A stretch of DNA of 64,000 nucleotides from Bradyrhizobium sp. CB1015. GTDB lineage: Bacteria > Pseudomonadota > Alphaproteobacteria > Rhizobiales > Xanthobacteraceae. Positions 1 through 64,000 of the stretch are shown here, piece by piece (position 1 is the stretch's first letter; each line of letters starts with the position of its first letter). The notes beneath the pieces were generated by a model. The model was not told the DNA's origin and did not search any database. It was given only the letters and a program-made list of their open reading frames with translations. Both the position numbers and the translations under genes were made by a program. Location of the stretch: NCBI RefSeq assembly GCF_025200925.1, contig NZ_CP104174.1:7068001-7132000 (forward strand), read 5' to 3'.

Positions 1-583
1 TCATGCTGACGGTCCAGACGCCGTCCGACTGGCGAATCTCGGTGGCGCGGGTGCGGGTGCGGATCTCGGCGCCCTTGTCGGCGGCATCGCGCGCATTGAG
101 CACGACGAGGCGGGCGTCGTCGACGAAGCAGTCCGAATATTCGAAGGCGCGGCTGTAGCGATTCGGGATCAGCGGCTTGCCGACCTGATCGCGCTTGAGA
201 TCGACCGAGCGGGTCGCCGGCAACAGGTGACGGCCGCCGATGTGATCATAGAGGAAGAGGCCGAGGCGTAGCAGCCAAGCCGGGCGCAGGCCGGCGTGAT
301 GCGGCAAAACGAAACGCAGGGGCCGGATGATGTGGGGCGCGATGCCCCAGAGGATCTCGCGCTCGATCAGCGCCTCGCGGACCAGCCGAAACTCGTAATA
401 TTCGAGATAGCGCAGGCCGCCATGCACGAGCTTGGTCGACCAGGACGATGTCCCGCTCGCCAGGTCGTTCATTTCGCACAGGAAAACCGTGTTGCCGCGG
501 CCCACCGCGTCGCGCGCGATGCCGCAGCCGTTAACACCGCCTCCAATGATGGCGAGATCGAAAATACGCTCCAACAGACGCAT
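1..583 (-). CDS. glpD: Glycerol-3-phosphate dehydrogenase, N-terminal part (runs off the left edge)
   Basis: FAD-dependent oxidation of sn-glycerol 3-phosphate to dihydroxyacetone phosphate at the inner membrane, feeding electrons to quinone. The first 194 residues are visible. They open with the dinucleotide-binding loop GGGVNGCG at residues 14-21, followed by the family segments LASGTSSWSTKLVHGGLRYL and LIEREILWGIAPH, which are typical of aerobic GlpD. The ATG at 583 is the only start that includes the whole Rossmann loop. The gene is cut by the window boundary, so the C-terminus is unseen. A DeoR-family regulator of GlpR type lies 0.9 kb away in the same orientation, and a CGAAA-rich inverted repeat sits just upstream, which supports the glycerol assignment. 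Confidence 0.93.
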   Translation of the reverse strand, partial: MRLLERIFDLAIIGGGVNGCGIARDAVGRGNTVFLCEMNDLASGTSSWSTKLVHGGLRYLEYYEFRLVREALIEREILWGIAPHIIRPLRFVLPHHAGLRPAWLLRLGLFLYDHIGGRHLLPATRSVDLKRDQVGKPLIPNRYSRAFEYSDCFVDDARLVVLNARDAADKGAEIRTRTRATEIRQSDGVWTVSM

Positions 584-616
584 CCCCCGGCGACCGCCCG
601 TTCGTCGAGCGGTTAC

Positions 617-652
617 TTTCGTTTTTGATTAGATCACACCCGAAAACGAAAG
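617..652 (-). promoter_or_regulatory. Probable GlpR/DeoR-type operator upstream of glpD
   Basis: A perfect 10-bp inverted repeat, ctttcgtttt at 617-626 and aaaacgaaag at 643-652, lies 34-69 bp before the glpD start. A further gcgaaagagg lies at 678-687. Tandem or inverted TTTCG/CGAAA elements are the known recognition pattern of DeoR-family sugar-phosphate repressors such as GlpR. That glpR at 1527-2372 is the binder is inference. Confidence 0.6.
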
Positions 653-791
653 CAAGATGAAAGAGAGGCGACAGGAAGCGAAAGAGGAACTTTTTTGGTA
701 GGCAATGAGGCGGCGAAATCGACAGGTGAATGGATGGAATTGCGTCAAGCCGCACGATTGAAAGGTAGCCCCCATGGGCCGGGCCAGCTTG

Positions 792-813
792 TATGTAGCA
801 ACATTTCTACATA
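792..813. promoter_or_regulatory. Palindrome upstream of the toxin-antitoxin pair, likely autoregulatory operator
   Basis: Perfect 7-bp arms tatgtag (792-798) and ctacata (807-813) are separated by 8 bp and end 42 bp before the antitoxin ATG. Type II antitoxins usually bind such a palindrome to repress their own operon, so this is the best operator candidate. The site shares an intergenic region with the divergent glpD promoter. Confidence 0.5.
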
Positions 814-855
814 AATTGCACAACACAGCATAGCCACCGCTTGGAGGCTCAGACC

Positions 856-1107
856 ATGGTGACCACCCTGACCAGCCGAGAATTCAATCAAGACACCAGC
901 GGCGCCAAGAAAGCGGCATCGCAAGGACCCGTTTTCATTACGGACCGCGGCCGTCCGGCCCATGTCCTGCTAACGATTGAGGATTACTTGCGCCTGACCG
1001 GCGGACACATGAGCCTTGCGGAAGCTCTGGCGCAGACGAACGCGGATTTTGATTTCGATCCGCCTCGCGTTGGTGAGGGCATCTTCAGGGCTGCTGATCT
1101 CGACTGA
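856..1107 (+). CDS. Phd/YefM-family antitoxin
   Basis: Antitoxin of a type II toxin-antitoxin pair, 83 aa. The N-terminal SREFNQDTSGAKKAASQGPV segment followed by ITDRGRPAHVLLTIEDYLRL matches the Phd/YefM DNA-binding fold. The acidic tail DFDFDPPRVGEG is the usual toxin-wrapping region. A TTG at 841 is in frame, but ggagg at 843-847 is correctly spaced for the ATG at 856, so that start is chosen. The stop overlaps the toxin start by one base (TGATG), which implies translational coupling. Role: neutralises the PIN toxin and probably represses the operon through the palindrome at 792-813. Confidence 0.88.
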   Translation: MVTTLTSREFNQDTSGAKKAASQGPVFITDRGRPAHVLLTIEDYLRLTGGHMSLAEALAQTNADFDFDPPRVGEGIFRAADLD

Positions 1108-1523
1108 TGTTCCTGCTGGACACCAATGTCATTTCCGAATTGAGGCGACCGGACAAGGCAGATCGGCGCGTCGTTGCCTGGGCAGGCGCAATTCCAGCAG
1201 CAAACTTCTTCATCTCAGTCATTTCAATTCTCGAGATCGAACTTGGCGCTCGCCTGATCGAACGCAAGGACGCAGCGCAAAGTGCCATCTTGCGCAGCTG
1301 GATCGACAGCCAGATTCTGGCTCGCTTCGAGGGCCGGATCCTGGCCATCGATACGGCTGTCGCGCAACGTTGCGCGCAACTTCATGTTCCCAACCCACGC
1401 GCTGAACGCGACGCGCTCATTGCTGCAACCGCGCTAGTTCATGGTTTGACGGTTGTTACGCGCAATGTAGAGGACTTCAAATCGACGGACGTCGCGCTAC
1501 TCAACCCGTGGGACGGCGCTTAG
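1107..1523 (+). CDS. PIN-domain ribonuclease toxin (VapC/FitB type)
   Basis: 138-aa PIN-domain endoribonuclease, the toxin partner of the upstream Phd-like antitoxin. The acidic metal-binding residues of the family are visible: D5 in LLDTNVISELRRP, E43 in SILEIELGAR, D102 in AERDALIAATA and D123 in TRNVEDF. The opening LLDTNVISELR and the internal VAWA segment are closest to the FitB subgroup. The stop at 1523 lies three bases from the convergent glpR stop, so the pair is packed exactly into the glpR-glpD gap. The RNA target cannot be read from the sequence. Confidence 0.9.
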   Translation: MFLLDTNVISELRRPDKADRRVVAWAGAIPAANFFISVISILEIELGARLIERKDAAQSAILRSWIDSQILARFEGRILAIDTAVAQRCAQLHVPNPRAERDALIAATALVHGLTVVTRNVEDFKSTDVALLNPWDGA

Positions 1524-1526
1524 ACT

Positions 1527-2372
1527 CTATCTCAGCCGCACCACCGGTGCGGCTTCCGGCGCGGCATCCTGGGCGTCCGCCGGCGCATCATCGATATCTG
1601 CCCCCTTCGGCATCGCCTCGACCACCTCGATGCCCTTGCTGTGGCAGATGGTGGCGAGGCGCTCGGGCAGCTCCTGGTCGGTGACGAAGGTCTGGATCTG
1701 GGTGATGTGGGCGATGCGCACCGGCGCGCTGCGGCGGAGTTTTGTGGAATCGGCGACCAGCATGACGCTGCGGGCGTTGGCGATGATGGCCTGCGCCACC
1801 TGCACCTCGCGATAGTCGAAGTCGAGCAGCGCGCCCTCCTCATCGATCGCCGAGGCGCCGATGATGGCATAGTCGACCTTGAACTGACCGATCAGCTGCG
1901 TCGCGGTCGAGCCGACCACGGCGCCGTCGGCGCGCCGCACCGTGCCGCCGGCGACGACCACCTCGATGCGCGGATGGCGGTAGAGCAGCATGGCGACATT
2001 GAGGTTGTTGGTGATGACGAGCAGATCCTCATGCGAGGTCAGCGCGCTCGCGACCTCCTCCGTCGTGGTGCCGATGTTGATGAACAGCGAGCAGCCGTTC
2101 GGGATCAGCGAGGCGGCGGCAGCGCCGATCGCCTTCTTCTCGTCGGCGGCGACGAAGCGGCGCGCCTCATAGGCGAGGTTTTCCACGCCCGAGGCGATGA
2201 TGGCGCCGCCATGGATGCGGGTCAGCGAACGCCGCTCACAGAGATCGTTGAGATCCTTGCGGATCGTCTGCGCCGACACCTCGAAGCGGCGCGCGAGCTC
2301 CTCGACCATGACACGGCCGGAGGCGCGCGCGATGTTGAGAATTTCGGCTTGGCGATGGGTCAATCCAGTCAC
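1527..2372 (-). CDS. glpR: DeoR-family transcriptional repressor, GlpR type
   Basis: 281-aa repressor. An N-terminal DeoR winged helix (residues about 6-60, LTHRQAEILNIARASGRVMV then VSAQTIRKDLNDLCERR and the family hinge RIHGGAI) is followed by the sugar-phosphate sensor domain (about 75-240, with NIGTTTEEVA and the VVGSTATQLIGQFKVDYAIIG stretch). The C-terminal 30 residues are Asp/Ala-rich and not part of the family core. The start is GTG at 2372 with gagg 8-9 bp upstream. Its ligand is likely glycerol 3-phosphate because glpD is the next gene on this strand. It lies 105 bp downstream of the HAD phosphatase and may be co-transcribed with it. Confidence 0.85.
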   Translation of the reverse strand: MTGLTHRQAEILNIARASGRVMVEELARRFEVSAQTIRKDLNDLCERRSLTRIHGGAIIASGVENLAYEARRFVAADEKKAIGAAAASLIPNGCSLFINIGTTTEEVASALTSHEDLLVITNNLNVAMLLYRHPRIEVVVAGGTVRRADGAVVGSTATQLIGQFKVDYAIIGASAIDEEGALLDFDYREVQVAQAIIANARSVMLVADSTKLRRSAPVRIAHITQIQTFVTDQELPERLATICHSKGIEVVEAMPKGADIDDAPADAQDAAPEAAPVVRLR

Positions 2373-2477
2373 GGCAAGGCCTCAAGTCAGGATAGTGCAT
2401 GGTGCGGCGGTTCGCGCCTGCGGTCAATGCGGATGCCGATCACGGTTAACGGATGGAGGTCCTCACCACGCCATTTC

Positions 2478-3164
2478 TTACCACGCCATGACGCTCGCAA
2501 GACGTGCGATCAGGTCCGGGTCGTCGAACGCGCTGGCGGAGGCGACCGCGCCTGCTCCAACCAGGTCAGCATGGCTGAGGCTGGTGCGGATGCCGACGGT
2601 TGGAATGCCGGCGGCCGTTGCGGACTGCACGCCGGTGCGGGAGTCCTCGAATGCGATCGAGGCTTGCGGGCTCGCGCCGACGAAACGCAGCCCTTCCTGA
2701 TAGGGCAGCGGATGCGGTTTGCCGTGCGGCAGCTCGGCGCCGATGACGAGCGCCTTGAAACGATGCATGATGCCGAGGCCGGAGAGCAGCAGCTCGGCGT
2801 TGAGACGCGGCGCGTTGGTTACCGCGACCATGGGAATGCCGGCGCCATCGGCGCGGTCGAGCAGCGCCATCAGGCCCGGCAGCGGCGCGATCTGCCCGGC
2901 CACGAGGGTGCGGAAGACCTCCTCCTTCTCTTCGAGGATGAGGGCGCGCCGCTCCGGCGCCTGGTGGGGCAGAAAGCGCTCACCGATCGCGACATTGGCG
3001 AAGCCCTGCAGCTCCCGGGAGAAGCGTGCGTGGTCGAAGACATGGCCGTGAGGACCGAGCACCTGGTTGAAAGCCTTCAAGTGCAACGGGTCGGTGTCGG
3101 CGAGCGTGCCGTCGATGTCGAACAACAATGCCCGGCCCATTCCATCGTGTTTGGTCTCGATCAT
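2478..3164 (-). CDS. HAD-superfamily (subfamily IA) phosphatase
   Basis: 228-aa haloacid-dehalogenase-like hydrolase. Motif I is FDIDGT with nucleophile D16 and acid/base D18. Motif II is the Thr in VAVTNAPRLNAELLLSGLG, the motif III Lys is in GKPHPLPY, and motif IV is FEDSRTGVQSA. A helical cap lies between motifs I and II, as in beta-phosphoglucomutase and glycerol-3-phosphatase relatives (CbbY/GPP type). The position directly upstream of glpR on the same strand suggests a phosphorylated C3 substrate, but the substrate is not determined by sequence. The start at 3164 has a weak purine stretch before it; ATG at 3140 is an alternative that keeps motif I. Confidence 0.82.
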   Translation of the reverse strand: MIETKHDGMGRALLFDIDGTLADTDPLHLKAFNQVLGPHGHVFDHARFSRELQGFANVAIGERFLPHQAPERRALILEEKEEVFRTLVAGQIAPLPGLMALLDRADGAGIPMVAVTNAPRLNAELLLSGLGIMHRFKALVIGAELPHGKPHPLPYQEGLRFVGASPQASIAFEDSRTGVQSATAAGIPTVGIRTSLSHADLVGAGAVASASAFDDPDLIARLASVMAW

Positions 3165-3318
3165 TTCCGTACTTTCCCAAATGCGCGACGCATCGATGCG
3201 GAAGGCGTATCAATAGGGCCTCGATCGCGCAATGACGCATCCACATGACCGGCAGGCGACACTCGACAAAGCCGCGCGCGACTGCAACACTGGTTGCAAG
3301 ATCAAAAAGGAGGAAACG

Positions 3319-3771
3319 ATGACGATCAACCGACGCGATCTGGCTCTCTCGACGCTCGCCGTCTCCGCGCTTGCGTTCGCCAGGCCGGCGCTCGCCGCTT
3401 CGGCAGACGAGGACGCCGTGGCGAAGAGGGTCGAGGCCTTCCGCCTCGCCCAGATCGCGGCCGATCCCAAGGCGCTCGGCGCGCTATGCGCGGAGGAGCT
3501 GAGCTACAGCCATTCCAGCGGAAAGGTCGAGGACAAGGCCACCTTCATCGCCAACGCGACCGACGGCAAGTCGAAGTTCTTGTCGATCGAGTACAAGGAT
3601 CCCACCATCAAGGTGGTCGGCCCCGCAGCGATCGTGCGTTTCCACTGGCTGGGCGAGCAGGAGATGGCGGCCGACGGGAAAAAAGTATCGACCAACCTTC
3701 ACATCCTGATGAACTGGCAGAAGCAAGGCGACGAGTGGAAGCTCTTGTCGCGGGCGGCGACGAAGTTGTGA
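3319..3771 (+). CDS. Tat-exported NTF2-like (SnoaL/DUF4440) protein
   Basis: 150-aa protein with a twin-arginine signal (INRRDLALSTLAVSALAFA, ending near ALAASA at about residue 28) and one NTF2-like fold domain. It carries the DUF4440 pattern AFRLAQIAADPKALGALCAEEL, then SYSHSSGKVEDKATFI, and ends WKLLSRAATKL. Such domains are small-molecule binding or isomerase-like pockets; no catalytic role can be assigned here. The ATG at 3319 is preceded by a strong aaggagg at 3308-3314. An in-frame ATG at 3232 lacks a Shine-Dalgarno sequence and would bury the Tat signal. Confidence 0.85.
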   Translation: MTINRRDLALSTLAVSALAFARPALAASADEDAVAKRVEAFRLAQIAADPKALGALCAEELSYSHSSGKVEDKATFIANATDGKSKFLSIEYKDPTIKVVGPAAIVRFHWLGEQEMAADGKKVSTNLHILMNWQKQGDEWKLLSRAATKL

Positions 3772-3779
3772 TGGCTTCT

Positions 3780-3942
3780 TACCCTCTCCCCTTGTGGGAG
3801 AGGGTGGCTCGCCGCGCAGCGGCGAGACGGGTGAGGGGGATGTCTCCGCGAGGGATACTCTCAAACGCCTGGGCAAGAAGAGAGATACCCCTCATCCGGC
3901 GCTTCGCGCCACCTTCTCCCACAAGGGGAGAAGGAAGAAGGC
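3780..3942. repeat. Palindromic intergenic repeat (family A)
   Basis: Outer arms are ccctctccccttgtgggaga near 3783 and ccttctcccacaaggggaga ending near 3942. The inner segment contains gccgcgcagcggcgag and ggcgcttcgcgcc hairpins. Related copies occur at 46888-47092, 55490-55636 and, in altered form, 43131-43494. It lies just past the stop of the NTF2-like gene and could fold into one long hairpin in mRNA. Confidence 0.8.
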
Positions 3943-4008
3943 AGCAACATCAAGGGCGGCAATAAATTCCGACCACGCTCCACGCGCCCGGAATACCAGC
4001 GGAGGTCG

Positions 4009-4200
4009 TTACGCCGCCTCCTTCACGTCGCCGTTCACCAGCCTGCGCGCGGCGCGCTCGGCTTCGCGGGGGTTGCGGAAGAGCTGGCCTTCGAGACGGT
4101 TGAAGCGGTGCGACGAGGCGAAGAAGCAATAGCCTCCAGAAGAACGAACGACGATACCTGCGGTCTGCGAATCGACTTCGATGATGTAGCTGTCCGGCAT
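4009..4200 (-). CDS. Small conserved hypothetical protein
   Basis: 63-aa protein beginning MPDSYIIEVDSQTAGIVVRS and continuing through GGYCFFASSHRFNRLEGQLF to RNPREAERAARRLVNGDVKE. It has no signal peptide or membrane segment. The beta-rich start and charged helical end resemble short rhizobial proteins of unknown role. The ATG at 4200 has gagga about 10 bp upstream. A longer reading frame to 4317 exists, but the extra N-terminus has no protein-like composition. Function unknown. Confidence 0.6.
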   Translation of the reverse strand: MPDSYIIEVDSQTAGIVVRSSGGYCFFASSHRFNRLEGQLFRNPREAERAARRLVNGDVKEAA

Positions 4201-4423
4201 GGTCCGTGGATTCCTCAGTGCGGGCAAACAACGGTGCTCCTGCCCAAAGGTTCCCAAGGGCATTTGCGGCCGTTTCCACCCCGAATCGACATGCAATTGA
4301 GTACGCCGGGACCTCATCCGTTTTATGACTGGTTCTTGGCGAAGCCGCGACGAGGATGACTTGCTCGTGCCGCGTTTTGCGGCGCTGCAAAGCCTCCAAG
4401 ATGAGGCAGAGCGTCGCGCGCGA

Positions 4424-4831
4424 TTACGTCGCGATCGGCGGATCGTTTCGCTGGATCGCCTGTGGACGGCCGTGGTCGTCGATCGAGACGTAGGTGAAAT
4501 GACCGTCGGTGACGAGGAACGGATGCAGCTCCTTGCGCCGCAATGCCCAGGCCTCGAGATGCACGGTCAGCGAGGTGCGCCCGACGCGCACGAGATTGGC
4601 ATAGACCGAGACGAGATCGCCGACATAGACCGCTTTGCGAAAATTCATCGCCTCGATCGCGACCGTCACGGTGCGCGACCGCGCGACCTTCGAGGCGAAC
4701 ACGCCGCCGCCGACGTCCATCTGACTGAGCAACCAGCCGCCGAAGATGTCGCCGTTGGCATTGGTGTCGGCCGGCATCGCCAGCGTGCGAATGCAGAGAT
4801 CACCGCTCGGCCCGGTCGCTTGTTCGCTCAT
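4424..4831 (-). CDS. Acyl-CoA thioesterase (hotdog fold, YciA/ACOT type)
   Basis: 135-aa hotdog-fold thioesterase hydrolysing acyl-CoA to free acid and CoA in the cytoplasm. The family core NANGDIFGGWLLSQMDVGGG (catalytic Asp in the hotdog helix) is followed by RTVTVAIEAMNFRKAVYVGD and VGRTSLTVHLEAWA. The start at 4831 lies 7 bp past the stop of the fadJ-type gene, so this is the last gene of the beta-oxidation operon. It probably relieves CoA sequestration or sets chain-length flux. A longer frame to 4945 overlaps the upstream gene and is not used. Confidence 0.88.
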   Translation of the reverse strand: MSEQATGPSGDLCIRTLAMPADTNANGDIFGGWLLSQMDVGGGVFASKVARSRTVTVAIEAMNFRKAVYVGDLVSVYANLVRVGRTSLTVHLEAWALRRKELHPFLVTDGHFTYVSIDDHGRPQAIQRNDPPIAT

Positions 4832-4838
4832 ATGGCTC

Positions 4839-6935
4839 TCACTTGAAACTGTCCCAGCCCGGATCGGGCGCGAAACGCGCGCCGAATCGTTCCGCCAGCG
4901 CGCGCAGGGTGGATACAATGTTTTCCACGCCGCGCGTGCGCGCATAATTCAGCGGACCGCCGCGGAACGGTGCATAACCGGTGCCGAAGATCATGGCGCC
5001 GTCGACCGCATCGGCATCGTCGACGATGCCTTCGCGCAAGCACGCGACGCAGACATTGGACATCGGCAGCACCAGGCGGTCGATCATCTGGTCGGTGACG
5101 CGCGGACCGGTCTCCGGCAACGGGGGCTTCTGCGCCTTGCCGTCCTTCCAGGTATAAAAGCCCTTGCCGGTCTTGCGGCCGAGCTCGCCCTTGGCGACCT
5201 TCTCGCGTAGCCAGGCGGGCGTCGGCGGCAGGAGATCGCCGAACTTGGTGCGCAGCATGTCGCCGACGTCGAGGCAAATGTCGAGCCCGACCTGATCGGC
5301 CAGCTCGATCGGTCCCATCGGCATGCCGAACTGCTCGGCCGCGCCATCGATCAGACGCTGGTCGATCTTCTCGTCCAGCATCACCATGGCTTCGAGCATG
5401 TAGGGCGTCAGCGCGCGGTTGACGAGGAAGCCGGGCGAGCTCTTCACAGGCAAAGGCAGTCGGTCGATGGCGCCGACGAAGGCGAGCGCCTCTTTCAGCA
5501 CGTGTGCATCGTTGCCGTCGTGGCTGACGACCTCGACCAATTGGAGCCGCGACACCGGGTTGAAGAAATGCAGGCCGACCAGCCGCTCCGGCCGCGCCAG
5601 CGTGGTGCGCAGGTCCTGCAGCGGAATGCTCGACGTGTTGGTCGCGAGGATCGCGCCGGGCTTCATCCGCGGCTCGAGCCCGGCATAGACCTTCTGCTTC
5701 AGCTCCAGTTTTTCCGGCACGGCCTCGATGATGAGGTCGGCATTGCGAACGCCCTCGCCGTCCATATCGGGGATCAGGCGATCGAGCGCGTCGCGGACGT
5801 CGGTGGGCTTGCGGATGATCTTGCCGTAGAGGTCGGCCGCGCGTTTGACCGCGCCCGCGATCGGCTCCGGCTTCATGTCGGCGAGCGAGACGCGAAGACC
5901 CTGCCCCGCACACCAGGCCGCGATGTCCCCGCCCATGGCGCCGGCGCCGATGACGTGGACATGCTTGACCGCGTTGCCGGAGCCTGCCGCTTTCTTCATC
6001 TGCTCGCGCAGGAAGAAGACGCGGATCAGGTTCTGCGCGGTCGGCGTCACCATCAGCTCGGCGAACGAGGCCTGCTCGGCCTTCAGCATCGCCGCCTTGC
6101 TGCCGCCGTGGGTCTCCCAGAGATCGATCAGTGCGTAGGGCGCTGGATAATGCTCGCGCGATGCGGCCTTCGCGGCCTCCGCGCGCATGCGCTTGGCCAG
6201 CAGGCCACGCACCGGCCCTAGATTGGCGGCACGCGTCAGCAGTCCAGGATTGGCTCGCTTCAGGCGGCCGAACAGCGCATCCTTCACCGCGCCCTGGACA
6301 TGGCGCTCCTGCGTCACGGTGTCGACGAGGCCGAGCGCCTTGGCGCGGCGCGCGTCGATGGTTCGGCCGGTCAGCATCAGCGCCATCGACTGGGTCGGAT
6401 TGACCAGCGCGGTGAATCGGGCGGTGCCGCCGAGACCGGGATGCAGGCCGAGCATCACCTCCGGGAAGCCGAAACGCGCCCCCTCGATGGCGATGCGCGC
6501 TTGGCAGGCCAGCGCAACCTCGAGCCCGCCGCCGAGGCAGAAGCCGTGGATCACAGCGACCGTCGGCAGCTTCAAGGCTTCGAGATGATCGACGACCGCG
6601 TGCGCGGCACGGATGCGCGTCTCCACCATGCCGGGGTCAGACGCGCCGCGGAATTCGTTGACGTCGGCACCGGCGATGAAGCCGGACGACTTTGCCGAGC
6701 GGATGACGAGGCCGGCCGGGCGATCGGTCTCGATCGCCGCGAGCACGGCGTCGAACTCCTCCATCACCTCGGAGGACAGCGTGTTGGCGCTGGCGTCAGC
6801 GCGGTCGAACAGCAGCCAGGCGACACCATCCGCATCGCGCGTCAGCTTGAAGTGCTTGTAGGGACCATCCGGTGCGGGCCGCGGCCCGAGCTCCAGCACG
6901 CGGTCGGCGAGCACGGTCATGATCTTGGAATCCAT
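4839..6935 (-). CDS. fadJ: Multifunctional fatty-acid oxidation enzyme (enoyl-CoA hydratase / 3-hydroxyacyl-CoA dehydrogenase)
   Basis: 698-aa alpha-subunit type enzyme. The N-terminal crotonase domain (about 20-200) carries SGFIAGADVNEF and HGFCLGGGLEVALAC, with FGFPEVMLGLHPGLGGTARF giving the oxyanion and catalytic Glu region. The NAD-binding 3-hydroxyacyl-CoA dehydrogenase domain starts at about 320 with VIGAGAMGGDIAAW and includes ATNTSSIPL and the catalytic GLHFFNPVSRLQLVEVV. Two C-terminal HCDH repeats contain SSPGFLVNRALTPYM and GRKTGKGFYTW. Length fits FadJ/FadB (about 700-730). Two bases separate it from the thiolase stop. Together with the thiolase it performs hydration, oxidation and thiolysis. 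Confidence 0.94.
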   Translation of the reverse strand: MDSKIMTVLADRVLELGPRPAPDGPYKHFKLTRDADGVAWLLFDRADASANTLSSEVMEEFDAVLAAIETDRPAGLVIRSAKSSGFIAGADVNEFRGASDPGMVETRIRAAHAVVDHLEALKLPTVAVIHGFCLGGGLEVALACQARIAIEGARFGFPEVMLGLHPGLGGTARFTALVNPTQSMALMLTGRTIDARRAKALGLVDTVTQERHVQGAVKDALFGRLKRANPGLLTRAANLGPVRGLLAKRMRAEAAKAASREHYPAPYALIDLWETHGGSKAAMLKAEQASFAELMVTPTAQNLIRVFFLREQMKKAAGSGNAVKHVHVIGAGAMGGDIAAWCAGQGLRVSLADMKPEPIAGAVKRAADLYGKIIRKPTDVRDALDRLIPDMDGEGVRNADLIIEAVPEKLELKQKVYAGLEPRMKPGAILATNTSSIPLQDLRTTLARPERLVGLHFFNPVSRLQLVEVVSHDGNDAHVLKEALAFVGAIDRLPLPVKSSPGFLVNRALTPYMLEAMVMLDEKIDQRLIDGAAEQFGMPMGPIELADQVGLDICLDVGDMLRTKFGDLLPPTPAWLREKVAKGELGRKTGKGFYTWKDGKAQKPPLPETGPRVTDQMIDRLVLPMSNVCVACLREGIVDDADAVDGAMIFGTGYAPFRGGPLNYARTRGVENIVSTLRALAERFGARFAPDPGWDSFK

Positions 6936-6937
6936 GG

Positions 6938-8221
6938 TCACACCGCCTCGATCAGCATGGCGCCGCCGAGCCCGCCGCCGATGCATTCGGTGGCAATTCC
7001 GCGCCGCGTGCCGAGCCGCTTCATCGCGTTGACGAGATGCAGCACGATGCGGTTGCCGGAGGTGCCGACGGGGTGGCCGAGCGAAATCGCGCCGCCATCG
7101 ACGTTCAGCCTCTCGCGGTCGATCTCGCCGGCGGCACCCTCGAGCCGCAATATTTCGCGGCAGAACTTGTCGTCGTTCCAGGCGGCGAGACAGCCGAGCA
7201 CTTGCGTTGCGAAGGCCTCGTTCAGCTCCCAGGTCTCGACGTCCTTGATGGTGAGATCGTTGCGCTTCAGCAGCGGCGTCACCGACATCACGGGTCCGAG
7301 CCCCATGATGCTGGGATCGAGCGCGGCCCAATGGCTGTCGACGATGACGGCCCTCGGCGTCAGCTTGTGCTTTGCCACTGCCGCGTCGGAGGCGAGGATC
7401 ACCCAGGAGGCACCGTCGGTGATCTGCGAGGAATTGCCGGCGGTGACCTGGCCCCACGGGCGCTCGAACACCGGCCGGAGCTTGGCGAGCGTCTCGGCCG
7501 TCGAATCCGGGCGAACGCCATCGTCGTGGTCGAAGAACTTGCCGTCGCGGGAGAACGCAGTCTCGACCTCGCCCTTCAGATAACCCGCGCTTTGCGCATG
7601 CGCGAGCCGGCGATGGCTTTCGGCGGCATAGGCATCCGACTGTGCGCGGGTGATGCCGAAGAGATGGCCGACGACCTCGGCGGTCTGGCCCATGTTCAGC
7701 TCGGTGACGGGATCGGTCAGGCCGCGCTCGAGGCCGATGATCAGCTTGAGATCGCGCGGCCTCAGCTTGAACGCCGAGGCGATCTTCGCGGCCACGCCCT
7801 TGGCAGTGGCAAGACCGGCGAACCAGCGCACGCCGGAATTCGGCCAGACCAGCGGCGCGTGGCTGAGCGCCTCGGTGCCGCCGGCCAAAATCATGTCGGC
7901 ATGACCTTCGCGGATATAGCGGTAGGCGGTGTCGATCGACTGCATGCCCGAGCCGCAATTGATCTGCACGGTGAAGGCGACCATGTCCTCGCCCATGCCG
8001 AGCCGGAGCGCCGCGACGCGGGCCGGATTCATCTCGTCCGCGATCACGTTGACGCAGCCGAGGATAACCTGGTCGAAGCTATCGGGAGCGAACGGCTGCC
8101 GCGCTAGAAGCGGCCGTCCGCACTGCACGGCGAGATCGACCGGCGTGAACGGCCCTGGCCCCGAACGCGCCTTCAGGAACGGCGTCCGGCTGCCGTCGAC
8201 GATAAATACCGGTCGTGCCAT
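6938..8221 (-). CDS. fadI: Acetyl-CoA C-acyltransferase (thiolase, FadI type)
   Basis: 427-aa thiolase catalysing the last step of beta-oxidation. The nucleophilic Cys is C89 in QINCGSGMQS. The catalytic His lies in ISLGHPVGTSGNRIV and the second Cys, C413, in ECIGGGLGGAM. NEAFA is also present. Length is close to FadI (about 436) rather than the shorter FadA. The start overlaps the fadE stop (ATGA at 8218-8221), and the stop is two bases before the fadJ start, so all four genes are translationally coupled. Confidence 0.94.
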   Translation of the reverse strand: MARPVFIVDGSRTPFLKARSGPGPFTPVDLAVQCGRPLLARQPFAPDSFDQVILGCVNVIADEMNPARVAALRLGMGEDMVAFTVQINCGSGMQSIDTAYRYIREGHADMILAGGTEALSHAPLVWPNSGVRWFAGLATAKGVAAKIASAFKLRPRDLKLIIGLERGLTDPVTELNMGQTAEVVGHLFGITRAQSDAYAAESHRRLAHAQSAGYLKGEVETAFSRDGKFFDHDDGVRPDSTAETLAKLRPVFERPWGQVTAGNSSQITDGASWVILASDAAVAKHKLTPRAVIVDSHWAALDPSIMGLGPVMSVTPLLKRNDLTIKDVETWELNEAFATQVLGCLAAWNDDKFCREILRLEGAAGEIDRERLNVDGGAISLGHPVGTSGNRIVLHLVNAMKRLGTRRGIATECIGGGLGGAMLIEAV

Positions 8222-10488
8222 CAGCTCGCCGCCCTCTGCTCACCGAGTTCCTGGAAGAACTGATGCACATTGACGGTTTTCTTGTAAATCGGCGACAGCG
8301 CCTCCGGCGCAAAATCGTCGACCTCGATCACTTTTGTGACGGCTTCATGAGCTGCAGCAAGCTGCTCACCCTCAACCTGGGTGACCACGCCCTTGCTGAC
8401 GGCCTCCTTCCAGTCGCGGATATGCGCCGCACGCATGCGCCTGGCGATCGCATCCGTCGCGGCGACCAGCTTGAACGCGCGCTCCAGCCGGGCAAGGCCG
8501 CCGTCGTCGTCGACATAAGCGAGATCCGGCGTGAGGCGCTCGCGTGCCGCCGACGGCTCGAGCACGAGGCTCGCGCATTGGTGCACGATTCGGTCGGAGG
8601 GGCCGAGAACGCGGGCGCCGAAGGGCTGGACCACGAGCTTGAGGAAGCCGGCCACGACGCGGTTCGGCAGATTGGCCAGGATTTCGGCAAGCCGGTTCTC
8701 GATGGTTTTGAATCCGGCCGCCATGCACCATTCCAGCGCGGCAAAATCCTCCTTCTGCCGCCCCTCGTCCTGCCAGCGCTTCAGCGCGGCCGATAGCAGG
8801 TACAGCTCGGACAGGATGTCGCCGAAGCGGGCCGACAGCATTTCCTTGCGCTTGAGCGCGCCGCCGAGCGTCAGCAGCGCCATGTCTGCGCAGAGCGCGA
8901 ACGCCGCCGAGTAGCGCGAGAGCTGGCGATAGAACGGCGTGGCATCGCCCGCATCGGGCGCCGGCGCGAATGCGCCAAAGGTCCAGCTGCGACCCAAGGC
9001 GCGGAAGAGGGTCCGGAAGCTGTGGCCGACATGCTTCCAGAACGCCTTGTCGAACGCGCTGAGCCCGCGCTCGCGATCGGTGTCGGCAAGCGCATTCATC
9101 TCGTCGAGCAGGTAAGGATGGGCGCGGATCGCTCCTTGCCCGAACACGATGAGATTGCGGGTCAGAATGTTGGCGCCCTCCACCGTGATGCCGACCGGCA
9201 CGGCGCGGTGGAGATTGCCGAGATAGTTTTGCGGACCGTCGATCACGGCCTTGCCGCCATGGATGTCCATGGCGTCGTCGACCGCGGTACGCATCCGCTC
9301 GGTCGCGTGCAACTTCATGATGCCGGAGATGACGGCGGGATGGACGCCGGCATTCAGCGCCGCGCAGGTCAGCCGGCGTGCCGCGTCGAGCTGATAGGCC
9401 GTGGCGACGATGCGCGCGAGCGGCTCCTCGACGCCTTCGAACTTGGCGATCGAGATGCCGAACTGCTCGCGGATGCGGGCATAAGCGCCGGTGGTGCGCG
9501 CCGCATAGGCGGCGCCGGCCGCCGACAGTGACGGCAGCGAGATTCCCCGGCCGGCGGCCAGCGCCGTCATCAGCATCTTCCAGCCCTGCCCCAGCCGTTC
9601 CTTGCCGCCGATGACGTAATCGAGCGGAATGAAGACGTCGCGGCCCCAGTTCGGGCCGTTCTGGAAGACCTGCATCGAGGGCAGATGACGCTGCCCGATC
9701 TCGACGCCGGGCAAGTTCGTCGGGATCAGCGCCACGGTGATGCCGAGCTCTTCCTGGCTCCCGACGAGGTGATCGGGATCATAGGCCTTGAAGGCAAGGC
9801 CGAGCAGCGTCGCGACGGGGCCGAGCGTGATGTAGCGCTTGTGCCAGTTGAGGCGGAGGCCGACGACCTCGCGCCCCTCGAATTCGCCCTTGCAGATGAT
9901 GCCGCTGTCGACCATCGAGGCGGCATCGGAGCCGGCTTCCGGGCTGGTGAGGCCGAAGCAGGGAATCTCGCGTCCGTCGGCGAGGCGCGGCAGCCAGCGC
10001 TGCTGCTGCTCCGTGGTGCCGAAGCGCATCAGGAGTTCGCCGGGCCCGAGCGAGTTCGGCACCATCACGGTGACCGCGGCCGCGATCGAGCGGGTCGAGA
10101 TCTTGCGCACGACTTCCGAATGCGCGTAGGGCGAGAAGCCGAGGCCGCCGAACTGCTTCGGAATGATCATGCCGAAGAACTTTTCGCGCTTGACGAAGTG
10201 CCAGACGTCCTGCGGCAGGTCGCGCGATTCCCAAAAAATCTTCCACTCGTCGAGCATGGCGCAGAGCTCGTCGACGGGACCACTCAGGAACGCCCGTTCC
10301 TCGTCCGTCAGCGTCGCCTGCGGGACCTTCAGCAGCTTCGACCAATCAGGGTTGCCGGTGAAGAGATCGGCATCCCACCAGACGTCACCCGCCTCCAGCG
10401 CTTCGCGCTCGGTGTCGGACATCGCCGGCAGCACGCCGCGCGCCCATGAGAAGATCGGCTTTGTGATGGTGTCGCGGCGGAAGCTCAT
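8221..10488 (-). CDS. fadE: Acyl-CoA dehydrogenase (FadE family, with C-terminal DUF1974)
   Basis: 755-aa FAD-dependent acyl-CoA dehydrogenase that starts beta-oxidation by making the 2-enoyl-CoA. Order: short N-terminal leader, acyl-CoA dehydrogenase N domain (about 90-190, FFGMIIPKQFGGLGFS), middle domain with CFGLTSPEAGSDAAS, C-terminal helical domain (ARTTGAYARIREQFGISIAKFEGV, DAMDIHGGKAVIDGP), then a 250-residue extension of the DUF1974 type found in FadE. ATG 10488 has gaggt at 7 bp; an ATG at 10518 is in frame but without a good ribosome site. First gene of the fadE-fadI-fadJ-thioesterase operon; no local regulator is adjacent. Confidence 0.93.
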   Translation of the reverse strand: MSFRRDTITKPIFSWARGVLPAMSDTEREALEAGDVWWDADLFTGNPDWSKLLKVPQATLTDEERAFLSGPVDELCAMLDEWKIFWESRDLPQDVWHFVKREKFFGMIIPKQFGGLGFSPYAHSEVVRKISTRSIAAAVTVMVPNSLGPGELLMRFGTTEQQQRWLPRLADGREIPCFGLTSPEAGSDAASMVDSGIICKGEFEGREVVGLRLNWHKRYITLGPVATLLGLAFKAYDPDHLVGSQEELGITVALIPTNLPGVEIGQRHLPSMQVFQNGPNWGRDVFIPLDYVIGGKERLGQGWKMLMTALAAGRGISLPSLSAAGAAYAARTTGAYARIREQFGISIAKFEGVEEPLARIVATAYQLDAARRLTCAALNAGVHPAVISGIMKLHATERMRTAVDDAMDIHGGKAVIDGPQNYLGNLHRAVPVGITVEGANILTRNLIVFGQGAIRAHPYLLDEMNALADTDRERGLSAFDKAFWKHVGHSFRTLFRALGRSWTFGAFAPAPDAGDATPFYRQLSRYSAAFALCADMALLTLGGALKRKEMLSARFGDILSELYLLSAALKRWQDEGRQKEDFAALEWCMAAGFKTIENRLAEILANLPNRVVAGFLKLVVQPFGARVLGPSDRIVHQCASLVLEPSAARERLTPDLAYVDDDGGLARLERAFKLVAATDAIARRMRAAHIRDWKEAVSKGVVTQVEGEQLAAAHEAVTKVIEVDDFAPEALSPIYKKTVNVHQFFQELGEQRAAS

Positions 10489-10687
10489 GGCGGACCTCAT
10501 GCATCGGCGCGGTGCCAAGTCATTTTAGCGGAAATCGGCTGGCGGAGGCGAACATCTCGCCTGCAACATTGACGCGGCCGGGCGGCCGCCCGAGCCATAA
10601 CGGCCTGGGCGTGGGGACAGTTCCGGGAGGGGGTGGGGGCTGTAACGGCGCGCCCCGGAATGACGGGTGGAGAGAACGGTGGCCGGC

Positions 10688-11311
10688 CTAATCCGGCCGG
10701 ATCATCTCGAACATGTTTTCCGGCTTGATCTCGAAATAGTCGCCGCGCCGGCCGGCGCGGACGATGGGGCGGGCGGCGGCGGTCTGGTAGACGCCGTCCT
10801 TGATCAAGGCCTTGTCGATGTGGACGGCGACGACCTCGCCGAGCGTCAGCCAGGCGTCGGCCTCCTTGCCGTTGGCGCCCTTGAGGCGGACGATGTCGGA
10901 GACCTTGCACTCGAAGGCGACGGGGCTCTCAGCCACCCGCGGCACGTTGACGAGCTTGCCGGGCACGGCAGTGAGGCCCGCGACCTCGAACTCGTCGACC
11001 TCGGGGGCGACATGCGCCGCGGTCGCGTTCATGTGCTTTGCCAGATCCATCGTGGTGAGATTCCAGACGAACTCGCCGGTCTGCTGCATGTTCTCGACCG
11101 TGTCCTTCCAGTTGGTGGAGGAGAAGCCGATGATCGGCGGCACGTAGCAGAACGCGTTGAAGAAGCTGTAGGGCGCGAGGTTGACGTGGCCCCTGGCGTC
11201 GCGCGAGGAGATCCAGCCGATCGGCCGCGGCGCGATGATGGCGTTGAAAGGATCGTGCTTGAGGCCGTGGCCCTTGGAGGGCTCGTAGAAGTACAGGTCT
11301 TTGTCGGTCAC
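10688..11311 (-). CDS. Flavin reductase-like FMN-binding protein (DIM6/NTAB family)
   Basis: 207-aa split-barrel flavoprotein. The family segments are PFNAIIAPRPIGWISSRDARG, NLAPYSFFNAFCYVPPIIGF and SSTNWKDTVENMQQTGEFVW, with HMNATAAHVAPEVDEFEVAG following. Members reduce FMN or bind it as flavin-dependent oxidoreductases; the electron acceptor is unknown here. The start is GTG at 11311 with ggaga 9 bp upstream. It is separated from fadE by 199 bp with no evident structure other than a partial ccccggaatgac repeat end near 10655. It is not obviously linked to the efflux genes that follow. Confidence 0.85.
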   Translation of the reverse strand: MTDKDLYFYEPSKGHGLKHDPFNAIIAPRPIGWISSRDARGHVNLAPYSFFNAFCYVPPIIGFSSTNWKDTVENMQQTGEFVWNLTTMDLAKHMNATAAHVAPEVDEFEVAGLTAVPGKLVNVPRVAESPVAFECKVSDIVRLKGANGKEADAWLTLGEVVAVHIDKALIKDGVYQTAAARPIVRAGRRGDYFEIKPENMFEMIRPD

Positions 11312-11332
11312 GCGCTTGCTTCTCCGGTCTCC

Positions 11333-11412
11333 GTCATTCCGGGGCGATGCATAGCATCGAACCCGGAATCTCGAGATTCCGGATTCGGTCCTGCGGACCG
11401 CCCCGGAATGAC
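11333..11412. repeat. Palindromic intergenic repeat (family B, about 80 bp)
   Basis: Starts gtcattccgggg and ends ccccggaatgac. The centre is the perfect 20-bp palindrome ccggaatctcgagattccgg at 11363-11382. A second copy with the same architecture is at 15399-15478, and a shorter relative is at 28130-28167. It lies between the flavin reductase and the TetR gene. Confidence 0.85.
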
Positions 11413-11448
11413 TGCGAAGCAGCTTATAGGAGGAAACCCGCCGCCCCG

Positions 11449-12048
11449 TCAGTGGTGCGGCGACAGACCGGCGATGACGAAATCGATCATCTGGTCGATA
11501 GTCGGGCCCGGCTTGGTGGCGCACTGGGCGATCATCTGGGGGTGGAAGAAGCGGATCATCGCAGAGCAGGAGCAGAGCGCGGCGAGTTGCAGGTCCGGCG
11601 CCTCGAACTCGCCGGAGGCGACGCCTTGCGCGATCATCTGGCCGATGACGCCGGCGATGCACTCCATATGGGCGACGCAGACGTCCCAATCCTCCTCCAT
11701 CGCGACCGCTACCATCTCGTGCAGCTTGTTGTCGCCGACATAGCGCTCGGTGTTCATGCGGTTGATGGTGGTGAGCAGCTCGCGGAAGCGCTCCTTGACC
11801 GGACCAGGCTTTGCCACGATCCGCTGCGCCTCCAGCTCGACCTCGCCCATCAGCGAGCGCGCCACCGCCTGATGGATCGCCTTCTTCGATTCGAAGAAGC
11901 GATACACGTTGGCGGGGCTCATCCTGAGCTCCTTGGCGATGTCGCCGACGGTGGTCTTCTGGTAGCCGATCTGGCGGAACAGCCGCTCGGCCACCTCGAG
12001 GATGCGATCCCGGGTGTCGACTTCGATATGTTCCGAAACAAGGGCCAT
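11449..12048 (-). CDS. TetR/AcrR-family regulator of the adjacent RND pump
   Basis: 199-aa TetR-family repressor. The N-terminal helix-turn-helix (about 12-58) reads TRDRILEVAERLFRQIGYQK, TTVGDIAKELRMSPANVYRFFESKKAI. The ligand domain is Cys- and Met-rich (CVAHMECIAGVIGQMIAQGV, LCSCSAMIRFFHPQMIAQ). It starts 33 bp after the stop of the RND pump gene and is the last gene of the mfp-pump-tetR operon, so it probably feeds back on the promoter near 16622-16661. Confidence 0.88.
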   Translation of the reverse strand: MALVSEHIEVDTRDRILEVAERLFRQIGYQKTTVGDIAKELRMSPANVYRFFESKKAIHQAVARSLMGEVELEAQRIVAKPGPVKERFRELLTTINRMNTERYVGDNKLHEMVAVAMEEDWDVCVAHMECIAGVIGQMIAQGVASGEFEAPDLQLAALCSCSAMIRFFHPQMIAQCATKPGPTIDQMIDFVIAGLSPHH

Positions 12049-12081
12049 CAGTCAGGACTCGTTGGTCAGCAGTCTTCTCAT

Positions 12082-15000
12082 CTATTCAGCCGCTTCGGCA
12101 AGCGGAATTGCGTGCGGGTCATCGCTCCCATGCTGCGGCGCGGCAGGCTGCTCGGGCGTTCCGGCCTCGTCCAGGCTCTTGCGGAACCACAGGGCGTAGA
12201 GGCCCGGCAGGTACAGGAGCGTCAGGAAGGTCGCGACGAACAGGCCGCCCATGATGGTGATCGCCATCGGGCCCCAGAAGGCCGAGCGCGACAGCGGTAT
12301 CATGGCAAGAATGGCGGCGAGCGCCGTCAGCACCACCGGCCGGGCGCGGCGGACGGTCGCCTCCACGATCGCCTCGCGCCGGGTCAGGCCGTGGCTGACG
12401 TCGGTCTCGATCTGGTCGACCAAAATGACCGTGTTGCGCATGATCATGCCGGCGAGCGCGATCAGGCCGAGCAGCGCCACGAAGCCGAACGGGGCATTGG
12501 CGACGTTCAGCCCGAGCGAGGCGCCGACGATGCCGAGCGGCGCGGTCAGGAACACCAGGATCAGGCGTGAGAAGCTCTGCAGCTGGATCATCAGCAGCGT
12601 CAGCATCACCATGACCATCACCGGGAAGAGGATGAAGATCGAAGCGTTGCCCTTGGCGGATTCCTCGAACGCACCGCCCGGCTCGATCCGGTAGGCCGGC
12701 TCGAGGTGGTCCTTGATCGCCTTCAGCTTCGGCGTGATCTGGTTGGTGACGTCGGGCGCCTGCACGCCGTCGACGACGTCGGAGCGGACGGTGATCGCCA
12801 TGTCGCGATTGCGCCGCCAAATGATCGGGTCCTCGTGGGCATATTCGATTCGAGCGATCTGCTGCAGCGGAACGGCGACGCCGCCCCGCGAGGTGATGGT
12901 GAGATCACCGACGCCGCCGAGGTCAAGGCGCTCGGACGGGATGGCGCGGGCGACCACGCCGACCTTCTCGATGCCGTCGCGCACGGTCGTGACCTGCGAA
13001 CCCGAGATCAGCATCGCCAGCGCCTGCGAGACGTCCTGCGGGGTCAGGCCCATGGCGCGGGCGCGATCCTGGTCGACGACGAGCTTGAGATAGGGCGACT
13101 GCTCGTTCCAGTCGAGCTGGACGTCCTTGACGCTTTTGTTCTGCCGCATGACGTCGCGGACCTGGTAGGCGATCTCGCGGACCTTGTTGGCATCGGGGCC
13201 GATCACGCGGAACTGGACGGGGAAACCGACCGGCGGACCGAAATTGAAGCGGTCGACGCGCACGCGTGCCTCGGTCAGGAAGCCCTCGGCAGCGGCGGTC
13301 TCGATCTTGGCCTTGATGCGCTCGCGCGCCTCGACGCCCTTGGCGACGATGACGATCTCGGCAAAGGCCTCGTTCGGAAGCTGCGGGTTGAGGCCGAGCC
13401 AGAAGCGCGGCGAGCCCTGGCCGACATAGGCGGTATAGGTCTCGATGTCCTTGTCGTCCTTGAGCAGCGTCTCGGCCTTCTTCACCGCCTTCTCGGTGAC
13501 GTTGAAGGCGGTGCCTTCCGGCAGGCGCAGCTGCAGGAACAGCTCGGGTCGCTCCGACAGCGGGAAGAACTGCTGCTGCACGTGGCCGAAACCGACGATC
13601 GAGGCAACGAAGACGCCGACGGTCGCGGCCACCACGGTGATGCGGTGGTTGACGCACCATTGCACGATGGCGCGCAGGCCCCGGTACATGCGGGTCTCGT
13701 AGACCGCATGCGGATCATGGTTATGGTGGGCCTTCATTTCGGGCAGCAGCTTGACGCCGATATAGGGCGTGAAGATCACCGCCACGAACCAGGAGGCGAC
13801 CAGTGCGATCGCCACGATCCAGAAGATGCTGCCGGCATATTCGCCGACCGCGGAATTGGCAAAGCCGATGGGGAGGAAGCCAGCGGCCGTGACCAGCGTT
13901 CCCGTGAGCATCGGAAACGCAGTAGATTCCCAGGCAAAGGACGCCGCACGCATGCGGTCCCAGCCCTGCTCCATCTTCACCACCATCATCTCGACCGCGA
14001 TGATGGCGTCGTCGACGAGCAGGCCGAGTGCGATGATCAGCGCGCCGAGCGTGATGCGGTGCAGGTCGAGCGACATCGTGTTCATGACGACGAAGACGAT
14101 GCCGAGCACCAGGGGCACCGACAGCGCGACCACGATGCCGGTGCGCCAGCCCAGCGCCAGGAACGAGACGAACAGGACGATGACGAGCGCTTCCATGAAG
14201 GAATGCACGAACTCGCCGACGGCGTGCTCAACCACCTTGGGCTGGTCGGCGATCAGCCTGACGTCGATGCCCTGCGGCACCGCCTTCATGAAGTCGGCCG
14301 TCGCCTTCTCGACCTGCTTGCCGAGCTCGAGGATGTTGGCGCCCTTGGCGGTGACGACGCCGATGCCGATGGCAGGCTTGCCTTCCTGGCGCACGACGAA
14401 GCTTGGTGGATCGACATAGCCGTGGGTCACCGTGGCGATATCGCCGAGACGGAACACGCGGCCGTTGCTCTCGACCGGCGTTTCGGCGACGGCCTTGGCA
14501 CCGTCGAGCGCACCGGTGACGCGCAGCGGCACGCGCTGCGAGGAAGTCTCGACCGTGCCGGCCGGCGTCACGTTGTTCTGCTTGGCGAGCGAATCGAACA
14601 GGGCCTGCGGCGTGATGCCGAGCGTGGCGAGCTTGGCGTGGCTGAATTCGACGAAGATGCGCTCATCCTGGTTGCCGTAGACGTCGACTTTGGTCACGCC
14701 CGGCACCTTTAAGAGGCGCTGGCGAAAACCTTCGGAGACTTTCTTGAGCTGGGCGTAATCGGCGCCGTCACCGGTCATCATGTAGAGGATGGAATCGACG
14801 TCGGAGAACTCGTCGTTGACGACGGGCCCGAGGATGCCGGACGGCAGCTGGCCCTGCACGTCGACGAGCTTCTTGCGCAAGAGATAGAAGAGATAGGGCA
14901 CGTCCTTCGGCGGCGTGTTGTCGCGGAAAGTGACCTGGAGCGCGGTGAAGGCGGGCTTGGAGTAAGTCTGCACCTTCTCGAAATAGGGCAGCTCCTGGAT

Positions 15001-15219
15001 CTTCTTCTCGATGGGATCGGCGACCTGGGTCTGCATCTCCTGCGCGGTCGCGCCGGGCCAGATCACGGAGACGTTGACGACCTTCACCGTGAAGAACGGA
15101 TCCTCGGCGCGGCCGAGCTTCTCGTAGGAGAAGAAGCCGGCGACGCCGAGCACGAGCATCAGGAAGAGCACCAGCGTCGGATGGCTGACGGCCCAGGCCG
15201 AAAGGTTGAAGCGCTTCAT
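12082..15219 (-). CDS. RND-family efflux transporter, inner-membrane pump subunit
   Basis: 1045-aa proton-driven pump of the AcrB/HAE fold. TM1 is WAVSHPTLVLFLMLVLGVAG. The periplasmic porter loop is followed by TM2-6 with the proton-relay pair in ALGLLVDDAIIAVEMM at about residue 400. A second large periplasmic loop precedes the final membrane block (LIMIQLQSFSRLILVFLTAPL, ALLGLIALAGMIMRNTVILVDQ, GLFVATFLTLLYLPGLYALW). The ATG at 15219 has ggaga 6 bp upstream; a frame to 15249 adds nothing recognisable. It works with the membrane fusion lipoprotein at 15484. No outer-membrane channel gene is nearby, so a TolC-like partner must come from elsewhere. Substrate unknown. Confidence 0.93.
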   Translation of the reverse strand: MKRFNLSAWAVSHPTLVLFLMLVLGVAGFFSYEKLGRAEDPFFTVKVVNVSVIWPGATAQEMQTQVADPIEKKIQELPYFEKVQTYSKPAFTALQVTFRDNTPPKDVPYLFYLLRKKLVDVQGQLPSGILGPVVNDEFSDVDSILYMMTGDGADYAQLKKVSEGFRQRLLKVPGVTKVDVYGNQDERIFVEFSHAKLATLGITPQALFDSLAKQNNVTPAGTVETSSQRVPLRVTGALDGAKAVAETPVESNGRVFRLGDIATVTHGYVDPPSFVVRQEGKPAIGIGVVTAKGANILELGKQVEKATADFMKAVPQGIDVRLIADQPKVVEHAVGEFVHSFMEALVIVLFVSFLALGWRTGIVVALSVPLVLGIVFVVMNTMSLDLHRITLGALIIALGLLVDDAIIAVEMMVVKMEQGWDRMRAASFAWESTAFPMLTGTLVTAAGFLPIGFANSAVGEYAGSIFWIVAIALVASWFVAVIFTPYIGVKLLPEMKAHHNHDPHAVYETRMYRGLRAIVQWCVNHRITVVAATVGVFVASIVGFGHVQQQFFPLSERPELFLQLRLPEGTAFNVTEKAVKKAETLLKDDKDIETYTAYVGQGSPRFWLGLNPQLPNEAFAEIVIVAKGVEARERIKAKIETAAAEGFLTEARVRVDRFNFGPPVGFPVQFRVIGPDANKVREIAYQVRDVMRQNKSVKDVQLDWNEQSPYLKLVVDQDRARAMGLTPQDVSQALAMLISGSQVTTVRDGIEKVGVVARAIPSERLDLGGVGDLTITSRGGVAVPLQQIARIEYAHEDPIIWRRNRDMAITVRSDVVDGVQAPDVTNQITPKLKAIKDHLEPAYRIEPGGAFEESAKGNASIFILFPVMVMVMLTLLMIQLQSFSRLILVFLTAPLGIVGASLGLNVANAPFGFVALLGLIALAGMIMRNTVILVDQIETDVSHGLTRREAIVEATVRRARPVVLTALAAILAMIPLSRSAFWGPMAITIMGGLFVATFLTLLYLPGLYALWFRKSLDEAGTPEQPAAPQHGSDDPHAIPLAEAAE

Positions 15220-15398
15220 CGCACTCTCCGAAAGACGATCCAGTTGCAAACAACGACAGCCGCTCTGCTCAAACCGTCGTCGCGAGGCAGCGAAGCAATC
15301 CAGGGGGCTGGGCAGGTTCTGGATCGCTTCGCCGCTTCAGCCTTTGCTTAGGGACCAAGGCCGAAACTCACCTCACAAGACGTAACTCTATTTCTCCC

Positions 15399-15478
15399 GT
15401 CATTCCGGGATGGTCCGAAGGACCAGACCCGGAATCTCGAGATTCCGGGTTCGGTGCTTCGCGCCGCCCCGGAATGAC
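15399..15478. repeat. Palindromic intergenic repeat (family B), second copy
   Basis: Same architecture as 11333-11412: gtcattccggg at the left, ccccggaatgac at the right, and a perfect 22-bp central palindrome at 15428-15449 (cccggaatctc plus its complement). It lies inside the efflux operon, between the mfp stop (15484) and the pump start (15219), so it would be transcribed and could fold in the message. Confidence 0.85.
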
Positions 15479-15483
15479 AAAAA

Positions 15484-16590
15484 CTAAAAGGACAGCGACG
15501 ACACGATCCGCACCCGCTGGCCGGGATCGAGCTTCTGCACGCCGAGGGCGACGATCTTGGCGCCCTCCTCCACGCCGCCGGTGATGACGACGTCGTTGCT
15601 TTCGTAGGACTTCACCGTCACCGGCTTCAGTGCGACGGAGCCGTTGTCGTCGACGACGTAGAAGGACGGCTTGCCGCCTTCGTTGAACAGCGCCGACAGC
15701 GGCAGCCGCGCGACCCGCTCGGTCGCGGCATCCGACAGCGTCAGCGTCGCGGTCATGCCGAGCGCGACCTTGTCGTCGGCCTCGGGCAGCGAGAATTTTG
15801 CCAGATAGGTGCGCGTGGCGGGATCAGCCGCCGGCGCGATTTCGCGCAGCTTGGCCGCATATTTCTTGTTCGGCTCGGACCAAAGAGTGACGCTGGCGAC
15901 GCCCGACTTGGCACGTCCAACCAGCGTCTCGGGGATCGCGACGACCGCTTCCTTCTCGGCAAAGCGGGCGACACGGATCGAAGCCTGGCCCGCGGCGACC
16001 ACCTGGCCGGGCTCGATCAGCGTTGCGGTGACGACGCCGCGGGCGTCGGCAACGAGCGTCGCGTAGGAAAGGGAATTCTTGGTCAACTCGACCGAGCGCT
16101 CGGCCCGGTTCAGGCGCGCACGGGCTTCATCGGCGGCGGCGCGGCTCTGGTCGAGCTGCGCGTCCGTGGTCCAGCCCTTGGCCTTGAGGTCCTTGGCGCG
16201 CTGCTCGGCGGCGGCGGCCTGGGCCAGCACGCCGGTTGCGGCGGTCTGCTCGGCAACTGCCTGCTCGGCCTGGAGCTTCAAATCGACCTCGTCGAGAGTG
16301 GCGAGCGCCTGGCCGACTTCGACCGTCTGGCCGACTTCGACGAGGCGCTTGGCGACCTTGCCGGCGACGCGGAAGCCGAGATCGCTCTCGATCCTGGGGC
16401 GGATGGTGCCCACGAAGCTGCGCTCCGGCGTTTCGGCATCATAATGAGCGGTTGCCACCAGAACCGGCCGCGGCGGCTCGGCCTTCTCGGCGACAGTATC
16501 ATTGCACCCTGCCAGCGAAACGGCCATCAGGGCGAGCGAGACTCCTGCCAAGAGCTTGGAATAGCTTGACAAAACCGACCGGACGAACAT
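15484..16590 (-). CDS. RND efflux periplasmic adaptor (membrane fusion lipoprotein)
   Basis: 368-aa periplasmic adaptor. The lipobox LAGC puts the lipidated cysteine at residue 29 after a hydrophobic signal. Next come the lipoyl half-motifs (ESDLGFRVAGKVAKRLVEVG, ALATLDEVDLKLQAEQAVAE), an alpha hairpin with AEQRAKDLKAKGWTTDAQLD, the second lipoyl half (YATLVADARGVVTATLIEPG) and beta-barrel and membrane-proximal domains. ATG 16590 has aggag 9 bp upstream and puts the signal in the right place; two longer starts would add 20 residues before it. It bridges the pump at 12082-15219 to an outer-membrane channel. Confidence 0.9.
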   Translation of the reverse strand: MFVRSVLSSYSKLLAGVSLALMAVSLAGCNDTVAEKAEPPRPVLVATAHYDAETPERSFVGTIRPRIESDLGFRVAGKVAKRLVEVGQTVEVGQALATLDEVDLKLQAEQAVAEQTAATGVLAQAAAAEQRAKDLKAKGWTTDAQLDQSRAAADEARARLNRAERSVELTKNSLSYATLVADARGVVTATLIEPGQVVAAGQASIRVARFAEKEAVVAIPETLVGRAKSGVASVTLWSEPNKKYAAKLREIAPAADPATRTYLAKFSLPEADDKVALGMTATLTLSDAATERVARLPLSALFNEGGKPSFYVVDDNGSVALKPVTVKSYESNDVVITGGVEEGAKIVALGVQKLDPGQRVRIVSSLSF

Positions 16591-16621
16591 CGAAGGACAC
16601 TCCTGCATCTCGATCGAGAGG

Positions 16622-16661
16622 AATGTCGACTGTTCACTGATAAAAGTCAATAATCGTCAGT
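16622..16661 (-). promoter_or_regulatory. Promoter of the RND efflux operon with possible TetR operator
   Basis: On the minus strand, TTGACT (16650-16645) and GACATT (16627-16622) are 17 bp apart, a plausible sigma-70 promoter 32 bp before the adaptor start. The inverted repeat actga (16636-16640) and tcagt (16657-16661) overlaps the -35 element and spacer, where a TetR repressor would act. The promoter is reasonable; the operator is tentative. Confidence 0.45.
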
Positions 16662-16725
16662 CATCAGGAAAGCGTGATCGTTAGGGGGTGGTAAGGAATG
16701 GGTGGGAGGACGACAGAGGTGCTAT

Positions 16726-16822
16726 CGTAGGGCGGGCAAAAGCGAAGCGTGCCCACCAACCCGGCCAGCGTAGGGGAAGATGGTCGGCACGGCGCGCGAA
16801 GTGCGCGCCTTTGCCCCCTACG
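16726..16822. repeat. Imperfect inverted repeat between efflux and MFS genes (family C)
   Basis: The left end cgtagggcgggcaaaagcg and the right end cgcgcctttgccccctacg are imperfect complements. The internal segment carries gcgtgcccacc and ggtcggcacg as further complementary pieces. It sits directly after the MFS stop. No other copy was found in the window. Confidence 0.55.
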
Positions 16823-16831
16823 AGGATTCCC

Positions 16832-18172
16832 TCATCGCCCCCGCTCGCCGAATTCGTGCTTGCTGTCGTGGCCGCCGACGAACACCAGAATGCCCGCGAT
16901 CAGCGGCAGCACGGCGAGCACCAAGAGACCGGTCGAGGTCTGCCCCGTCGCTTCCTTGACCCAGCCGATGAGATACGGCCCGCCGAAGCCGGCAAGGTTG
17001 CCGATCGAGTTGATCAAGGCGATGGCGCCGGCGGCCGCCGTGCCGGAGAGCCAGGCGGTCGGCAGGGTCCAGAACACGCCGAAGCAGCAGAACACGCCGA
17101 TCGCGGCCACCGTCAGCATCACCATCGTCAGCGTGGGATCGGTGAGATAGGAGGAGACGCCGAGCGCAATCGCGGTGAGCAGCAGCGGTGCGCCGACATG
17201 CATGACGCGCTCGCGGCTCGCATCCGAATGCCGCGCCCACAGGATCATGGCGATGGTGCCGAACAGATACGGGATCGCAGTGACGAATCCGGTCTGGGCG
17301 TTGGTGAGGCCGAACGCCTTGACGATCTGCGGCAGCCAGAACTGCATGCCGTAGAGCGCACCGACGAAGCCGAAATAGATCAGGCTGAGCGCGATCACCT
17401 TCGGTGAAGACAGCGCCTCGCCGAGCGAGAAATGCTTCACGGCCTGCTTGGCCGCAATCTCCGAATCGAGCTTCGCCTTGAGCCACGCCTTCTGCTCGGC
17501 CGATAGCCAGTCCGCCTTCTCCGGCTTGTCGGTGAGATAGAACCAGGTGACGATGCCGAGCAGCACCGACGGGATGCCCTCGATGATGAACAGCCACTGC
17601 CAGCCTTTCAGCCCCATCATGCCGTCGAGCCCGAGCAAGAGGCCCGAGATCGGCGCGCCAATCACGGTCGAGACCGGCACCGCGATGGCGAAGGCCGCAA
17701 GAAAGCGGGCGCGATATTCGGCCGGATACCAATAGGTGAGATAGAGGATGATGCCGGGGAAGAAACCGGCTTCGGCGACGCCGAGCAGGAAGCGCAGGAC
17801 GTAGAAGCTGGTGACCCCACTGACCACCGCCATCAGCGCCGAGATGATGCCCCAGGTCACCATGATGCGGGCAATCCATCGGCTCGCGCCGAACCTCTCC
17901 AGCGCAAGATTGCTCGGCACCTCGAAGATGAAATAGCCGATGAAGAAGATGCCGGCGCCCCAGGAGAAGATCAGCGGGGTGAACTTCAGCTCTGCATTCA
18001 TGGTCAGCGCGGCGAAGCCGAGATTGACGCGGTCGAGATAGGAGAAGAAGTAGGCCAGCACCAGGAAGGGAATCAGGCGCCAGGAGATGGCACGGATGGT
18101 CGAGGTTTCGATGTCGCTCTGGCTGGCGCTTTCGGCACCGCCGGCGGAACCGGCATAGGTGGTCTGGCTCAT
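16832..18172 (-). CDS. MFS transporter, anion:cation symporter (ACS) family
   Basis: 446-aa, 12-TM major facilitator. The ACS signature is visible: LIPFLVLAYFFSYLDRVNLGFAALTM at TM1, then EVPSNLALERFGASRWIARI, FLLGVAEAGFFPGIILYLTYW and EYRARFLAAFAIAVP. The central loop TDKPEKADWLSAEQKAWLKA is the one typical of this family (tartrate, phthalate, 4-hydroxyphenylacetate and glucarate carriers). It is probably a proton-coupled importer of an organic acid; the substrate is not readable. It is a single gene with no obvious catabolic partner next to it, though the degenerate LacI/dehydrogenase locus lies 0.5 kb away. Confidence 0.88.
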   Translation of the reverse strand: MSQTTYAGSAGGAESASQSDIETSTIRAISWRLIPFLVLAYFFSYLDRVNLGFAALTMNAELKFTPLIFSWGAGIFFIGYFIFEVPSNLALERFGASRWIARIMVTWGIISALMAVVSGVTSFYVLRFLLGVAEAGFFPGIILYLTYWYPAEYRARFLAAFAIAVPVSTVIGAPISGLLLGLDGMMGLKGWQWLFIIEGIPSVLLGIVTWFYLTDKPEKADWLSAEQKAWLKAKLDSEIAAKQAVKHFSLGEALSSPKVIALSLIYFGFVGALYGMQFWLPQIVKAFGLTNAQTGFVTAIPYLFGTIAMILWARHSDASRERVMHVGAPLLLTAIALGVSSYLTDPTLTMVMLTVAAIGVFCCFGVFWTLPTAWLSGTAAAGAIALINSIGNLAGFGGPYLIGWVKEATGQTSTGLLVLAVLPLIAGILVFVGGHDSKHEFGERGR

Positions 18173-18253
18173 GGCTTCCCCCCGGGTTGTTGCTCTTCTA
18201 GGGCTTAAGTGGCGGTTTTGAGGATCGCGGGCAAAGAGTCAATGGAGCGAGCA

Positions 18254-18712
18254 ATGCACCGGACGCAGCCGGATCAACCTGTGGCGCCGCTCCGGATCTC
18301 GCTGATCCGCGCCGGCCTCGCGCTCGCGGTGATCGTCTGCGGGCTGTCGCTGCGCTGGTACGGATTCCCGCTCGGCCTGCCTGCATTCGTGGTGAAGTAT
18401 GGCGGCTCGCTATTGTGGGCAACGATGGTCTTTCTGCTGGTCGGCGTTTGCCTGCCGCGGCGGTCGCAGACGCAGATTACAGGCATCGCGATGGTGATCG
18501 CGATCGTCGTGGAATTCTCCCGGCTGGTGCACACGCCATGGCTCGATGCGTTCCGGCTGACCACGGCCGGCGCGCTGCTGCTGGGGCGCATCTTCTCGCT
18601 GTGGAATTTGGTCGCTTACCTCATCGGTATTGTCGTCGGCATCTGGCTCGACGGCTGCGCCGTCCGATCGCCTACGCTCAAATCGCAAGCGGCCGGCTCG
18701 ACCCGCGAATGA
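18254..18712 (+). CDS. DUF2809 family integral membrane protein
   Basis: 152-aa membrane protein with four to five predicted helices (ALAVIVCGLSLRWYGFPLGL, YGGSLLWATMVFLLVGVCLP, ITGIAMVIAIVVEFSRLVHT, NLVAYLIGIVVGIWLDG). RWYGFPLGLPAFVVKYGGSLLWA and VEFSRLVHTPWLDAFRLTTAGALLLGRIFSLWNLVAYL are the DUF2809 core. ggag at 18244-18247 fits the ATG at 18254; ATG 18242 is an alternative. Its last 35 bp overlap, on the opposite strand, the tail of the LacI remnant. Function unknown. Confidence 0.75.
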   Translation: MHRTQPDQPVAPLRISLIRAGLALAVIVCGLSLRWYGFPLGLPAFVVKYGGSLLWATMVFLLVGVCLPRRSQTQITGIAMVIAIVVEFSRLVHTPWLDAFRLTTAGALLLGRIFSLWNLVAYLIGIVVGIWLDGCAVRSPTLKSQAAGSTRE

Positions 18713-18935
18713 TCAGCTCCGTCGGCACGGTGAGACCACGGCCGCGCTCGATCTCGTTGCCGCGCATCCGCTCCAACAGCATGGTCGCAGCGTGGCGGCC
18801 CATGGCTGCCAGATCCCACGCGATTGCCGTGATCGGCGGCGTGTACAATTCGGCGAGGTCGGAATCGCTGCCGGCCACGACCGAAATCCCCTCGCCGACG
18901 ACAATGCCCATCGTCCGCAACGCGCGCAGGCGCTC
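18678..18935 (-). pseudogene. C-terminal remnant of a LacI-family regulator
   Basis: From about 18935 down to a stop at 18678, the minus strand encodes the last 85 residues of a LacI-type effector domain: LRALRTMGIVVGEGISVVAG, SDSDLAELYTPPITAIAWDL, AAMGRHAATMLLERMRGNEI, then VPTELIIRGSS. The helix-turn-helix and the first part of the sugar-binding domain are missing. Sequence upstream of about 18935 on this strand is not LacI-like but is antisense to a dehydrogenase remnant. The fragment cannot bind DNA. Confidence 0.75.
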
Positions 18936-19661
18936 GCCGACGCGGACGTGATCTTTTCCGCCGTCGTCGTTGCCGTCGCGGCCGAGACAGGTGAGGCGAT
19001 TTCCAGGATCATTCGTCCCGGCTCTCTCGTGGTGGACATCAACGCGGCGACCCCGCGCACAAAAAAACATGTCGCCGCAGCCGTGGAGGCGCGCGGCGGT
19101 CTGTTTGCGGATGCGAACCTGATGGGGTCGGTCGACCTCTACGGCGCCGCGGTCCCGCTCTACACATCGGGCAGCGGCGCCGAGCGCTTCGCGGAGACTT
19201 TCGGGCCACTGGGCTTCCGCATCGAGGTGGCCGGTGCAGAGGCCGGAACGGCGGCCGCGGTGAAGATGCTGCGGAGCGTGGTGACCAAAGGCATGGAAGC
19301 GCTACTGGTGGAGGCGCTGACCGCCGCGACGCTCGCCGGCGTGCGCGACGAAACCATGCGCGGGCTATGCGCCTCGATGGATGCCACAACGTTCAGCAAG
19401 TTCTTGGACATGTGCGTCCGTTCCGACGTGCTGCACGCCGAGCGCCGCGCGGTGGAAATGGATGGCGTAGCCGCAGGCTTGCGGGAATTAGGTTTCGACC
19501 CCCTGATGACCACCGCCACGGCGGCGCGCTTGAAGGTCTCCGCCCGGCTGGGCCTGCGAGACGAATTTGCGCAACGGTCCAGTTATTCGGCCGACGAGGT
19601 GTTGGACCGATATGCGCATGCCGTGGCGGGCGGCTTGGGCGAGATCGAAGAGAGACTGTAG
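18925..19661 (+). pseudogene. N-terminally truncated NAD-binding 6-phosphogluconate-dehydrogenase-like protein (DUF1932)
   Basis: About 240 residues of a beta-hydroxyacid-dehydrogenase-like protein: ALADADVIFSAV, SRIIRPGSLVVDINAATPRT (late Rossmann), ARGGLFADANLMGSVDLYG, the lysine region AAAVKMLRSVVTKGMEALLV, and a DUF1932 C-terminal domain ending AVAGGLGEIEERL. The dinucleotide-binding GxGxxG and first 60 or so residues are absent. The open frame continues upstream to 18630, but there it is only the complement of the LacI remnant. A GTG or downstream ATG could still be translated, but without the NAD loop activity is unlikely. Confidence 0.72.
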
Positions 19662-19676
19662 ACAGGACGACGATGA

Positions 19677-20837
19677 TCACTCCGCCAGTTGAAACCGCTC
19701 GAAGCGATCGAGCTCGTCCTCGATCACACGCTTCAGCTCGTTGCGGCCCGCCGTCTTCCTGCCCTGCCCGACCCAGGTCCATTTCTGCATCAACAGCTTC
19801 TTGTTCTGCCGGTCGGCCTTCATATCGAGCGCCGCGACGATCTCGTCGCCGACCAGCACGGGCAGCGCGAAATAGCCGAGCTTGCGCTTGGCTTTCGGCA
19901 CATAGGCTTCGAACAGATGATTGTAGCCGAAGATGAGGTTGGTGCGCTTGCGCTGGATGATCAGGGGATCGAACGGCGAGAGAATGTGGACGAGATCGGG
20001 CGACACCTCATGCGGCTCGAGCGCTGCGGGCGAAGCCCAGTGCTCCTGCTTGCCGGCGCCCTCGATCGCGACAGGCACGAGCTCGCCGCGGCGGACGCGC
20101 GAGGCGATCAGGCGCGCGACCGGCTTCTTGCTCGGCGCATCGAGATGGCAGACCGAATCGAGGCTGACCACGCCCTGCGAGCGCAGCGCGCGGTCGAGCA
20201 GATAGGCTGTGGTCTCCCGAGCCGACGCCGGCTTAGGAGGCCTGTCCCAGCCGAAATGACGCGTCGTCAGCTCGTAGGTCTTGAGCATGCCCTGGCGCTC
20301 GCTGATGGTGACGGCGCCGGTATAGAAGGCGAGCTGCAGCGCCCGCTTCGAGGGCTTGCGGCTCTGCCACAGATGCTCCTTCTCGACGAGCACGTCGTCG
20401 TCGATGTCGCGGATCGTCAGCGGACCCGCACGCAGCAGCCGCATCACCTTGCGCGTGTCGGCCGGCTTCACCGAGGCGAACCATTTGTGCCCCTCGCGCC
20501 GGTGCTCGCGCATCGCCGGCAGGAAGAAGCGGAAGTCGTTCGCCGGCACGTAGGAGAGCGCGTGCGTCCAGTACTCGAACACGGTCTTGTCGATGCTCTG
20601 GGCATGGCGCAGATCAGCGCGGCGGTAGGACGGGATCCGGCTGAACAGGATGTGGTGATGGCAACGCTCGATGACGTTGATGGTGTCGATCTGCACATAG
20701 CCGAGATGGGCGACAGCGGCCGAGACGGCCTGTGCGCCTTCGCCGAACGGAGCGCGGTCGGTCAGCCGCTGGGCATGCAGCCAGATCTGCCGGGCCTGTG
20801 TCGTCGAGAGCGGAAGCGGTTTGGACGTGCGGGACAT
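19677..20837 (-). CDS. YcaQ-like winged-helix DNA glycosylase (HTH_42, interstrand-crosslink repair type)
   Basis: 386-aa member of the YcaQ/AlkZ family, whose characterised members unhook DNA interstrand crosslinks by glycosylase action. The catalytic QxD motif is visible as HLGYVQIDTINVIERCHHHI (Q-I-D), followed by SRIPSYRRADL. Family segments FEYWTHALSYVPANDFRFFL, GPLTIRDIDDD and HILSPFDPLIIQRKRTNLIF, and the C-terminal YFALPVLVGDEIVAALDMKA, are all present. The ATG at 20837 starts just ahead of the conserved STTQARQIWLHAQ; ATG 20888 adds an unconserved hydrophobic leader. It is a single gene. Confidence 0.82.
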   Translation of the reverse strand: MSRTSKPLPLSTTQARQIWLHAQRLTDRAPFGEGAQAVSAAVAHLGYVQIDTINVIERCHHHILFSRIPSYRRADLRHAQSIDKTVFEYWTHALSYVPANDFRFFLPAMREHRREGHKWFASVKPADTRKVMRLLRAGPLTIRDIDDDVLVEKEHLWQSRKPSKRALQLAFYTGAVTISERQGMLKTYELTTRHFGWDRPPKPASARETTAYLLDRALRSQGVVSLDSVCHLDAPSKKPVARLIASRVRRGELVPVAIEGAGKQEHWASPAALEPHEVSPDLVHILSPFDPLIIQRKRTNLIFGYNHLFEAYVPKAKRKLGYFALPVLVGDEIVAALDMKADRQNKKLLMQKWTWVGQGRKTAGRNELKRVIEDELDRFERFQLAE

Positions 20838-20889
20838 TGCAGCATGCAATGTAGCGGGATTCGCCGCGAGGCAAAGAAGCACGGACACG

Positions 20890-20923
20890 AAAAAGCCGCG
20901 CTGCCATCTGCTGCCAGCGCGGC
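20890..20923 (-). terminator. Rho-independent terminator for the small secreted gene at 20943
   Basis: On the minus strand, gccgcgctg and cagcgcggc (complement positions 20895-20903 and 20915-20923) form a perfect 9-bp GC-rich stem with an 11-nt loop followed by TTTTT (20894-20890). It lies 20 bp after the stop at 20943. Confidence 0.85.
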
Positions 20924-20942
20924 CGTGGGATCAGGCGGAAGC

Positions 20943-21188
20943 CTACTTCATCGCCATCGACTGCTCGGCGCTCATATAGTGCTTGCACGCTCCACGCATG
21001 TTGCCCTTGCTCATGTCGGAATTGGCCGCGGCCATCGACTTCCTCGCCGCGATCTTGCCGGGCGTGTCTTCGCCGCCGATGCCGGCAACGAGCTTTGCCA
21101 TGTTTGCACTGGTGCACGCCATCTTGGCAGCGGATGCGGGGGACAGAGCAAGTGCGGCGAATGCCGTCGCGAGCAACAGGGTCTTCAT
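20943..21188 (-). CDS. Small secreted hypothetical protein
   Basis: 81-aa protein with a clear Sec signal (MKTLLLATAFAALALSPASA, cleavage near ASA-AK). The mature part is about 60 residues with two cysteines (MACTSANMAKLVAG, GACKHYMSAEQSMAMK) and a basic, Met-rich helix; the two Cys could form a periplasmic disulfide. The ATG at 21188 has gaggaga 7 bp upstream, and a strong terminator follows the stop, so it is a monocistronic gene. No family recognised. Confidence 0.75.
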   Translation of the reverse strand: MKTLLLATAFAALALSPASAAKMACTSANMAKLVAGIGGEDTPGKIAARKSMAAANSDMSKGNMRGACKHYMSAEQSMAMK

Positions 21189-21307
21189 CAAGTTCTCTCC
21201 TCGAATAGGAAGCCGGCCTGATGCCGGCCAACGCGACAGCCATTCTTCAGCCACAAGTTTGCAGGGAAAAGACAATTTCGTCGCTGCGCTGCAATGGTAC
21301 CCCCCTT

Positions 21308-21625
21308 TCAGCGTGCGGCTTTTGGGCGCTCCCCTACGCTGCCGGTGACAACTTCCGGCTCGCACATGGCCTTGCCACGTCCTTCCGCCTGGCAGCGATA
21401 GACGCTCCCGGTGAGGCGATCGACCAGCCAGATGTTCTCGTCGGTCGGCCCTTCGAGCCCGACATAGCGGGAGGTCAGCCCCGAGATCAGTGTCGACAGC
21501 AGGATCGCCACCGCGATCATCGCCGCGCCGATATAGATGGGCATTGCGTTCAGAGTCACTGTCCGATCCGGCGGGCCGCTGCGATGGGACTGATAGTCGC
21601 GCTGATAGTCGCTTGGCCTCGGCAC
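21308..21625 (-). CDS. Hypothetical single-pass membrane protein
   Basis: 105 aa if the GTG at 21625 is used, or 78 aa from the ATG at 21544 (MPIYIGAAMIAVAILLSTLI). One transmembrane helix is followed by a soluble tail with NIWLVDRLTGSVYRCQAEGR and a Cys pair (C-x8-C region RCQAEGRGKAMCEPEVV). The WLVDRLTGSVYRC element resembles small rhizobial inner-membrane proteins of unknown role. Neither start has a strong ribosome site; the shorter form begins right at the membrane helix. Confidence 0.6.
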   Translation of the reverse strand: MPRPSDYQRDYQSHRSGPPDRTVTLNAMPIYIGAAMIAVAILLSTLISGLTSRYVGLEGPTDENIWLVDRLTGSVYRCQAEGRGKAMCEPEVVTGSVGERPKAAR

Positions 21626-21828
21626 AGGACGGAACTCGGCTCCCCTCGCGTCAAATTGTCGAATGATTGAAGCGTGCTAGGCGGGCATCTGGACGAATTC
21701 TTGTTCGCGGGCGGGCGGCGAGACGACGCCTTTGCGACGTTCAGGTTTCCCGGAACCCGCGACTGCAGGTGCGAAAGCAACTGCGATCGATCCAACCGGA
21801 CCAAAGTGCCCTCGGCTCGCCTTTTCGA

Positions 21829-21846
21829 ATGTGACTAAGATCACAT
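21829..21846 (+). promoter_or_regulatory. Perfect CRP-type binding site upstream of the OmpA-family gene
   Basis: atgtga-ctaaga-tcacat is an exact 6-6-6 inverted repeat and matches the Crp/Fnr-family consensus TGTGA-N6-TCACA at every specified base. It ends 70 bp before the ompA-like start, a common activator distance. Which Crp/Fnr paralogue binds is unknown; FixK boxes (TTGAT-N4-ATCAA) differ. Confidence 0.7.
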
Positions 21847-21916
21847 CGGCGCCGTTGAACCTGCCCTACGCTCGCAGCATCAAATCGCCATCAGGCGTAA
21901 CAGCGAGGATACGACA

Positions 21917-22558
21917 ATGACCCGTTTTGATAAGTTCTTTGGACTGAAGGCGATAACTCTCTCCGCGGCCCTGTCGATGACGGCGAGCCTTGCGCTGGCC
22001 GGCGACAACAATTTCTCCGCCAGCCAGATCGTGGACGCGCTCAAGCCGAAGCCGGCCACCCGCGGCCTGTCCGTTGGTCCCCAGGCCGACACGACCGTGC
22101 AGGCCAAGGAAGCGACCTTCCTGAACACCGTGCGCAACCGCTCGACCCGGTCGCTCTCGACGGGCGAGCGCGAGCAGATCGCCGAGTTGGCTGCAACCAA
22201 GCCGAAGATCGATCTGGAGATCCAGTTCGACTACAACTCGGCCGACATCGCCAAGACCTCTGTGGCATCGGTGCAGGCGCTCGGCAAAGCGCTGTCCGAT
22301 CCGGCGCTGAAGGGCTCGACCTTCGTCGTCGCCGGCCACACCGACGCGATCGGCGGCGAGGAGTACAATCAAGGTCTCTCCGAGCGGCGCGCCGACACCA
22401 TCAAGAAGTATCTGGTGCAGAACTACGGCCTCAACGGCGCGGATCTGGTCACCGTCGGCTACGGTGAGACCAAGCTGAAGGATGCCGCCAACGGTGCCGC
22501 CCCGATCAACCGCCGCGTCCAGGTCGTGAACATGGACACCAAGACCGCGGCGAAGTAA
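21917..22558 (+). CDS. OmpA-family peptidoglycan-binding protein
   Basis: 213-aa exported protein. The signal peptide is about residues 1-28 (LSAALSMTASLALAG). A linker of about 65 residues follows, then a C-terminal OmpA domain (about 98-208) with LEIQFDYNSADIAKTS, VVAGHTDAIGGEEYNQGLSE, the RRADTIKKYL helix and VTVGYGETKL, which bind diaminopimelate of peptidoglycan. There is no beta-barrel and no lipobox, so it is probably periplasmic and tethers envelope to wall. gagga sits 9 bp before the ATG. The upstream CRP-like site suggests regulation by a Crp/Fnr protein. Confidence 0.88.
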   Translation: MTRFDKFFGLKAITLSAALSMTASLALAGDNNFSASQIVDALKPKPATRGLSVGPQADTTVQAKEATFLNTVRNRSTRSLSTGEREQIAELAATKPKIDLEIQFDYNSADIAKTSVASVQALGKALSDPALKGSTFVVAGHTDAIGGEEYNQGLSERRADTIKKYLVQNYGLNGADLVTVGYGETKLKDAANGAAPINRRVQVVNMDTKTAAK

Positions 22559-22580
22559 CTCTCGGCTCCCAAGTAAGACA

Positions 22581-22609
22581 CGCCGCCTGCCGCAGCCCGG
22601 CGGGCGGCG
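22581..22609. terminator. GC-rich hairpin between convergent genes, possible bidirectional terminator
   Basis: cgccgcctgccg (22581-22592) pairs with cggcgggcggcg (22598-22609) with one G:T wobble and a 5-nt loop. It lies midway between the ompA-like stop (22558) and the glycosyltransferase stop (22612). No U-tract follows, so intrinsic termination is not certain. Confidence 0.45.
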
Positions 22610-22611
22610 AA

Positions 22612-23988
22612 TCATATCCAGCTTTGGAACAGCATCAGCCGGTTGAAGCTCCCCATAGAGGTGCCGACGAACGCCGCGGAAATCGGCAGCATCACCGCAA
22701 AAACGGCCGCGGCGACGCCGACATAGGCCCACAACAGCCAGCGCGGCATCCCCTCGCGGCGCAGCACATACACCAGTGCCAGCGACGCCGCTGTCGCGGC
22801 CGGCAGATAATAATAGATGAAGCCCAGCGTGCGCGGCAGCAACGCCCAGGCCAGCCAGGGACCGAAGTAGAATGCCGCGATCAGGAATGCGTCCCAGCGC
22901 CGCGCCACGATGAAATCGCGCAGCACCATGGCGAGTGCGGGCAGTGCCGGCCAAAGCACGAGCGGATTGCCGAGGAAGACGATCGCAGCGACGTGGTCCT
23001 CCGCGGACTTGTCGAACAGGAACCAGACCGGGCGCGCGAGCAGAGGCCAGGACGGCCATGCGCTCATATAGGTGTGGCCGGCGATGGCCGTCGTGGTGTT
23101 GTCGGCAAAGATCCGGCGCTGCGCCTCGATCAAGTCCGGCAGTGACAATCCGTAGAGCGGAACGAAGGCCGCAAGATAAGTCATGCCCGGCAGGACGGCG
23201 AAGCAGAGCGCGACATGATGCAGCTTCAGGCCGGGCCAAAGCTCCGGCCGATACCAGTCGTCCGGCTTCGCGTCGGCGAACAGCGTGTGCCAGCCCTGCA
23301 TCAGGCGGATCACCGCAACAATGACGATGCAGACGCCGAGCGGGAACAGACCGCTCCATTTACACGCGGCCGCAAGGCCGAACAGGCTGCCTGCCACCGC
23401 GAACAGCGCTTGCGGCCGCTCTCTGCGAAACCCGTGCATGAAAGCAGCGGTGGCGAGCAGGCCGAAGCCGAGCGCAAAGATATCGAGCATCGCGATGCGC
23501 GCCTGGACGTACAGCATCTGGTTGAAGGCTGCAATCAGCGCGGCGGCGATCGCCGGCCCCTGCGCCGCGAACAGCGCGAATCCGCACAGATAGATCGCGA
23601 CGATCGCGAGCGCACCGAACAAGGTCGCGGGATAACGCCAGCCAAGCGCGTTGTCGCCGAAGGTTGCGATCGATGCCGCGATCAGCTCCTTGGCCAGCGG
23701 CGGATGCATCGGATTGAGCATCGGCTGCGACGTCGCGGGCGTCAGCATCTGGCGCGCGGCCGGCACGTAATGCACCTCGTCGAACACGAATTTTTCCGGC
23801 GTGACGACGCCGATCAACAGCGCCACATGCGCGATCAGGAAAATCGCGACAGCAATCACTGCACTCCGCGACACCGCCGGAACCGCAGGCAATTCGTGCG
23901 TCTTTTGTGGGGCTGTCTTGCGTGGCAAATTGGCTGCACCGCGGAGAAAAACAAACTGCTTCCCGTCATTGAACGCATTCTGCCGCAA
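22612..23988 (-). CDS. Polytopic glycosyltransferase, PMT/dolichyl-phosphate-mannose mannosyltransferase-like (GT-C)
   Basis: 458-aa GT-C fold membrane enzyme with about 11 helices. The acidic catalytic pair of the family is in KFVFDEVHYVPAARQ in the first periplasmic loop. MHPPLAKELIAASIATFGDN and the RYPATLFGAL segment are also PMT hallmarks, as is KWSGLFPLGVCIVI. It likely transfers a sugar from a polyprenyl-phosphate donor on the periplasmic face; the acceptor is unknown. The frame opens at TTG 23988, but the first 35 residues are not membrane-like. A GTG at 23874, just before SRSAVIAVAIFLIAH, is a real alternative. Convergent with ompA, divergent from the FecR gene. Confidence 0.78.
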   Translation of the reverse strand: MRQNAFNDGKQFVFLRGAANLPRKTAPQKTHELPAVPAVSRSAVIAVAIFLIAHVALLIGVVTPEKFVFDEVHYVPAARQMLTPATSQPMLNPMHPPLAKELIAASIATFGDNALGWRYPATLFGALAIVAIYLCGFALFAAQGPAIAAALIAAFNQMLYVQARIAMLDIFALGFGLLATAAFMHGFRRERPQALFAVAGSLFGLAAACKWSGLFPLGVCIVIVAVIRLMQGWHTLFADAKPDDWYRPELWPGLKLHHVALCFAVLPGMTYLAAFVPLYGLSLPDLIEAQRRIFADNTTTAIAGHTYMSAWPSWPLLARPVWFLFDKSAEDHVAAIVFLGNPLVLWPALPALAMVLRDFIVARRWDAFLIAAFYFGPWLAWALLPRTLGFIYYYLPAATAASLALVYVLRREGMPRWLLWAYVGVAAAVFAVMLPISAAFVGTSMGSFNRLMLFQSWI

Positions 23989-24092
23989 CTGTCACTAAGC
24001 ATGACGCACGTCCTGCGCCGCTTGTGATAATTCCGCCACATCAGAAGCGCGCGCGATCCGGTACGATCAGGGACACATCGATCGGTTGCGAA

Positions 24093-24794
24093 ATGAATTT
24101 GCGTTTTTGGCTTTTACCCACACTGCTCACGGCCGCAATCTGCGCGGCGTCCGGCGCCAAGGCGCAGACGCGCGTCGGCGAGGCCGTCGTGATCCAGAAC
24201 GACGTGGTGCGCGTCGCCACGACCACGACGCCGATCAATGTCGGCGACAGCATGCTGCGCGACGAGACCGTGCGGACCGGCGCCGACAGCGCGGCGCGTT
24301 TCGTCATGGCCGACAGCACCAATCTGTCGCTCGGCCCGAGCGCCACGCTGAAGCTCGACCGCACCGTCTTCAACGACGAGCGCAGCTATCGCGACGTTGC
24401 GATCCGCATGACCACCGGCGCCTTCCGCTTCGTCACCGGACACTCCGACAAGGCCGCCTACAAGATCACGACGCCGCTCGCCACCATCGGCGTGCGCGGC
24501 ACGACGCTCGACATTCTCTCGCAGCGCGGGCGCTCCGTCGTCGTGCTTCAGGACGGCGCGGCCAGCGTCTGCACGAAGAGCGGCCAGTGCGTGCAACTCA
24601 CCCAACCCGGCGACACCGCCATCATCACCTCGACCGGCGGCAAGGTGAGCATCACCAAGACCAACACGCCGCCCTGGACCTTCGCCGCCAATTGCGCCGC
24701 CAGCGCCGGGTTGTGCGCAGTCAACCAGTACGCCGGCGCCTCGCCGACCATCACGCCTGCCGTCCAGGACGACGCCATGCTGTGCGGGCGCTGA
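24093..24794 (+). CDS. Secreted FecR-domain protein
   Basis: 233-aa exported protein with a signal peptide about 1-25 (FWLLPTLLTAAICAASGAKA). The FecR domain reads VGEAVVIQNDVVRV, GDSMLRDETVRTGADSAARF, LSLGPSATLKLD, FRFVTGHSDKAAYKITTPLA and TIGVRGTTLDILSQRGRSVV. The tail has four cysteines (SVCTKSGQCVQL, AANCAASAGLCAV). Classical FecR is a sigma-factor regulator next to FecI and a TonB receptor; neither is present. Instead the next gene, 2 bp after the stop, is an outer-membrane beta-barrel. The ATG at 24093 opens directly on the signal peptide; an upstream in-frame ATG at 24024 would spoil it. Confidence 0.82.
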   Translation: MNLRFWLLPTLLTAAICAASGAKAQTRVGEAVVIQNDVVRVATTTTPINVGDSMLRDETVRTGADSAARFVMADSTNLSLGPSATLKLDRTVFNDERSYRDVAIRMTTGAFRFVTGHSDKAAYKITTPLATIGVRGTTLDILSQRGRSVVVLQDGAASVCTKSGQCVQLTQPGDTAIITSTGGKVSITKTNTPPWTFAANCAASAGLCAVNQYAGASPTITPAVQDDAMLCGR

Positions 24795-24796
24795 CG

Positions 24797-25978
24797 ATGG
24801 CGAAATTCAACTTCCGGCTCTTCCTCACCGGCCTGCTGACCGTGGCCGCTGCGCTTGCGTTTGTCGCGTTCGATGTTCGTCAAGCGGCGGCCCAGGCGGC
24901 CTGCGAAACCGGATGCGGCGAGCCGACCCCCTACCCGACCTATTCGCCGTCGCCAACGCCGACTTATTCGCCGTCACCGACACCGACACCGACATATTCC
25001 CCGTCGCCCAACCCGTCCCCTTCGCCGAGTCCCTATCCGTCGCCCTCGCCCAGTCCGTACCCGGTACCGAGCCCGACGCCGACCGGCGCGGATTCCAGCG
25101 GCAATTCGATCGGCGGCCTCGCGGGTCAGCGCTTCAACCAGATGATCACCAATCGGGTGCTCGGCACGGTGCTGCTCGGCGTGAACGAGCAGATCAATTG
25201 CGGCGATTGCATCAGCGCGTTCGGCTCGGCCGGCTCTTTCTCGGCCGGCATCCACGGCCGCAAGGAGCTGACCAACAATCTGTCGCTGCTGGCCGGCATT
25301 GCCTACACGCACTACAACGAGGGCGGCTACAAGATCACGAGCGCACCGATCGGCGCTTTCGCGCTGCGCTACGACTTCACCGACTGGGGCTCGTCGCGCC
25401 CGTTCTTCGACGTCGGCGCGATCCTGACGCCGTGGGAGAAGGCGCGCTACACGCGCAGCTACGACACCAGTCTCGGCCCGGTGAGCGTGACAAGCTCGAC
25501 CAACGCGTCCAACTACGCCGTCTACGGCCGCGCCGGCTGGATCAGCCGCCTCTCGCCGCGCGACGAGGTCGCGGCCTCGATCGAGGTCTGGCAGCTCTGG
25601 CAACGCGTCTCCGGCTATAGCGACAATGCGGTGGCGTTCAATCCGTTCGGCGCCAGCATCGCTGATGGCACCGACCGCACCAGCCTCGTCAAGATCGGCG
25701 GCCAGTGGACGCATCTGTTCGGCAGCAACATCGAGACCAATATCAATGGCGGCTGGGTGCAGTCCTTCGCCAGCCACAGCGGCATCGTCGCCACCGTGAG
25801 CGGCCAGGACATGGTGGTGCCGACCATGGGCAACCAGGGCTGGTTCGAATATGGCGGCCGCCTTGGCTTCCGCGTGCAGAAGGGCTGGATCGTGGACCTC
25901 TTCGCCAACGGCACGCTCGGCCCGCAGCCGGTCGGCAACACCATTCATGGCGGCGTGGGACTGAGGATCAATTATTAG
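24797..25978 (+). CDS. Outer-membrane beta-barrel (autotransporter-like) with Pro/Ser/Thr-rich N-terminal stalk
   Basis: 393-aa exported protein with a signal peptide about 1-34. Next comes a short Cys pair (ACETGCGEP) and a low-complexity stalk at about residues 43-96 built of PTPTYSPSP-type units. A 290-residue domain of alternating amphipathic strands follows (SAGIHGRKELTNNLSLLAGIAYTHY, RPFFDVGAIL, NYAVYGRAGWISRL, TSLVKIGGQWTHLFGSN). It ends in GVGLRINY with a terminal aromatic, as expected of a barrel folded by BAM. The passenger is only the stalk, so this is not a classical large autotransporter. The start lies 2 bp after the FecR gene stop, so the two are co-translated. Confidence 0.75.
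   Translation: MAKFNFRLFLTGLLTVAAALAFVAFDVRQAAAQAACETGCGEPTPYPTYSPSPTPTYSPSPTPTPTYSPSPNPSPSPSPYPSPSPSPYPVPSPTPTGADSSGNSIGGLAGQRFNQMITNRVLGTVLLGVNEQINCGDCISAFGSAGSFSAGIHGRKELTNNLSLLAGIAYTHYNEGGYKITSAPIGAFALRYDFTDWGSSRPFFDVGAILTPWEKARYTRSYDTSLGPVSVTSSTNASNYAVYGRAGWISRLSPRDEVAASIEVWQLWQRVSGYSDNAVAFNPFGASIADGTDRTSLVKIGGQWTHLFGSNIETNINGGWVQSFASHSGIVATVSGQDMVVPTMGNQGWFEYGGRLGFRVQKGWIVDLFANGTLGPQPVGNTIHGGVGLRINY
24930..25085 (+). repeat. Degenerate in-frame tandem repeat coding the Pro/Ser/Thr stalk
   Basis: Short units such as ttattcgccgtc, gccgacaccgac and ccgtcgcc recur in phase and encode alternating Pro with Ser, Thr or Tyr. The repeat is a likely site of length change between strains by slippage in multiples of three. 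Confidence 0.7.
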
Positions 25979-26005
25979 CGCCGAGATTTCGCCTCAAATT
26001 CCGCC

Positions 26006-26107
26006 GTCATGCCCCGGCTTGACCGCATCCAGTACGCCGAGGCCCATCCGTTCAATCACTACCGCCTCGGAGTACTGGATCGCCCGGTCAAGCCGGGCGA
26101 TGACAGT
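26006..26107. repeat. Palindromic intergenic repeat (family D)
   Basis: Arms run gtcatgccccggcttgaccg at the left and cggtcaagccgggcgatgac at the right. Inner arms gcatccagtac and gtactggatcg, and an inner gcc/ggc-rich loop, complete it. It is an imperfect long inverted repeat in the gap between convergent genes. No second full copy is visible here. Confidence 0.75.
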
Positions 26108-26132
26108 GAGTGTGTCGCGGGAGCCCGTCGTC

Positions 26133-26621
26133 TCACGCCGCCGACTTGCCCTCGAACGCGAGCCGTAACACCTCGACGTCCAGCTTCACCATCTTCATCA
26201 TCGCCTGCATCGCGCGCGCGGCCGCGGCCTTGTCCGGGCTCGAAAGGAACTCGAACATCACCTTCGGCACCACTTGCCAGGCCACGCCCCAGCGATCCCT
26301 CAGCCAGCCGCACCGCTCCGCCTTGCCGCCATGGGCGAGAAACGTGTTCCAGACGCTGTCGACCTGGGCCTGGTCGTCGCAATGGATCATCAGCGAGATC
26401 GCGTGGGTGTATTCCATCTTCATGCCGCCATTGAGCGCGACCAACGGCTGTCCGGCCACCGTGAACTCGATGACGAGCACCGAGCCTTCCTTGCCGGACG
26501 GGCCGTCCGAAACGTTGCGCTGAACGTGCGTGATCGCCGAATTCGGGACCAGCGAGACGTAGAATTTTGCAGCGTCCTCGGCATCGCCGTTGAACCACAT
26601 GCAGGGCACGAGCTTGGACAT
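26133..26621 (-). CDS. VOC-superfamily protein, PhnB/3-demethylubiquinone methyltransferase-like fold
   Basis: 162-aa glyoxalase-fold protein. It opens SKLVPCMWFNGDAEDAAKFY and continues with NSAITHVQRNVSDGPSGKEG, VLVIEFTVAGQPLVALNGG, then HCDDQAQVDSVWNTFLAHGG and WQVVPKVMFEFLSSPDKAAA, which is the PhnB-type VOC pattern. Metal-ligand residues typical of dioxygenases are not obvious, so it may bind rather than transform a ligand. The ATG at 26621 has gaggagg 7 bp upstream. A second VOC gene starts further upstream on the same strand, with 35 bp between the two coding regions. Confidence 0.85.
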   Translation of the reverse strand: MSKLVPCMWFNGDAEDAAKFYVSLVPNSAITHVQRNVSDGPSGKEGSVLVIEFTVAGQPLVALNGGMKMEYTHAISLMIHCDDQAQVDSVWNTFLAHGGKAERCGWLRDRWGVAWQVVPKVMFEFLSSPDKAAAARAMQAMMKMVKLDVEVLRLAFEGKSAA

Positions 26622-26656
26622 GATGAATCCTCCTCTTGAAGTCTGCGGGTGTCTGC

Positions 26657-27085
26657 TCAGGCGTTCGCCAAATCGGGCTGCAGAGGGGCGGCCGAAAGAT
26701 CCATCCAGTTCACGCCCCACATGTGGCCATCCGGATCCTCGAAGCTGCGGCCGTACATGAAGCTGTATTCGTCCTTCGGGCTGGGATCGGCCACCCCGCC
26801 CGCCGCTGCGGCCTTGGCGACGATATCGTCGACATCGCTGCGGCTGTCCGCGGACAGGCAAAACAGCACCTGGTTCGAGGTCCTGGCGTCCGCAATCGGC
26901 TTTGGCGTGAACTCGCGGAATTTGTCGTGGGTCAGCAGCATGGCGAAAATGGTCTCGGAAAAGACCATGCAGCTCGCGGTCTCGTCGCTGAATTGCGGGT
27001 TCTTGACCGCGCCGACGGCCTCATAGAAGGCGGTCGCGCGCTTGAGGTCGATCACCGGCAGGTTGACGAAGATCATCTTGGGCAT
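26657..27085 (-). CDS. VOC-superfamily (glyoxalase/bleomycin-resistance fold) protein
   Basis: 142-aa VOC protein: KMIFVNLPVIDLKRATAFYE, FSDETASCMVFSETIFAMLL, VLFCLSADSRSDVDDIVAKA and the closing FEDPDGHMWGVNWMDLS with a conserved E/DPDGH. Family members include lactoylglutathione lyases and many of unknown function. The ATG at 27085 has aaggag 7 bp upstream; a longer frame to 27136 lacks a ribosome site. Probably co-transcribed with the downstream VOC gene. Confidence 0.85.
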   Translation of the reverse strand: MPKMIFVNLPVIDLKRATAFYEAVGAVKNPQFSDETASCMVFSETIFAMLLTHDKFREFTPKPIADARTSNQVLFCLSADSRSDVDDIVAKAAAAGGVADPSPKDEYSFMYGRSFEDPDGHMWGVNWMDLSAAPLQPDLANA

Positions 27086-27211
27086 CGGAAGCTCCTTGGC
27101 GGGGTTCTGCCCAAGGACGGACGGCCAGGCCGCCATCCGACACCGCTTCCGACGAAATTTTTGGACCCCGATCTGCGGGCGTCTGTCGCACCGCCACCGC
27201 CCTGAAGGGCC

Positions 27212-27730
27212 TTACTTCTTCTCGTTGGGATCGCGGTGCACCGGGTCGATCCACAGCACGGTCTCGGGCTTCTCGACCGGCTCGATGTCGAGGTTGATCG
27301 CCACCGCCTCGCCGTCGCTGCGCACCAGCACGCATTCCAGCACCTCGTCCGGGCTGGCGTTGATCTCCTGATGCGGCACGTAAGGCGGGACAAAAATGAA
27401 ATCGCCGGGGCCGGCCTCCGCGGTGAATTGCAGGCTCTCGCCCCAGCGCATGCGCGCCTTGCCCTTCACGACGTAGATGACGCTTTCGAGATGGCCGTGG
27501 TGATGCGCGCCGGTCTTGGCATCCGGCTTGATGCTGACCGTGCCCGCCCACAATTTCTGAGCGCCGACGCGGGCGAAATTGATCGCGGCCGCACGGTCCA
27601 TGCCCGGCGTCGACGGCACATTGGTATCGAGCTGATTGCCGGGAATGACGCGAACGCCATCATGCTTCCAGCGATCATCATGATGATGACCATGGTCATG
27701 GTGGGAATGCGAATGGTCATGGCCGGTCAT
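27212..27730 (-). CDS. Cupin-domain protein with His-rich metal-binding N-terminus
   Basis: 172-aa single-domain cupin. The cupin motif 1 is [20 protein letters not shown] (three His plus Glu) and motif 2 is [20 protein letters not shown], so a metal site is intact. The N-terminus [17 protein letters not shown] packs ten His among 16 residues and could store or sense zinc, nickel or cobalt. The ATG at 27730 is used because it precedes this tract directly; the upstream continuation is out of character. A short gccctgaagggc hairpin follows the stop. Metal and substrate unknown. Confidence 0.82.
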
Positions 27731-27858
27731 GGGACTTGCTTTCTGTTGGTTCCGTGCGCGGCAACCTAACCCAAAGCGGCGCCCGCCAGCCATACCAAAA
27801 TCGGAACTCTCGTAGCCGCCCAGCGTTGTCGTTCCAAGCAAATCGAAAGGAGATTTTC

Positions 27859-28077
27859 ATGGGCAGCACGACCGACAAGATCAAGGGCACCGCCAACGAG
27901 GCGATCGGCAAGCCCAAGCAGGGCGTCGGTGAAGCCACCGGATCCGATCGCATGAAGGGCGAGGGCGCGGTGCAGGAAGTCAAGGGCAAGGGCCAGCAGG
28001 CCATGGGCGATGCCAAGGACGCCGCGAAGGATGCGATCGATCGCGCCGCCGCTGCGGCTCGCCGCGCCGCAGAGTGA
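27859..28077 (+). CDS. CsbD-family stress protein
   Basis: 72-aa hydrophilic helical protein: [28 protein letters not shown] is the CsbD signature, and the C-terminal half is a [20 protein letters not shown] repeat-like helix ending in an Ala/Arg tail. CsbD proteins are induced by general stress; a molecular function is not known. A strong aaagg-aga ribosome site lies 8 bp before the ATG. It is followed by a strong terminator at 28101. Confidence 0.92.
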
Positions 28078-28100
28078 CGCGCGTAAGATTGAAATGAAAA

Positions 28101-28126
28101 GACCGGCCGCAAGGCCGGTCTTTTTT
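28101..28126 (+). terminator. Rho-independent terminator of the CsbD gene
   Basis: gaccggcc (28101-28108), loop gcaa, ggccggtc (28113-28120), then six T. A perfect 8-bp stem with a U-tract 23 bp past the stop. Confidence 0.93.
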
Positions 28127-28129
28127 GTC

Positions 28130-28167
28130 GTCATTCCGGGGCGGTGCGTAGCACCGCCCGGAATGAC
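28130..28167. repeat. Short palindromic repeat related to family B
   Basis: gtcattccgg and ccggaatgac flank gcggtgc-gta-gcaccgc. The two arms are perfect apart from one extra G. It shares the gtcattccgg/ccggaatgac ends with 11333-11412 and 15399-15478. It lies between the CsbD terminator and the convergent FKBP stop. Confidence 0.8.
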
Positions 28168-28177
28168 GGCTGCGCCG

Positions 28178-28642
28178 TCATTTCACCGCAAGCAATTCCA
28201 CGTCGAACATCAGCGTCGCGTTCGGCGGGATCACGCCGCCGGCACCGCGGACGCCGTAGCCGAGCTGCGGCGGGATGATCAGCGTGCGCTTGCCGCCGAC
28301 CTTCATCGAGGCGACGCCCTCGTCCCAGCCGGCAATGACGCGGCCTTTGCCGATCGGAAACTCGAACGGCTCCTTGCGGTCAACGGAGCTATCGAATTTC
28401 TTGCCCTTCTGGCCGTTCTCATACAGCCAGCCGGTATAGTGCATCACGCAGATCTGTCCCGGCTGCGGCGAGGCGCCGGTGCCGACGGTGGAGTCGATGA
28501 TCTGCAAGCCTGAAGCTGTGGTCATGGTCTTTCCTGCAGTCTGGGCCGAGGCCGTGGTGGAAACGAAATGCGACACGCTGGCGATCACGGTGATCGCGAG
28601 TGCCGACATCAGGGCGAGGAGCGCGCGCTGGAAACGCTGCAT
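28178..28642 (-). CDS. FKBP-type peptidyl-prolyl cis-trans isomerase, exported
   Basis: 154-aa isomerase with a signal peptide about 1-34 (LLALMSALAITVIASVSHFV, ending TASAQT) and one FKBP domain. It runs from TASGLQIIDSTVGTGASPQPGQICVMHYTGWL through KFDSSVDRKEPFEFPIGKGRVIAGWDEGVASMKVG to PPQLGYGVRGAGGVIPPNATLMFDVELL. The active-site aromatic and FD/VI/W residues are all conserved. It catalyses proline isomerisation of exported proteins, probably in the periplasm. gaagg precedes the ATG. It is convergent with CsbD and downstream of the aldehyde oxidoreductase genes but separated from them by about 60 bp. Confidence 0.93.
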   Translation of the reverse strand: MQRFQRALLALMSALAITVIASVSHFVSTTASAQTAGKTMTTASGLQIIDSTVGTGASPQPGQICVMHYTGWLYENGQKGKKFDSSVDRKEPFEFPIGKGRVIAGWDEGVASMKVGGKRTLIIPPQLGYGVRGAGGVIPPNATLMFDVELLAVK

Positions 28643-28703
28643 AAAACACCTTCCGTTTGAGGCGGGAGGTGTCTAGCCCAAGGCGGTCGCCGTTTCCACC
28701 CCT

Positions 28704-30995
28704 TTAGACCTCGATATTTTCCAGCCGGACCGGCAGCTTGCGGATGCGCTGGCCGGTGGCGTGATAGATCGCGTTGCAGATCGCCGCATTGGTGCCGACA
28801 TTGGCAAGCTCGCCGAGGCCCTTTGCGCCCACCGGGTTGATGTGATCGTCCTGCTCGGACAGCATGATCACCTCGACGCCGGGCACATCGGCATTCACGG
28901 GCACGAGGTAGTCGGCAAGATTGTCGTTGACGTAGCGCGCATTGCGCTCGTCGATCTCGGTGGCCTCCAGCAACGCCGAGGACATGCCCCAGATCAGGCC
29001 ACCCATGAGCTGGCTGCGCGCGGTGCGCGGATTCATGATCCTGCCTGCCGCGAACGCGCCGACCAGGCGGGGACAGCGGATCTCGTGCGTGAGGCGATTG
29101 ACGCGGACCTCGACGAACTCGGCACCGAAGGCGTAGGCGATCTTGTCCTTCATTTGATGGCCGCCGACCAGCCGTACCTGACCATTGTGCATGGCGCGGA
29201 AGGAGTCCATCGGCGCGCCTTCCGGCTTCCACTCGCCGTACTCTTCGACCACGCCGACGCCGAGCGCATCGAACGCCTTCTCGATATCGAGCGGACGATC
29301 GCCCTTGGCCGCCTGGGTCGACGGTGCCGGGCTGATGCCGACAGTCTCCTTGGCCTTGTCGGCGAGGCTGTCGCTCGGCATCACCGCCTTGAGCAGGCGC
29401 TGTCGGATCTGATCGCACACCATCATCACGGCCGAGCAGGTGCTGGCGGTCGAGTTGGAGCCGCCGGCAACCGGCGCGGGCGGCAGGTCGCTGTCGCCCA
29501 TGAAGACCGCGACCTTCTCCAGTGGCACGCCGAGCCGCTCGGCTGCAGTCTGTGCGATGACAGTGTAGGCGCCGGTCCCGATCTCATGACCGGCGATCTC
29601 GACGCGGGTGCGGCCGTCCCGCTGCAGGCGCACGCGCGCCGCGGACGGCGCCATCTGCGTCGGATAGCACGTGGCGGCGCAGCCGTAGCCGATCAACCAG
29701 TCGCCGTCGGACATCGATTTCGGCTGCGGCGAGCGCTGCGACCAGCCGAACGCCTTGGCGGCTTCGTCGAAACACGCCATGAGCGATCGCGACGTGTAGG
29801 GCTTGCCATCGATCGGATCCCTGGTGGCATCGTTGATACGGCGAAGCTCGACTGGATCCATGTTCAGTTTGACGGCGAGCTCGTCCAGCGCGCTCTCCAG
29901 CGCGAACAGATACGGCACCTCCGGGGGCGAACGCATGAAGCCGGGCGTGTTGCGATCGGCACGCACGATCGAGACCAGGCTATCCACGTTTGGGCAGGCA
30001 TAGAGCCGTGTCGTGGTCTTGGTTCCACCAACGCAATAGGCATCGGGGCGCGAGGAGACTTCAGCCCCCTCATGCCTCAAAGCGACCAGCCTGCCGTCCC
30101 GGCTCGCACCGAGCTTGATCTCATGCCGCGTCTCGGCGCGGTAGGTCGCGATGGTGAAGCCCTGGTCCCGGGTCGGGACCAGCTTGATCGGGCGGTTCAG
30201 GCGCCTGGCAATGGCGGCGATGATGGCGGTGCGCGGCGTCATCGAGCCGCGCGAGCCGAAACCGCCGCCGACATAGGGATTGACCACGCGCACCTTGTCG
30301 GCGTCGATGCCGAGCTGCTCGGCCACGCCGTGCTTCAGGCCATGGACATACTGGCTGCCCTCATAGATGACGAGATTGTCGCCCATCCAGGCGCAGCTGG
30401 TCGTGAACAGCTCCATCGGATTGTGGTGCTGCGTCGGCGTGTCGTAGGAAGCGGTGAGCGTGACCTCGGCCGCATCGAACGCCTTGGCGAAATCACCGAC
30501 CTCAGGGTCTTCCTTGAACTGCGAATTTTGTCCTTTCGCTGCGGCTGTCGTCGTCCCCGGCGAATCGAAGGTCGCGCTGGGCGCAGCAGCCGTATAACTG
30601 ACCTTGATGCGGTTGGCCGCTTCGCGCGCGGCCTCGTAACTCTCCGCGACCACCACGGCGATGATCTGGCCGTCATGGGCGATCTCGGCCGATTTCAGCG
30701 GCTGGATCGTGGTGCCGGCATAGCCGCCATTGCTGAACAGTTTCGACTCCTTCAGCTTCGGGGCGTTCTCGTGCGTGACGATGTCGATCACGCCGCGGAC
30801 GCGCTTGGCATCGCCAAGGTCGAAGCGGTCGATGCGGCCCTTGGCGATAGCGCTGGTGACTAGGAATGCGTAGGCCGGATTGTCCAGGGGCATGTCGGAG
30901 GCATAGGTCGCCCGCCCCGTGACCTTTGCGGCCGCATCATAGCGCGGGATGGGCTGCCCCATATTCGTCTTGGGCCCGGGAGCTGCAGCGGTCAT
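28704..30995 (-). CDS. paoC: Xanthine-dehydrogenase-family molybdopterin-binding subunit (PaoC type)
   Basis: 763-aa catalytic subunit of an aldehyde oxidoreductase using molybdenum-cytosine-dinucleotide cofactor. An Ald_Xan_dh N domain (GRATYASDMPLDNPAYAFLV) is followed by the large molybdenum-binding domains with NPYVGGGFGSRGS, GHEIGTGAYTVIAQ and VAGGSNSTAST. The catalytic Glu is in NPVGAKGLGELANVG near the C-terminus. Length and gene order match E. coli PaoC (732 aa). It starts two bases after the FAD subunit stop. The Tat signal on the small subunit exports the whole complex. Confidence 0.9.
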   Translation of the reverse strand: MTAAAPGPKTNMGQPIPRYDAAAKVTGRATYASDMPLDNPAYAFLVTSAIAKGRIDRFDLGDAKRVRGVIDIVTHENAPKLKESKLFSNGGYAGTTIQPLKSAEIAHDGQIIAVVVAESYEAAREAANRIKVSYTAAAPSATFDSPGTTTAAAKGQNSQFKEDPEVGDFAKAFDAAEVTLTASYDTPTQHHNPMELFTTSCAWMGDNLVIYEGSQYVHGLKHGVAEQLGIDADKVRVVNPYVGGGFGSRGSMTPRTAIIAAIARRLNRPIKLVPTRDQGFTIATYRAETRHEIKLGASRDGRLVALRHEGAEVSSRPDAYCVGGTKTTTRLYACPNVDSLVSIVRADRNTPGFMRSPPEVPYLFALESALDELAVKLNMDPVELRRINDATRDPIDGKPYTSRSLMACFDEAAKAFGWSQRSPQPKSMSDGDWLIGYGCAATCYPTQMAPSAARVRLQRDGRTRVEIAGHEIGTGAYTVIAQTAAERLGVPLEKVAVFMGDSDLPPAPVAGGSNSTASTCSAVMMVCDQIRQRLLKAVMPSDSLADKAKETVGISPAPSTQAAKGDRPLDIEKAFDALGVGVVEEYGEWKPEGAPMDSFRAMHNGQVRLVGGHQMKDKIAYAFGAEFVEVRVNRLTHEIRCPRLVGAFAAGRIMNPRTARSQLMGGLIWGMSSALLEATEIDERNARYVNDNLADYLVPVNADVPGVEVIMLSEQDDHINPVGAKGLGELANVGTNAAICNAIYHATGQRIRKLPVRLENIEV

Positions 30996-30997
30996 GA

Positions 30998-32014
30998 TCA
31001 GATCTCCATCGTTACGGCCTGCTGGAGCGCGCGTGCCACGACACGCTTGCCGAGCGCGATCTTGAAGCTGTTGTGCCGGCGGCCGCGGGCGTCAGCAAAG
31101 GCGGCCTCGGCCACGCGCCGTGCCAGAGCTTCGTCGAACCTCTGTCCCTTCAACAGCGCCTCGGCCTCACGTGCACGCCAGGGCACGGTGGCGACGCCAC
31201 CGAGCGCGACGCGGGCGTCCCTGATCGTGCCGTCCTGGACGTCGAGCGCGATCGCAGCTGACGACAGCGCGAATTCGTAGGATTGCCGGTCGCGCGTCTT
31301 GAGATACAGCGAGCGCGGCCAGCGGCCGGAAATCGAGAACGCCGAGATCAGCTCGCCGGGCTGAAGCGCAGTCTCGATGTCCGGCGTGTTGCCCGGCGCC
31401 TTGTGAAGCTGCGCGAACGGCATGCTGCGCGTTCCGGCCTTGCCGGTGATCTCGACCATTGCATCGAGCGCGATCAGCGCCTGTGCGAAATCGCCGGGAT
31501 ACGTCGCTATGCACTGATCGGAGGTCCCGAGCACCGCATGCATGCGGTTGACGCCGTCCATTGCCGCGCAGCCGGAGCCCGGATTGCGCTTGTTGCAGTT
31601 CTCATAGGAGACATCGCGGAAGTAGTTGCAGCGCGTTCGCTGCATCACGTTGCCGCCGAGCGTTGCCATGTTGCGCAGCTGGGCGCTTGCAGCGAGCTTC
31701 AGCGAATCCGCGATCACCGGATAGCTGCGCTGGATCTCGGCGCGCGCGGCGACGTCGGACATCTTTGCCAGCGCCCCGAGGCGCAAGCCATCGCCACCCG
31801 GCTCGATCGCGGACCAGGCCTGCGCCAGCGGATTGATATCGACGATCGCGGTGGGCCGCATCACGTCGAGCTTCATCAAATCGATCAGCGTGGTGCCGCC
31901 GGCAAGCGGCTGCGCCGCCGCCTTCGTCAGCGGATCGTTGGCGGCCGCGGCGGCGCTGAGCGCCTGCACGGCCATGTCGGGGTCTGATGCCCTCTGGTAC
32001 GAAAACGGTCGCAT
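30998..32014 (-). CDS. paoB: FAD-binding subunit of the aldehyde oxidoreductase (PaoB type)
   Basis: 338-aa molybdopterin dehydrogenase FAD subunit. FAD-binding segments are QPLAGGTTLIDLMKLDVMRP and LRNMATLGGNVMQRTRCNYF. A CNKRNPGSGCAAM insert follows, typical of PaoB, where extra cysteines bind a 4Fe-4S cluster, then the C-terminal CO_deh_flav_C domain. It carries electrons from the molybdenum and 2Fe-2S centres to FAD. It lies between the small and large subunits, with 4 bp and 2 bp gaps. Confidence 0.9.
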   Translation of the reverse strand: MRPFSYQRASDPDMAVQALSAAAAANDPLTKAAAQPLAGGTTLIDLMKLDVMRPTAIVDINPLAQAWSAIEPGGDGLRLGALAKMSDVAARAEIQRSYPVIADSLKLAASAQLRNMATLGGNVMQRTRCNYFRDVSYENCNKRNPGSGCAAMDGVNRMHAVLGTSDQCIATYPGDFAQALIALDAMVEITGKAGTRSMPFAQLHKAPGNTPDIETALQPGELISAFSISGRWPRSLYLKTRDRQSYEFALSSAAIALDVQDGTIRDARVALGGVATVPWRAREAEALLKGQRFDEALARRVAEAAFADARGRRHNSFKIALGKRVVARALQQAVTMEI

Positions 32015-32018
32015 GCGC

Positions 32019-32633
32019 CTAACCTTTCATGATCTCGGGCGCGGCCTGCTTCACGGCGGCGACGATGTTGGGATAGGCGGCGCAGCGGCAGATATTGCCG
32101 CTCATGTATTCGCGGATGTCGGCCTCGGTGCCGGCATGGCCCTCCTTCACGCAAGCGATCGCCGACATGATCTGACCGGGCGTGCAATAGCCGCACTGGA
32201 ACGCATCGTTGTCGATAAAGGCCTGCTGCATCGGATGCAGGCGGTCGTCGGTGGCGAGGCCCTCGACGGTCGTGATCTCCTGCCCCTCGGCGGCGAGTGC
32301 CAGTGTCAGGCACGACACCACGCGACGATCGTCGATCAGCACCGTGCAGGCGCCGCACTGGCCGTGGTCACAGCCCTTCTTGCTGCCGGTAAGCTTGAGA
32401 TGTTCGCGTAAGGCATCGAGCACCGTGGTGCGCACATCGATGGTCAGGCGCTTGTCCTTGCCGTTGACGTGCAGCGTGACCTCGACGGGAAGCGACGGAT
32501 CCCGCGCCGCTGGTGCCGGCGCGTCCTCCGACGCCGCGCGCGCCGTCATCGGGATCAGCGCGCTGCCAGCCGCGCCGGCCATGAAAGCGCGTCGGTCGAA
32601 TCCGGATGATCTGGAACCTGGTTTGTCGGGCAT
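32019..32633 (-). CDS. paoA: 2Fe-2S subunit of the aldehyde oxidoreductase with Tat signal (PaoA type)
   Basis: 204-aa iron-sulfur subunit. The Tat motif is FDRRAFMAGAAGSALI, so the folded complex is sent to the periplasm. Two 2Fe-2S clusters are readable: plant-type GCDHGQCGACTVLIDDRRVVSC and the helical cluster QCGYCTPGQIMSA with ICRCAAYPNIV. The ATG at 32633 has ggagg 6 bp upstream; an in-frame start at 32684 would push the Tat signal inward. First gene of paoABC. The PaoD-like chaperone that loads the cofactor in E. coli is not in the window. Confidence 0.92.
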   Translation of the reverse strand: MPDKPGSRSSGFDRRAFMAGAAGSALIPMTARAASEDAPAPAARDPSLPVEVTLHVNGKDKRLTIDVRTTVLDALREHLKLTGSKKGCDHGQCGACTVLIDDRRVVSCLTLALAAEGQEITTVEGLATDDRLHPMQQAFIDNDAFQCGYCTPGQIMSAIACVKEGHAGTEADIREYMSGNICRCAAYPNIVAAVKQAAPEIMKG

Positions 32634-32726
32634 GACAGGCCTCCGCCGCTGATCTGCAAAGCAGCGCACGCCTGCACCGCTCATCGCCCCTTAACCTGGA
32701 GCGATGGGCGCAGTTCCGGACGAGAT

Positions 32727-32758
32727 AAGGGCGGCGCAGCAAATGCCGCGCCGCCCTT
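32727..32758 (-). terminator. Probable terminator of the gamma-glutamyltransferase gene
   Basis: aagggcggcgc (32727-32737) pairs perfectly with gcgccgccctt (32748-32758) across a 10-nt loop, 40 bp past the ggt stop on the minus strand. Only TTATCT follows in the direction of transcription, so the U-tract is weak. Confidence 0.6.
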
Positions 32759-32798
32759 CGTCAACTTTTCCTGATCTCGCGCGGGGAACTGCGGGCGA

Positions 32799-34385
32799 TC
32801 AATAACCCAGCGCGCAGCCGTCCTTGCGCGGATCGGAGCCGCCGGTGAGCGTGCCCTTGTCCCAATCGATCCAGATCGCCTGGGCGCCGCCGAGCGGGCC
32901 GACCACGCTGGTGGTCTTGTGGCCGAGCTTCTTCAGGCCTTCGACGATGGCCGCCGGAACGCTGTCCTCGAGCTGATACTGGCCCTCGTAGTGCAGGCCG
33001 CGCGGCATATCGATCGCCTGCTGCACGTCGCAGCCGTAGTCGAGGATGTTGGTCAGGAGATGAGTCTGGCCGGTCGGCTGGTACTGGCCGCCCATCACCG
33101 CATACGACATCGTGGAACGGCCGTCCTTGGTGAGCAGGCCCGGCATGATCGTGTGCAGCGGGCGCTTGCCGCCTTCGATGCAGTTGGGATGCCCGGGCTG
33201 GATGCGGAAGCCGCCGGCGCGGTTCTGGAACAAGACACCGGTCTTGTTCGAGACGATCGCCGAGCCGAAGGAATGCGCAACCGAGTTGATGAACGAGCAG
33301 ACGTTGCGGTCCTTGTCCACGACCGTGATGTAGATGGTCGAGGGATTCATCGGCGGCGCGACGTTCGGCAGGTCGAGCATGCCGTCCATGCGGATCTTGC
33401 TGATGTACTCGTCGGCAAAGCCCTTCTCGAGCATCTCGGCGACGTTGATCTTCATGTGCTCGGGCGAGGCGACATGCATCTCGCGGTTCATGTAGGCGAT
33501 GCGTGCCGCTTCCGCCTCGAGATGGAAGCGCTCGACGCTCACGGGCGCGTACTTGGTCAGATCGAAGCGCGACAGGATGTTGAGCATCAAGAGCGCGGTG
33601 ACGCCCGGGCCGTTCGGCGGGCACTGCCAGACGTCGTAGCCCTTGTACATTGTGCCGATCGGCGTGGTCACTTCCGTGGTGTGCGCGGCGAAATCGTCGA
33701 GCGTGTGCAGGCTGCCGATGCCCCTGAGGGTCTCGACCATGTCCTCCGCGATCTCGCCCTTGTAGAAGGCGTCGCGGCCGTCCTTGGCGATCGCGCGCAG
33801 CGTCTTGCCGAGCTCGGCCTGGCGAATGACGTCGCCGGCCACCGGCGGCCGGCCGCCCGGCAACAAATAGCGCACGGTGTTGGTGCCGTTCTTCAGCTTC
33901 TCGAACTGGTTCTTCCAGTCGAAGGCGATGCGGGGCGCGACGACATAGCCTTCCTCGGCCGCCTTGATCGCGGGCTGGAGCAGCCGGTCGAAACCGAACT
34001 TGCCGTGGTCGCGCAGCACGGTCGCGAAGGCGTCGATCACGCCGGGGATCGATACCGCATGCGCCGAGGTCAGCGGCACCGAGTTGATCTTGCGTTCGAG
34101 ATACCAGTCGGCATTCGCCGCCTTCGGCGCGCGGCCGGAGCCGTTATAGGCGACGATCTTGCCCTCGCCGCGCGGCTGGATCAGCGCAAAGCAATCGCCG
34201 CCGATACCGGTCGACTGCGGCTCGATCACGCCGAGCAGGGCCGAACCGGCGACCGCCGCGTCCACCGCGGTGCCGCCCTCGCGCAGCACCTCGATCGCGG
34301 CGAGCGAGGCCTGCGGATGCGAGGTCGCCACCATCGCATTGGTGGCGTGAACCGTGGACCTGCCGGGGAAATGGAAGTTTCTCAT
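32799..34385 (-). CDS. ggt: Gamma-glutamyltransferase family protein
   Basis: 528-aa Ntn-hydrolase. The N-terminal chain carries GGTAVDAAVAGSALLGVIEP, GIGGDCFALI and YNGSGRAP. The autoprocessing site is around NPSTIYITVVDKDRNVCSFI, where the Thr becomes the nucleophile of the small chain. SVAHSFGSAIV and HTIMPGLLTKDG, TMSYAVMGGQYQPTGQ follow. No signal peptide is visible, so it is probably cytoplasmic, like YwrD-type GGTs, and may act on gamma-glutamyl compounds or glutaryl amides. The ATG at 34385 is used; a frame to 34454 has no protein character. Monocistronic. Confidence 0.88.
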   Translation of the reverse strand: MRNFHFPGRSTVHATNAMVATSHPQASLAAIEVLREGGTAVDAAVAGSALLGVIEPQSTGIGGDCFALIQPRGEGKIVAYNGSGRAPKAANADWYLERKINSVPLTSAHAVSIPGVIDAFATVLRDHGKFGFDRLLQPAIKAAEEGYVVAPRIAFDWKNQFEKLKNGTNTVRYLLPGGRPPVAGDVIRQAELGKTLRAIAKDGRDAFYKGEIAEDMVETLRGIGSLHTLDDFAAHTTEVTTPIGTMYKGYDVWQCPPNGPGVTALLMLNILSRFDLTKYAPVSVERFHLEAEAARIAYMNREMHVASPEHMKINVAEMLEKGFADEYISKIRMDGMLDLPNVAPPMNPSTIYITVVDKDRNVCSFINSVAHSFGSAIVSNKTGVLFQNRAGGFRIQPGHPNCIEGGKRPLHTIMPGLLTKDGRSTMSYAVMGGQYQPTGQTHLLTNILDYGCDVQQAIDMPRGLHYEGQYQLEDSVPAAIVEGLKKLGHKTTSVVGPLGGAQAIWIDWDKGTLTGGSDPRKDGCALGY

Positions 34386-34581
34386 CGAATGTCTTGCTCT
34401 CTTGGCCGTCGGCGCGATGGGCGCGCCATCTCGAAAACCGCGTCTACATGACACATTCCCGCCCGGCGGGGCAATGCTGGCATACCAGGAAAATGGCAGC
34501 TATCCGCTGGGCGTATGGACCCTTCTCCGGCTTCCGCGATGCGGGTTTTCCGGGCGCGGGCCGCCTGCTAAACGAGCGGCC

Positions 34582-35340
34582 ATGAATACGGCTTACAAGG
34601 TCTGCGCCTTCTATCAATTCGTCGCCCTCCCGGATTACCGCGAGCTGCGCGAGCCGCTGCGCGCCTGCTGCGCCGGCCTTGGGCTGAAGGGCAGCGTGTT
34701 GCTGGCGCAGGAGGGCATCAACGGCACGGTCGCCGGCGCACCGGAGGCGATCGACGCCTTCGCTCGTGAGCTCGCACACGGCGACATGTTCGGCGGCAGG
34801 CTGAACAATCTCGAATTGAAATTCTCCGCTGCGGAGGCGATGCCGTTCGGACGGCTGAAGGTGCGGCTGAAGAAGGAGATCGTCACGCTGGGCGATGCAG
34901 CCGCCGATCCGACACGCCAGGTCGGCACCTATGTCGATGCGCGCGAATGGAACGCGCTGATCGCGGCACCCGACACGCTCGTGCTCGATACTCGCAACGC
35001 CTTCGAGGTGGCGATGGGAACGTTCGAGGGCGCAGTCGATCCCGGCATCAAGAGCTTCGGCCAGTTCAAGGACTTTGCCGCCGAGCGGCTCGATCCGGCA
35101 CGGCACCGCAGGATCGCGATGTTCTGCACCGGCGGCATTCGCTGCGAGAAGGCGAGCGCGCATCTGCTCGCGCGGGGCTTTGCCGAGGTCTGTCACCTCA
35201 AGGGCGGCATCCTCAGATATCTGGAGGAGGTGCCGGAGGCGGAGAGCCGCTGGCGCGGCGAATGCTTCGTGTTCGACGAGCGCGTGGCGCTCGGCCACGG
35301 TTTGCGCGAGCGAAACAAGGACGTAACGCGTGACGAATGA
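34582..35340 (+). CDS. trhO: tRNA uridine-34 hydroxylase TrhO (YceA family, rhodanese domain)
   Basis: 252-aa enzyme hydroxylating U34 of tRNA for cmo5U-type modification. It has the acylphosphatase-like N-domain (KVCAFYQFVALPDYRELREP, GSVLLAQEGINGTVAG) and a rhodanese domain with VLDTRNAFEVAMGTFEGAVDP and the active-site loop MFCTGGIRCEKASA. The short form of the family (about 250 aa) is usual in alphaproteobacteria. It overlaps slyX by 11 bp at the stop. The ATG at 34582 gives a normal N-terminus; upstream frame to 34354 is shadow sequence. Confidence 0.9.
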   Translation: MNTAYKVCAFYQFVALPDYRELREPLRACCAGLGLKGSVLLAQEGINGTVAGAPEAIDAFARELAHGDMFGGRLNNLELKFSAAEAMPFGRLKVRLKKEIVTLGDAAADPTRQVGTYVDAREWNALIAAPDTLVLDTRNAFEVAMGTFEGAVDPGIKSFGQFKDFAAERLDPARHRRIAMFCTGGIRCEKASAHLLARGFAEVCHLKGGILRYLEEVPEAESRWRGECFVFDERVALGHGLRERNKDVTRDE

Positions 35341-35548
35341 GATCAAGACGCTGAGCGAGCGCATCGACACGCTGGAGACGCGCCTCGCCTACCAGGACGA
35401 CACGATCGAGACGTTGAACCAGACCATCACCGCACAATGGAAGCAGATCGACAGGCTGACGCGGCAGATCGCCGAGCTCAATGCTCGGCTGCAGGAGGCC
35501 GAGGCAAATGCGCCAGGGCCTGCCAACGAGCCTCCGCCGCACTATTGA
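35330..35548 (+). CDS. slyX: SlyX-family coiled-coil protein
   Basis: 72-aa SlyX protein. Residues about 5-55 are an uninterrupted heptad helix (IKTLSERIDTLETRLAYQDD, TIETLNQTITAQWKQIDRLT, RQIAELNARLQ), ending in the family tail PPPHY. Start is GTG at 35330 inside the trhO coding end. It is expressed by coupling to trhO. Biochemical role unknown. Confidence 0.92.
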   Translation: MTNEIKTLSERIDTLETRLAYQDDTIETLNQTITAQWKQIDRLTRQIAELNARLQEAEANAPGPANEPPPHY

Positions 35549-35554
35549 GCGGTG

Positions 35555-37456
35555 TTACTGGCCGGACGCCTTGGGCAGCAGGTCCATGACCTCGCCGGAC
35601 ATCACCAGGCGGTTGCGGCCTGCCGCCTTGGCGGCATAGAGTGCCCGGTCGGCAGCTTCGACCAGCGCAGAGACGCCCGCGGTTCGTTCGAACGCCGGCC
35701 GGCAGGCTGCGCCGCCAAGCGAGGCGGTGACGCATCCGGCCGCCAGGTTGCTGCCATGCGCGAGGCCGGCCTCGTGAATGGCGTTGCGGATCCGTTCGCC
35801 GACCCGGGCGCAGCCGGCGGCGTCGATGTTCGGCAGCAGCATGGTGAATTCCTCACCGCCATAACGCGCCGCCAGATCGCCGGCGCGCTGCGCCTCGGCC
35901 GCGATGATCTTTGCGATCAGGCGCAGGCACGCATCGCCCGCGGGATGGCCGTATTCATCGTTGTAGGCCTTGAAGTGGTCGACATCGATCATCAGCAAAG
36001 CAAGGCTGGAGCGGTCGCGATAGGAACGCGCCCATTCCTCCTTCAGACGCTCGTCGAAGCGGCGGCGATTGGCAAGGCCGGTGAGGCTGTCCTCGATCGC
36101 CAGCGTCTCGAGCCTCGTTTCCAGCTTCTTGTGCTCCGTGATGTCGCGGGAGATCGCGACCACGCCGTCGACGCGGCCATCGTCCTTGCGCGTAACCCGC
36201 ATGGTCGATTCCAGCCAGATTTCGCCGTTCTGCCGGTGCGAGTTGCGGTAGGTGAGACGCGCCTCCTCCTTCTCGCCGCGCTTCATGGCATCGACGATCG
36301 CCTGGACCTCCGGCAGATCCTCCGGATTGACACCCGCGAGGGCCGGCGAACCGATCAGCTGATTTGGACGCCAGCCGACGACGCGGACCGACGAGGGCGA
36401 GACATAGCGCAGCCGCTCATCGAGGCCGATGCGGGTCACCATATCGCTGGAGCCTTCGGCCAGCAGGCGGAAATGCGCCTCCGTCTCGGCCAGCGCGACG
36501 GCCATGCGCTGGCCGCGCTGCAACTGCCGCACCAGCACGCCGCCGATGACCGCGATCAGCATCACCGGCGCGAGCACGTAGAGCATGCGCGAGATTGCCG
36601 CCGTGCGCCAGGGCGCGAGCAACTCGACCTTGTCGACGGTGGCGAGCAGGAGGAGCGGGAAGCGGCTGCTGCGATTGAAGAAGCTGACGCGTTCGGCGCC
36701 GTCCAGCGGCGACGTGAAATGGTGGGCGCCGCTCGGCCGTTGCAGGCTCGGCTCGCGGAACAACGGCTTGTCGGCGACGCTGCGCCCGACGAATGTCTCG
36801 TTGCTGGGATTGCGCGCGATGATCAGGCCGTCGCCATGCGCCAGCGACACGGAGCTGTTGCGGCCGATCTCGAACTGCTCGTAGAAGTGCGACAGGTATT
36901 TCGAGCTGATGGTCGCGAGCACCACGCCGCCGAAGCTGCCGTCCGGCTTGTTGAAGCGGCGTGACAGGGTCACGACCCATTCGCCGTCCAGCAGACTCTT
37001 TACGGGACGGCCGACATGGGCCTCGCGCTTGGGCGAGAGCTGGTGATATCGGAAGAAGGCATCGTCGCTGAAGGTCGTCCGGATCGTACCGGGAGAGGTC
37101 AGCCAGTTGCCCTGATCATCGATGATGGCGAGGCTGTGGATGCGCGCGATCGCCTTCTTGCGCACGTCCAGCAAGGTGCGCAGCTTCGCGATCGTGGCCG
37201 GCGCAGTGCCGTCCATCTCCAGCCGGCTGACCACGCCGACCACGCCGGAATCCAGGAGATCGAGGCTGTCCTCGGCATGCTGGGTCAGCGAACGCGCAAC
37301 GTTCGCCATCTCCATCTCGGCGTCCTTGAGCACCGCATCGCGTGCCGTCCATTCACCCCAACCGCTGACGCCGAGGATGGTCGCGCAGGTCAGCGCGACG
37401 AAAGCCGCCGCGCGCAGCGGCAGGCGGCTCCATCCGGCTCGTTGGGTAGCACTCAT
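35555..37456 (-). CDS. Diguanylate cyclase with dCACHE, PAS and GGDEF domains
   Basis: 633-aa membrane sensor. One N-terminal helix (PLRAAAFVALTCATILGVSG), a periplasmic dCACHE domain (about 40-290, EDSLDLLDSGVVGVVSRLEM, FFRYHQLSPKREAHVGRPVK), a second helix (LYVLAPVMLIAVIGGVLVRQ), a PAS domain (about 325-445, LAEGSSDMVTRIGLDERLRY, DITEHKKLE) and a GGDEF domain. The catalytic motif is RYGGEEF, and RAGD five residues before it is the inhibitory I-site, so the enzyme should be an active and feedback-inhibited cyclase. The CACHE domain likely senses a small extracellular ligand. Start ATG 37456. Confidence 0.92.
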   Translation of the reverse strand: MSATQRAGWSRLPLRAAAFVALTCATILGVSGWGEWTARDAVLKDAEMEMANVARSLTQHAEDSLDLLDSGVVGVVSRLEMDGTAPATIAKLRTLLDVRKKAIARIHSLAIIDDQGNWLTSPGTIRTTFSDDAFFRYHQLSPKREAHVGRPVKSLLDGEWVVTLSRRFNKPDGSFGGVVLATISSKYLSHFYEQFEIGRNSSVSLAHGDGLIIARNPSNETFVGRSVADKPLFREPSLQRPSGAHHFTSPLDGAERVSFFNRSSRFPLLLLATVDKVELLAPWRTAAISRMLYVLAPVMLIAVIGGVLVRQLQRGQRMAVALAETEAHFRLLAEGSSDMVTRIGLDERLRYVSPSSVRVVGWRPNQLIGSPALAGVNPEDLPEVQAIVDAMKRGEKEEARLTYRNSHRQNGEIWLESTMRVTRKDDGRVDGVVAISRDITEHKKLETRLETLAIEDSLTGLANRRRFDERLKEEWARSYRDRSSLALLMIDVDHFKAYNDEYGHPAGDACLRLIAKIIAAEAQRAGDLAARYGGEEFTMLLPNIDAAGCARVGERIRNAIHEAGLAHGSNLAAGCVTASLGGAACRPAFERTAGVSALVEAADRALYAAKAAGRNRLVMSGEVMDLLPKASGQ

Positions 37457-37632
37457 GCGGCAGGGTCCTCCGATCGTTCGGAAACCTCTGCCGCTTCTGT
37501 TATTTAATCCTGAAATCGCTACCGGACTACGCGGCGATTCCTGCCCTTTCCAGTAGTCCTACGGATGCGGCGATCGGCGCATCGCTAACAAGACATTAGC
37601 GGGCCTATCGGAATCCGGCGCGCCCGACGCCG

Positions 37633-37881
<249 letters not shown>

Positions 37882-37954
37882 TCACCCTGGTTCCCCTGTT
37901 CCGCTGAGGGCCGCGGCGGTGTATCAGGAGGCACAACCCGCTTCAGGACCATTC

Positions 37955-38989
37955 GTGCCCCAGTCTTCGACGAAACCCTTCATCGACGTTCTCTCCGGCC
38001 AACGCCAGACCATCCCGCCCATGTGGATGATGCGCCAGGCCGGGCGCTATTTGCCGGAATATCGCGAGGTGCGCGCCAAGGCCGGCGGCTTCCTCGATCT
38101 CTGCTTCAACCCGGAGCTTGCCGCCGAGGTGACGCTGCAGCCGATCCGAAAGTTCGGCTTCGACACGGCGATCATCTTCTCCGACATTCTGGTGATCCCT
38201 TACGCGCTCGGACGTGAGGTGCGGTTCGAGGTCGGCGAGGGCCCGCGGCTCGAGCCGCTGGACGATCCGGCCAAAGTGGCGACGCTGGCGCCGCGCGCAG
38301 ATTTCGGCAGGCTCGAGCCGGTGTTCGAGGCGCTGAAGATCGTGCGCGGTGCGCTCGATCCCAAGGTCGCGCTGATCGGCTTCTGCGGCGCGCCGTGGAC
38401 GGTGGCGACCTACATGGTCGCGGGCCACGGCACGCCGGACCAGGCGCCGGCCCGGATGATGGCCTACCGGCATCCGGAAGCTTTTGCGCAGATCATCGAC
38501 GTGCTGGTCGACAACTCGGTTCAGTATCTGCTGGCACAGCTCGCCGCCGGCGCCGACGCGTTGCAGATCTTCGACACCTGGGCCGGCGTGCTGCCGCCCA
38601 GCGAGTTCGCGCGCTGGTCGGTCGAGCCGACGCGGCGCATCGTGGAGGGCGTGAGGGCCAAGGTGCCGGACGCGAAGATCATCGGCTTCCCCCGCGGCGC
38701 CGGCGCGCTGCTGCCTGCTTACGTCGAGGCGACCGGCGTCGACGCGGTCAGCATCGACTGGACCGCGGAGCCGGCCTTCATCCGCGAGCGGGTGCAGAGC
38801 AAGGTCGCGGTGCAGGGCAATCTCGATCCGCTGGTGCTGATCACGGGCGGCGCCGCGCTCGACCGCGCGGTCGACAACGTGCTGGCCAATTTTGCGCAAG
38901 GGCGGCTGATCTTCAACCTCGGCCACGGCATCCAGCCGGAAACGCCGATCGCCCATGTCGAGCAGATGATCAGGCGCGTGCGGGGCTGA
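37955..38989 (+). CDS. hemE: Uroporphyrinogen decarboxylase
   Basis: 344-aa heme-pathway enzyme converting uroporphyrinogen III to coproporphyrinogen III. Signature 1 is [20 protein letters not shown] (the catalytic Arg pair); [14 protein letters not shown] follows with the catalytic Asp. Signature 2 is [20 protein letters not shown], and [11 protein letters not shown] lies near the end. The start is GTG at 37955 with agga 8 bp upstream; this gives the normal family length. It is monocistronic here, with the other HemC-like gene of the window 5 kb away and in another context. Confidence 0.95.
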
Positions 38990-38996
38990 TTGTTTC

Positions 38997-39192
38997 GCCC
39001 CTTCGGGCGCGGCAAAACAAAAAGTGCGAAAACAACCCCATGCACAGTAGCCAAGCCGTTGAAAACATTATGCGGAGATGACTCGCTCGTGCGTTTTGAC
39101 TTGTCGGGCAAAACAGGCGCAGAATAGCATCATCGCAGATCGTGATTTCGGCGAGGTTTACCGCAGCCGGCTGCGCTCGGAGAGAGGCCACG
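38997..39192. other. Intergenic region after hemE: GC hairpin with A-tract and a common rhizobial repeat-like sequence
   Basis: cgccccttcgggcg forms a small hairpin flanked by tttgtttt-like and aaaacaaaa tracts just after hemE (a weak terminator candidate). The rest (for example gcgaaaacaaccccatgcac and gacttgtcgggcaaaacagg) has the look of Bradyrhizobium intergenic repeat DNA, but no second copy is in this window. Confidence 0.4.
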
Positions 39193-40038
39193 TCAGGCGA
39201 GGAAATCGCTGCGATTCACCCGGCTGAGCGACGTTTCGAGCCGGAGATCGTCGCGCCTGATCTCTTCGACCGTCTCGAAGGTGAAACGGATGTGCTCGGC
39301 CGCAGCCGCTTCAGCCTCCTTGCTCTTGCCTGCGATCACCGCGTCCGCGAGCGCCAGATGTTGCTCCAGCAGCTGGTCGCGGACGCCCTCGCGCAAATAG
39401 AGTTGCGCGCGGCTGTAGAAGATGTTGTTGCGCAAGAGGTCGGCAAGCGCGCGCATGACGTGGAGCAACACCACGTTGTGACTCGCCTCGTAGATCAGGA
39501 GATGAAGCTCCACGTCGGCATCACCCTCCTGGCTCGGATCTTCGAGCTTGTGGGCCTTTCGCATCCGGTCGGCGCAATCCCGGATCGCCTGCCGGTCGAG
39601 ATCCGTGCCACGCAGTGCGGCGAAGCGGGCGGCGTGCGCCTCCTGAATCCTGCGGAATTCGAAATAGTCGGCCGTGACACGCGGCTTGTCCTGCAACAGC
39701 GTAGCGAGGGGCCGCAGCAGCGGCGACAGGAACTGGGCGACGAACGTCCCCGAGCGGGTGGTGGCGAGCAGCCCGCGCTTTTCGAGGATCTGCAGCGCCT
39801 CGCGCAGTGAGGGTCGCGAGATCTCCAGCTTCTCGGCGAGATCCCGCTCAGCCGCAAGCTTTTCTCCGGGCCGTAATACGCCCTCGAGGATCAGCTTCTC
39901 GATGTGATCGGCCATCGCTTCCGCGATTTTCGGCGTCCGGACGACGTTGCTCAAGATGGCACCTATCCCTTTGGCGCGGCGCGCAGATTCCCTTGGCAGT
40001 ATGGCGCTTTCGCGCCCTCGGTCAAGCATCCTCCCCAC
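39193..40038 (-). CDS. lldR: GntR/FadR-family regulator of lactate genes (LldR type)
   Basis: 281 aa from the ATG at 40038. The winged helix (about 35-100) is KIAEAMADHIEKLILEGVLR, PGEKLAAERDLAEKLEISRP, SLREALQILEKRGLL. The FCD ligand domain has FEFRRIQEAHAARFAALRGT, ADVELHLLIYEASHNVVLLH and HLALADAVIAGKSKEAEAAA with metal-binding His/Asp residues. A TTG at 39954 (LSNVVRTPKIAEAM) could be the true start, since the extra N-terminus is Arg-rich and unconserved. It is divergent from lldP-lldD, with an FadR-type operator between them. It likely senses lactate. Confidence 0.82.
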   Translation of the reverse strand: MGRMLDRGRESAILPRESARRAKGIGAILSNVVRTPKIAEAMADHIEKLILEGVLRPGEKLAAERDLAEKLEISRPSLREALQILEKRGLLATTRSGTFVAQFLSPLLRPLATLLQDKPRVTADYFEFRRIQEAHAARFAALRGTDLDRQAIRDCADRMRKAHKLEDPSQEGDADVELHLLIYEASHNVVLLHVMRALADLLRNNIFYSRAQLYLREGVRDQLLEQHLALADAVIAGKSKEAEAAAAEHIRFTFETVEEIRRDDLRLETSLSRVNRSDFLA

Positions 40039-40068
40039 CGCCTATACCTGATGAATAATATTTCCCAA

Positions 40069-40124
40069 TTGACATTCATGGTAAATTAATTTTACCAGGG
40101 CTGGTATCGGACAATATGGATACC
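40069..40124 (+). promoter_or_regulatory. Promoter and GntR-type operators of lldP-lldD
   Basis: A perfect -35 TTGACA is at 40069-40074. The palindrome tggtaaattaattttacca (40079-40097, 7-bp perfect arms) covers the spacer and presumed -10 region. A second inverted repeat, ggtatc (40103-40108) with gatacc (40119-40124), follows. TGGT-ACCA symmetry is the FadR/LldR-subfamily pattern, so repression by the divergent regulator is the simplest reading. No good -10 is obvious outside the palindrome. Confidence 0.75.
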
Positions 40125-40174
40125 CAAGACCGTGGACCAGCCGCGGCGGATGAGGACAACGCGAGGAGATTTTC

Positions 40175-41821
40175 GTGGCGTGGACCCAGGCTTACGACCC
40201 CTTCAACAATCCATGGCTCTCGACCGCCGCGGCGGCGCTGCCGGTCATCGTGCTGCTGAGTGCGATTGCGGTCTTCGAAATCAAGGCGCATTGGGCGGCA
40301 GCCATTGGCCTCGTGACCGCCCTCGGCGTTGCCGTGTTCGCGTTCGGCATGCCGGCGGGCATGGCCGGAATGGCCGCGGTCTACGGCGCGGGCTTCGGGC
40401 TCCTGCCGATCGGCTGGATCATCATCAACATCATCTTCCTCTATCAGCTTCTGAACGAGAAGGGCGAGTTCGCGGTGCTGCAACGCTCGGTCTCCTCGAT
40501 CAGTGACGATCGCCGCCTGCAGCTGCTCTTCATCGCGTTTTCGCTGGGTGCGTTCTTCGAGGGCGCCGCAGGGTTCGGCACGCCGGTTGCGGTCACTGCC
40601 GCGATGCTGATTGGGCTTGGCTTTTCGCCGCTCGCCGCCTCCGGCCTGTCGCTGATCGCCAATACCGCGCCGGTCGCCTATGGCGCGCTCGGAACGCCCG
40701 TGATCGCGCTCAGCGCGGTGACCGGGCTGGATCTCCAGGAGCTGAGCGGGATGATCGGGCGGCAGCTGCCGTTCTTCTCGCTGCTGGTGCCGTTCTGGCT
40801 GATCTGGGCCTTCGTCGGCTTCCGCCGAATGCTCGAGATCTGGCCCGCCATTCTGGTGGCCGGCGTCTCGTTCGCGGTTCCGCAATATTTGGTCTCGAAC
40901 TTCCATGGGCCGTGGCTGGTCGACGTGATTGCCGCGGTGGTATCCATGGCAAGCCTCGCGCTGTTCCTGCGCGTCTGGCGGCCCACGCATGCGATGAAGG
41001 AGATGCCGGCGCGCTATGGCGCCCCGCTAGCGGACGAGGCTCCCGTCGGCAAGACCACCAAGGCGGCTGTCGCCAAGGCATGGAGGCCCTGGCTCATCTT
41101 CTCGGCCTTCGTCTTCGCCTGGGGCACGCCGCAGGTGAAGAGCTGGCTCGACGGCATCTGGGTCGCCAAGTTTCCCGTGCTCGGGCTGCACAACCTCGTT
41201 CAGAAGGCGCCGCCGGTCGTGGCCAAGCCTGTCGCAGAGGGCGCGGTCTATGTGCTCAATCTGCTCTCGGCGGCCGGCACCGGCATTCTCCTGTCGGCGA
41301 TCATTTCGGGCCTGCTGGTCGGCTACGGTCCGCTCGGTCTGATCCGAATTTATGCGCGCACGCTCTATTTGACGCGCTATTCGCTCGCGACCATCGCCTG
41401 CATGCTGGCTCTCGGCTTCGTCACGCGCTACTCCGGCACGGATGCCACGCTCGGTCTGGCCTTCGCCAAGACCGGGGCGCTCTATCCGTTCTTCGGCGCG
41501 CTGATCGGCTGGCTCGGCGTCGCGCTGACGGGGTCGGATACGTCCTCGAACGTGCTGTTCGGGGGACTTCAGCGCATCAGCGCCGAACAGATCGGCGTCA
41601 GTCCGGTGCTTATGGCAGCCGCCAACAGCTCCGGTGGCGTCATGGGCAAGATGATCGACGCGCAGAGCATCGTGGTCGCGTCCACGGCCACCAAATGGTA
41701 CGGCCACGAGGGCACGATCCTGCGCTTCGTCTTCTTCCACAGCTTCGCGCTCGTCGTTCTCGTCGGCATCCTGGTGCTGGGCCAGGCCTATGTCTGGCCG
41801 CTCAAGCTGCTCGTGCCCTGA
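40175..41821 (+). CDS. lldP: L-lactate permease
   Basis: 548-aa polytopic lactate:proton symporter of the LctP family. Motifs: NIIFLYQLLNEKGEFAVLQR, FSLGAFFEGAAGFGTPVAVT (family signature), SLIANTAPVAYGALGTPVI and WLGVALTGSDTSSNVLFGGLQ, with NSSGGVMGKMIDAQSIVVA near the end. GTG start at 40175 with gaggag 7 bp upstream. Followed after 13 bp by lldD in the same operon; regulator and operator lie upstream. Confidence 0.95.
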   Translation: MAWTQAYDPFNNPWLSTAAAALPVIVLLSAIAVFEIKAHWAAAIGLVTALGVAVFAFGMPAGMAGMAAVYGAGFGLLPIGWIIINIIFLYQLLNEKGEFAVLQRSVSSISDDRRLQLLFIAFSLGAFFEGAAGFGTPVAVTAAMLIGLGFSPLAASGLSLIANTAPVAYGALGTPVIALSAVTGLDLQELSGMIGRQLPFFSLLVPFWLIWAFVGFRRMLEIWPAILVAGVSFAVPQYLVSNFHGPWLVDVIAAVVSMASLALFLRVWRPTHAMKEMPARYGAPLADEAPVGKTTKAAVAKAWRPWLIFSAFVFAWGTPQVKSWLDGIWVAKFPVLGLHNLVQKAPPVVAKPVAEGAVYVLNLLSAAGTGILLSAIISGLLVGYGPLGLIRIYARTLYLTRYSLATIACMLALGFVTRYSGTDATLGLAFAKTGALYPFFGALIGWLGVALTGSDTSSNVLFGGLQRISAEQIGVSPVLMAAANSSGGVMGKMIDAQSIVVASTATKWYGHEGTILRFVFFHSFALVVLVGILVLGQAYVWPLKLLVP

Positions 41822-41834
41822 TCGGAGGCTGGCG

Positions 41835-42989
41835 ATGCGATTGTCACAGTGTCACAATTTTCACGACTTCCGGCGGCTGGCGCGTCGCCGGCTGCCCGGG
41901 CCGATCTTCGATTACATCGACGGTGGGGCGGACGATGAGGTCACCCACCGCCGCAACACGGCGAGCTTCGAGCAATGCGACCTCGTGCCCAATGTGCTGC
42001 GCGGCGTGCAAGAGGTCGACCTCTCGGTCACCGTCATGGGACAGAAGCTTGCGCTGCCGTTCTATTGCTCGCCGACGGCCTTGCAGCGTCTGTTTCACCA
42101 TCGGGGCGAGCGTGCCGTCGCTGCGGCCGCGGCGCGCTACGGCACCATGTTCGGCGTCTCCTCGCTCGGCACGGTCAGCCTCGAGGAGCTGCGCAAGGCC
42201 CATGATACGCCGCAGGTCTATCAGTTCTATTTCCACAGGGATCGCGGGCTTAACCGTGCGATGATGCAGCGCGCCAAGGACGCCGGCGTCGAGGTGATGA
42301 TGCTGACGGTCGACAGCATCACCGGTGGAAATCGCGAGCGCGACCTGCGGACGGGATTCAGTATCCCCTTCCGTCTGACGCTCGCTGGCATGCTCCAGTT
42401 CATGATCAAGCCGCAATGGGGCATCCAGTATGTCACCCACGAGAGATTCAGGCTGCCGCAACTGGAGGAGCATGTCGACATGAGCGGTGGCGCGGTGTCG
42501 ATCGGCCGGTATTTCACCGAGATGCTGGATCCGTCGATGAATTGGGATGATGTCGCCGAGATGGTGCGAAGCTGGAACGGGCCGTTCTGTCTGAAGGGGA
42601 TCATATCGCCGGCCGATGCGCGCCGCGCGGTCGAGATCGGCTGCGCCGGGATCATCCTGTCGAACCATGGTGGTCGGCAGCTCGACGGTTCTCGCTCCGC
42701 CTTCGACCAACTCGCCGAAATCGTCGACGCCGTCGGCGATCGCATCGACGTGATGATGGATGGCGGCATCCAGCGCGGGACCCACATCCTGAAGGCGCTC
42801 TCGCTCGGTGCCAAGGCCGTCGGCCTTGGGCGCTCCTATCTCTATCCGCTGGCGGCGGCCGGCCAGTCCGGCGTCGAGCGGGCCCTCGGCCTGTTGCGGG
42901 CCGAGCTCGAGCGCGACATGAAGCTGATGGGATGCACCTCGATCGGCCAACTCTCGCGCGCCAATTTGCGCTTCAAGTCGGCGGCGTGA
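41835..42989 (+). CDS. lldD: FMN-dependent L-lactate dehydrogenase (alpha-hydroxy acid oxidase family)
   Basis: 384-aa FMN enzyme oxidising L-lactate to pyruvate with electrons to quinone. FDYIDGGADDEVTHRRNTAS lies near the N-terminus, then FYCSPTALQRLFHHRGERAV, VYQFYFHRDRGL, and the active-site stretch IILSNHGGRQLDGSRSAFDQ (catalytic His, substrate Arg). The FMN-phosphate loop is MMDGGIQRGTHILKALSLGA. The ATG at 41835 is preceded by ggaggctggcg. Membrane association is typical for bacterial LldD but no helix is evident. Partner of lldP in lactate use. Confidence 0.92.
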   Translation: MRLSQCHNFHDFRRLARRRLPGPIFDYIDGGADDEVTHRRNTASFEQCDLVPNVLRGVQEVDLSVTVMGQKLALPFYCSPTALQRLFHHRGERAVAAAAARYGTMFGVSSLGTVSLEELRKAHDTPQVYQFYFHRDRGLNRAMMQRAKDAGVEVMMLTVDSITGGNRERDLRTGFSIPFRLTLAGMLQFMIKPQWGIQYVTHERFRLPQLEEHVDMSGGAVSIGRYFTEMLDPSMNWDDVAEMVRSWNGPFCLKGIISPADARRAVEIGCAGIILSNHGGRQLDGSRSAFDQLAEIVDAVGDRIDVMMDGGIQRGTHILKALSLGAKAVGLGRSYLYPLAAAGQSGVERALGLLRAELERDMKLMGCTSIGQLSRANLRFKSAA

Positions 42990-43130
42990 AACACCGGCGC
43001 GACGGCCATCGATAGGAGGCGGTCATCAATTTGAGCGGCGCTCGGGAGCTGACGGTTCGTCTCGGTCGCTGATCGCTTCGAGCCTGAAGCGCGATGCGAT
43101 GAGGCTTGATCGTGCACCAATGGAGGTGCG

Positions 43131-43494
43131 CTCCCTCTCCCGCTTGCGGGCAGGGCTATCGCATTTGAGAATTTTCCCTGCGGCCATCCTTCGAGACGCC
43201 CGCTTTGGGCGGGCTCCTCAGGATGAGGGCGGAGTGAGCGGCAGCAGTTTCAACGAGCACTGACGCTGATTAGCCTCATCCTGAGGAGGCGCGTAAGCGC
43301 CGTCTCGAAGGACGAGGCGTGCGCGCAGGCCGCCGCCACAAGTCATGTGCGATAGCCCTGCGCTTGCGGGAGAGGGTCGGGGAGAGGGTGCTTCCGCAAT
43401 GGGACAATCCCCAAGGAGAAAGCCCTCACCCGGCGCGCGGGACGATGCTTCGCATCGCCCGAACGCGCCGACCTCTCCCGCAAGCGGGAGAGGT
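43131..43494. repeat. Nested palindromic repeats
   Basis: An outer family-A-like element (ctctcccgcttgcgggcagg at the left; cgcttgcgggagagggtcgg near 43360, then a second inverted pair ending acctctcccgcaagcgggag at 43491) contains an inner, different element. The outer element is split at cagggctatcgca (43151-43163) / tgcgatagccctg (43348-43360), a perfect 13-bp inverted pair. The inner element has ccttcgagacg (43188-43198) / cgtctcgaagg (43301-43311) and ctcctcaggatgagg (43214-43228) / cctcatcctgaggag (43274-43288). The whole 550-bp gap from lldD to the HemC-like gene is otherwise without genes. Confidence 0.85.
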
Positions 43495-43539
43495 TGCACC
43501 GAGCCCGTGGCAATCGGTTCAACCTAAAGCCATTCCGCT

Positions 43540-44520
43540 TTACCGCGGCCGGCTGCGCTCGATGATCCCCGCCGCACCCTTCGCCAGCAGGTCCACCCCC
43601 ACCGCGCGGCCGAGCTCGCGCGGACGGTTGGCGGGCCCGGTGCGCGAGGCTTCGATGATGGTGTTGCCGGAGAGATCGAGCACCGAGGCGGTGAGCGACA
43701 TCTGGTCGCCTGTGATGGTCGAGAAGCCCGCGACCGGCGAATTGCAGTGGCCGTTGAGCACCCACAGCACCTCGCGCTCGGCGTCGGCGGAGGCATGCGC
43801 AGAGGCGTCGTCGATCGACGACAGGATCTGTCGCGTTTGCCAGTCCTGCGCGGCGCATTCGACCGCGACGATGCCCTGCCCTGCGGCCGGCAGCATCTCC
43901 GCCGCGGTGAATTCGTAAGCGATGCGATGCGCAAGACCGACGCGATCAAGGCCGGAGCGCGCCATGATCAGCGCGTCGGCCGGCCCGACTGCGCCGCCAT
44001 CCGGAAGGCGCTGCTTCTCGCCATTGTCGAGTTTTCGCACCCTTGTGTCGGCGGCCCCGCGGAAATGGATCACCTCCACCTCCGGGAACAACCGCCGCGC
44101 ATAGGCTGCGCGGCGCACCGCGTTGGTGCCGATCTTGAAGCCCTTGCCGCGCGACTGCCGCAGCGCCTCCAGCGTCACACCCTCGCGCAGCACCAACGCA
44201 TCGCCAGGCGGATCGCGCGACAGCGTGGCACCGATGACGAGGCCGGGCGTGTCCTCGTTGCCCGGCATGTCCTTCAGCGAATGCATCGCCGCCTGGAGCT
44301 CACCCGACAGCACGGCGGCGCGGATCTGCGCCACGAAGGCTCCGCCCTTGCCGCCATGCGGCAACAGCTTGCTGGTCTGGTCGAGATCGCCCGTGGTGTC
44401 GAACTTGACGATCTCGACGTCCAGACCGGGCACGGCGGCGGTCAGGCGGCGCGCAATCTCTTCCGTCTGTGCCAGCGCCATGGCGCTCTTGCGGGTGCCG
44501 ATCCTCAGTCGAATAGCCAA
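43540..44520 (-). CDS. hemC: HemC-like hydroxymethylbilane synthase (divergent)
   Basis: 326-aa porphobilinogen deaminase family protein. RLRIGTRKSAMALAQ, HSLKDMP (catalytic Asp), FKIGTNAVRRAAYA (paired Arg), HFRGAADTRVRKLDNGE and MARSGLDRVGL match the family, and the dipyrromethane-binding Cys is present in LNGHCNSPVAG. Departures: an 11-residue insert QRLPDGGAVGP, RGA instead of the usual RGN, and GGKGGAFVAQI in place of GGKGLFVKEI. It lies 24 bp after a GMC oxidoreductase gene and is probably in one operon with it. It may be the housekeeping HemC or a paralogue; the odd context leaves this open. Confidence 0.8.
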   Translation of the reverse strand: MAIRLRIGTRKSAMALAQTEEIARRLTAAVPGLDVEIVKFDTTGDLDQTSKLLPHGGKGGAFVAQIRAAVLSGELQAAMHSLKDMPGNEDTPGLVIGATLSRDPPGDALVLREGVTLEALRQSRGKGFKIGTNAVRRAAYARRLFPEVEVIHFRGAADTRVRKLDNGEKQRLPDGGAVGPADALIMARSGLDRVGLAHRIAYEFTAAEMLPAAGQGIVAVECAAQDWQTRQILSSIDDASAHASADAEREVLWVLNGHCNSPVAGFSTITGDQMSLTASVLDLSGNTIIEASRTGPANRPRELGRAVGVDLLAKGAAGIIERSRPR

Positions 44521-44544
44521 GTCGAACGTCCTTTCAGGGCGAAT

Positions 44545-46170
44545 TTATCGCGCATCCTCCAATATCATGTCGGAGGCCTTTTCGGCGATCATGATGATCG
44601 GCGCATTGGTGTTCCCCGACACCAGATCGGGCATGATCGAGCCGTCGACGACGCGCAAGGCTTCGAGCCCCCTCACCTTCAGCCGCTGATCGACCACCGC
44701 GAGCGCGTCGTTGCCCATACGACAGGTCGAGGTCGGATGATAGATGGTGCTGCCGCGATCGCGGCAATAATCCAGGATCTCGGCGTCCGTCGATACCTTC
44801 GACCCGGGATCGTACTCGTCGACCACGAACGGCTTCAGCGCCGGTGCGTTCAATATCCTGCGCAGGATCTTGATGCCCTCGACATTGGTGGTGCGGTCGG
44901 TCTCGGTGGACATGTAGTTGATGCGGATCTCCGGAGGCACGGTGGGGTCCGGGCTTTTAATCCGCAAGGTGCCGCGGCTCTCGGGCCGGAGCTGGCACAC
45001 CGAGGCGGTGAATCCGGAGAAGGCGTGCAGCTTCTCGCCCATCTTGTCGGTCGAGAACGGCAGGAAGTGGACCTGGATGTCGGGCGAGGCCAGCCGCGGA
45101 CTGGTCTTGAAGAATGCGCCCGCCGTGCCGGCTGCGATCGTCAGCCAGCCTTTCCGGAACAGCGCATAGCGCGCGCCGGCCATGGTGCGGCGAAGCGGAT
45201 GATTGATGGTGTCGTTGAGCGTGATCTTCTGCGAGCAGCGCATCACGATGCGGACCTGCATGTGATCCTGCAGATCGTGACCGACGCCCGGTGCGTCCAG
45301 CACCACATCGATGCCGTGCCGGCGCAGGAGATCGCCGGGGCCGACGCCGGAGAGCTGGAGCAGCTGCGGCGAATTGTAGGCGCCGCTCGACAGCACGACC
45401 TCCTTGCGTGCGCGGGCGCGGCGCAATGCTGCGCCTTGCCGGTATTCGACGCCGACTGCTCGACGCCCTTCGAACAGGATGCGTTGGGCGTGCGCGGAGG
45501 TCTCGATCTTGAGATTGCTGCGGGACTTGGCAGGCCCGAGATAGGCGACCGAAGTCGAGGCGCGGCGGCCGTTGCGCGTCGTGGTCTGGAACAGGCCGAC
45601 GCCTTCCTGCGTCGCGCCGTTGAAGTCAGAATTGTAGGGCAAACCGGTCTGGACCGCGGCATCGATGAAGGCTTTCGATAACGGATCGGTCACGATCATG
45701 TTGGACACCGGCAGCGGCCCGCCGGTGCCGTGATAGTGATCGGCGCCCCGCGACTGGTTCTCGGCCTTCTTGAAATAGGGCAGCACGTCGTCATAGCCCC
45801 AGCCGGTGTTGCCGAGCTGGCGCCAGCGGTCGTAGTCCTCGTGCTGGCCGCGGACATAGAGCAGGCCGTTGATCGAGCTCGATCCGCCCAGCGTCTTGCC
45901 GCGCGGCTGGAATACCTGACGGCCCTTGAGTTCGGGCTCCGGCTCGGTCTGGTACATCCAATTGACGCTCTTCTCCTTGAACAGCTTGCCGTAGCCGAGC
46001 GGGACGTGGATCCAGATGTTGGAATCCTTCGGGCCGGCCTCGAGCAGCAGCACACTGTGCTTGCCGTTCGCCGAAAGCCTGTTGGCGAGCACGCAGCCGG
46101 CGGAGCCGGCGCCGACGATGATGTAGTCGTATTCGGGATCTGTGGGTGCAAGGGCGGAATTTGCGTTCAT
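44545..46170 (-). CDS. GMC-family FAD-dependent oxidoreductase (choline-dehydrogenase-like)
   Basis: 541-aa glucose-methanol-choline oxidoreductase. The FAD loop YDYIIVGAGSAGCVLANRLS is at about 15-34, with GKTLGGSSSINGLLYVRGQ and SSGAYNSPQLLQLSGVGP following. The catalytic His/Asn region is STIYHPTSTCRMGN and SGNTNAPIIMIAEKASDMI. Members oxidise primary or secondary alcohols; the closest-sounding relatives are choline/alcohol dehydrogenases, but no betaine-aldehyde dehydrogenase is nearby. It starts 53 bp after the TetR gene on the same strand and ends 24 bp before the HemC-like gene. Confidence 0.9.
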   Translation of the reverse strand: MNANSALAPTDPEYDYIIVGAGSAGCVLANRLSANGKHSVLLLEAGPKDSNIWIHVPLGYGKLFKEKSVNWMYQTEPEPELKGRQVFQPRGKTLGGSSSINGLLYVRGQHEDYDRWRQLGNTGWGYDDVLPYFKKAENQSRGADHYHGTGGPLPVSNMIVTDPLSKAFIDAAVQTGLPYNSDFNGATQEGVGLFQTTTRNGRRASTSVAYLGPAKSRSNLKIETSAHAQRILFEGRRAVGVEYRQGAALRRARARKEVVLSSGAYNSPQLLQLSGVGPGDLLRRHGIDVVLDAPGVGHDLQDHMQVRIVMRCSQKITLNDTINHPLRRTMAGARYALFRKGWLTIAAGTAGAFFKTSPRLASPDIQVHFLPFSTDKMGEKLHAFSGFTASVCQLRPESRGTLRIKSPDPTVPPEIRINYMSTETDRTTNVEGIKILRRILNAPALKPFVVDEYDPGSKVSTDAEILDYCRDRGSTIYHPTSTCRMGNDALAVVDQRLKVRGLEALRVVDGSIMPDLVSGNTNAPIIMIAEKASDMILEDAR

Positions 46171-46223
46171 GCGCTACTGTTCTTCTTGTTGGCGTGGGCG
46201 TTTCCGATTCGTCACTACCACAA

Positions 46224-46814
46224 TCATGCGGGCAGACGCAGCGCTTCCACCAGCGACTTGAACGCACGGGCATATTCCGCGCCGGCCTTTGCGATATCGG
46301 CGCGTCCGGCGCAGGCGACCGCGGCCTCCGTGACCGCACCGAGCAGCAGCCGCGCCAGCGGCTCGACAGGCTGCGGTGCGATTAGGCCGGCCTCCATCGC
46401 GGCGGAGAGCGCGCGCGGCATCTTGCCGCCAAAGTGCTGCGCGTCGATCTCGCGCCAGCGTTCCCAACCAAGCACCGCCGGGCCGTCGCGCAGGATGATC
46501 CGGCCGGTCGGACCCTTGGCGGTCGCTGCGAAGTAGTGCTGGGTGCCGGCGACCATCGCGGCGAGCACGTCCTTCTCGGCGCGTGCCGCGCGGTCGATCT
46601 CTGCAACGAGGTCGCGCGAGACCTGGACGAACACGGCCTCGAACACCGATTCCTTGGTCTTGAAGTGATGATAGACCGCGCCCTTGGCGACGGAAGCGCC
46701 TTCGGCAATGTCGTCCATGGTGGTGGCGGCAAAGCCGTGCATCCCGAACAAGCGCCGCGCCGCCGTCAGGATCGCCTCCGATGTCGCCGCCCGTCGCTCC
46801 GCCTGTTTCGCCAT
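46224..46814 (-). CDS. TetR-family regulator
   Basis: 196-aa repressor. HTH about 8-55: RRAATSEAILTAARRLFGMH, GFAATTMDDIAEGASVAKGA, VYHHFKTKESVFEAVF. The ligand domain reads ATAKGPTGRIILRDGPAVLG, WERWREIDAQHFGGKMPRAL and ends in a helical Ala-rich bundle. The ATG at 46814 has gagga 7 bp upstream. It is first in the tetR-gmc-hemC-like row and likely controls it. The SnoaL gene at 47172 is divergent across a 357-bp gap filled by a repeat. Confidence 0.88.
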   Translation of the reverse strand: MAKQAERRAATSEAILTAARRLFGMHGFAATTMDDIAEGASVAKGAVYHHFKTKESVFEAVFVQVSRDLVAEIDRAARAEKDVLAAMVAGTQHYFAATAKGPTGRIILRDGPAVLGWERWREIDAQHFGGKMPRALSAAMEAGLIAPQPVEPLARLLLGAVTEAAVACAGRADIAKAGAEYARAFKSLVEALRLPA

Positions 46815-46887
46815 GGGTCCTCGTCTAGTCGAATTCGAACCAGGCGACCAGCTAGTGGGTTGAACGCGGTGCACCTCGCTGGCACTG

Positions 46888-47092
46888 CACCCTCTCCCCT
46901 TGTGGGAGAGGGTGGCTTGCCGCGCAAGCGGCGAGCCGGGTGAGGGGTTCTCTCCGCGAATCCAGATGCCAGTTGGATTGATCGAGAGAAACCCCTCATC
47001 CCGGCGCCATAGCCGAAGCTTCGCTTCGGCGTCCACTTTAGAACGGCGGCCGAAGGCCGCCTATGCCACCTTCTCCCACAAGGGGAGCAGGG
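46888..47092. repeat. Palindromic intergenic repeat (family A), second copy
   Basis: Outer arms ccctctccccttgtgggaga and gccaccttctcccacaaggg match those at 3780-3942. The inner part contains gccgcgcaagcggc and gcggccgaaggccgcc hairpins. It fills most of the gap between the TetR gene and the SnoaL promoter at 47109. Confidence 0.85.
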
Positions 47093-47108
47093 AAGAAATG
47101 GCGGCCAG

Positions 47109-47149
47109 TTGACTTTTCGACTATCGGTCGGTAATTACCGACTAATAGT
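47109..47149 (+). promoter_or_regulatory. Promoter of the SnoaL-like gene overlapped by a 16-bp palindrome
   Basis: TTGACT (47109-47114), a 17-bp spacer and TAATTA (47132-47137) form a good sigma-70 promoter. gtcggtaattaccgac (47127-47142) is a perfect palindrome centred on the -10, flanked by actat (47120-47124) and atagt (47145-47149). Such a layout fits repression by a TetR- or MarR-like protein. The divergent TetR at 46224 is a candidate, but no second copy lies by its own start. Confidence 0.7.
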
Positions 47150-47171
47150 CTGTTTTATTTGTGAGGTCGCC

Positions 47172-47537
47172 ATGCCGAGCCGTGAGGTCGTCGAAGCTTT
47201 TGCCAAGCGCCTGGAGGACGGGGATTTCGTCGGCGCGATCCTCGACTACTACACCCCCGACGCAGCAACCTATGAGAACCTCGCCGCGCCCGTGGTCGGG
47301 CGCGACAAGCTCGCGGACAAGGAGCGCGGCGTGCTGGCGGCGTTCAAGAAAGTCACTGCCGTGCGCCTCGGCCCGAGCCTGATCGATGGCGACGTTGTCG
47401 CCAGCCGCTGGAGATTCTCTTTCACCAATGCCGAGGGCGTGACGCGGACGCTGGAGGAGATCGCGTGGCAGACCTGGCGAGGCAACGAGATCGTCGAGGA
47501 GCGCTTCTTCTACGATCCGAAGCAACTCGGACGCTGA
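47172..47537 (+). CDS. SnoaL/NTF2-like small protein
   Basis: 121-aa NTF2-fold protein: VVEAFAKRLEDGDFVGAILD, YYTPDAATYENLAAPVVGRD and DKLADKERGVLAAFKKV, then ASRWRFSFTNAEGVTRTLEE. This is the usual SnoaL-like cone with an interior pocket; members include hydratases, isomerases and stress proteins. ATG 47172 is 34 bp past the -10 and close to gaggt. It has its own tightly overlapped promoter, so expression is probably inducible. Confidence 0.8.
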   Translation: MPSREVVEAFAKRLEDGDFVGAILDYYTPDAATYENLAAPVVGRDKLADKERGVLAAFKKVTAVRLGPSLIDGDVVASRWRFSFTNAEGVTRTLEEIAWQTWRGNEIVEERFFYDPKQLGR

Positions 47538-47549
47538 GCGGGAATGCCC

Positions 47550-48494
47550 CTATCGGTACAGCATGACTACGGCTAGGCCGACGAGCGGCGCAAGAAACTG
47601 AACGGCCTGCCACCGCGAGCCATCGATCGACCAGCGTCCGTAGAAGACGGTGCCGCCGCGCTGGGATGGCGACGCCGGTTGATCCCGAAATGCCTTCCAC
47701 CGTGCCTCGGCAGGCCTGAGAAAATCTTCCGGCTTGACCGCCATGTCGGCGCTGCTCAGCACCACCTGCATCATCTCGCCTTTCGGCTGGAACATGGCCT
47801 CGGCCCCGGGCGGCGAGAGGAAGCCCAGCTTCGGGGCGACCTGCTGCTCATAGAAATCCTGACCGACCGTGACGGCCGCAGCGTATGGACTGACATACGG
47901 CACCCCCGAGATGCCGGGAACGACGAGATGGCCCACCCCGCGCACCTCCTGCCAGGGAATGAAGAGACCCTTGAGCCATGGCCTGTGAAAATGGATGCCC
48001 GCGGGAGACATGGAGACGACCGCCCGATCCGCGTAGAAGTGCCGGTAGGCTGAAAACGCGATCCATCCGAATCCGAGATAGAGCAACATCCAGCCGAAAA
48101 CGTTCAGCGATGGATTAACGAGATGGCTCCAATAGAGACTGCGCATGGCGCCGACATAGGTTGAGCCGCTGCTCGATCCGCCGACCATCAGGCTGATGCC
48201 AACGATGAGAGTGGAGAGGACGATCAGGACAAGGGCGCCGATCAATAATTCCAGAAGCAACGGCAGGCCGGACCGTCCGATCAGACTTGTCAGTGCATAG
48301 CCTGCGAACGCCAGACCCAGCAGAGCCAGATAGACGAGGGCCAAAACGGCTCCATTCTGGCCGCGGCTCTCGGCGTGAAGCGCGATCGCAAGGCCGGCGA
48401 CGCAAGCCCACATGGCCCAGGGAAGGCGGTCCATCCGCCACTTGTCCATCGTGTACTCGACAACTGCCGACACGTCGGCTGAAGGCTCGCTCAT
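47550..48494 (-). CDS. Hypothetical multi-pass membrane protein with PH-like C-terminal region
   Basis: 314-aa protein. Four helices are evident: LPWAMWACVAGLAIALHAES, AVLALVYLALLGLAFAGYAL, LLLELLIGALVLIVLSTLIV and NVFGWMLLYLGFGWIAFSAY. A soluble domain follows, reading VSMSPAGIHFHRPWLKGLFI, PWQEVRGVGHLVVP, similar in outline to bacterial PH-like domains, and a final C-terminal helix (WQAVQFLAPLVGLAVVML). The ATG at 48494 has gaggg 8 bp upstream; the frame extends to 48683 but with Arg-rich shadow-like sequence. Function unknown. Confidence 0.6.
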   Translation of the reverse strand: MSEPSADVSAVVEYTMDKWRMDRLPWAMWACVAGLAIALHAESRGQNGAVLALVYLALLGLAFAGYALTSLIGRSGLPLLLELLIGALVLIVLSTLIVGISLMVGGSSSGSTYVGAMRSLYWSHLVNPSLNVFGWMLLYLGFGWIAFSAYRHFYADRAVVSMSPAGIHFHRPWLKGLFIPWQEVRGVGHLVVPGISGVPYVSPYAAAVTVGQDFYEQQVAPKLGFLSPPGAEAMFQPKGEMMQVVLSSADMAVKPEDFLRPAEARWKAFRDQPASPSQRGGTVFYGRWSIDGSRWQAVQFLAPLVGLAVVMLYR

Positions 48495-48710
48495 GGACAG
48501 GCCCTCGGGATCTTCGAGTGCATCCGTGCCGACGCGGCGCACCGTCGCCTGATCGATCCAGCAACGTATCACGCGATCAGGGGGGCGTCTCGATCCGCTG
48601 ACGAGAAGCACACATCGGCGCAGACGCCGGTGTTGACGTCCGGATAGGAGGCTGATGATCCGCCGGAGCTCGGCGCGCGGCAATTCCAGCGCGAGGGCTT
48701 GCCATTTAAC

Positions 48711-48723
48711 GACTGATCGGTCT
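48711..48723. promoter_or_regulatory. TetR-type operator upstream of the tetR gene at 48734
   Basis: gactgatcggtct, with the near-palindrome gactgatcggtc (one mismatch), lies 10 bp before the tetR ATG and next to tatatat. The identical 13 bp occur at 49389-49401 upstream of eamA. A shared operator implies that this TetR controls itself and the transporter. Confidence 0.75.
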
Positions 48724-48733
48724 ATATATCAGC

Positions 48734-49348
48734 ATGAGGCAAAACACTCCAACGCCGACGCCCCGTGGCCGGCCGCGAAGTTTCGACGTGGACGCCGCCA
48801 TCGAACGCGCGATGGATGTGTTCTGGTCGCGCGGCTATCACGCCACGGCGCTGCCCGATCTCCTGCGTGCGACCAGGCTTTCGCGGGGCAGCCTCTACGC
48901 CGCTTTCGGTGACAAGCATTCGCTCTTCTTGCGAGCACTCGATCGCTACATCGCGGATGCCTTGGCGCGGATGGATGTCGAATTCGACCCGGGAAACGAT
49001 CCGGTCGAGGGTCTGCAGGCCTACCTGGCCGGTTACGTCGAGCGCACCAGCGGGGGCAACGGTCGGCGCGGGTGCCTCTTGGTGGCCACAGCCATGGAAT
49101 TGGCCGGCCAGGATGCCGAAGTGGGTCGCCGCGTTGCGAGCTTCTTCAAGGCCATGGAAGCCAAGGTGACGGATACGCTGTCCCGGGCGAAAGCGGCCGG
49201 CAAGTTGGCCGACGGTGTCGAGCCCGCAGCGGCCGCCCGAGTTCTCGTCTGCTTCGTTGAAGGGCTGCGCGTGGTCGGCAAGACCGCACCGGCACGGACC
49301 ACATCGCAAGCGGCCGTCGACGCTCTCATCGGCCATTTCGTCAGGTAA
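48734..49348 (+). CDS. TetR-family regulator of the adjacent EamA transporter
   Basis: 204-aa TetR regulator. RGRPRSFDVDAAIERAMDVF and WSRGYHATALPDLLRATRLS plus RGSLYAAFGDKHSLFLRALD form the HTH. The C-terminal domain has GRRGCLLVATAMELAGQDAE and a single buried Cys pair region (one Cys here, one in LVCFVEGLRVVGKTA), as in electrophile-sensing members such as NemR and related repressors; that parallel is inference. It shares an operator with eamA, whose gene starts 69 bp downstream. Confidence 0.9.
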   Translation: MRQNTPTPTPRGRPRSFDVDAAIERAMDVFWSRGYHATALPDLLRATRLSRGSLYAAFGDKHSLFLRALDRYIADALARMDVEFDPGNDPVEGLQAYLAGYVERTSGGNGRRGCLLVATAMELAGQDAEVGRRVASFFKAMEAKVTDTLSRAKAAGKLADGVEPAAAARVLVCFVEGLRVVGKTAPARTTSQAAVDALIGHFVR

Positions 49349-49388
49349 TCACTCCGTGACGCTTCCGCCGATGCTGCGCATATATTTG

Positions 49389-49401
49389 GACTGATCGGTC
49401 T
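49389..49401. promoter_or_regulatory. TetR-type operator upstream of the eamA gene
   Basis: gactgatcggtct, identical to 48711-48723, lies 16 bp before the eamA ATG. atatatttgg directly upstream is AT-rich and may be part of the promoter. Confidence 0.75.
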
Positions 49402-49417
49402 TAAAAGGACGTGCGCC

Positions 49418-50278
49418 ATGTCTGGCATTCAGATCGTCTGCGCGATCGCCGTTCCCCTGATCTGGGGTTATCAGTTCGTGGCCATCAAGGTGGGCGTTGC
49501 GGAGTTTCCGCCGCTCTTCTTCCTCGCACTGCGCTTTCTGGTCATTGCGCTGCTGCTTGTTCCGTTCGTGGACAGGCCCACGCATCGACAACTCGGTCCT
49601 GTTGCAGCCATTTCGCTGTTCCTTGGCGGCCTGAATTTCGGGCTCTTCTATGTCGGCCTTGGACTCGGCTCGGGAAGCATGTCGGCCGTCGCGTACCAGC
49701 TCGCCACGCCCTTCACCATCCTGTTGTCCTGGCCCATTCTGGCGGAGAGGCCGTCTCTCGCCACCTCTGCCGGAGTCGTGCTTGCATTCGTGGGCGTGAC
49801 CGTGCTCGCGGCGGAGCCGGGCCTGTCGACCAACCTGATTCCGCTGCTGCTTGTGGTTGGCGCCGCTTTTGCCTTCGCGGTGTCCAACGTCTTGACGAAG
49901 CGTTACGGCCCCCTCGATCCCTTGATGCTGATGGGGTGGTCCTCGCTGCTCACGGTACCGCAGGTCATGTTGATGTCGCTGCTGCTTGAACATGGACAAG
50001 CGGCGAGCCTTGTGACGGCGGGCGAACTTGGCTGGCTGGCGCTCGCCTACACGATCTTCGCAGGGGGAATTGTCGGGTTTGGCCTCTGGTTCTGGCTGAT
50101 CGCCCGTTGCTCGATGGTGCGCGTCGCGCCCTTCGGTCTGCTGCTTCCGGTGTTTGCCTTGCTTTCGAGCGTGCTGTTTCTCGGCGACCGACTCACGCCA
50201 AAGCTGATCGTCGGCGGACTGCTCGCGATCTCCGGGGTCGCCATCACCCAGCTGAGACCGCGCCCTCGCCCCGTCTGA
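49418..50278 (+). CDS. EamA/DMT-family exporter
   Basis: 286-aa drug/metabolite transporter with ten helices in two EamA repeats (about 1-135 and 145-280). PLIWGYQFVAIKVGVAEFPP opens the first repeat; FALRFLV-like LALRFLVIALLLVPFV, SAVAYQLATPFTILLSWPIL and FAVSNVLTKRYGPLDPLMLM continue, and the last helix pair is GLLLPVFALLSSVLFLGDRL. Substrate unknown; YdcZ/RhaT-type exporters of amino acids or drugs are relatives. Control by the upstream TetR is strongly suggested by the shared 13-bp site. Confidence 0.92.
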   Translation: MSGIQIVCAIAVPLIWGYQFVAIKVGVAEFPPLFFLALRFLVIALLLVPFVDRPTHRQLGPVAAISLFLGGLNFGLFYVGLGLGSGSMSAVAYQLATPFTILLSWPILAERPSLATSAGVVLAFVGVTVLAAEPGLSTNLIPLLLVVGAAFAFAVSNVLTKRYGPLDPLMLMGWSSLLTVPQVMLMSLLLEHGQAASLVTAGELGWLALAYTIFAGGIVGFGLWFWLIARCSMVRVAPFGLLLPVFALLSSVLFLGDRLTPKLIVGGLLAISGVAITQLRPRPRPV

Positions 50279-50299
50279 TGTCTGGCCTGTCGGGCATTT

Positions 50300-50320
50300 G
50301 TATCGATTTGTTATCGATAC
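50300..50320. promoter_or_regulatory. 21-bp inverted repeat between eamA and the GGDEF-EAL gene
   Basis: gtatcgat (50300-50307) and atcgatac (50313-50320) are perfect 8-bp arms around ttgtt. It lies 22 bp after the eamA stop and 130 bp before the GGDEF-EAL start. It could be an operator for the latter; the stem is too AT-rich to be a convincing terminator and lacks a U-tract. Confidence 0.4.
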
Positions 50321-50449
50321 TGCGTGAAGAACGCGCAGAAGTGGTCGCGGCCAGCGCGGCAAACGGGGATAATTCATAGTTCGTCAAAGATTTGCGGCGA
50401 ATTCTCCGGATCGAGCCGAAGATAACGGCCCGTGGTGCTAGGCTCTGAA

Positions 50450-52411
50450 ATGCGGACTCAAACGACCAGCTATGTCGCGCGGCTGCTCGCCGGCGATCTG
50501 TCGGCCTTTGGCGGTCCTGCAACCGACGAGGCCGTGGCCGGGCATATCCGCGCCGAGCAGATGTCGCTGGTGCTCGGCTATTCGGTCGGCATCATGCTGG
50601 CCAATGCCTGCAACGCCATCGTGCTCGCGATCGCGCTGTGGCCGTCGCCGGACAGGATCCCTGCCCTGATCTGGGCGGCTTCCGTCGCCGGCGCTGCGAT
50701 CGCGTTCGGCCTGCAATCGCACGCGGCGCGCCGCGTCACCAAGCCGCAATTCGTCTCGCGTCGCGCGATGCACCGGCTGGTGCGCAACGCCTTCATCCTC
50801 GGCGCCGCCTGGGGCATCGTCCCGGTCGCCTTCTTCGCCGACGCCTCGACCGGCGGCCAGCTCGTCATCACCTGCCTGTGCTCGGGCATGCTGGCCGGCG
50901 GCGCACTCGCCTTCGCCACCATTCCGATCGCGGCAATCGCCTTCACCGCGCCGATCTTTCTCGGCATCGCCATCTGCCTCGGTCGGAACGGCGATCTCGC
51001 CTTTCTCCTCATCGCCTTTCTCGTCGTGGTCTACGGCAGCGTCCTTTTGCGCGGCGTGTTCGTCAATTCGTTCTCGTTCGCCCGGCGCGTGATGCGGCAG
51101 ATCGAGGCCGAGCGCACGGTTCGGCTCGATCCCCTGACCCATCTGCCCAACCGCGTCGCCTTCAACGAAACGCTCGAGGCGGCGCTCAAGCGGCTGGCGC
51201 TATCGGGCGAGGAATTCGCGGTGCTCCTGCTCGACCTCGATCGCTTCAAGGAGGTCAACGACCAGTTCGGCCACCCCGCCGGCGACGAATTCCTAGTTCA
51301 GGTCGCAAGCCGCCTGCAACGCTGCACGCGCGCCGCCGAGCACGTCGCGCGCATCGGCGGCGACGAGTTCGCGCTGGTGATGGCCAATCTGACGCGGCCC
51401 GAGGATGCGCTGGAGATCGCCGAACGCTTCGTCGCCGCCTTCGCCGAACCGTTCCAGATCGAGGGCCGTCAGATCGTCGGCGCGACCAGCGTCGGCATCG
51501 TGCTGGCGCCGCGCGACGGCAACACGCCGCTCGACCTCATGAAGAATGCCGATGCCGCGCTCTACCGCGCCAAGAAGGCCGGGCCGGGCACAATCTGCTT
51601 CTTCGAACAAGCCGACGACAGGTCGTCCCGCGAGCGCAAGGCGCTGCAATCGGACCTCGCAGGCGCGATCGCGCGCGACGAGTTGTTCCTGGTGTTCCAG
51701 CCCTTCCTCGACCTCGGCAGCAACCGCATCACCGGCTTCGAGGCGCTGCTGCGCTGGCAGCATCCCACGCGCGGGCTGGTGCCGCCGAGCGAGTTCATCG
51801 CCATCGCGGAGGAGACCGGGCTGATCCACGAGATCGGCGAATGGGTCATCCGCCGCGCCTGCGCGACGGTTGCGGAGTGGCCGGAAGAGATCCGGGTCGC
51901 CGTGAATTTCTCGGCCGCGCAATTTCACAACACGGCCATCCTCCAGACCATCGTGCAGGCGCTCGGCGACGCCAGGATCGCCCCGCATCGGCTCGAGATC
52001 GAGATCACGGAATCGATGCTGCTGTCGAAATACGGCTCGGCCGCGACGGTCCTGAACGCGCTGCTGGAGCTCGGCGTCACCGTGGCGCTGGACGATTTCG
52101 GCACCGGCTTCTCTTCGCTCACCTACCTGCGCAAGCTGCCGTTCAGCCGCATCAAGATCGACCAGTCCTTCATCCGCGACATGCTGCTGCAGCCGGACTG
52201 CGCGGCGATCGTGAAGTCGGTGATTTCGCTCGCGCGCGATTTGCAGATCGGCGTCGTGGCGGAGGGCGTCGAGACGGCCGACCAGCTCGAATATCTCAGG
52301 CAGATCAGTTGCGACGAGGTGCAGGGCTACTTGATCAGCCGGCCGGTGGCCGCGGACGGGGTGATGGCGCTGCTGGAGACGAAGCAGATTCGGGCGACTT
52401 TCGCGGCGTAG
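50450..52411 (+). CDS. Membrane GGDEF-EAL protein (cyclic-di-GMP turnover)
   Basis: 653 aa from ATG 50450 (a GTG at 50432 is also in frame; neither has a clear ribosome site). Six helices about 45-195 form a MASE-like sensor region (LANACNAIVLAIALWPSPDR, LVITCLCSGMLAGGALAFA, LAFLLIAFLVVVYGSVLLRG). The GGDEF domain has RIGGDEF, but the I-site position reads RAAE, so feedback binding is probably lost. The EAL domain has FEALLRW, VNFSAAQF, EIEITESML, DDFGTGFSSL, KIDQSF and AEGVETADQ, so all metal and catalytic residues are present. Phosphodiesterase activity is likely; cyclase activity is possible. Confidence 0.92.
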   Translation: MRTQTTSYVARLLAGDLSAFGGPATDEAVAGHIRAEQMSLVLGYSVGIMLANACNAIVLAIALWPSPDRIPALIWAASVAGAAIAFGLQSHAARRVTKPQFVSRRAMHRLVRNAFILGAAWGIVPVAFFADASTGGQLVITCLCSGMLAGGALAFATIPIAAIAFTAPIFLGIAICLGRNGDLAFLLIAFLVVVYGSVLLRGVFVNSFSFARRVMRQIEAERTVRLDPLTHLPNRVAFNETLEAALKRLALSGEEFAVLLLDLDRFKEVNDQFGHPAGDEFLVQVASRLQRCTRAAEHVARIGGDEFALVMANLTRPEDALEIAERFVAAFAEPFQIEGRQIVGATSVGIVLAPRDGNTPLDLMKNADAALYRAKKAGPGTICFFEQADDRSSRERKALQSDLAGAIARDELFLVFQPFLDLGSNRITGFEALLRWQHPTRGLVPPSEFIAIAEETGLIHEIGEWVIRRACATVAEWPEEIRVAVNFSAAQFHNTAILQTIVQALGDARIAPHRLEIEITESMLLSKYGSAATVLNALLELGVTVALDDFGTGFSSLTYLRKLPFSRIKIDQSFIRDMLLQPDCAAIVKSVISLARDLQIGVVAEGVETADQLEYLRQISCDEVQGYLISRPVAADGVMALLETKQIRATFAA

Positions 52412-52431
52412 GATTTCGCAATTGATCGTTC

Positions 52432-52519
52432 GTAGCCCGGATGGAGCGCAGCGCAATCCGGGACGAGTGTGCGCCGGAGCAACACCGCCCCGGATTTCGC
52501 TGCGCTCCATCCGGGCTAC
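52432..52519. repeat. Long inverted repeat with 22-bp perfect arms (family E)
   Basis: The arm at 52432-52453 begins gtagcccggatggagc and its exact complement is at 52498-52519, ending catccgggctac. The 44-bp loop contains gcaatccggga and ccccggatttc, a further pair. It lies between the stops of the convergent GGDEF-EAL and vanB genes, where it may act as a bidirectional terminator. Confidence 0.85.
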
Positions 52520-52551
52520 AATCCGTCCCAAAATTGCCGGGAGGGCGCGCC

Positions 52552-53532
52552 TCAGACCGCGTCCGCCCGCAGCAGCGTGTCGACCGTGATCGTGCCGCGC
52601 GCGCGGGAGACGCAGGCGCAGATCTTCCGGTTGGTTTGCTTCTGGTGGTCGCTGAAGAAGACATCGCGATGGTCGATCTCGCCCTCGACGTCAACCACGT
52701 CGATGGCGCAGAGGCCGCATTCGCCGCGCTTGCAATCGGATATCACCTCAAAGCCGCTGGCATTGAGCACGTCGAGCATCGAGCGCTCGCGCGGGATTTC
52801 GAGCTCGACACCGGAGTCCTTGAGGCGCACGCGGAACGTTTCCGTCGGCAGCGTGCCGCTGGAGCCGAAGGTCTCGTAGCGGAGATCGGGGAGCGGATGG
52901 CCGGCGCCGATCCAGGCATGGCGCGCGGCGTCCAGCATCCGCATCGGGCCGCAGAACAGGGCCAGCGTGCCTTGCGGCAACGCGGCGAACAGCGCGTCGA
53001 GATCGAGCCGCTCGCCCTCGTCGCTGGCATGAACCACGAGGCGATCGCCAAGCATCGCGGCGAGATCGTCGAGATAGGCGGCCTCGCTGCGCGAGCGCAC
53101 GGCATAATGCAGGGTCACATCCGCTCCACGCCGGGCCAGCGCCTGCGCCGCGCCGAGGATCGGGGTGATGCCGATGCCGCCGGCAATCAGGCAATAATTG
53201 TCCCGGCTCCAATCGACCGCGAGCAGCGAGGCGGGCTGCGTGATGTCGAGCCTCGCGCCCGGCTGCAAGGACCACATGTAGCGCGAGCCGCCGCGGGACT
53301 CATCAGTGCGGCGCACCGCGATCTTGAAGCCCTGCGGAGAGGCCTCACCGACCAGCGAATAGGACCGCGTCTCCGGCAGGCCGTCGATGGTGACGCTGAC
53401 ATTGATGTGGCTGCCGACCGGATAGGAAGTGGCCTCGAACTGATCCGGCTTGATCAGGAATTCGCGGACATTCGGGGTGAGATCGCGGATGGCGACGAGC
53501 GTTGCCGCGGTCCAGGTATCGATGAAGCGCAT
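52552..53532 (-). CDS. vanB: Oxygenase reductase component (VanB type, ferredoxin-NAD/FAD)
   Basis: 326-aa class-IA dioxygenase reductase. The flavin domain is about 1-100 (TRSYSLVGEASPQGFKIAVR, RYMWSLQPGARLDIT), the NAD domain about 105-220 (YCLIAGGIGITPILGAAQAL, LALFCGPMRMLDAARHAW), and the C-terminal plant-type 2Fe-2S has DCKRGECGLCAIDVVDVEGE and a final Cys in NRKICACVSRA. It passes NADH electrons to the Rieske oxygenase encoded at 54300. The start at 53532 lies 11 bp after the gntR stop, so it is the last gene of the operon. Confidence 0.85.
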   Translation of the reverse strand: MRFIDTWTAATLVAIRDLTPNVREFLIKPDQFEATSYPVGSHINVSVTIDGLPETRSYSLVGEASPQGFKIAVRRTDESRGGSRYMWSLQPGARLDITQPASLLAVDWSRDNYCLIAGGIGITPILGAAQALARRGADVTLHYAVRSRSEAAYLDDLAAMLGDRLVVHASDEGERLDLDALFAALPQGTLALFCGPMRMLDAARHAWIGAGHPLPDLRYETFGSSGTLPTETFRVRLKDSGVELEIPRERSMLDVLNASGFEVISDCKRGECGLCAIDVVDVEGEIDHRDVFFSDHQKQTNRKICACVSRARGTITVDTLLRADAV

Positions 53533-53543
53533 GGTGACTGCCC

Positions 53544-54296
53544 TCAATCGGTTGCGGTCTTGATCAGCGCGAGCGCCGGCAACAGGTCGAGATGGGTGCG
53601 GTTGCGCAGCGCGAGCCGCAGGTTTCGCACCGCGAGCCGGGCATGCTCGCGCATGACGGCCTCGGCGCGCGCGCCTTCGCGGTTCTCGATGGCGTCGATC
53701 ACGACGCGATGGTGCTCCTGGGCGATGATCAGGATCTGCTGCGCCTCCGGCAGCGCCGATTGCGCCATCACGAAGCCGCTCGGCGAGGCAAACGGCAGCG
53801 CCGAGGCGCGGTCGATCTGCCGGATCAGCGGCGGGCTGCGCGACAGTTCCGTGAGCTGGGCGTGGAAGCGCGCATTCAGCGTCACGTAAGACGAGAAAGC
53901 ATCGACCGAGATCGGCACCTGCCGCAGCAGCTCGTCGATTGCAGCCAGGCACTCCTTCAGCGGCTCGAGCTCGCGTGCGGAGACGCCGCGCTCGGCGGCA
54001 AAGCGCGCCGCCAGGCCTTCCAGCGTGCCGCGCAGCTCGATCGAATCGGAGATGTAGCGCTCGGAAAACGCCTTCACCATGAAGCCGCCGGAGGGAATGG
54101 CCTCGAGCAGACCCTCCTCCTCCAGCCGCACCAGCGCCATGCGCACCGGCGTGCGCGAGGCGCCGGTCGTCTCCACTGCCTGCAGCTCGGAGATGCGCTC
54201 GCCCGGGCGCAAGGCGCCCGACAGGATCTGGTCGCGCAGCGCGAGCTGCGCCTTCACGGTTTGCGAGATGGAGCGGTCGACCTCACGCTCGGCCAT
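53544..54296 (-). CDS. GntR-family (FCD) regulator inside the oxygenase operon
   Basis: 250-aa regulator. Winged helix about 12-78: VKAQLALRDQILSGALRPGE, RISELQAVETTGASRTPVRM, ALVRLEEEGLLEAIPSGGFM. The FCD domain has ISDSIELRGTLEGLAARFAA, VTLNARFHAQLTELSRSPPL and HHRVVIDAIENREGARAEAV with the usual Asp/His metal site. It sits 3 bp after the vanA-like stop and 11 bp before vanB, so it is co-transcribed with the enzymes it probably controls. Its likely operators are the two tatgtataca sites at 55379 and 55452. Aromatic-acid sensing like VanR is inference. Confidence 0.85.
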   Translation of the reverse strand: MAEREVDRSISQTVKAQLALRDQILSGALRPGERISELQAVETTGASRTPVRMALVRLEEEGLLEAIPSGGFMVKAFSERYISDSIELRGTLEGLAARFAAERGVSARELEPLKECLAAIDELLRQVPISVDAFSSYVTLNARFHAQLTELSRSPPLIRQIDRASALPFASPSGFVMAQSALPEAQQILIIAQEHHRVVIDAIENREGARAEAVMREHARLAVRNLRLALRNRTHLDLLPALALIKTATD

Positions 54297-54299
54297 GTT

Positions 54300-55349
54300 C
54301 TACTCCGCGGCCTGAAGGTGCTTTGGGGCGTTTTCCTTCGCCACCATCCGATCGATCAGCTTGCGCGACCACATCGCGCCGGCGTCGATGTTGAGGTTGT
54401 AGAAGATGCGATCGGGGTTCTCGTCCATCGCGCGCTGCTGCGCTTCCAAGATCAGCTCGTCCTCGCGGAAGATGCCGGAGACGCCCTCGCGGATCTCGGT
54501 GGTGAGGCGCTGCTCACCCAGACGATAATTGCGGACGAAGGCCCAGAAGTAATGGCAGGTCTTCTCGGTCTCCGGCGTGATGGTGTTGAGCACGAAGCCG
54601 TTGACGCCCTGCGAGCGGTCGCCTTCCGGCGCACCGGTGCCGGCAGGCGCTACACCGACGTCGATGGCGATGGTGCACGGCGCCTCGAAGCGGATGATCT
54701 GCCAGCGATCGACGAGGCCCGGCTTGCCGAGCTGCTTGGCCCAGAACGGCGGCGGCTCGATGTTGCGCATCCAGCGCGTCACCGTCACCGTCTTCTCGCC
54801 ATGGGTGACGTCGAACGGTGCCTCGGCGACGGCATCATTGCCGATGGACGAGCCGTGCACGAAGGTCTCGTGGGTGAGGTCCATGAGATTGTCGAGCACG
54901 AGGCGGTAGTCGCAATTGACATGGATGGTCTTGCCGTCGCCGGCCCAGGCGGGATCGTGATTCCAGTGCATGTCCGGCACCAGCGCGGGATCGGCCAGCG
55001 CGGGATCGCCCATCCAGAGCCAGAAATAGCGGTGACGCTCGACCACGGGATAAGCGCGCACGCAGGCCGAGGGGTTGATGGTCTCCTGCGAGGGCATGAA
55101 GGTGCAGCGCCCCTGCGCGTTGAACTTCAGGCCGTGATAGCCGCAGACGACGGTGTCGCCTTCGAGCCGGCCCTTGGACAGCGGCACCAGGCGATGCCAG
55201 CAGGCATCCTCCAGCGCGGCCACCGTGCCGTCGGCCTTGCGATACATCACGACATGCTTGCCGCAGATCGTCCGCGGCAGCAGCGCCGCCTTGACGTCGG
55301 CATCCCACGCCGCGGCGTACCAGGCGTTCATGGGGAAGGGTTTTGTCAT
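54300..55349 (-). CDS. vanA: Rieske non-heme iron oxygenase (VanA-like O-demethylase)
   Basis: 349-aa oxygenase. The Rieske 2Fe-2S ligands are C50, H52, C69 and H72 (DACWHRLVPLSKG, VVCGYHGLKF). The mononuclear-iron site is in LDNLMDLTHETFVHGSSIG, with two His, and an Asp further on in the C-terminal domain. Length and domain layout match vanillate O-demethylase oxygenase, which removes the methyl group of vanillate as formaldehyde; toluate, phenoxybenzoate or other aryl substrates are possible. First gene of vanA-gntR-vanB, with its promoter at 55386-55413. Confidence 0.82.
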   Translation of the reverse strand: MTKPFPMNAWYAAAWDADVKAALLPRTICGKHVVMYRKADGTVAALEDACWHRLVPLSKGRLEGDTVVCGYHGLKFNAQGRCTFMPSQETINPSACVRAYPVVERHRYFWLWMGDPALADPALVPDMHWNHDPAWAGDGKTIHVNCDYRLVLDNLMDLTHETFVHGSSIGNDAVAEAPFDVTHGEKTVTVTRWMRNIEPPPFWAKQLGKPGLVDRWQIIRFEAPCTIAIDVGVAPAGTGAPEGDRSQGVNGFVLNTITPETEKTCHYFWAFVRNYRLGEQRLTTEIREGVSGIFREDELILEAQQRAMDENPDRIFYNLNIDAGAMWSRKLIDRMVAKENAPKHLQAAE

Positions 55350-55378
55350 TGTCTCACTCCCACGGCTTATGAATACGT

Positions 55379-55461
55379 TATGTATACAATAGCGGGGAGA
55401 TTGAATTGTTCAAGGCCTGAAATACGCTACTTTGATACCATTACCCTTTCCTATGTATACA
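55379..55461 (-). promoter_or_regulatory. Promoter of the vanA-gntR-vanB operon with two GntR-type operators
   Basis: On the minus strand, TTGAAC (55413-55408), a 16-bp spacer and TATTGT (55391-55386) form a promoter 37 bp before the vanA start. tatgtataca occurs at 55379-55388, over the -10, and again at 55452-55461, 73 bp away. The core tgtataca is a palindrome of the GntR-FCD type (TNGTATACNA-like). A repressor binding both could loop or block the promoter. Confidence 0.65.
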
Positions 55462-55489
55462 GAAGGCTGGGTGAAGGCCTGCGGCTCAA

Positions 55490-55636
55490 CCCTCCCCTGG
55501 AGGGGGAGGGTCGCTTCGCATGGAGCAAAGCGGAATGCGGAGCGGGGTGGGGTGATCTCTCCACACGGGCACTGCCCGAGAGGAGAAATCACCCCAACCC
55601 GGCGCTTCGCGCCGACCCTCCCCCTCCAGGGGAGGG
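55490..55636. repeat. Palindromic intergenic repeat (family A variant)
   Basis: Outer arms cctcccctggagggggaggg and ccctccccctccaggggagg with internal ggcgcttcgcgcc and ctctccacacg pieces. The arms differ from those at 3780 and 46888 by about a fifth of their bases but keep the layout. It fills the gap between the vanA promoter and the pgm stop. Confidence 0.8.
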
Positions 55637-55664
55637 TAAGAAAGCGGCGGCCTCTCGGAACACC

Positions 55665-57311
<1,647 letters not shown>

Positions 57312-57445
57312 TGCAACTCCCCTATGACCTGCAACGATTGCCTGGAGCACCATACCATCGGCCAGCCCGTCGCCAAGCCGATTGCCGGGCCGGGGCAACG
57401 TCACGCTCCGGTCGAGACTGAACGCCGATCCGCACCGGATGATCC

Positions 57446-57716
57446 ATGGCGCTATCGTACTTTGGTGCCGGATATCGGTTGATGCAGGACAAGGACGTTG
57501 CCGCGCCGCGTGGGCACGCTGCTTGCCATTCAATCAAGGAGGCCGGGACTTGCAGGAATGCCCGGGCCCGGCGGGGAGCCCTGGACGGCGGCGGCGCTGG
57601 CCACCTACCTGGCCGATCCCCGCGGCGACATCCACGGCGTCAAGATGTTCTTCAAGGGGCTGCCGAACCCCGCGGATCGGGCCAACGTCATCGCTTTCCT
57701 TCAGACGCTGAAGTGA
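57446..57716 (+). pseudogene. Degenerate remnant of a class I cytochrome c
   Basis: In one frame, [12 protein letters not shown] (about 57507-57542) is a CxxCH heme motif whose first Cys is replaced by His. About 10 bp later, in a different frame, WTAAALATYLADPRGDIHGV-KMFFKGLPNPADRANVIAFL (57584-57714) is the C-terminal half of a cytochrome c2/CycM-type domain with the axial Met. The central part is missing and the frames do not join, so a deletion plus frameshift is the simplest explanation. A 72-aa frame starting at 57498 covers only the C-terminal part. Confidence 0.6.
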
Positions 57717-57812
57717 TCCGTCGCGACGGTCGCCAGGGCTGATCGAGCGGCGCCCGTTCGCCGGACCATGCGGTTCTGTTATGATCCGCATCGCCCGGAG
57801 AATCATCCAACC

Positions 57813-58955
57813 ATGAAGCTTCCGCACTGGCGCCTGGCCGTGCTCATCCTGGTCGCCATCGCGGGGGCTGCGGCGCGCGCAGATGGCGCGGAATTCTACA
57901 CCGAGGATTTGCGCATCCCGATGGCGGAGACCGGACCGCAGGGGCTCGAGGCCTTCCTGGTCCGACCAGTCGGGACCAAGCGCTATCCCTTGGCGCTGCT
58001 CAGCCACGGCTCGCCGCGCAAGTTCGAGGACCGCGCGACCATGTCGGCGCACAAATATTACGGCATCGCGCTGGAATACGCCCGGCGCGGCTTTGCGGCG
58101 CTGATCGTGATGCGGCGCGGCTACGGCACCTCGCCCGGCGGGCGCGTCGACAGCGTCGGCGGCTGCGCCAAGGCGGCGTACATGCCGGCGGCCGCCGTCG
58201 CGGTTGCCGATCTGCGCGCCGCGATCGATGCGATGGCGCACCGGGCCGACGTGACGACATCGGGCATGATCGCGGCCGGCCATTCCGCCGGCGGCCTTGC
58301 CACGGTGGCGCTGAGCGCGCAGGCCCCGCCCGGTCTCGTCGCCGCGATCAACTTCGCGGGCGGCCGCGGCTCGCGCGATGACGACGATGTCTGCAACGAG
58401 GACGGGCTGGTGCAGGCCTTCGCCACATTCGGCAAGAGCTCGCGCGTGCCGATGCTGTGGGTCTATGCGAGCAACGATTCCTATTTCGGTCCCGATCTCG
58501 CGCGCCGCCTCCATGACGGGTTTCGGGCCGGCGGCGGCAAAGCGAGGTTCGTCACGGCGCCGCCATACGGCGACGACGGCCATTATCTCTATTCGGTCGC
58601 GGGCCGGCCGCAATGGACGCCGTATCTCGACGGCTTCCTGCGCGAGCGCGGGCTCGGCCATGAACTCCTGAGCCTGCCCGATCCGCTGCCGCCACCGCCC
58701 CAGCTCAACGAGGCCGCGCGGGCCGAGTTCGCGCGCTATCTCGCCAGCCTGCTGCCGCACAAGGCCTTTGCGGTGTCGCCGAACGGCGGCTACGGCTGGC
58801 GCACCGGTCGCGCGACGACTGAAGAGGCCCGGCGCGACTCGCTGGCGGCCTGCATGAAATGGTCGCCCAGTTGCACGCTCTATGCGGTCGATGACCAGCT
58901 GGCGGAGGCGTCGCAGGCCAAATCCACCGACCAGAGCGCCCGCGCGCGGCAGTGA
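57813..58955 (+). CDS. Exported alpha/beta hydrolase (dienelactone-hydrolase-like) with C-terminal extra domain
   Basis: 380-aa hydrolase with a signal peptide about 1-25 (RLAVLILVAIAGAAARADGA). The fold carries PLALLSHGSPRKFEDRATMS, the nucleophile elbow IAAGHSAGGLATVALSAQ, the acid in ASNDSYFGPDLARRLHDGF, and the His in GDDGHYLYSVAGRP. The last 60 residues (AFAVSPNGGYGWRTGRATTE, EARRDSLAACMKWSPSCTLY) look like a small Cys-containing DUF4189-type module. ATG 57813 follows cggag by 10 bp. Its stop overlaps the next gene start (GTGA), so the two are coupled. Substrate unknown. Confidence 0.78.
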   Translation: MKLPHWRLAVLILVAIAGAAARADGAEFYTEDLRIPMAETGPQGLEAFLVRPVGTKRYPLALLSHGSPRKFEDRATMSAHKYYGIALEYARRGFAALIVMRRGYGTSPGGRVDSVGGCAKAAYMPAAAVAVADLRAAIDAMAHRADVTTSGMIAAGHSAGGLATVALSAQAPPGLVAAINFAGGRGSRDDDDVCNEDGLVQAFATFGKSSRVPMLWVYASNDSYFGPDLARRLHDGFRAGGGKARFVTAPPYGDDGHYLYSVAGRPQWTPYLDGFLRERGLGHELLSLPDPLPPPPQLNEAARAEFARYLASLLPHKAFAVSPNGGYGWRTGRATTEEARRDSLAACMKWSPSCTLYAVDDQLAEASQAKSTDQSARARQ

Positions 58956-59770
58956 CAGACGCGCCTGAGGCCGGTTTGTTAACTCCAGAGGTCTATGACA
59001 AGCCCATGCTGCGGGATCGGACACGCCTCATTCTTGGCGCGACGTGGAGGCACGTCGCGGTCGTCCTGCTCGTGTCGGCTCCGATCGGCGCACTCGCGGG
59101 CGACGGAGGTACCGAGCTCGGCGCCGGCGAAACGCCGTCGTCGCGAGCGATGATCCGGAAGATCATCGAGCGGGAAACCAAAAGCACCAATCTGCCGGCC
59201 GATGTCGCCGAGGCGGTCGTCTTCGTCGAAAGCGGCTATAATCCGGCAATCATCGGCAGCGCGGGCGAAATCGGCCTGATGCAGGTGCGCCCCGAGACGG
59301 CGGCGGTGCTGGGCTTCCGCGGAAGCAACGCGGAGCTGGCCGAACCCGACGTCAACATCCATTACGGGGTGCTCTATCTCAGCCAGGCCTGGCGTCTTTC
59401 GGGCGGGGACCTCTGCCGCGCCCTGATGAAATACCGGGCCGGTCATGGCGAAGAGGAGATGACTGCGCGCTCGCAGGTCTATTGCAACCGGGCCCGCAAC
59501 CGGCTTGTCGCGATGAGCGCGATGCCGGGAGGCCCCGAAGCTGCGGCTGCTCCGGATCCGGCGCCGGCGGTTGCGGTTGCGGTTGCGGCGGCGGCACCCG
59601 TGAAACCGGCGAGCCGCCCGAAGATGCCGGTTCAGCCCAAAGCCGTCTATGCCCGCTATCGTCAAGGCACCGCGGCCGCCAGCCGCGCCTATTGGGCCGC
59701 CCACGAGGCGAGGGTGAGCCAGATCAAGGCGCGCATCGAAGCACGTTGGAAGCGCGTCGCATCGCGCTGA
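58952..59770 (+). CDS. Lytic transglycosylase-type (SLT) protein
   Basis: 272 aa from GTG 58952, or 254 aa from ATG 59006. A signal-like hydrophobic segment (LILGATWRHVAVVLLVSAPI) precedes an SLT domain (about 65-175) with LPADVAEAVVFVESGYNPAI, where Glu is catalytic, GEIGLMQVRPETAAVLGF, then ALMKYRAGHG. The C-terminal third is a Pro/Ala/Val tract (VAVAVAVAAAAPV) and a basic helix ending KARIEARWKRVASR. It cleaves peptidoglycan glycan strands, probably anchored or periplasmic. The start overlaps the upstream hydrolase stop by 4 bp. Confidence 0.82.
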   Translation: MTDAPEAGLLTPEVYDKPMLRDRTRLILGATWRHVAVVLLVSAPIGALAGDGGTELGAGETPSSRAMIRKIIERETKSTNLPADVAEAVVFVESGYNPAIIGSAGEIGLMQVRPETAAVLGFRGSNAELAEPDVNIHYGVLYLSQAWRLSGGDLCRALMKYRAGHGEEEMTARSQVYCNRARNRLVAMSAMPGGPEAAAAPDPAPAVAVAVAAAAPVKPASRPKMPVQPKAVYARYRQGTAAASRAYWAAHEARVSQIKARIEARWKRVASR

Positions 59771-59908
59771 TGACAATGCTGCGGCCCTGTTCGCGGCCGG
59801 ATGCGCCAGCTCGAGGAAGCTCGGATCCAGGCGCGCCCGCTGCGGCTTGCTCCCCCGTGAGCTTCGCATCTACTGTGCCTCCGAAAGCCTGCACTTGGAG
59901 GTGGCGTC

Positions 59909-60757
59909 ATGGAGGTCATACTGCTCGGCACCGGCGGCCCGCGCCCGGACCCGCGCCGCATGGCGACGACCACGCTGATCAGGCTCGGCGACGAGAACAT
60001 CCTGTTCGACGCCGGTCGCGGCGTCGTGGTGCAGCTCAGCAAGGCCAGCGTGCCGCTCGGCGCCATCAACACGGTCTTTCTCACCCACCATCACTTCGAT
60101 CACATCGGCGACCTCTACGACGTGATGCTGAATTCATGGATGCACGGGCGCAAGGACGCGCTGCGCATCTATGGACCGCCGGACACCGAGCGGCTCGTCA
60201 ACACGCTGATCACGCAGGTCTACGACAAGGACATCATTTGGCGGGACAAGGGCGAGCCCAGCTTCGGCGGCTGGAAGCCTGTCGCCGCAACGGACATCGT
60301 GCCGGGTCTCGTTCTCGATACCGGGCGCTGGAAGATCAGCGCAGAGCTGGTCTCGCATGGCGATGGCCTCGATATGCCGCCGGCCTTCCTGGCGCGCTGG
60401 ATGTGTCTCGGCTATCGCTTCGAAGCGGAAGGCAAGGTCATTGCGATCTCCGGCGACACCGTCCCCTGCCCCGGGCTCGAGCGGCTGGCTGCGGGAGCCG
60501 ACCTGCTGGTGCAGTGCTGCTTCCTCGCCACGCCGGAGATCAACAACGAGCATTTGCGCCGGCTTGCGACATACACGATGGCCTGCGGCGACACCGTCGG
60601 GAAGATCGCGGCCAAAGCCGGCGTCAAGAAGCTCGCGCTGACCCATCACCGGCCGCGCACCGACGATGCCATGCTGACCGCATTGCTCGATGAGGTCAGG
60701 CGGGACTATGCAGGACCGGTCGTGCTTGCCGAGGATCTCACGCGCATCGAGGTCTGA
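59909..60757 (+). CDS. MBL-fold metallohydrolase (RNase Z/ElaC-like)
   Basis: 282-aa beta-lactamase-fold hydrolase. MEVILLGTGGPRPDPRRMAT opens as in RNase Z relatives. The metal motif is FLTHHHFDHIGDLYDV, a second His is in SAELVSHGDG, Asp in ISGDTVPCPGLE, and the last His in LALTHHRPRTDD. A long insert at about 110-150 replaces the RNase Z exosite, so tRNA processing is unlikely. It may be a phosphodiesterase or arylsulfatase-like hydrolase. The ATG is preceded by ttggaggtg. Confidence 0.85.
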   Translation: MEVILLGTGGPRPDPRRMATTTLIRLGDENILFDAGRGVVVQLSKASVPLGAINTVFLTHHHFDHIGDLYDVMLNSWMHGRKDALRIYGPPDTERLVNTLITQVYDKDIIWRDKGEPSFGGWKPVAATDIVPGLVLDTGRWKISAELVSHGDGLDMPPAFLARWMCLGYRFEAEGKVIAISGDTVPCPGLERLAAGADLLVQCCFLATPEINNEHLRRLATYTMACGDTVGKIAAKAGVKKLALTHHRPRTDDAMLTALLDEVRRDYAGPVVLAEDLTRIEV

Positions 60758-60780
60758 GCATCATCGATCAGCTCGCCCCC

Positions 60781-61680
60781 TCAGGACGATCCGACCTCGA
60801 TGCGGAACGACAATTGCTCTTCTGCGCCGGCTGCGATGTGCATCAGTCCCGGCTTGTCGGTGAACTCGCCTTGAAAGCCGGCGGGACTGGCATAGCCGCG
60901 CCAGGGCTCGATGCAGAGGAACGGCGCGCCTGATGGTTTCGACCAGACGCCGAGCTCGCGAAATCCGCGCCAGGACATCTTCAGCCATGGCCCGTTGGAT
61001 GCGTTACGCGCCGCGGCATAGCGGACCGAATGGCTCTCGATGCGGTCGAAGATGATGGCGTCGTCGACGAACAGGGAGTCCGACAAGGGGAGCGAGGTGC
61101 CTTTGACCGGGCTCGGCTTCGCCACGGGGCGCAGGAATCCACCCTCCAGACGGCGGACCGGAGACGATTCTGCGCTCGCGAAGGTCAGCGCATAGCTCTC
61201 CTTTGCGGCGCCGGGCTGCAGCGGCCAATTGAAGGCGGGATGACCGCCGATCGACGCAGGCAACGATTCCTTGCCGGTGTTGGCGATCGTGAGCGTCAGA
61301 TCGAGGCCGGACTCATCGATCGCATAGGCCGCCGTGAGCCGGAACGGGAACGGATAGAGCGCGCGCGTTGCCTCGCTGTCTTCGAGCACCAGGGTGCAGC
61401 GGCTCTCGCCGCGCTCTGCCCACGCGAAGCGGCTGTCGCGGGCAAAGCCGTGCTGCGTCATCCGATACGTCTTGCCCTGGTGCCGCAATTCGTCGTTGGC
61501 AAGGCGCCCGACGATCGGAAACAGCAGCGGCGCGTGACGCGGCCACTCCGGCCCCGCCTGCCAAAGGAATTCGGTGCCGCCGCCGTTCCTGAGCGAGCAT
61601 AGTTCGGCGCCGTGCGCCTTGATGGTCGCGCTGAGCCGGCCGTTTCGAATGGAGTGGGTATCATCGCTCATGCGCGACAT
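60781..61680 (-). CDS. Aldose 1-epimerase family protein (LacX-like)
   Basis: 299-aa galactose-mutarotase-fold enzyme: IKAHGAELCSLRNGGGTEFL, WQAGPEWPRHAPLLFPIVGR, KTYRMTQHGFARDSRFAWAE (catalytic His region), PASIGGHPAFNWPLQPGAAK, GVWSKPSGAPFLCIEPWRGY (catalytic Glu) and FTDKPGLMHIAAGAEEQLSF. It interconverts anomers of aldoses. An in-frame ATG at 61671 is an alternative start. It is convergent with the MBL-fold gene. Convergent spacing is 23 bp. Confidence 0.9.
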   Translation of the reverse strand: MSRMSDDTHSIRNGRLSATIKAHGAELCSLRNGGGTEFLWQAGPEWPRHAPLLFPIVGRLANDELRHQGKTYRMTQHGFARDSRFAWAERGESRCTLVLEDSEATRALYPFPFRLTAAYAIDESGLDLTLTIANTGKESLPASIGGHPAFNWPLQPGAAKESYALTFASAESSPVRRLEGGFLRPVAKPSPVKGTSLPLSDSLFVDDAIIFDRIESHSVRYAAARNASNGPWLKMSWRGFRELGVWSKPSGAPFLCIEPWRGYASPAGFQGEFTDKPGLMHIAAGAEEQLSFRIEVGSS

Positions 61681-62018
61681 CTACACCGCGACCTCACATG
61701 CAGCAAGGCGGCGCCAGCGCAGGCGCGGCGGTCATCAATGGCGCTTGCTTGTACAGAATGCTGAAGCGTAACGAGAATTTGGGTTCGTTCTGTGAACCAT
61801 CGCCGACTTGACACCGCGGCTACGCGCAACCACAGGATCGCGGGGATGCAGCCAATATCTCGTATCGCGGATAGCTCACGGCATGTCGGAAGTGATCCTC
61901 AGGCGAGCGCGCAGCCCGACACGGATCGGCGAACGACGTGCCTTCAAATAGTCAATTACGGTATCTATCAACTCCAGGATATAGACACTAGCAGGTTAAC
62001 TCTGAGGCAGAATTATGA
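61681..62018. other. Intergenic region of 338 bp with no gene seen
   Basis: Less GC-rich than its surroundings, especially 61930-62018. A ttgaca sequence at 61807 and AT-rich stretches could belong to promoters of either divergent gene, but no convincing -35/-10 pair or operator was found. Nothing else is visible. Confidence 0.5.
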
Positions 62019-62450
62019 GTGGATGCGTATAGTTTGATGGTTGGGCTCCTCATCATATTTGTTCTGCTCGCGATTGGATTCGCGGCCGGCTACGGCACGC
62101 GTGAGCTGATCTCTCGTAAGCGGCACGCCGAGTACTTGAACTTGCAGCCCTACGTTTCGCCCGCGCTCAGAACCAGGCCATCATCTTCGGATGAAAGCAC
62201 CAGGATGCGGTACGCCACATCTCAACCCGCAATGACTGAGCAGACGAACCATGACATGCCTCAGTCGTTTCAACGCGTATCCATTCGGGAGCCGAAGCCA
62301 GTGAGACCCGCCGGGCCTGCCGGGGCAAGCTTGCGTCTGATCGAGCCGCATTCCTCCAAGCCCGATACCGGATCCTTGCAGTCCGTGGACATTGAGCAGA
62401 GCCTCGAAGAACTGGTCGGACTCCTGCTGCGCAAAAAACAGGGCGGTTAG
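62019..62450 (+). CDS. Hypothetical single-pass membrane protein
   Basis: 143 aa from GTG 62019 (gagg about 12 bp upstream); ATG 62037 would shorten it by 6. One N-terminal helix (MVGLLIIFVLLAIGFAAGYG) is followed by a long hydrophilic, Pro/Ser-rich cytoplasmic or periplasmic tail (RKRHAEYLNLQPYVSPALRT, PKPVRPAGPAGASLRLIEPH) and a final helix SLEELVGLLLRKKQGG. No family recognised. Base composition is lower in GC than neighbours. Confidence 0.55.
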   Translation: MDAYSLMVGLLIIFVLLAIGFAAGYGTRELISRKRHAEYLNLQPYVSPALRTRPSSSDESTRMRYATSQPAMTEQTNHDMPQSFQRVSIREPKPVRPAGPAGASLRLIEPHSSKPDTGSLQSVDIEQSLEELVGLLLRKKQGG

Positions 62451-62748
62451 GACCCCTTTCCTCCGAAGCGTCTGGTCACAAGCCTCTTGCCGCATTTACG
62501 TGTCGGCCTGTTGCCGGAAAGTAAGCCCTGGAACCGAGAAGCACCCGGTTGTCAGCAGGAGAGCTCCGGGATCCCGGTAGAAATCCAGGGCACCGGGTCG
62601 ATGACAGAGCACGTTTTACGGCGGAACCGCCCGCCCGCAGCACAGGCAGGTGTAAAGACTGGCCGGGGCCGCTTAAAAATGGTATGTTTTTAGCGGTTCT
62701 GTGGCTACAATACGGCCCGTCACGCGTCCGGAGAGCAGGAGGGCAGAT

Positions 62749-63039
62749 TTGGTTATGCTGATGATCGCAAGCGCCGTGGCGGGTGTTCTTCTGGGGCGTT
62801 TTCTTCGCGCATATGCCCTTATTCCCGCAACGATGCTAATCCTGGCTGCAGCATGGTATTTGGGCCTCGAGCACGGTTTCGCGACGGGCGCGATCGCATT
62901 CGTCGCTAGCGCGGTGGTCTTGCAAGTCGTCTATTGCGCGAGCCTGCTGATCTATCTGCTCATCGCGAACCTCTCGGTGCTGGACCAGGTGCAGTCGGAG
63001 GCATCACCGCAGATGCCTGAATCGCAAATCGCAGCCTAA
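62749..63039 (+). CDS. Hypothetical membrane protein with two to three helices
   Basis: 96 aa from TTG 62749, chosen because aggaggg (62737-62743) lies 5 bp upstream; GTG 62701 and ATG 62755 are alternatives. Helices: LMIASAVAGVLLGRFLRAYA, LIPATMLILAAAWYLGLEHG, AIAFVASAVVLQVVYCASLL. A short tail ends in EASPQMPESQIAA. It looks like a small inner-membrane protein; no known family. Confidence 0.6.
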   Translation: MVMLMIASAVAGVLLGRFLRAYALIPATMLILAAAWYLGLEHGFATGAIAFVASAVVLQVVYCASLLIYLLIANLSVLDQVQSEASPQMPESQIAA

Positions 63040-63650
63040 GACACCTATCCTGAGCGGCACCGAGAATGTTGTCGCAGGCCCGTACACTGTGACAACCTCC
63101 CGTAGAAGCGCCGCACCTGCTTAGTTCATGCAGACCATCCCGCAGGGCCGCACTCCTGCCGGTGTGTATGTGAACGCGTCGTTTAGGCGGCCTGATCCCC
63201 CTGCGCGCGTGATGCTCCGCTGAAGCTGTTGGCCGCAGCTCCAATCTGCTCAACGACAATATCTGCTACACCCAACTGAATGCGCGTGTGAATGCGTGGC
63301 GGAGGCTCTTCTTTGATTTTGATTTCGGCTCGTTGAAACTTCAGCGGAATGGCTGTGTTGCACCAAGTCGAGGGGCCAAATGCTTTTAGACGAGACGAAT
63401 CCGCGACCAGCTGACGCGACACAGTATGCTCAGGACGTTTGGGAATAAATGGCAACGCGATTTATTTGGAACCGACGCGAAGCGGCCGGCCGATATTCCT
63501 CGATTGCAAAGAAGAAGCGCAGATTTGTAGCTCGACACGGGCTTATCAGGTTAGATCAACCTGCTGAGACAACGTGACCGGCCATAGCACCTATATTCGC
63601 CGTCTTTTCGTCGATAATGCAGATGTGACCGGTTGGCTGGATAATCCAAA
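63040..63650. other. Intergenic region of 611 bp with at most a doubtful small open frame
   Basis: A 90-aa frame on the minus strand (63183-63455, starting TTG with no ribosome site) has one plausible hydrophilic stretch (LKFQRAEIKIKEEPPPRIHT) but neither codon bias nor a family. I would not call it a gene. The rest shows no repeat or operator. Confidence 0.45.
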
Positions 63651-64000
63651 ATGGAATTGCTGGCGAGAGCAGCGGCGGGCGACAACGGCGCGCAGAACGC
63701 GTTACAAGACTCGATCGTAAGCGGTCAAGCGGCTGTCGCTCTTATAACGCTAGTGCGATCACGGGGCAAGCAGCGTCCTGATCCGATCATTCACCGGATT
63801 GATACACGGCCGCTCGACTTCGGCTCCGATGAGATCGTGGCGGTCGGCAAGGTCCGCAACGAGATGTTGCGTTTACCCGAGTTCCTGCGCCATCATCGCC
63901 GACTCGGAGTCGGACGTTTCCTCGCGATCGATGACCGTTCGGATGACGGCACGCGAGCATTCCTGCTCGATCAGCCGGACGTTCATGTGTTCGAGATCCG
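63651..64000 (+). CDS. Glycosyltransferase family 2-type protein, N-terminal part (runs off the right edge)
   Basis: The first 116 residues are visible. After an N-terminal 65-residue region, AVGKVRNEMLRLPEFLRHHR, RLGVGRFLAIDDRSDDGTRA and FLLDQPDVHVFE form the opening of a GT-A (Glyco_tranf_2_4) nucleotide-sugar fold, with the DDRSDDGT acidic cluster. The ATG at 63651 gives the visible open frame; the rest is beyond the window. Sugar and acceptor unknown. Confidence 0.75.
   Translation, partial: MELLARAAAGDNGAQNALQDSIVSGQAAVALITLVRSRGKQRPDPIIHRIDTRPLDFGSDEIVAVGKVRNEMLRLPEFLRHHRRLGVGRFLAIDDRSDDGTRAFLLDQPDVHVFEI

Follow-up and report, generated by a model that had tools for sequence, protein, structure and literature searches.

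Two adjacent genes of Bradyrhizobium sp. CB1015, encoding a FecR-domain protein and a stalked outer-membrane barrel protein, almost certainly form a conserved, co-translated pair. The pair is present in most Bradyrhizobium genomes examined, suggesting an uncharacterised two-protein surface unit. In our best explanation, to which we give a probability of about 45%, both genes would serve one envelope unit, with the FecR protein capping, anchoring or stabilising its own autotransporter-type barrel. The position of FecR directly ahead of the barrel gene, together with the joint retention and loss of both, points to such a unit rather than to an iron-signalling regulator, from which the FecR domain takes its name. 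Compared with an earlier, sequence-only reading of this DNA, the predicted autotransporter type of the barrel and the likeness between FecR and the anchoring domain of an adhesin are new, as are a fifth FecR cysteine with a conserved LCGR tail, a CxxC motif in the barrel protein and a divergent gene of the O-mannosyltransferase family. Within the 64,000-nucleotide stretch that was analysed (the window), the features are:

24093..24794, + strand: open reading frame of the FecR-domain protein, 233 aa, stop codon within the coordinates
24093..24164, + strand: probable Sec signal peptide of FecR, cleavage after AKA, read by eye
24267..24563, + strand: PF04773 FecR domain, residues 59-157, from the Pfam match
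24780..24791, + strand: C-terminal LCGR tail of FecR, containing Cys231, from conservation among relatives
24797..25978, + strand: open reading frame of the stalked outer-membrane barrel protein, 393 aa, stop codon within the coordinates
24896..25087, + strand: Pro/Ser/Thr stalk of the barrel protein, residues ~34-97, from composition and repeats
25085..25177, + strand: predicted lumenal helix of the barrel protein, residues 97-127, from the structure model
25199..25210, + strand: CxxC of the barrel protein (Cys135, Cys138) at the junction of helix and first strand, from conservation among relatives
25208..25975, + strand: predicted 12-strand barrel, from the structure model
22612..23988, - strand: PMT-family gene, divergent neighbour with unsettled start, from Pfam; not an established part of the unit

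Geometry, co-occurrence, joint loss and one joint duplication

Two bases separate the FecR stop codon from the ATG of the barrel gene, as the sequence-only reading had stated, and by eye both N-termini look like Sec signal peptides, in line with its claim that both products are exported. Codon position 3 differed most in 6/6 pairwise comparisons for each gene, indicating selection on both frames. Given this selection, and conservation throughout the genus, the pair is more than a chance arrangement. A scan for sigma-70-type promoters found 0 versus 0.4 expected, and the 42 aligned upstream regions contain conserved blocks, none matching a nameable motif.

The proposed check for conserved adjacency had a positive outcome. 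Of 152 relatives confirmed in named genomes the best 80 were retained, and at all 80 loci FecR lies directly upstream of the barrel gene. By title, 79 of them are Bradyrhizobium or Bradyrhizobiaceae, and one is Frankia, which we take as contamination. The spacing is 2 bp in 62, -1 in 15 and other or unassigned in three. A second set of unnamed loci shares members with the named one and is not independent of it: 54 loci were examined, 45 had both genes, and 42, the window locus included, were retained after dropping L078 (contig edge), L081 (frameshifted barrel) and L082 (damaged genes). Here 41 of the 42 pairs are spaced by 2 bp or -1; the other, at 21 bp (L079), has an automatically picked GTG start.

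In a survey of 100 genomes, including that of CB1015 and 60 of the same genus in all, clear barrel matches were confined to the genus; barrel-query matches in two other genera span only the stalk and its surroundings. FecR relatives were found in 22 of 41 genera. Among 195 genomes of the genus, FecR (E 1e-40) was detected in 158, the barrel (E 1e-5) in 164 and both in 157, a count that takes in damaged copies (e.g. G009, G024). The one FecR-only genome (G015) encodes a 49% identical protein that lacks the LCGR tail; it has four cysteines, none in a tail, and two of them align near positions 201 and 208. All seven barrel-only genomes (G028, G045, G422, G423, G428, G463, G495) hold partial matches towards the 3' end, in G422 interrupted by the contig end, and in six of the seven the match adjoins the PMT-family gene. 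In a FastTree tree of 27 near-full PMT-family proteins, loci with the pair (14), with a remnant or damaged pair (7) and with none (6) are mixed across the tree, a pattern suggesting that the unit was lost on several separate occasions.

One genome (G484) carries, away from the PMT-family gene, a second FecR-barrel pair (L207, 1001-2919), again spaced by 2 bp and again bearing LCGR and CxxC. In another (G489) FecR and barrel are intact but lie about 2 kb apart; the long open frame between them on the opposite strand (L205, ~2650-4400) looks JmjC/cupin-like by eye. A FecR-barrel fusion was sought in two long open frames (L055, L051), and in neither was a fusion to a window-type barrel seen; by Pfam, the L055 frame holds FecR alone.

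The joint loss and joint duplication argue against operon neighbours that never touch, or that meet only while FecR, as a transient chaperone, aids the folding or export of the barrel or stalk; the two might also work separately on one task. Tight spacing would equally fit the production of two proteins in equal amounts, and contact between FecR and the barrel is something we infer. The tail that occurs with barrel-paired FecR proteins (see below) nevertheless speaks for a closer relation, and we hold independent or passing action to be quite improbable.

The FecR protein, its cysteines and its relatives

The FecR protein matches PF04773 (E 3.2e-15, 56.8 bits; cut-off 24), and the domain match and structure comparison assign to it the fold of the FecR/PupR regulators. 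Beyond this shared domain and fold, nothing speaks for a sigma regulator of the classical FecR kind, working with FecI and a TonB receptor. Neither the DUF4880 anti-sigma domain nor an STN domain was detected in FecR at E values up to 1, and whole-genome searches found neither, whereas both searches gave matches in control genomes (for STN in 4 of 14). FecR begins with a signal peptide and ends before the STN subdomain; its alignment to PupR extends no further than PupR residue 251, beyond which the FecR model is disordered. The receptor interface of PupR lies in the linker and STN part, according to the available text of PMC7186176, which likewise counts against a classical role. The sequence-only reading had named, as evidence against itself, a FecI/TonB-receptor set encoded elsewhere that clearly pairs with this FecR; searches of the genome detected neither a receptor with STN nor any protein with DUF4880. 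It had also seen no TonB receptor at the pair, and indeed the nearest of the ten TonB-receptor barrels found in the genome is about 48 kb away.

Classical FecR signalling by the known mechanism is thus excluded, its parts being missing, and we give a classical regulator virtually no chance. A variant mechanism would require a transmembrane partner. Compared with the periplasmic part of PupR/FecR-type regulators (PDB 6OVK), the FecR of the pair comes without the cytoplasmic anti-sigma domain and without the STN subdomain; they have a membrane anchor, whereas it has a signal peptide and an autotransporter-type barrel as its predicted partner. We are highly confident that the protein is periplasmic and no sigma regulator. 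The CB1015 genome has six FecR loci, yet the searches detected neither DUF4880 nor STN in it, leaving orphan FecR domains. For these the pair offers a small, tractable case, in which the domain would be the dedicated partner of an outer-membrane barrel.

Four cysteines had been counted in FecR, but the mature protein has five (160, 166, 201, 208, 231), with a sixth (17) falling inside the signal peptide. All five are present in 42 of the 42 pairs, and Cys160 and Cys166 are almost invariant also in FecR relatives from other families. Cys231 belongs to the LCGR tail, which is found in all 42 pairs, forms the C-terminal end at 79 of the 80 named loci (best 80 of 152 relatives) and ends 115 of the best 120 of 2,545 database relatives, the remaining five retaining CG. 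Barrel-paired FecR proteins form a separate branch among FecR proteins, with this tail of their own; among 16 unpaired proteins, three (L061, L063, L050) have two cysteines in the final 12 residues, in other motifs.

The predicted fold of FecR is also found in the periplasmic domain that retains or anchors giant adhesins (PDB 5IX9; LapA retention module), although against NCBIfam retention_LapA it scores 21.4-21.9 bits, under the cut-off of 50. The LapA retention module is the N-terminal part of an adhesin, whereas FecR is here a separate 233-aa protein, and by eye a [T/A/P]AAG LapG site is absent from FecR and the barrel protein (no AAG). No paper combining FecR and the retention module was among the matches listed, and the accessible portion of PMC8277102 makes no mention of retention modules.

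The stalked barrel protein

The sequence-only reading had described a stalk joined to a barrel with an aromatic end. The window protein has a 64-aa stalk and Tyr as its final residue, and a single-chain model predicts that the C-terminal domain forms a barrel of 12 strands. In the model, a disordered stalk is followed by a helix and then by the barrel; the helix lies in the lumen and aligns with those parts of NalP, EstA and EspP that contain their helix. Both this model and that of FecR are single-chain, built on shallow alignments (31 and 32 rows), with pLDDT ~79; in the FecR model the tail (residues 190-208 of the mature chain) is disordered, with pLDDT <50.

Type Va autotransporters such as NalP, EstA and EspP likewise have 12 strands, a lumenal helix and an aromatic last residue, features that the pair's barrel is predicted to share. 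It differs from them in having a Pro/Ser/Thr stalk for passenger, a CxxC ahead of the first strand and a separate FecR partner gene. In 121 relatives the stalk measures 23-86 aa, with P+S+T at 73%, and its DNA contains tandem repeats of 24 bases. Sequence and model contain no folded passenger before the barrel, only this low-complexity stalk; its matches to SslE, TonB and Trypan_PARP were dismissed as low-complexity. The CxxC is present in 42 of 42 pairs, at 80 of 80 named loci (best 80 of 152 relatives) and in 120 of the best 120 of 888 database relatives.

A further difference from type Va autotransporters is that the window barrel has no Pfam match of note, the autotransporter beta-domain included. 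None of 31 barrel relatives matches that domain at E 0.01, and one relative reaches 24.5 bits against a cut-off of 26. A newer Pfam accession, PF27998, is precomputed on some barrel relatives, for which the Pfam library scanned here did not give it. Judging from the model, the barrel is very likely of the autotransporter type with its stalk pointing outward, and the stalk may thus be displayed at the surface. One locus (L110, 10-2208, in G168) encodes a 732-aa autotransporter-like protein with HAF-like repeats by eye and a barrel about 30% identical to that of the window.

How the two proteins may work together, and the gene beside them

In the explanation we prefer, the second protein would be a minimal type Va barrel, set in the outer membrane with the pore occupied by its N-terminal helix, and the stalk, as a very short passenger, would jut out from the cell surface. 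FecR, the first protein, would not regulate a sigma factor but would be a soluble FecR-fold module in the periplasm. Its C-terminal LCGR tail would attach to its own barrel at the periplasmic mouth, possibly through a disulfide joining Cys231 to the CxxC of the barrel; FecR would thereby cap, anchor or stabilise the barrel. That FecR is a physical partner of the barrel we consider likely. The odd number of cysteines in FecR and the facing CxxC invite a mixed disulfide, which we regard as possible but doubtful. The role of the unit would probably be surface attachment or shielding. Where the sequence-only reading had proposed a surface-display or sensing unit with FecR as cap or anchor, the cap or anchor fits the data and is the part we favour; the sensing half found no direct support.

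Several findings count against this explanation: the models are single-chain and the FecR tail is disordered in them, C-terminal cysteines occur in three of 16 unpaired FecR proteins, the two genes of G489 are 2 kb apart, the retention-module match is under its cut-off, and FecR elsewhere often adjoins CHASE2 genes, which would suit signalling equally well. If it is true, sigma regulators, the retention modules of adhesins and autotransporters are linked by one fold where outer-membrane pores face the periplasm. It would also be a first account of a surface structure that is common in this legume-symbiont genus. We also considered a redox-lockable outer-membrane anchor, in which the disulfide from the LCGR tail to the CxxC at the barrel mouth would govern barrel plugging and the display of a perhaps O-glycosylated stalk, FecR sharing its ancestry with the retention modules of adhesins. 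On this view FecR folds would make up a whole class of locks acting on outer-membrane pores from the periplasm, but we consider this version unlikely.

FecR could instead be exported cargo, held at the surface by its Cys-bearing C-terminal end like CdrA in CdrB. The type Vb pair CdrA/CdrB likewise has two genes, one for an outer-membrane barrel and the other for a protein with cysteines near its C-terminus. Barrels of the CdrB type have 16 strands, whereas the window barrel is predicted to have 12, with the pore filled by its own helix as in autotransporters, and shows no POTRA match at E up to 1. The conservation of Cys201, Cys208 and Cys231 near the FecR C-terminus suits this possibility, as does the cysteine hook that holds CdrA in its partner barrel CdrB (PMC7616799, from the part of the text available). 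By eye, however, the export signal of FecR is an ordinary Sec signal only, and the cargo role appears a poor prospect.

The surroundings of other FecR genes bear on a sensing unit, in which the stalk or barrel would perceive some signal or stress; FecR, on being released or changed in shape in the periplasm, would relay it to an inner-membrane receptor encoded elsewhere, e.g. a CHASE2 cyclase. Three of the six FecR loci of the CB1015 genome adjoin CHASE2 genes, one for a CHASE2-PAS-GGDEF-EAL protein (L049) and two for CHASE2-cyclases (L051, L052). In other families, FecR occurs in a set with a CHASE2-adenylate/guanylate cyclase and a TPR protein (L056, 1103-7011; L057, 262-4901; L062, 1601-5937). 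These TPR proteins (388-389 aa) have a terminal Phe in all three sets and a C-terminus that looks barrel-like; they match chiefly TPR domains among solved structures, and their barrel part rests on one sub-threshold PF13505 match, not seen in the other two, and on the terminal Phe. CHASE2-cyclases adjoin FecR also at L060 and L068, and no CHASE2 was recognised in L055, L058, L059, L061 and L064, where scanning covered one protein each at L055, L059 and L061. The Burkholderia BiofilmReg operon, as described in the accessible part of PMC5192318, encodes a FecR-LysM protein together with a CHASE2 kinase; like the pair, it is a gene set related to the envelope and includes a FecR-domain protein that is exported or extracytoplasmic.

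Given these contexts, a sensing role is conceivable. However, the five neighbours of the pair scanned by Pfam include no CHASE2 gene, unlike FecR-CHASE2 loci, and barrel-paired FecR forms its own branch with its own tail. Sinorhizobium SMc02177, likewise exported or extracytoplasmic and similar as far as known in the FecR domain alone, is dispensable for plant-signal perception in the available text of PMC5498481. We rate the sensing unit as rather unlikely. Literature searches, with most subscription papers outside their reach, returned no paper on the FecR/barrel pair, none on a FecR domain in Bradyrhizobium and none on a FecR domain with CHASE2 or with a surface lipoprotein assembly modifier. 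One CB1015 locus (L051, 2147-10205) encodes a 1,916-aa protein with FecR, laminin-G and cadherin-like parts, next to the CHASE2-cyclase gene.

Beside the pair, the PMT-family gene stands divergently at all 80 named loci (best 80 of 152 relatives). It matches PF02366, PF16192 and PF13231 above cut-off and scores 65.6 bits against the NCBIfam equivalog, whose cut-off is 800. Its candidacy as an obligate third member was weakened by its presence without an intact pair in 12 of 60 same-genus genomes. In G033 the pair is intact and the PMT-family gene exists as fragments only, and at the second pair of G484 the 6 kb read gave no PMT match. It is possible that the PMT-family product, resembling protein O-mannosyltransferases, glycosylates the stalk; a Pro/Ser/Thr stalk would be a natural substrate, yet the gene is kept without an intact pair. 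Upstream of the PMT-family gene lies a gene for an OmpA-family protein (PF00691; 21917-22558, + strand), which, by its sequence end, occupies a like position in L065 and L067.
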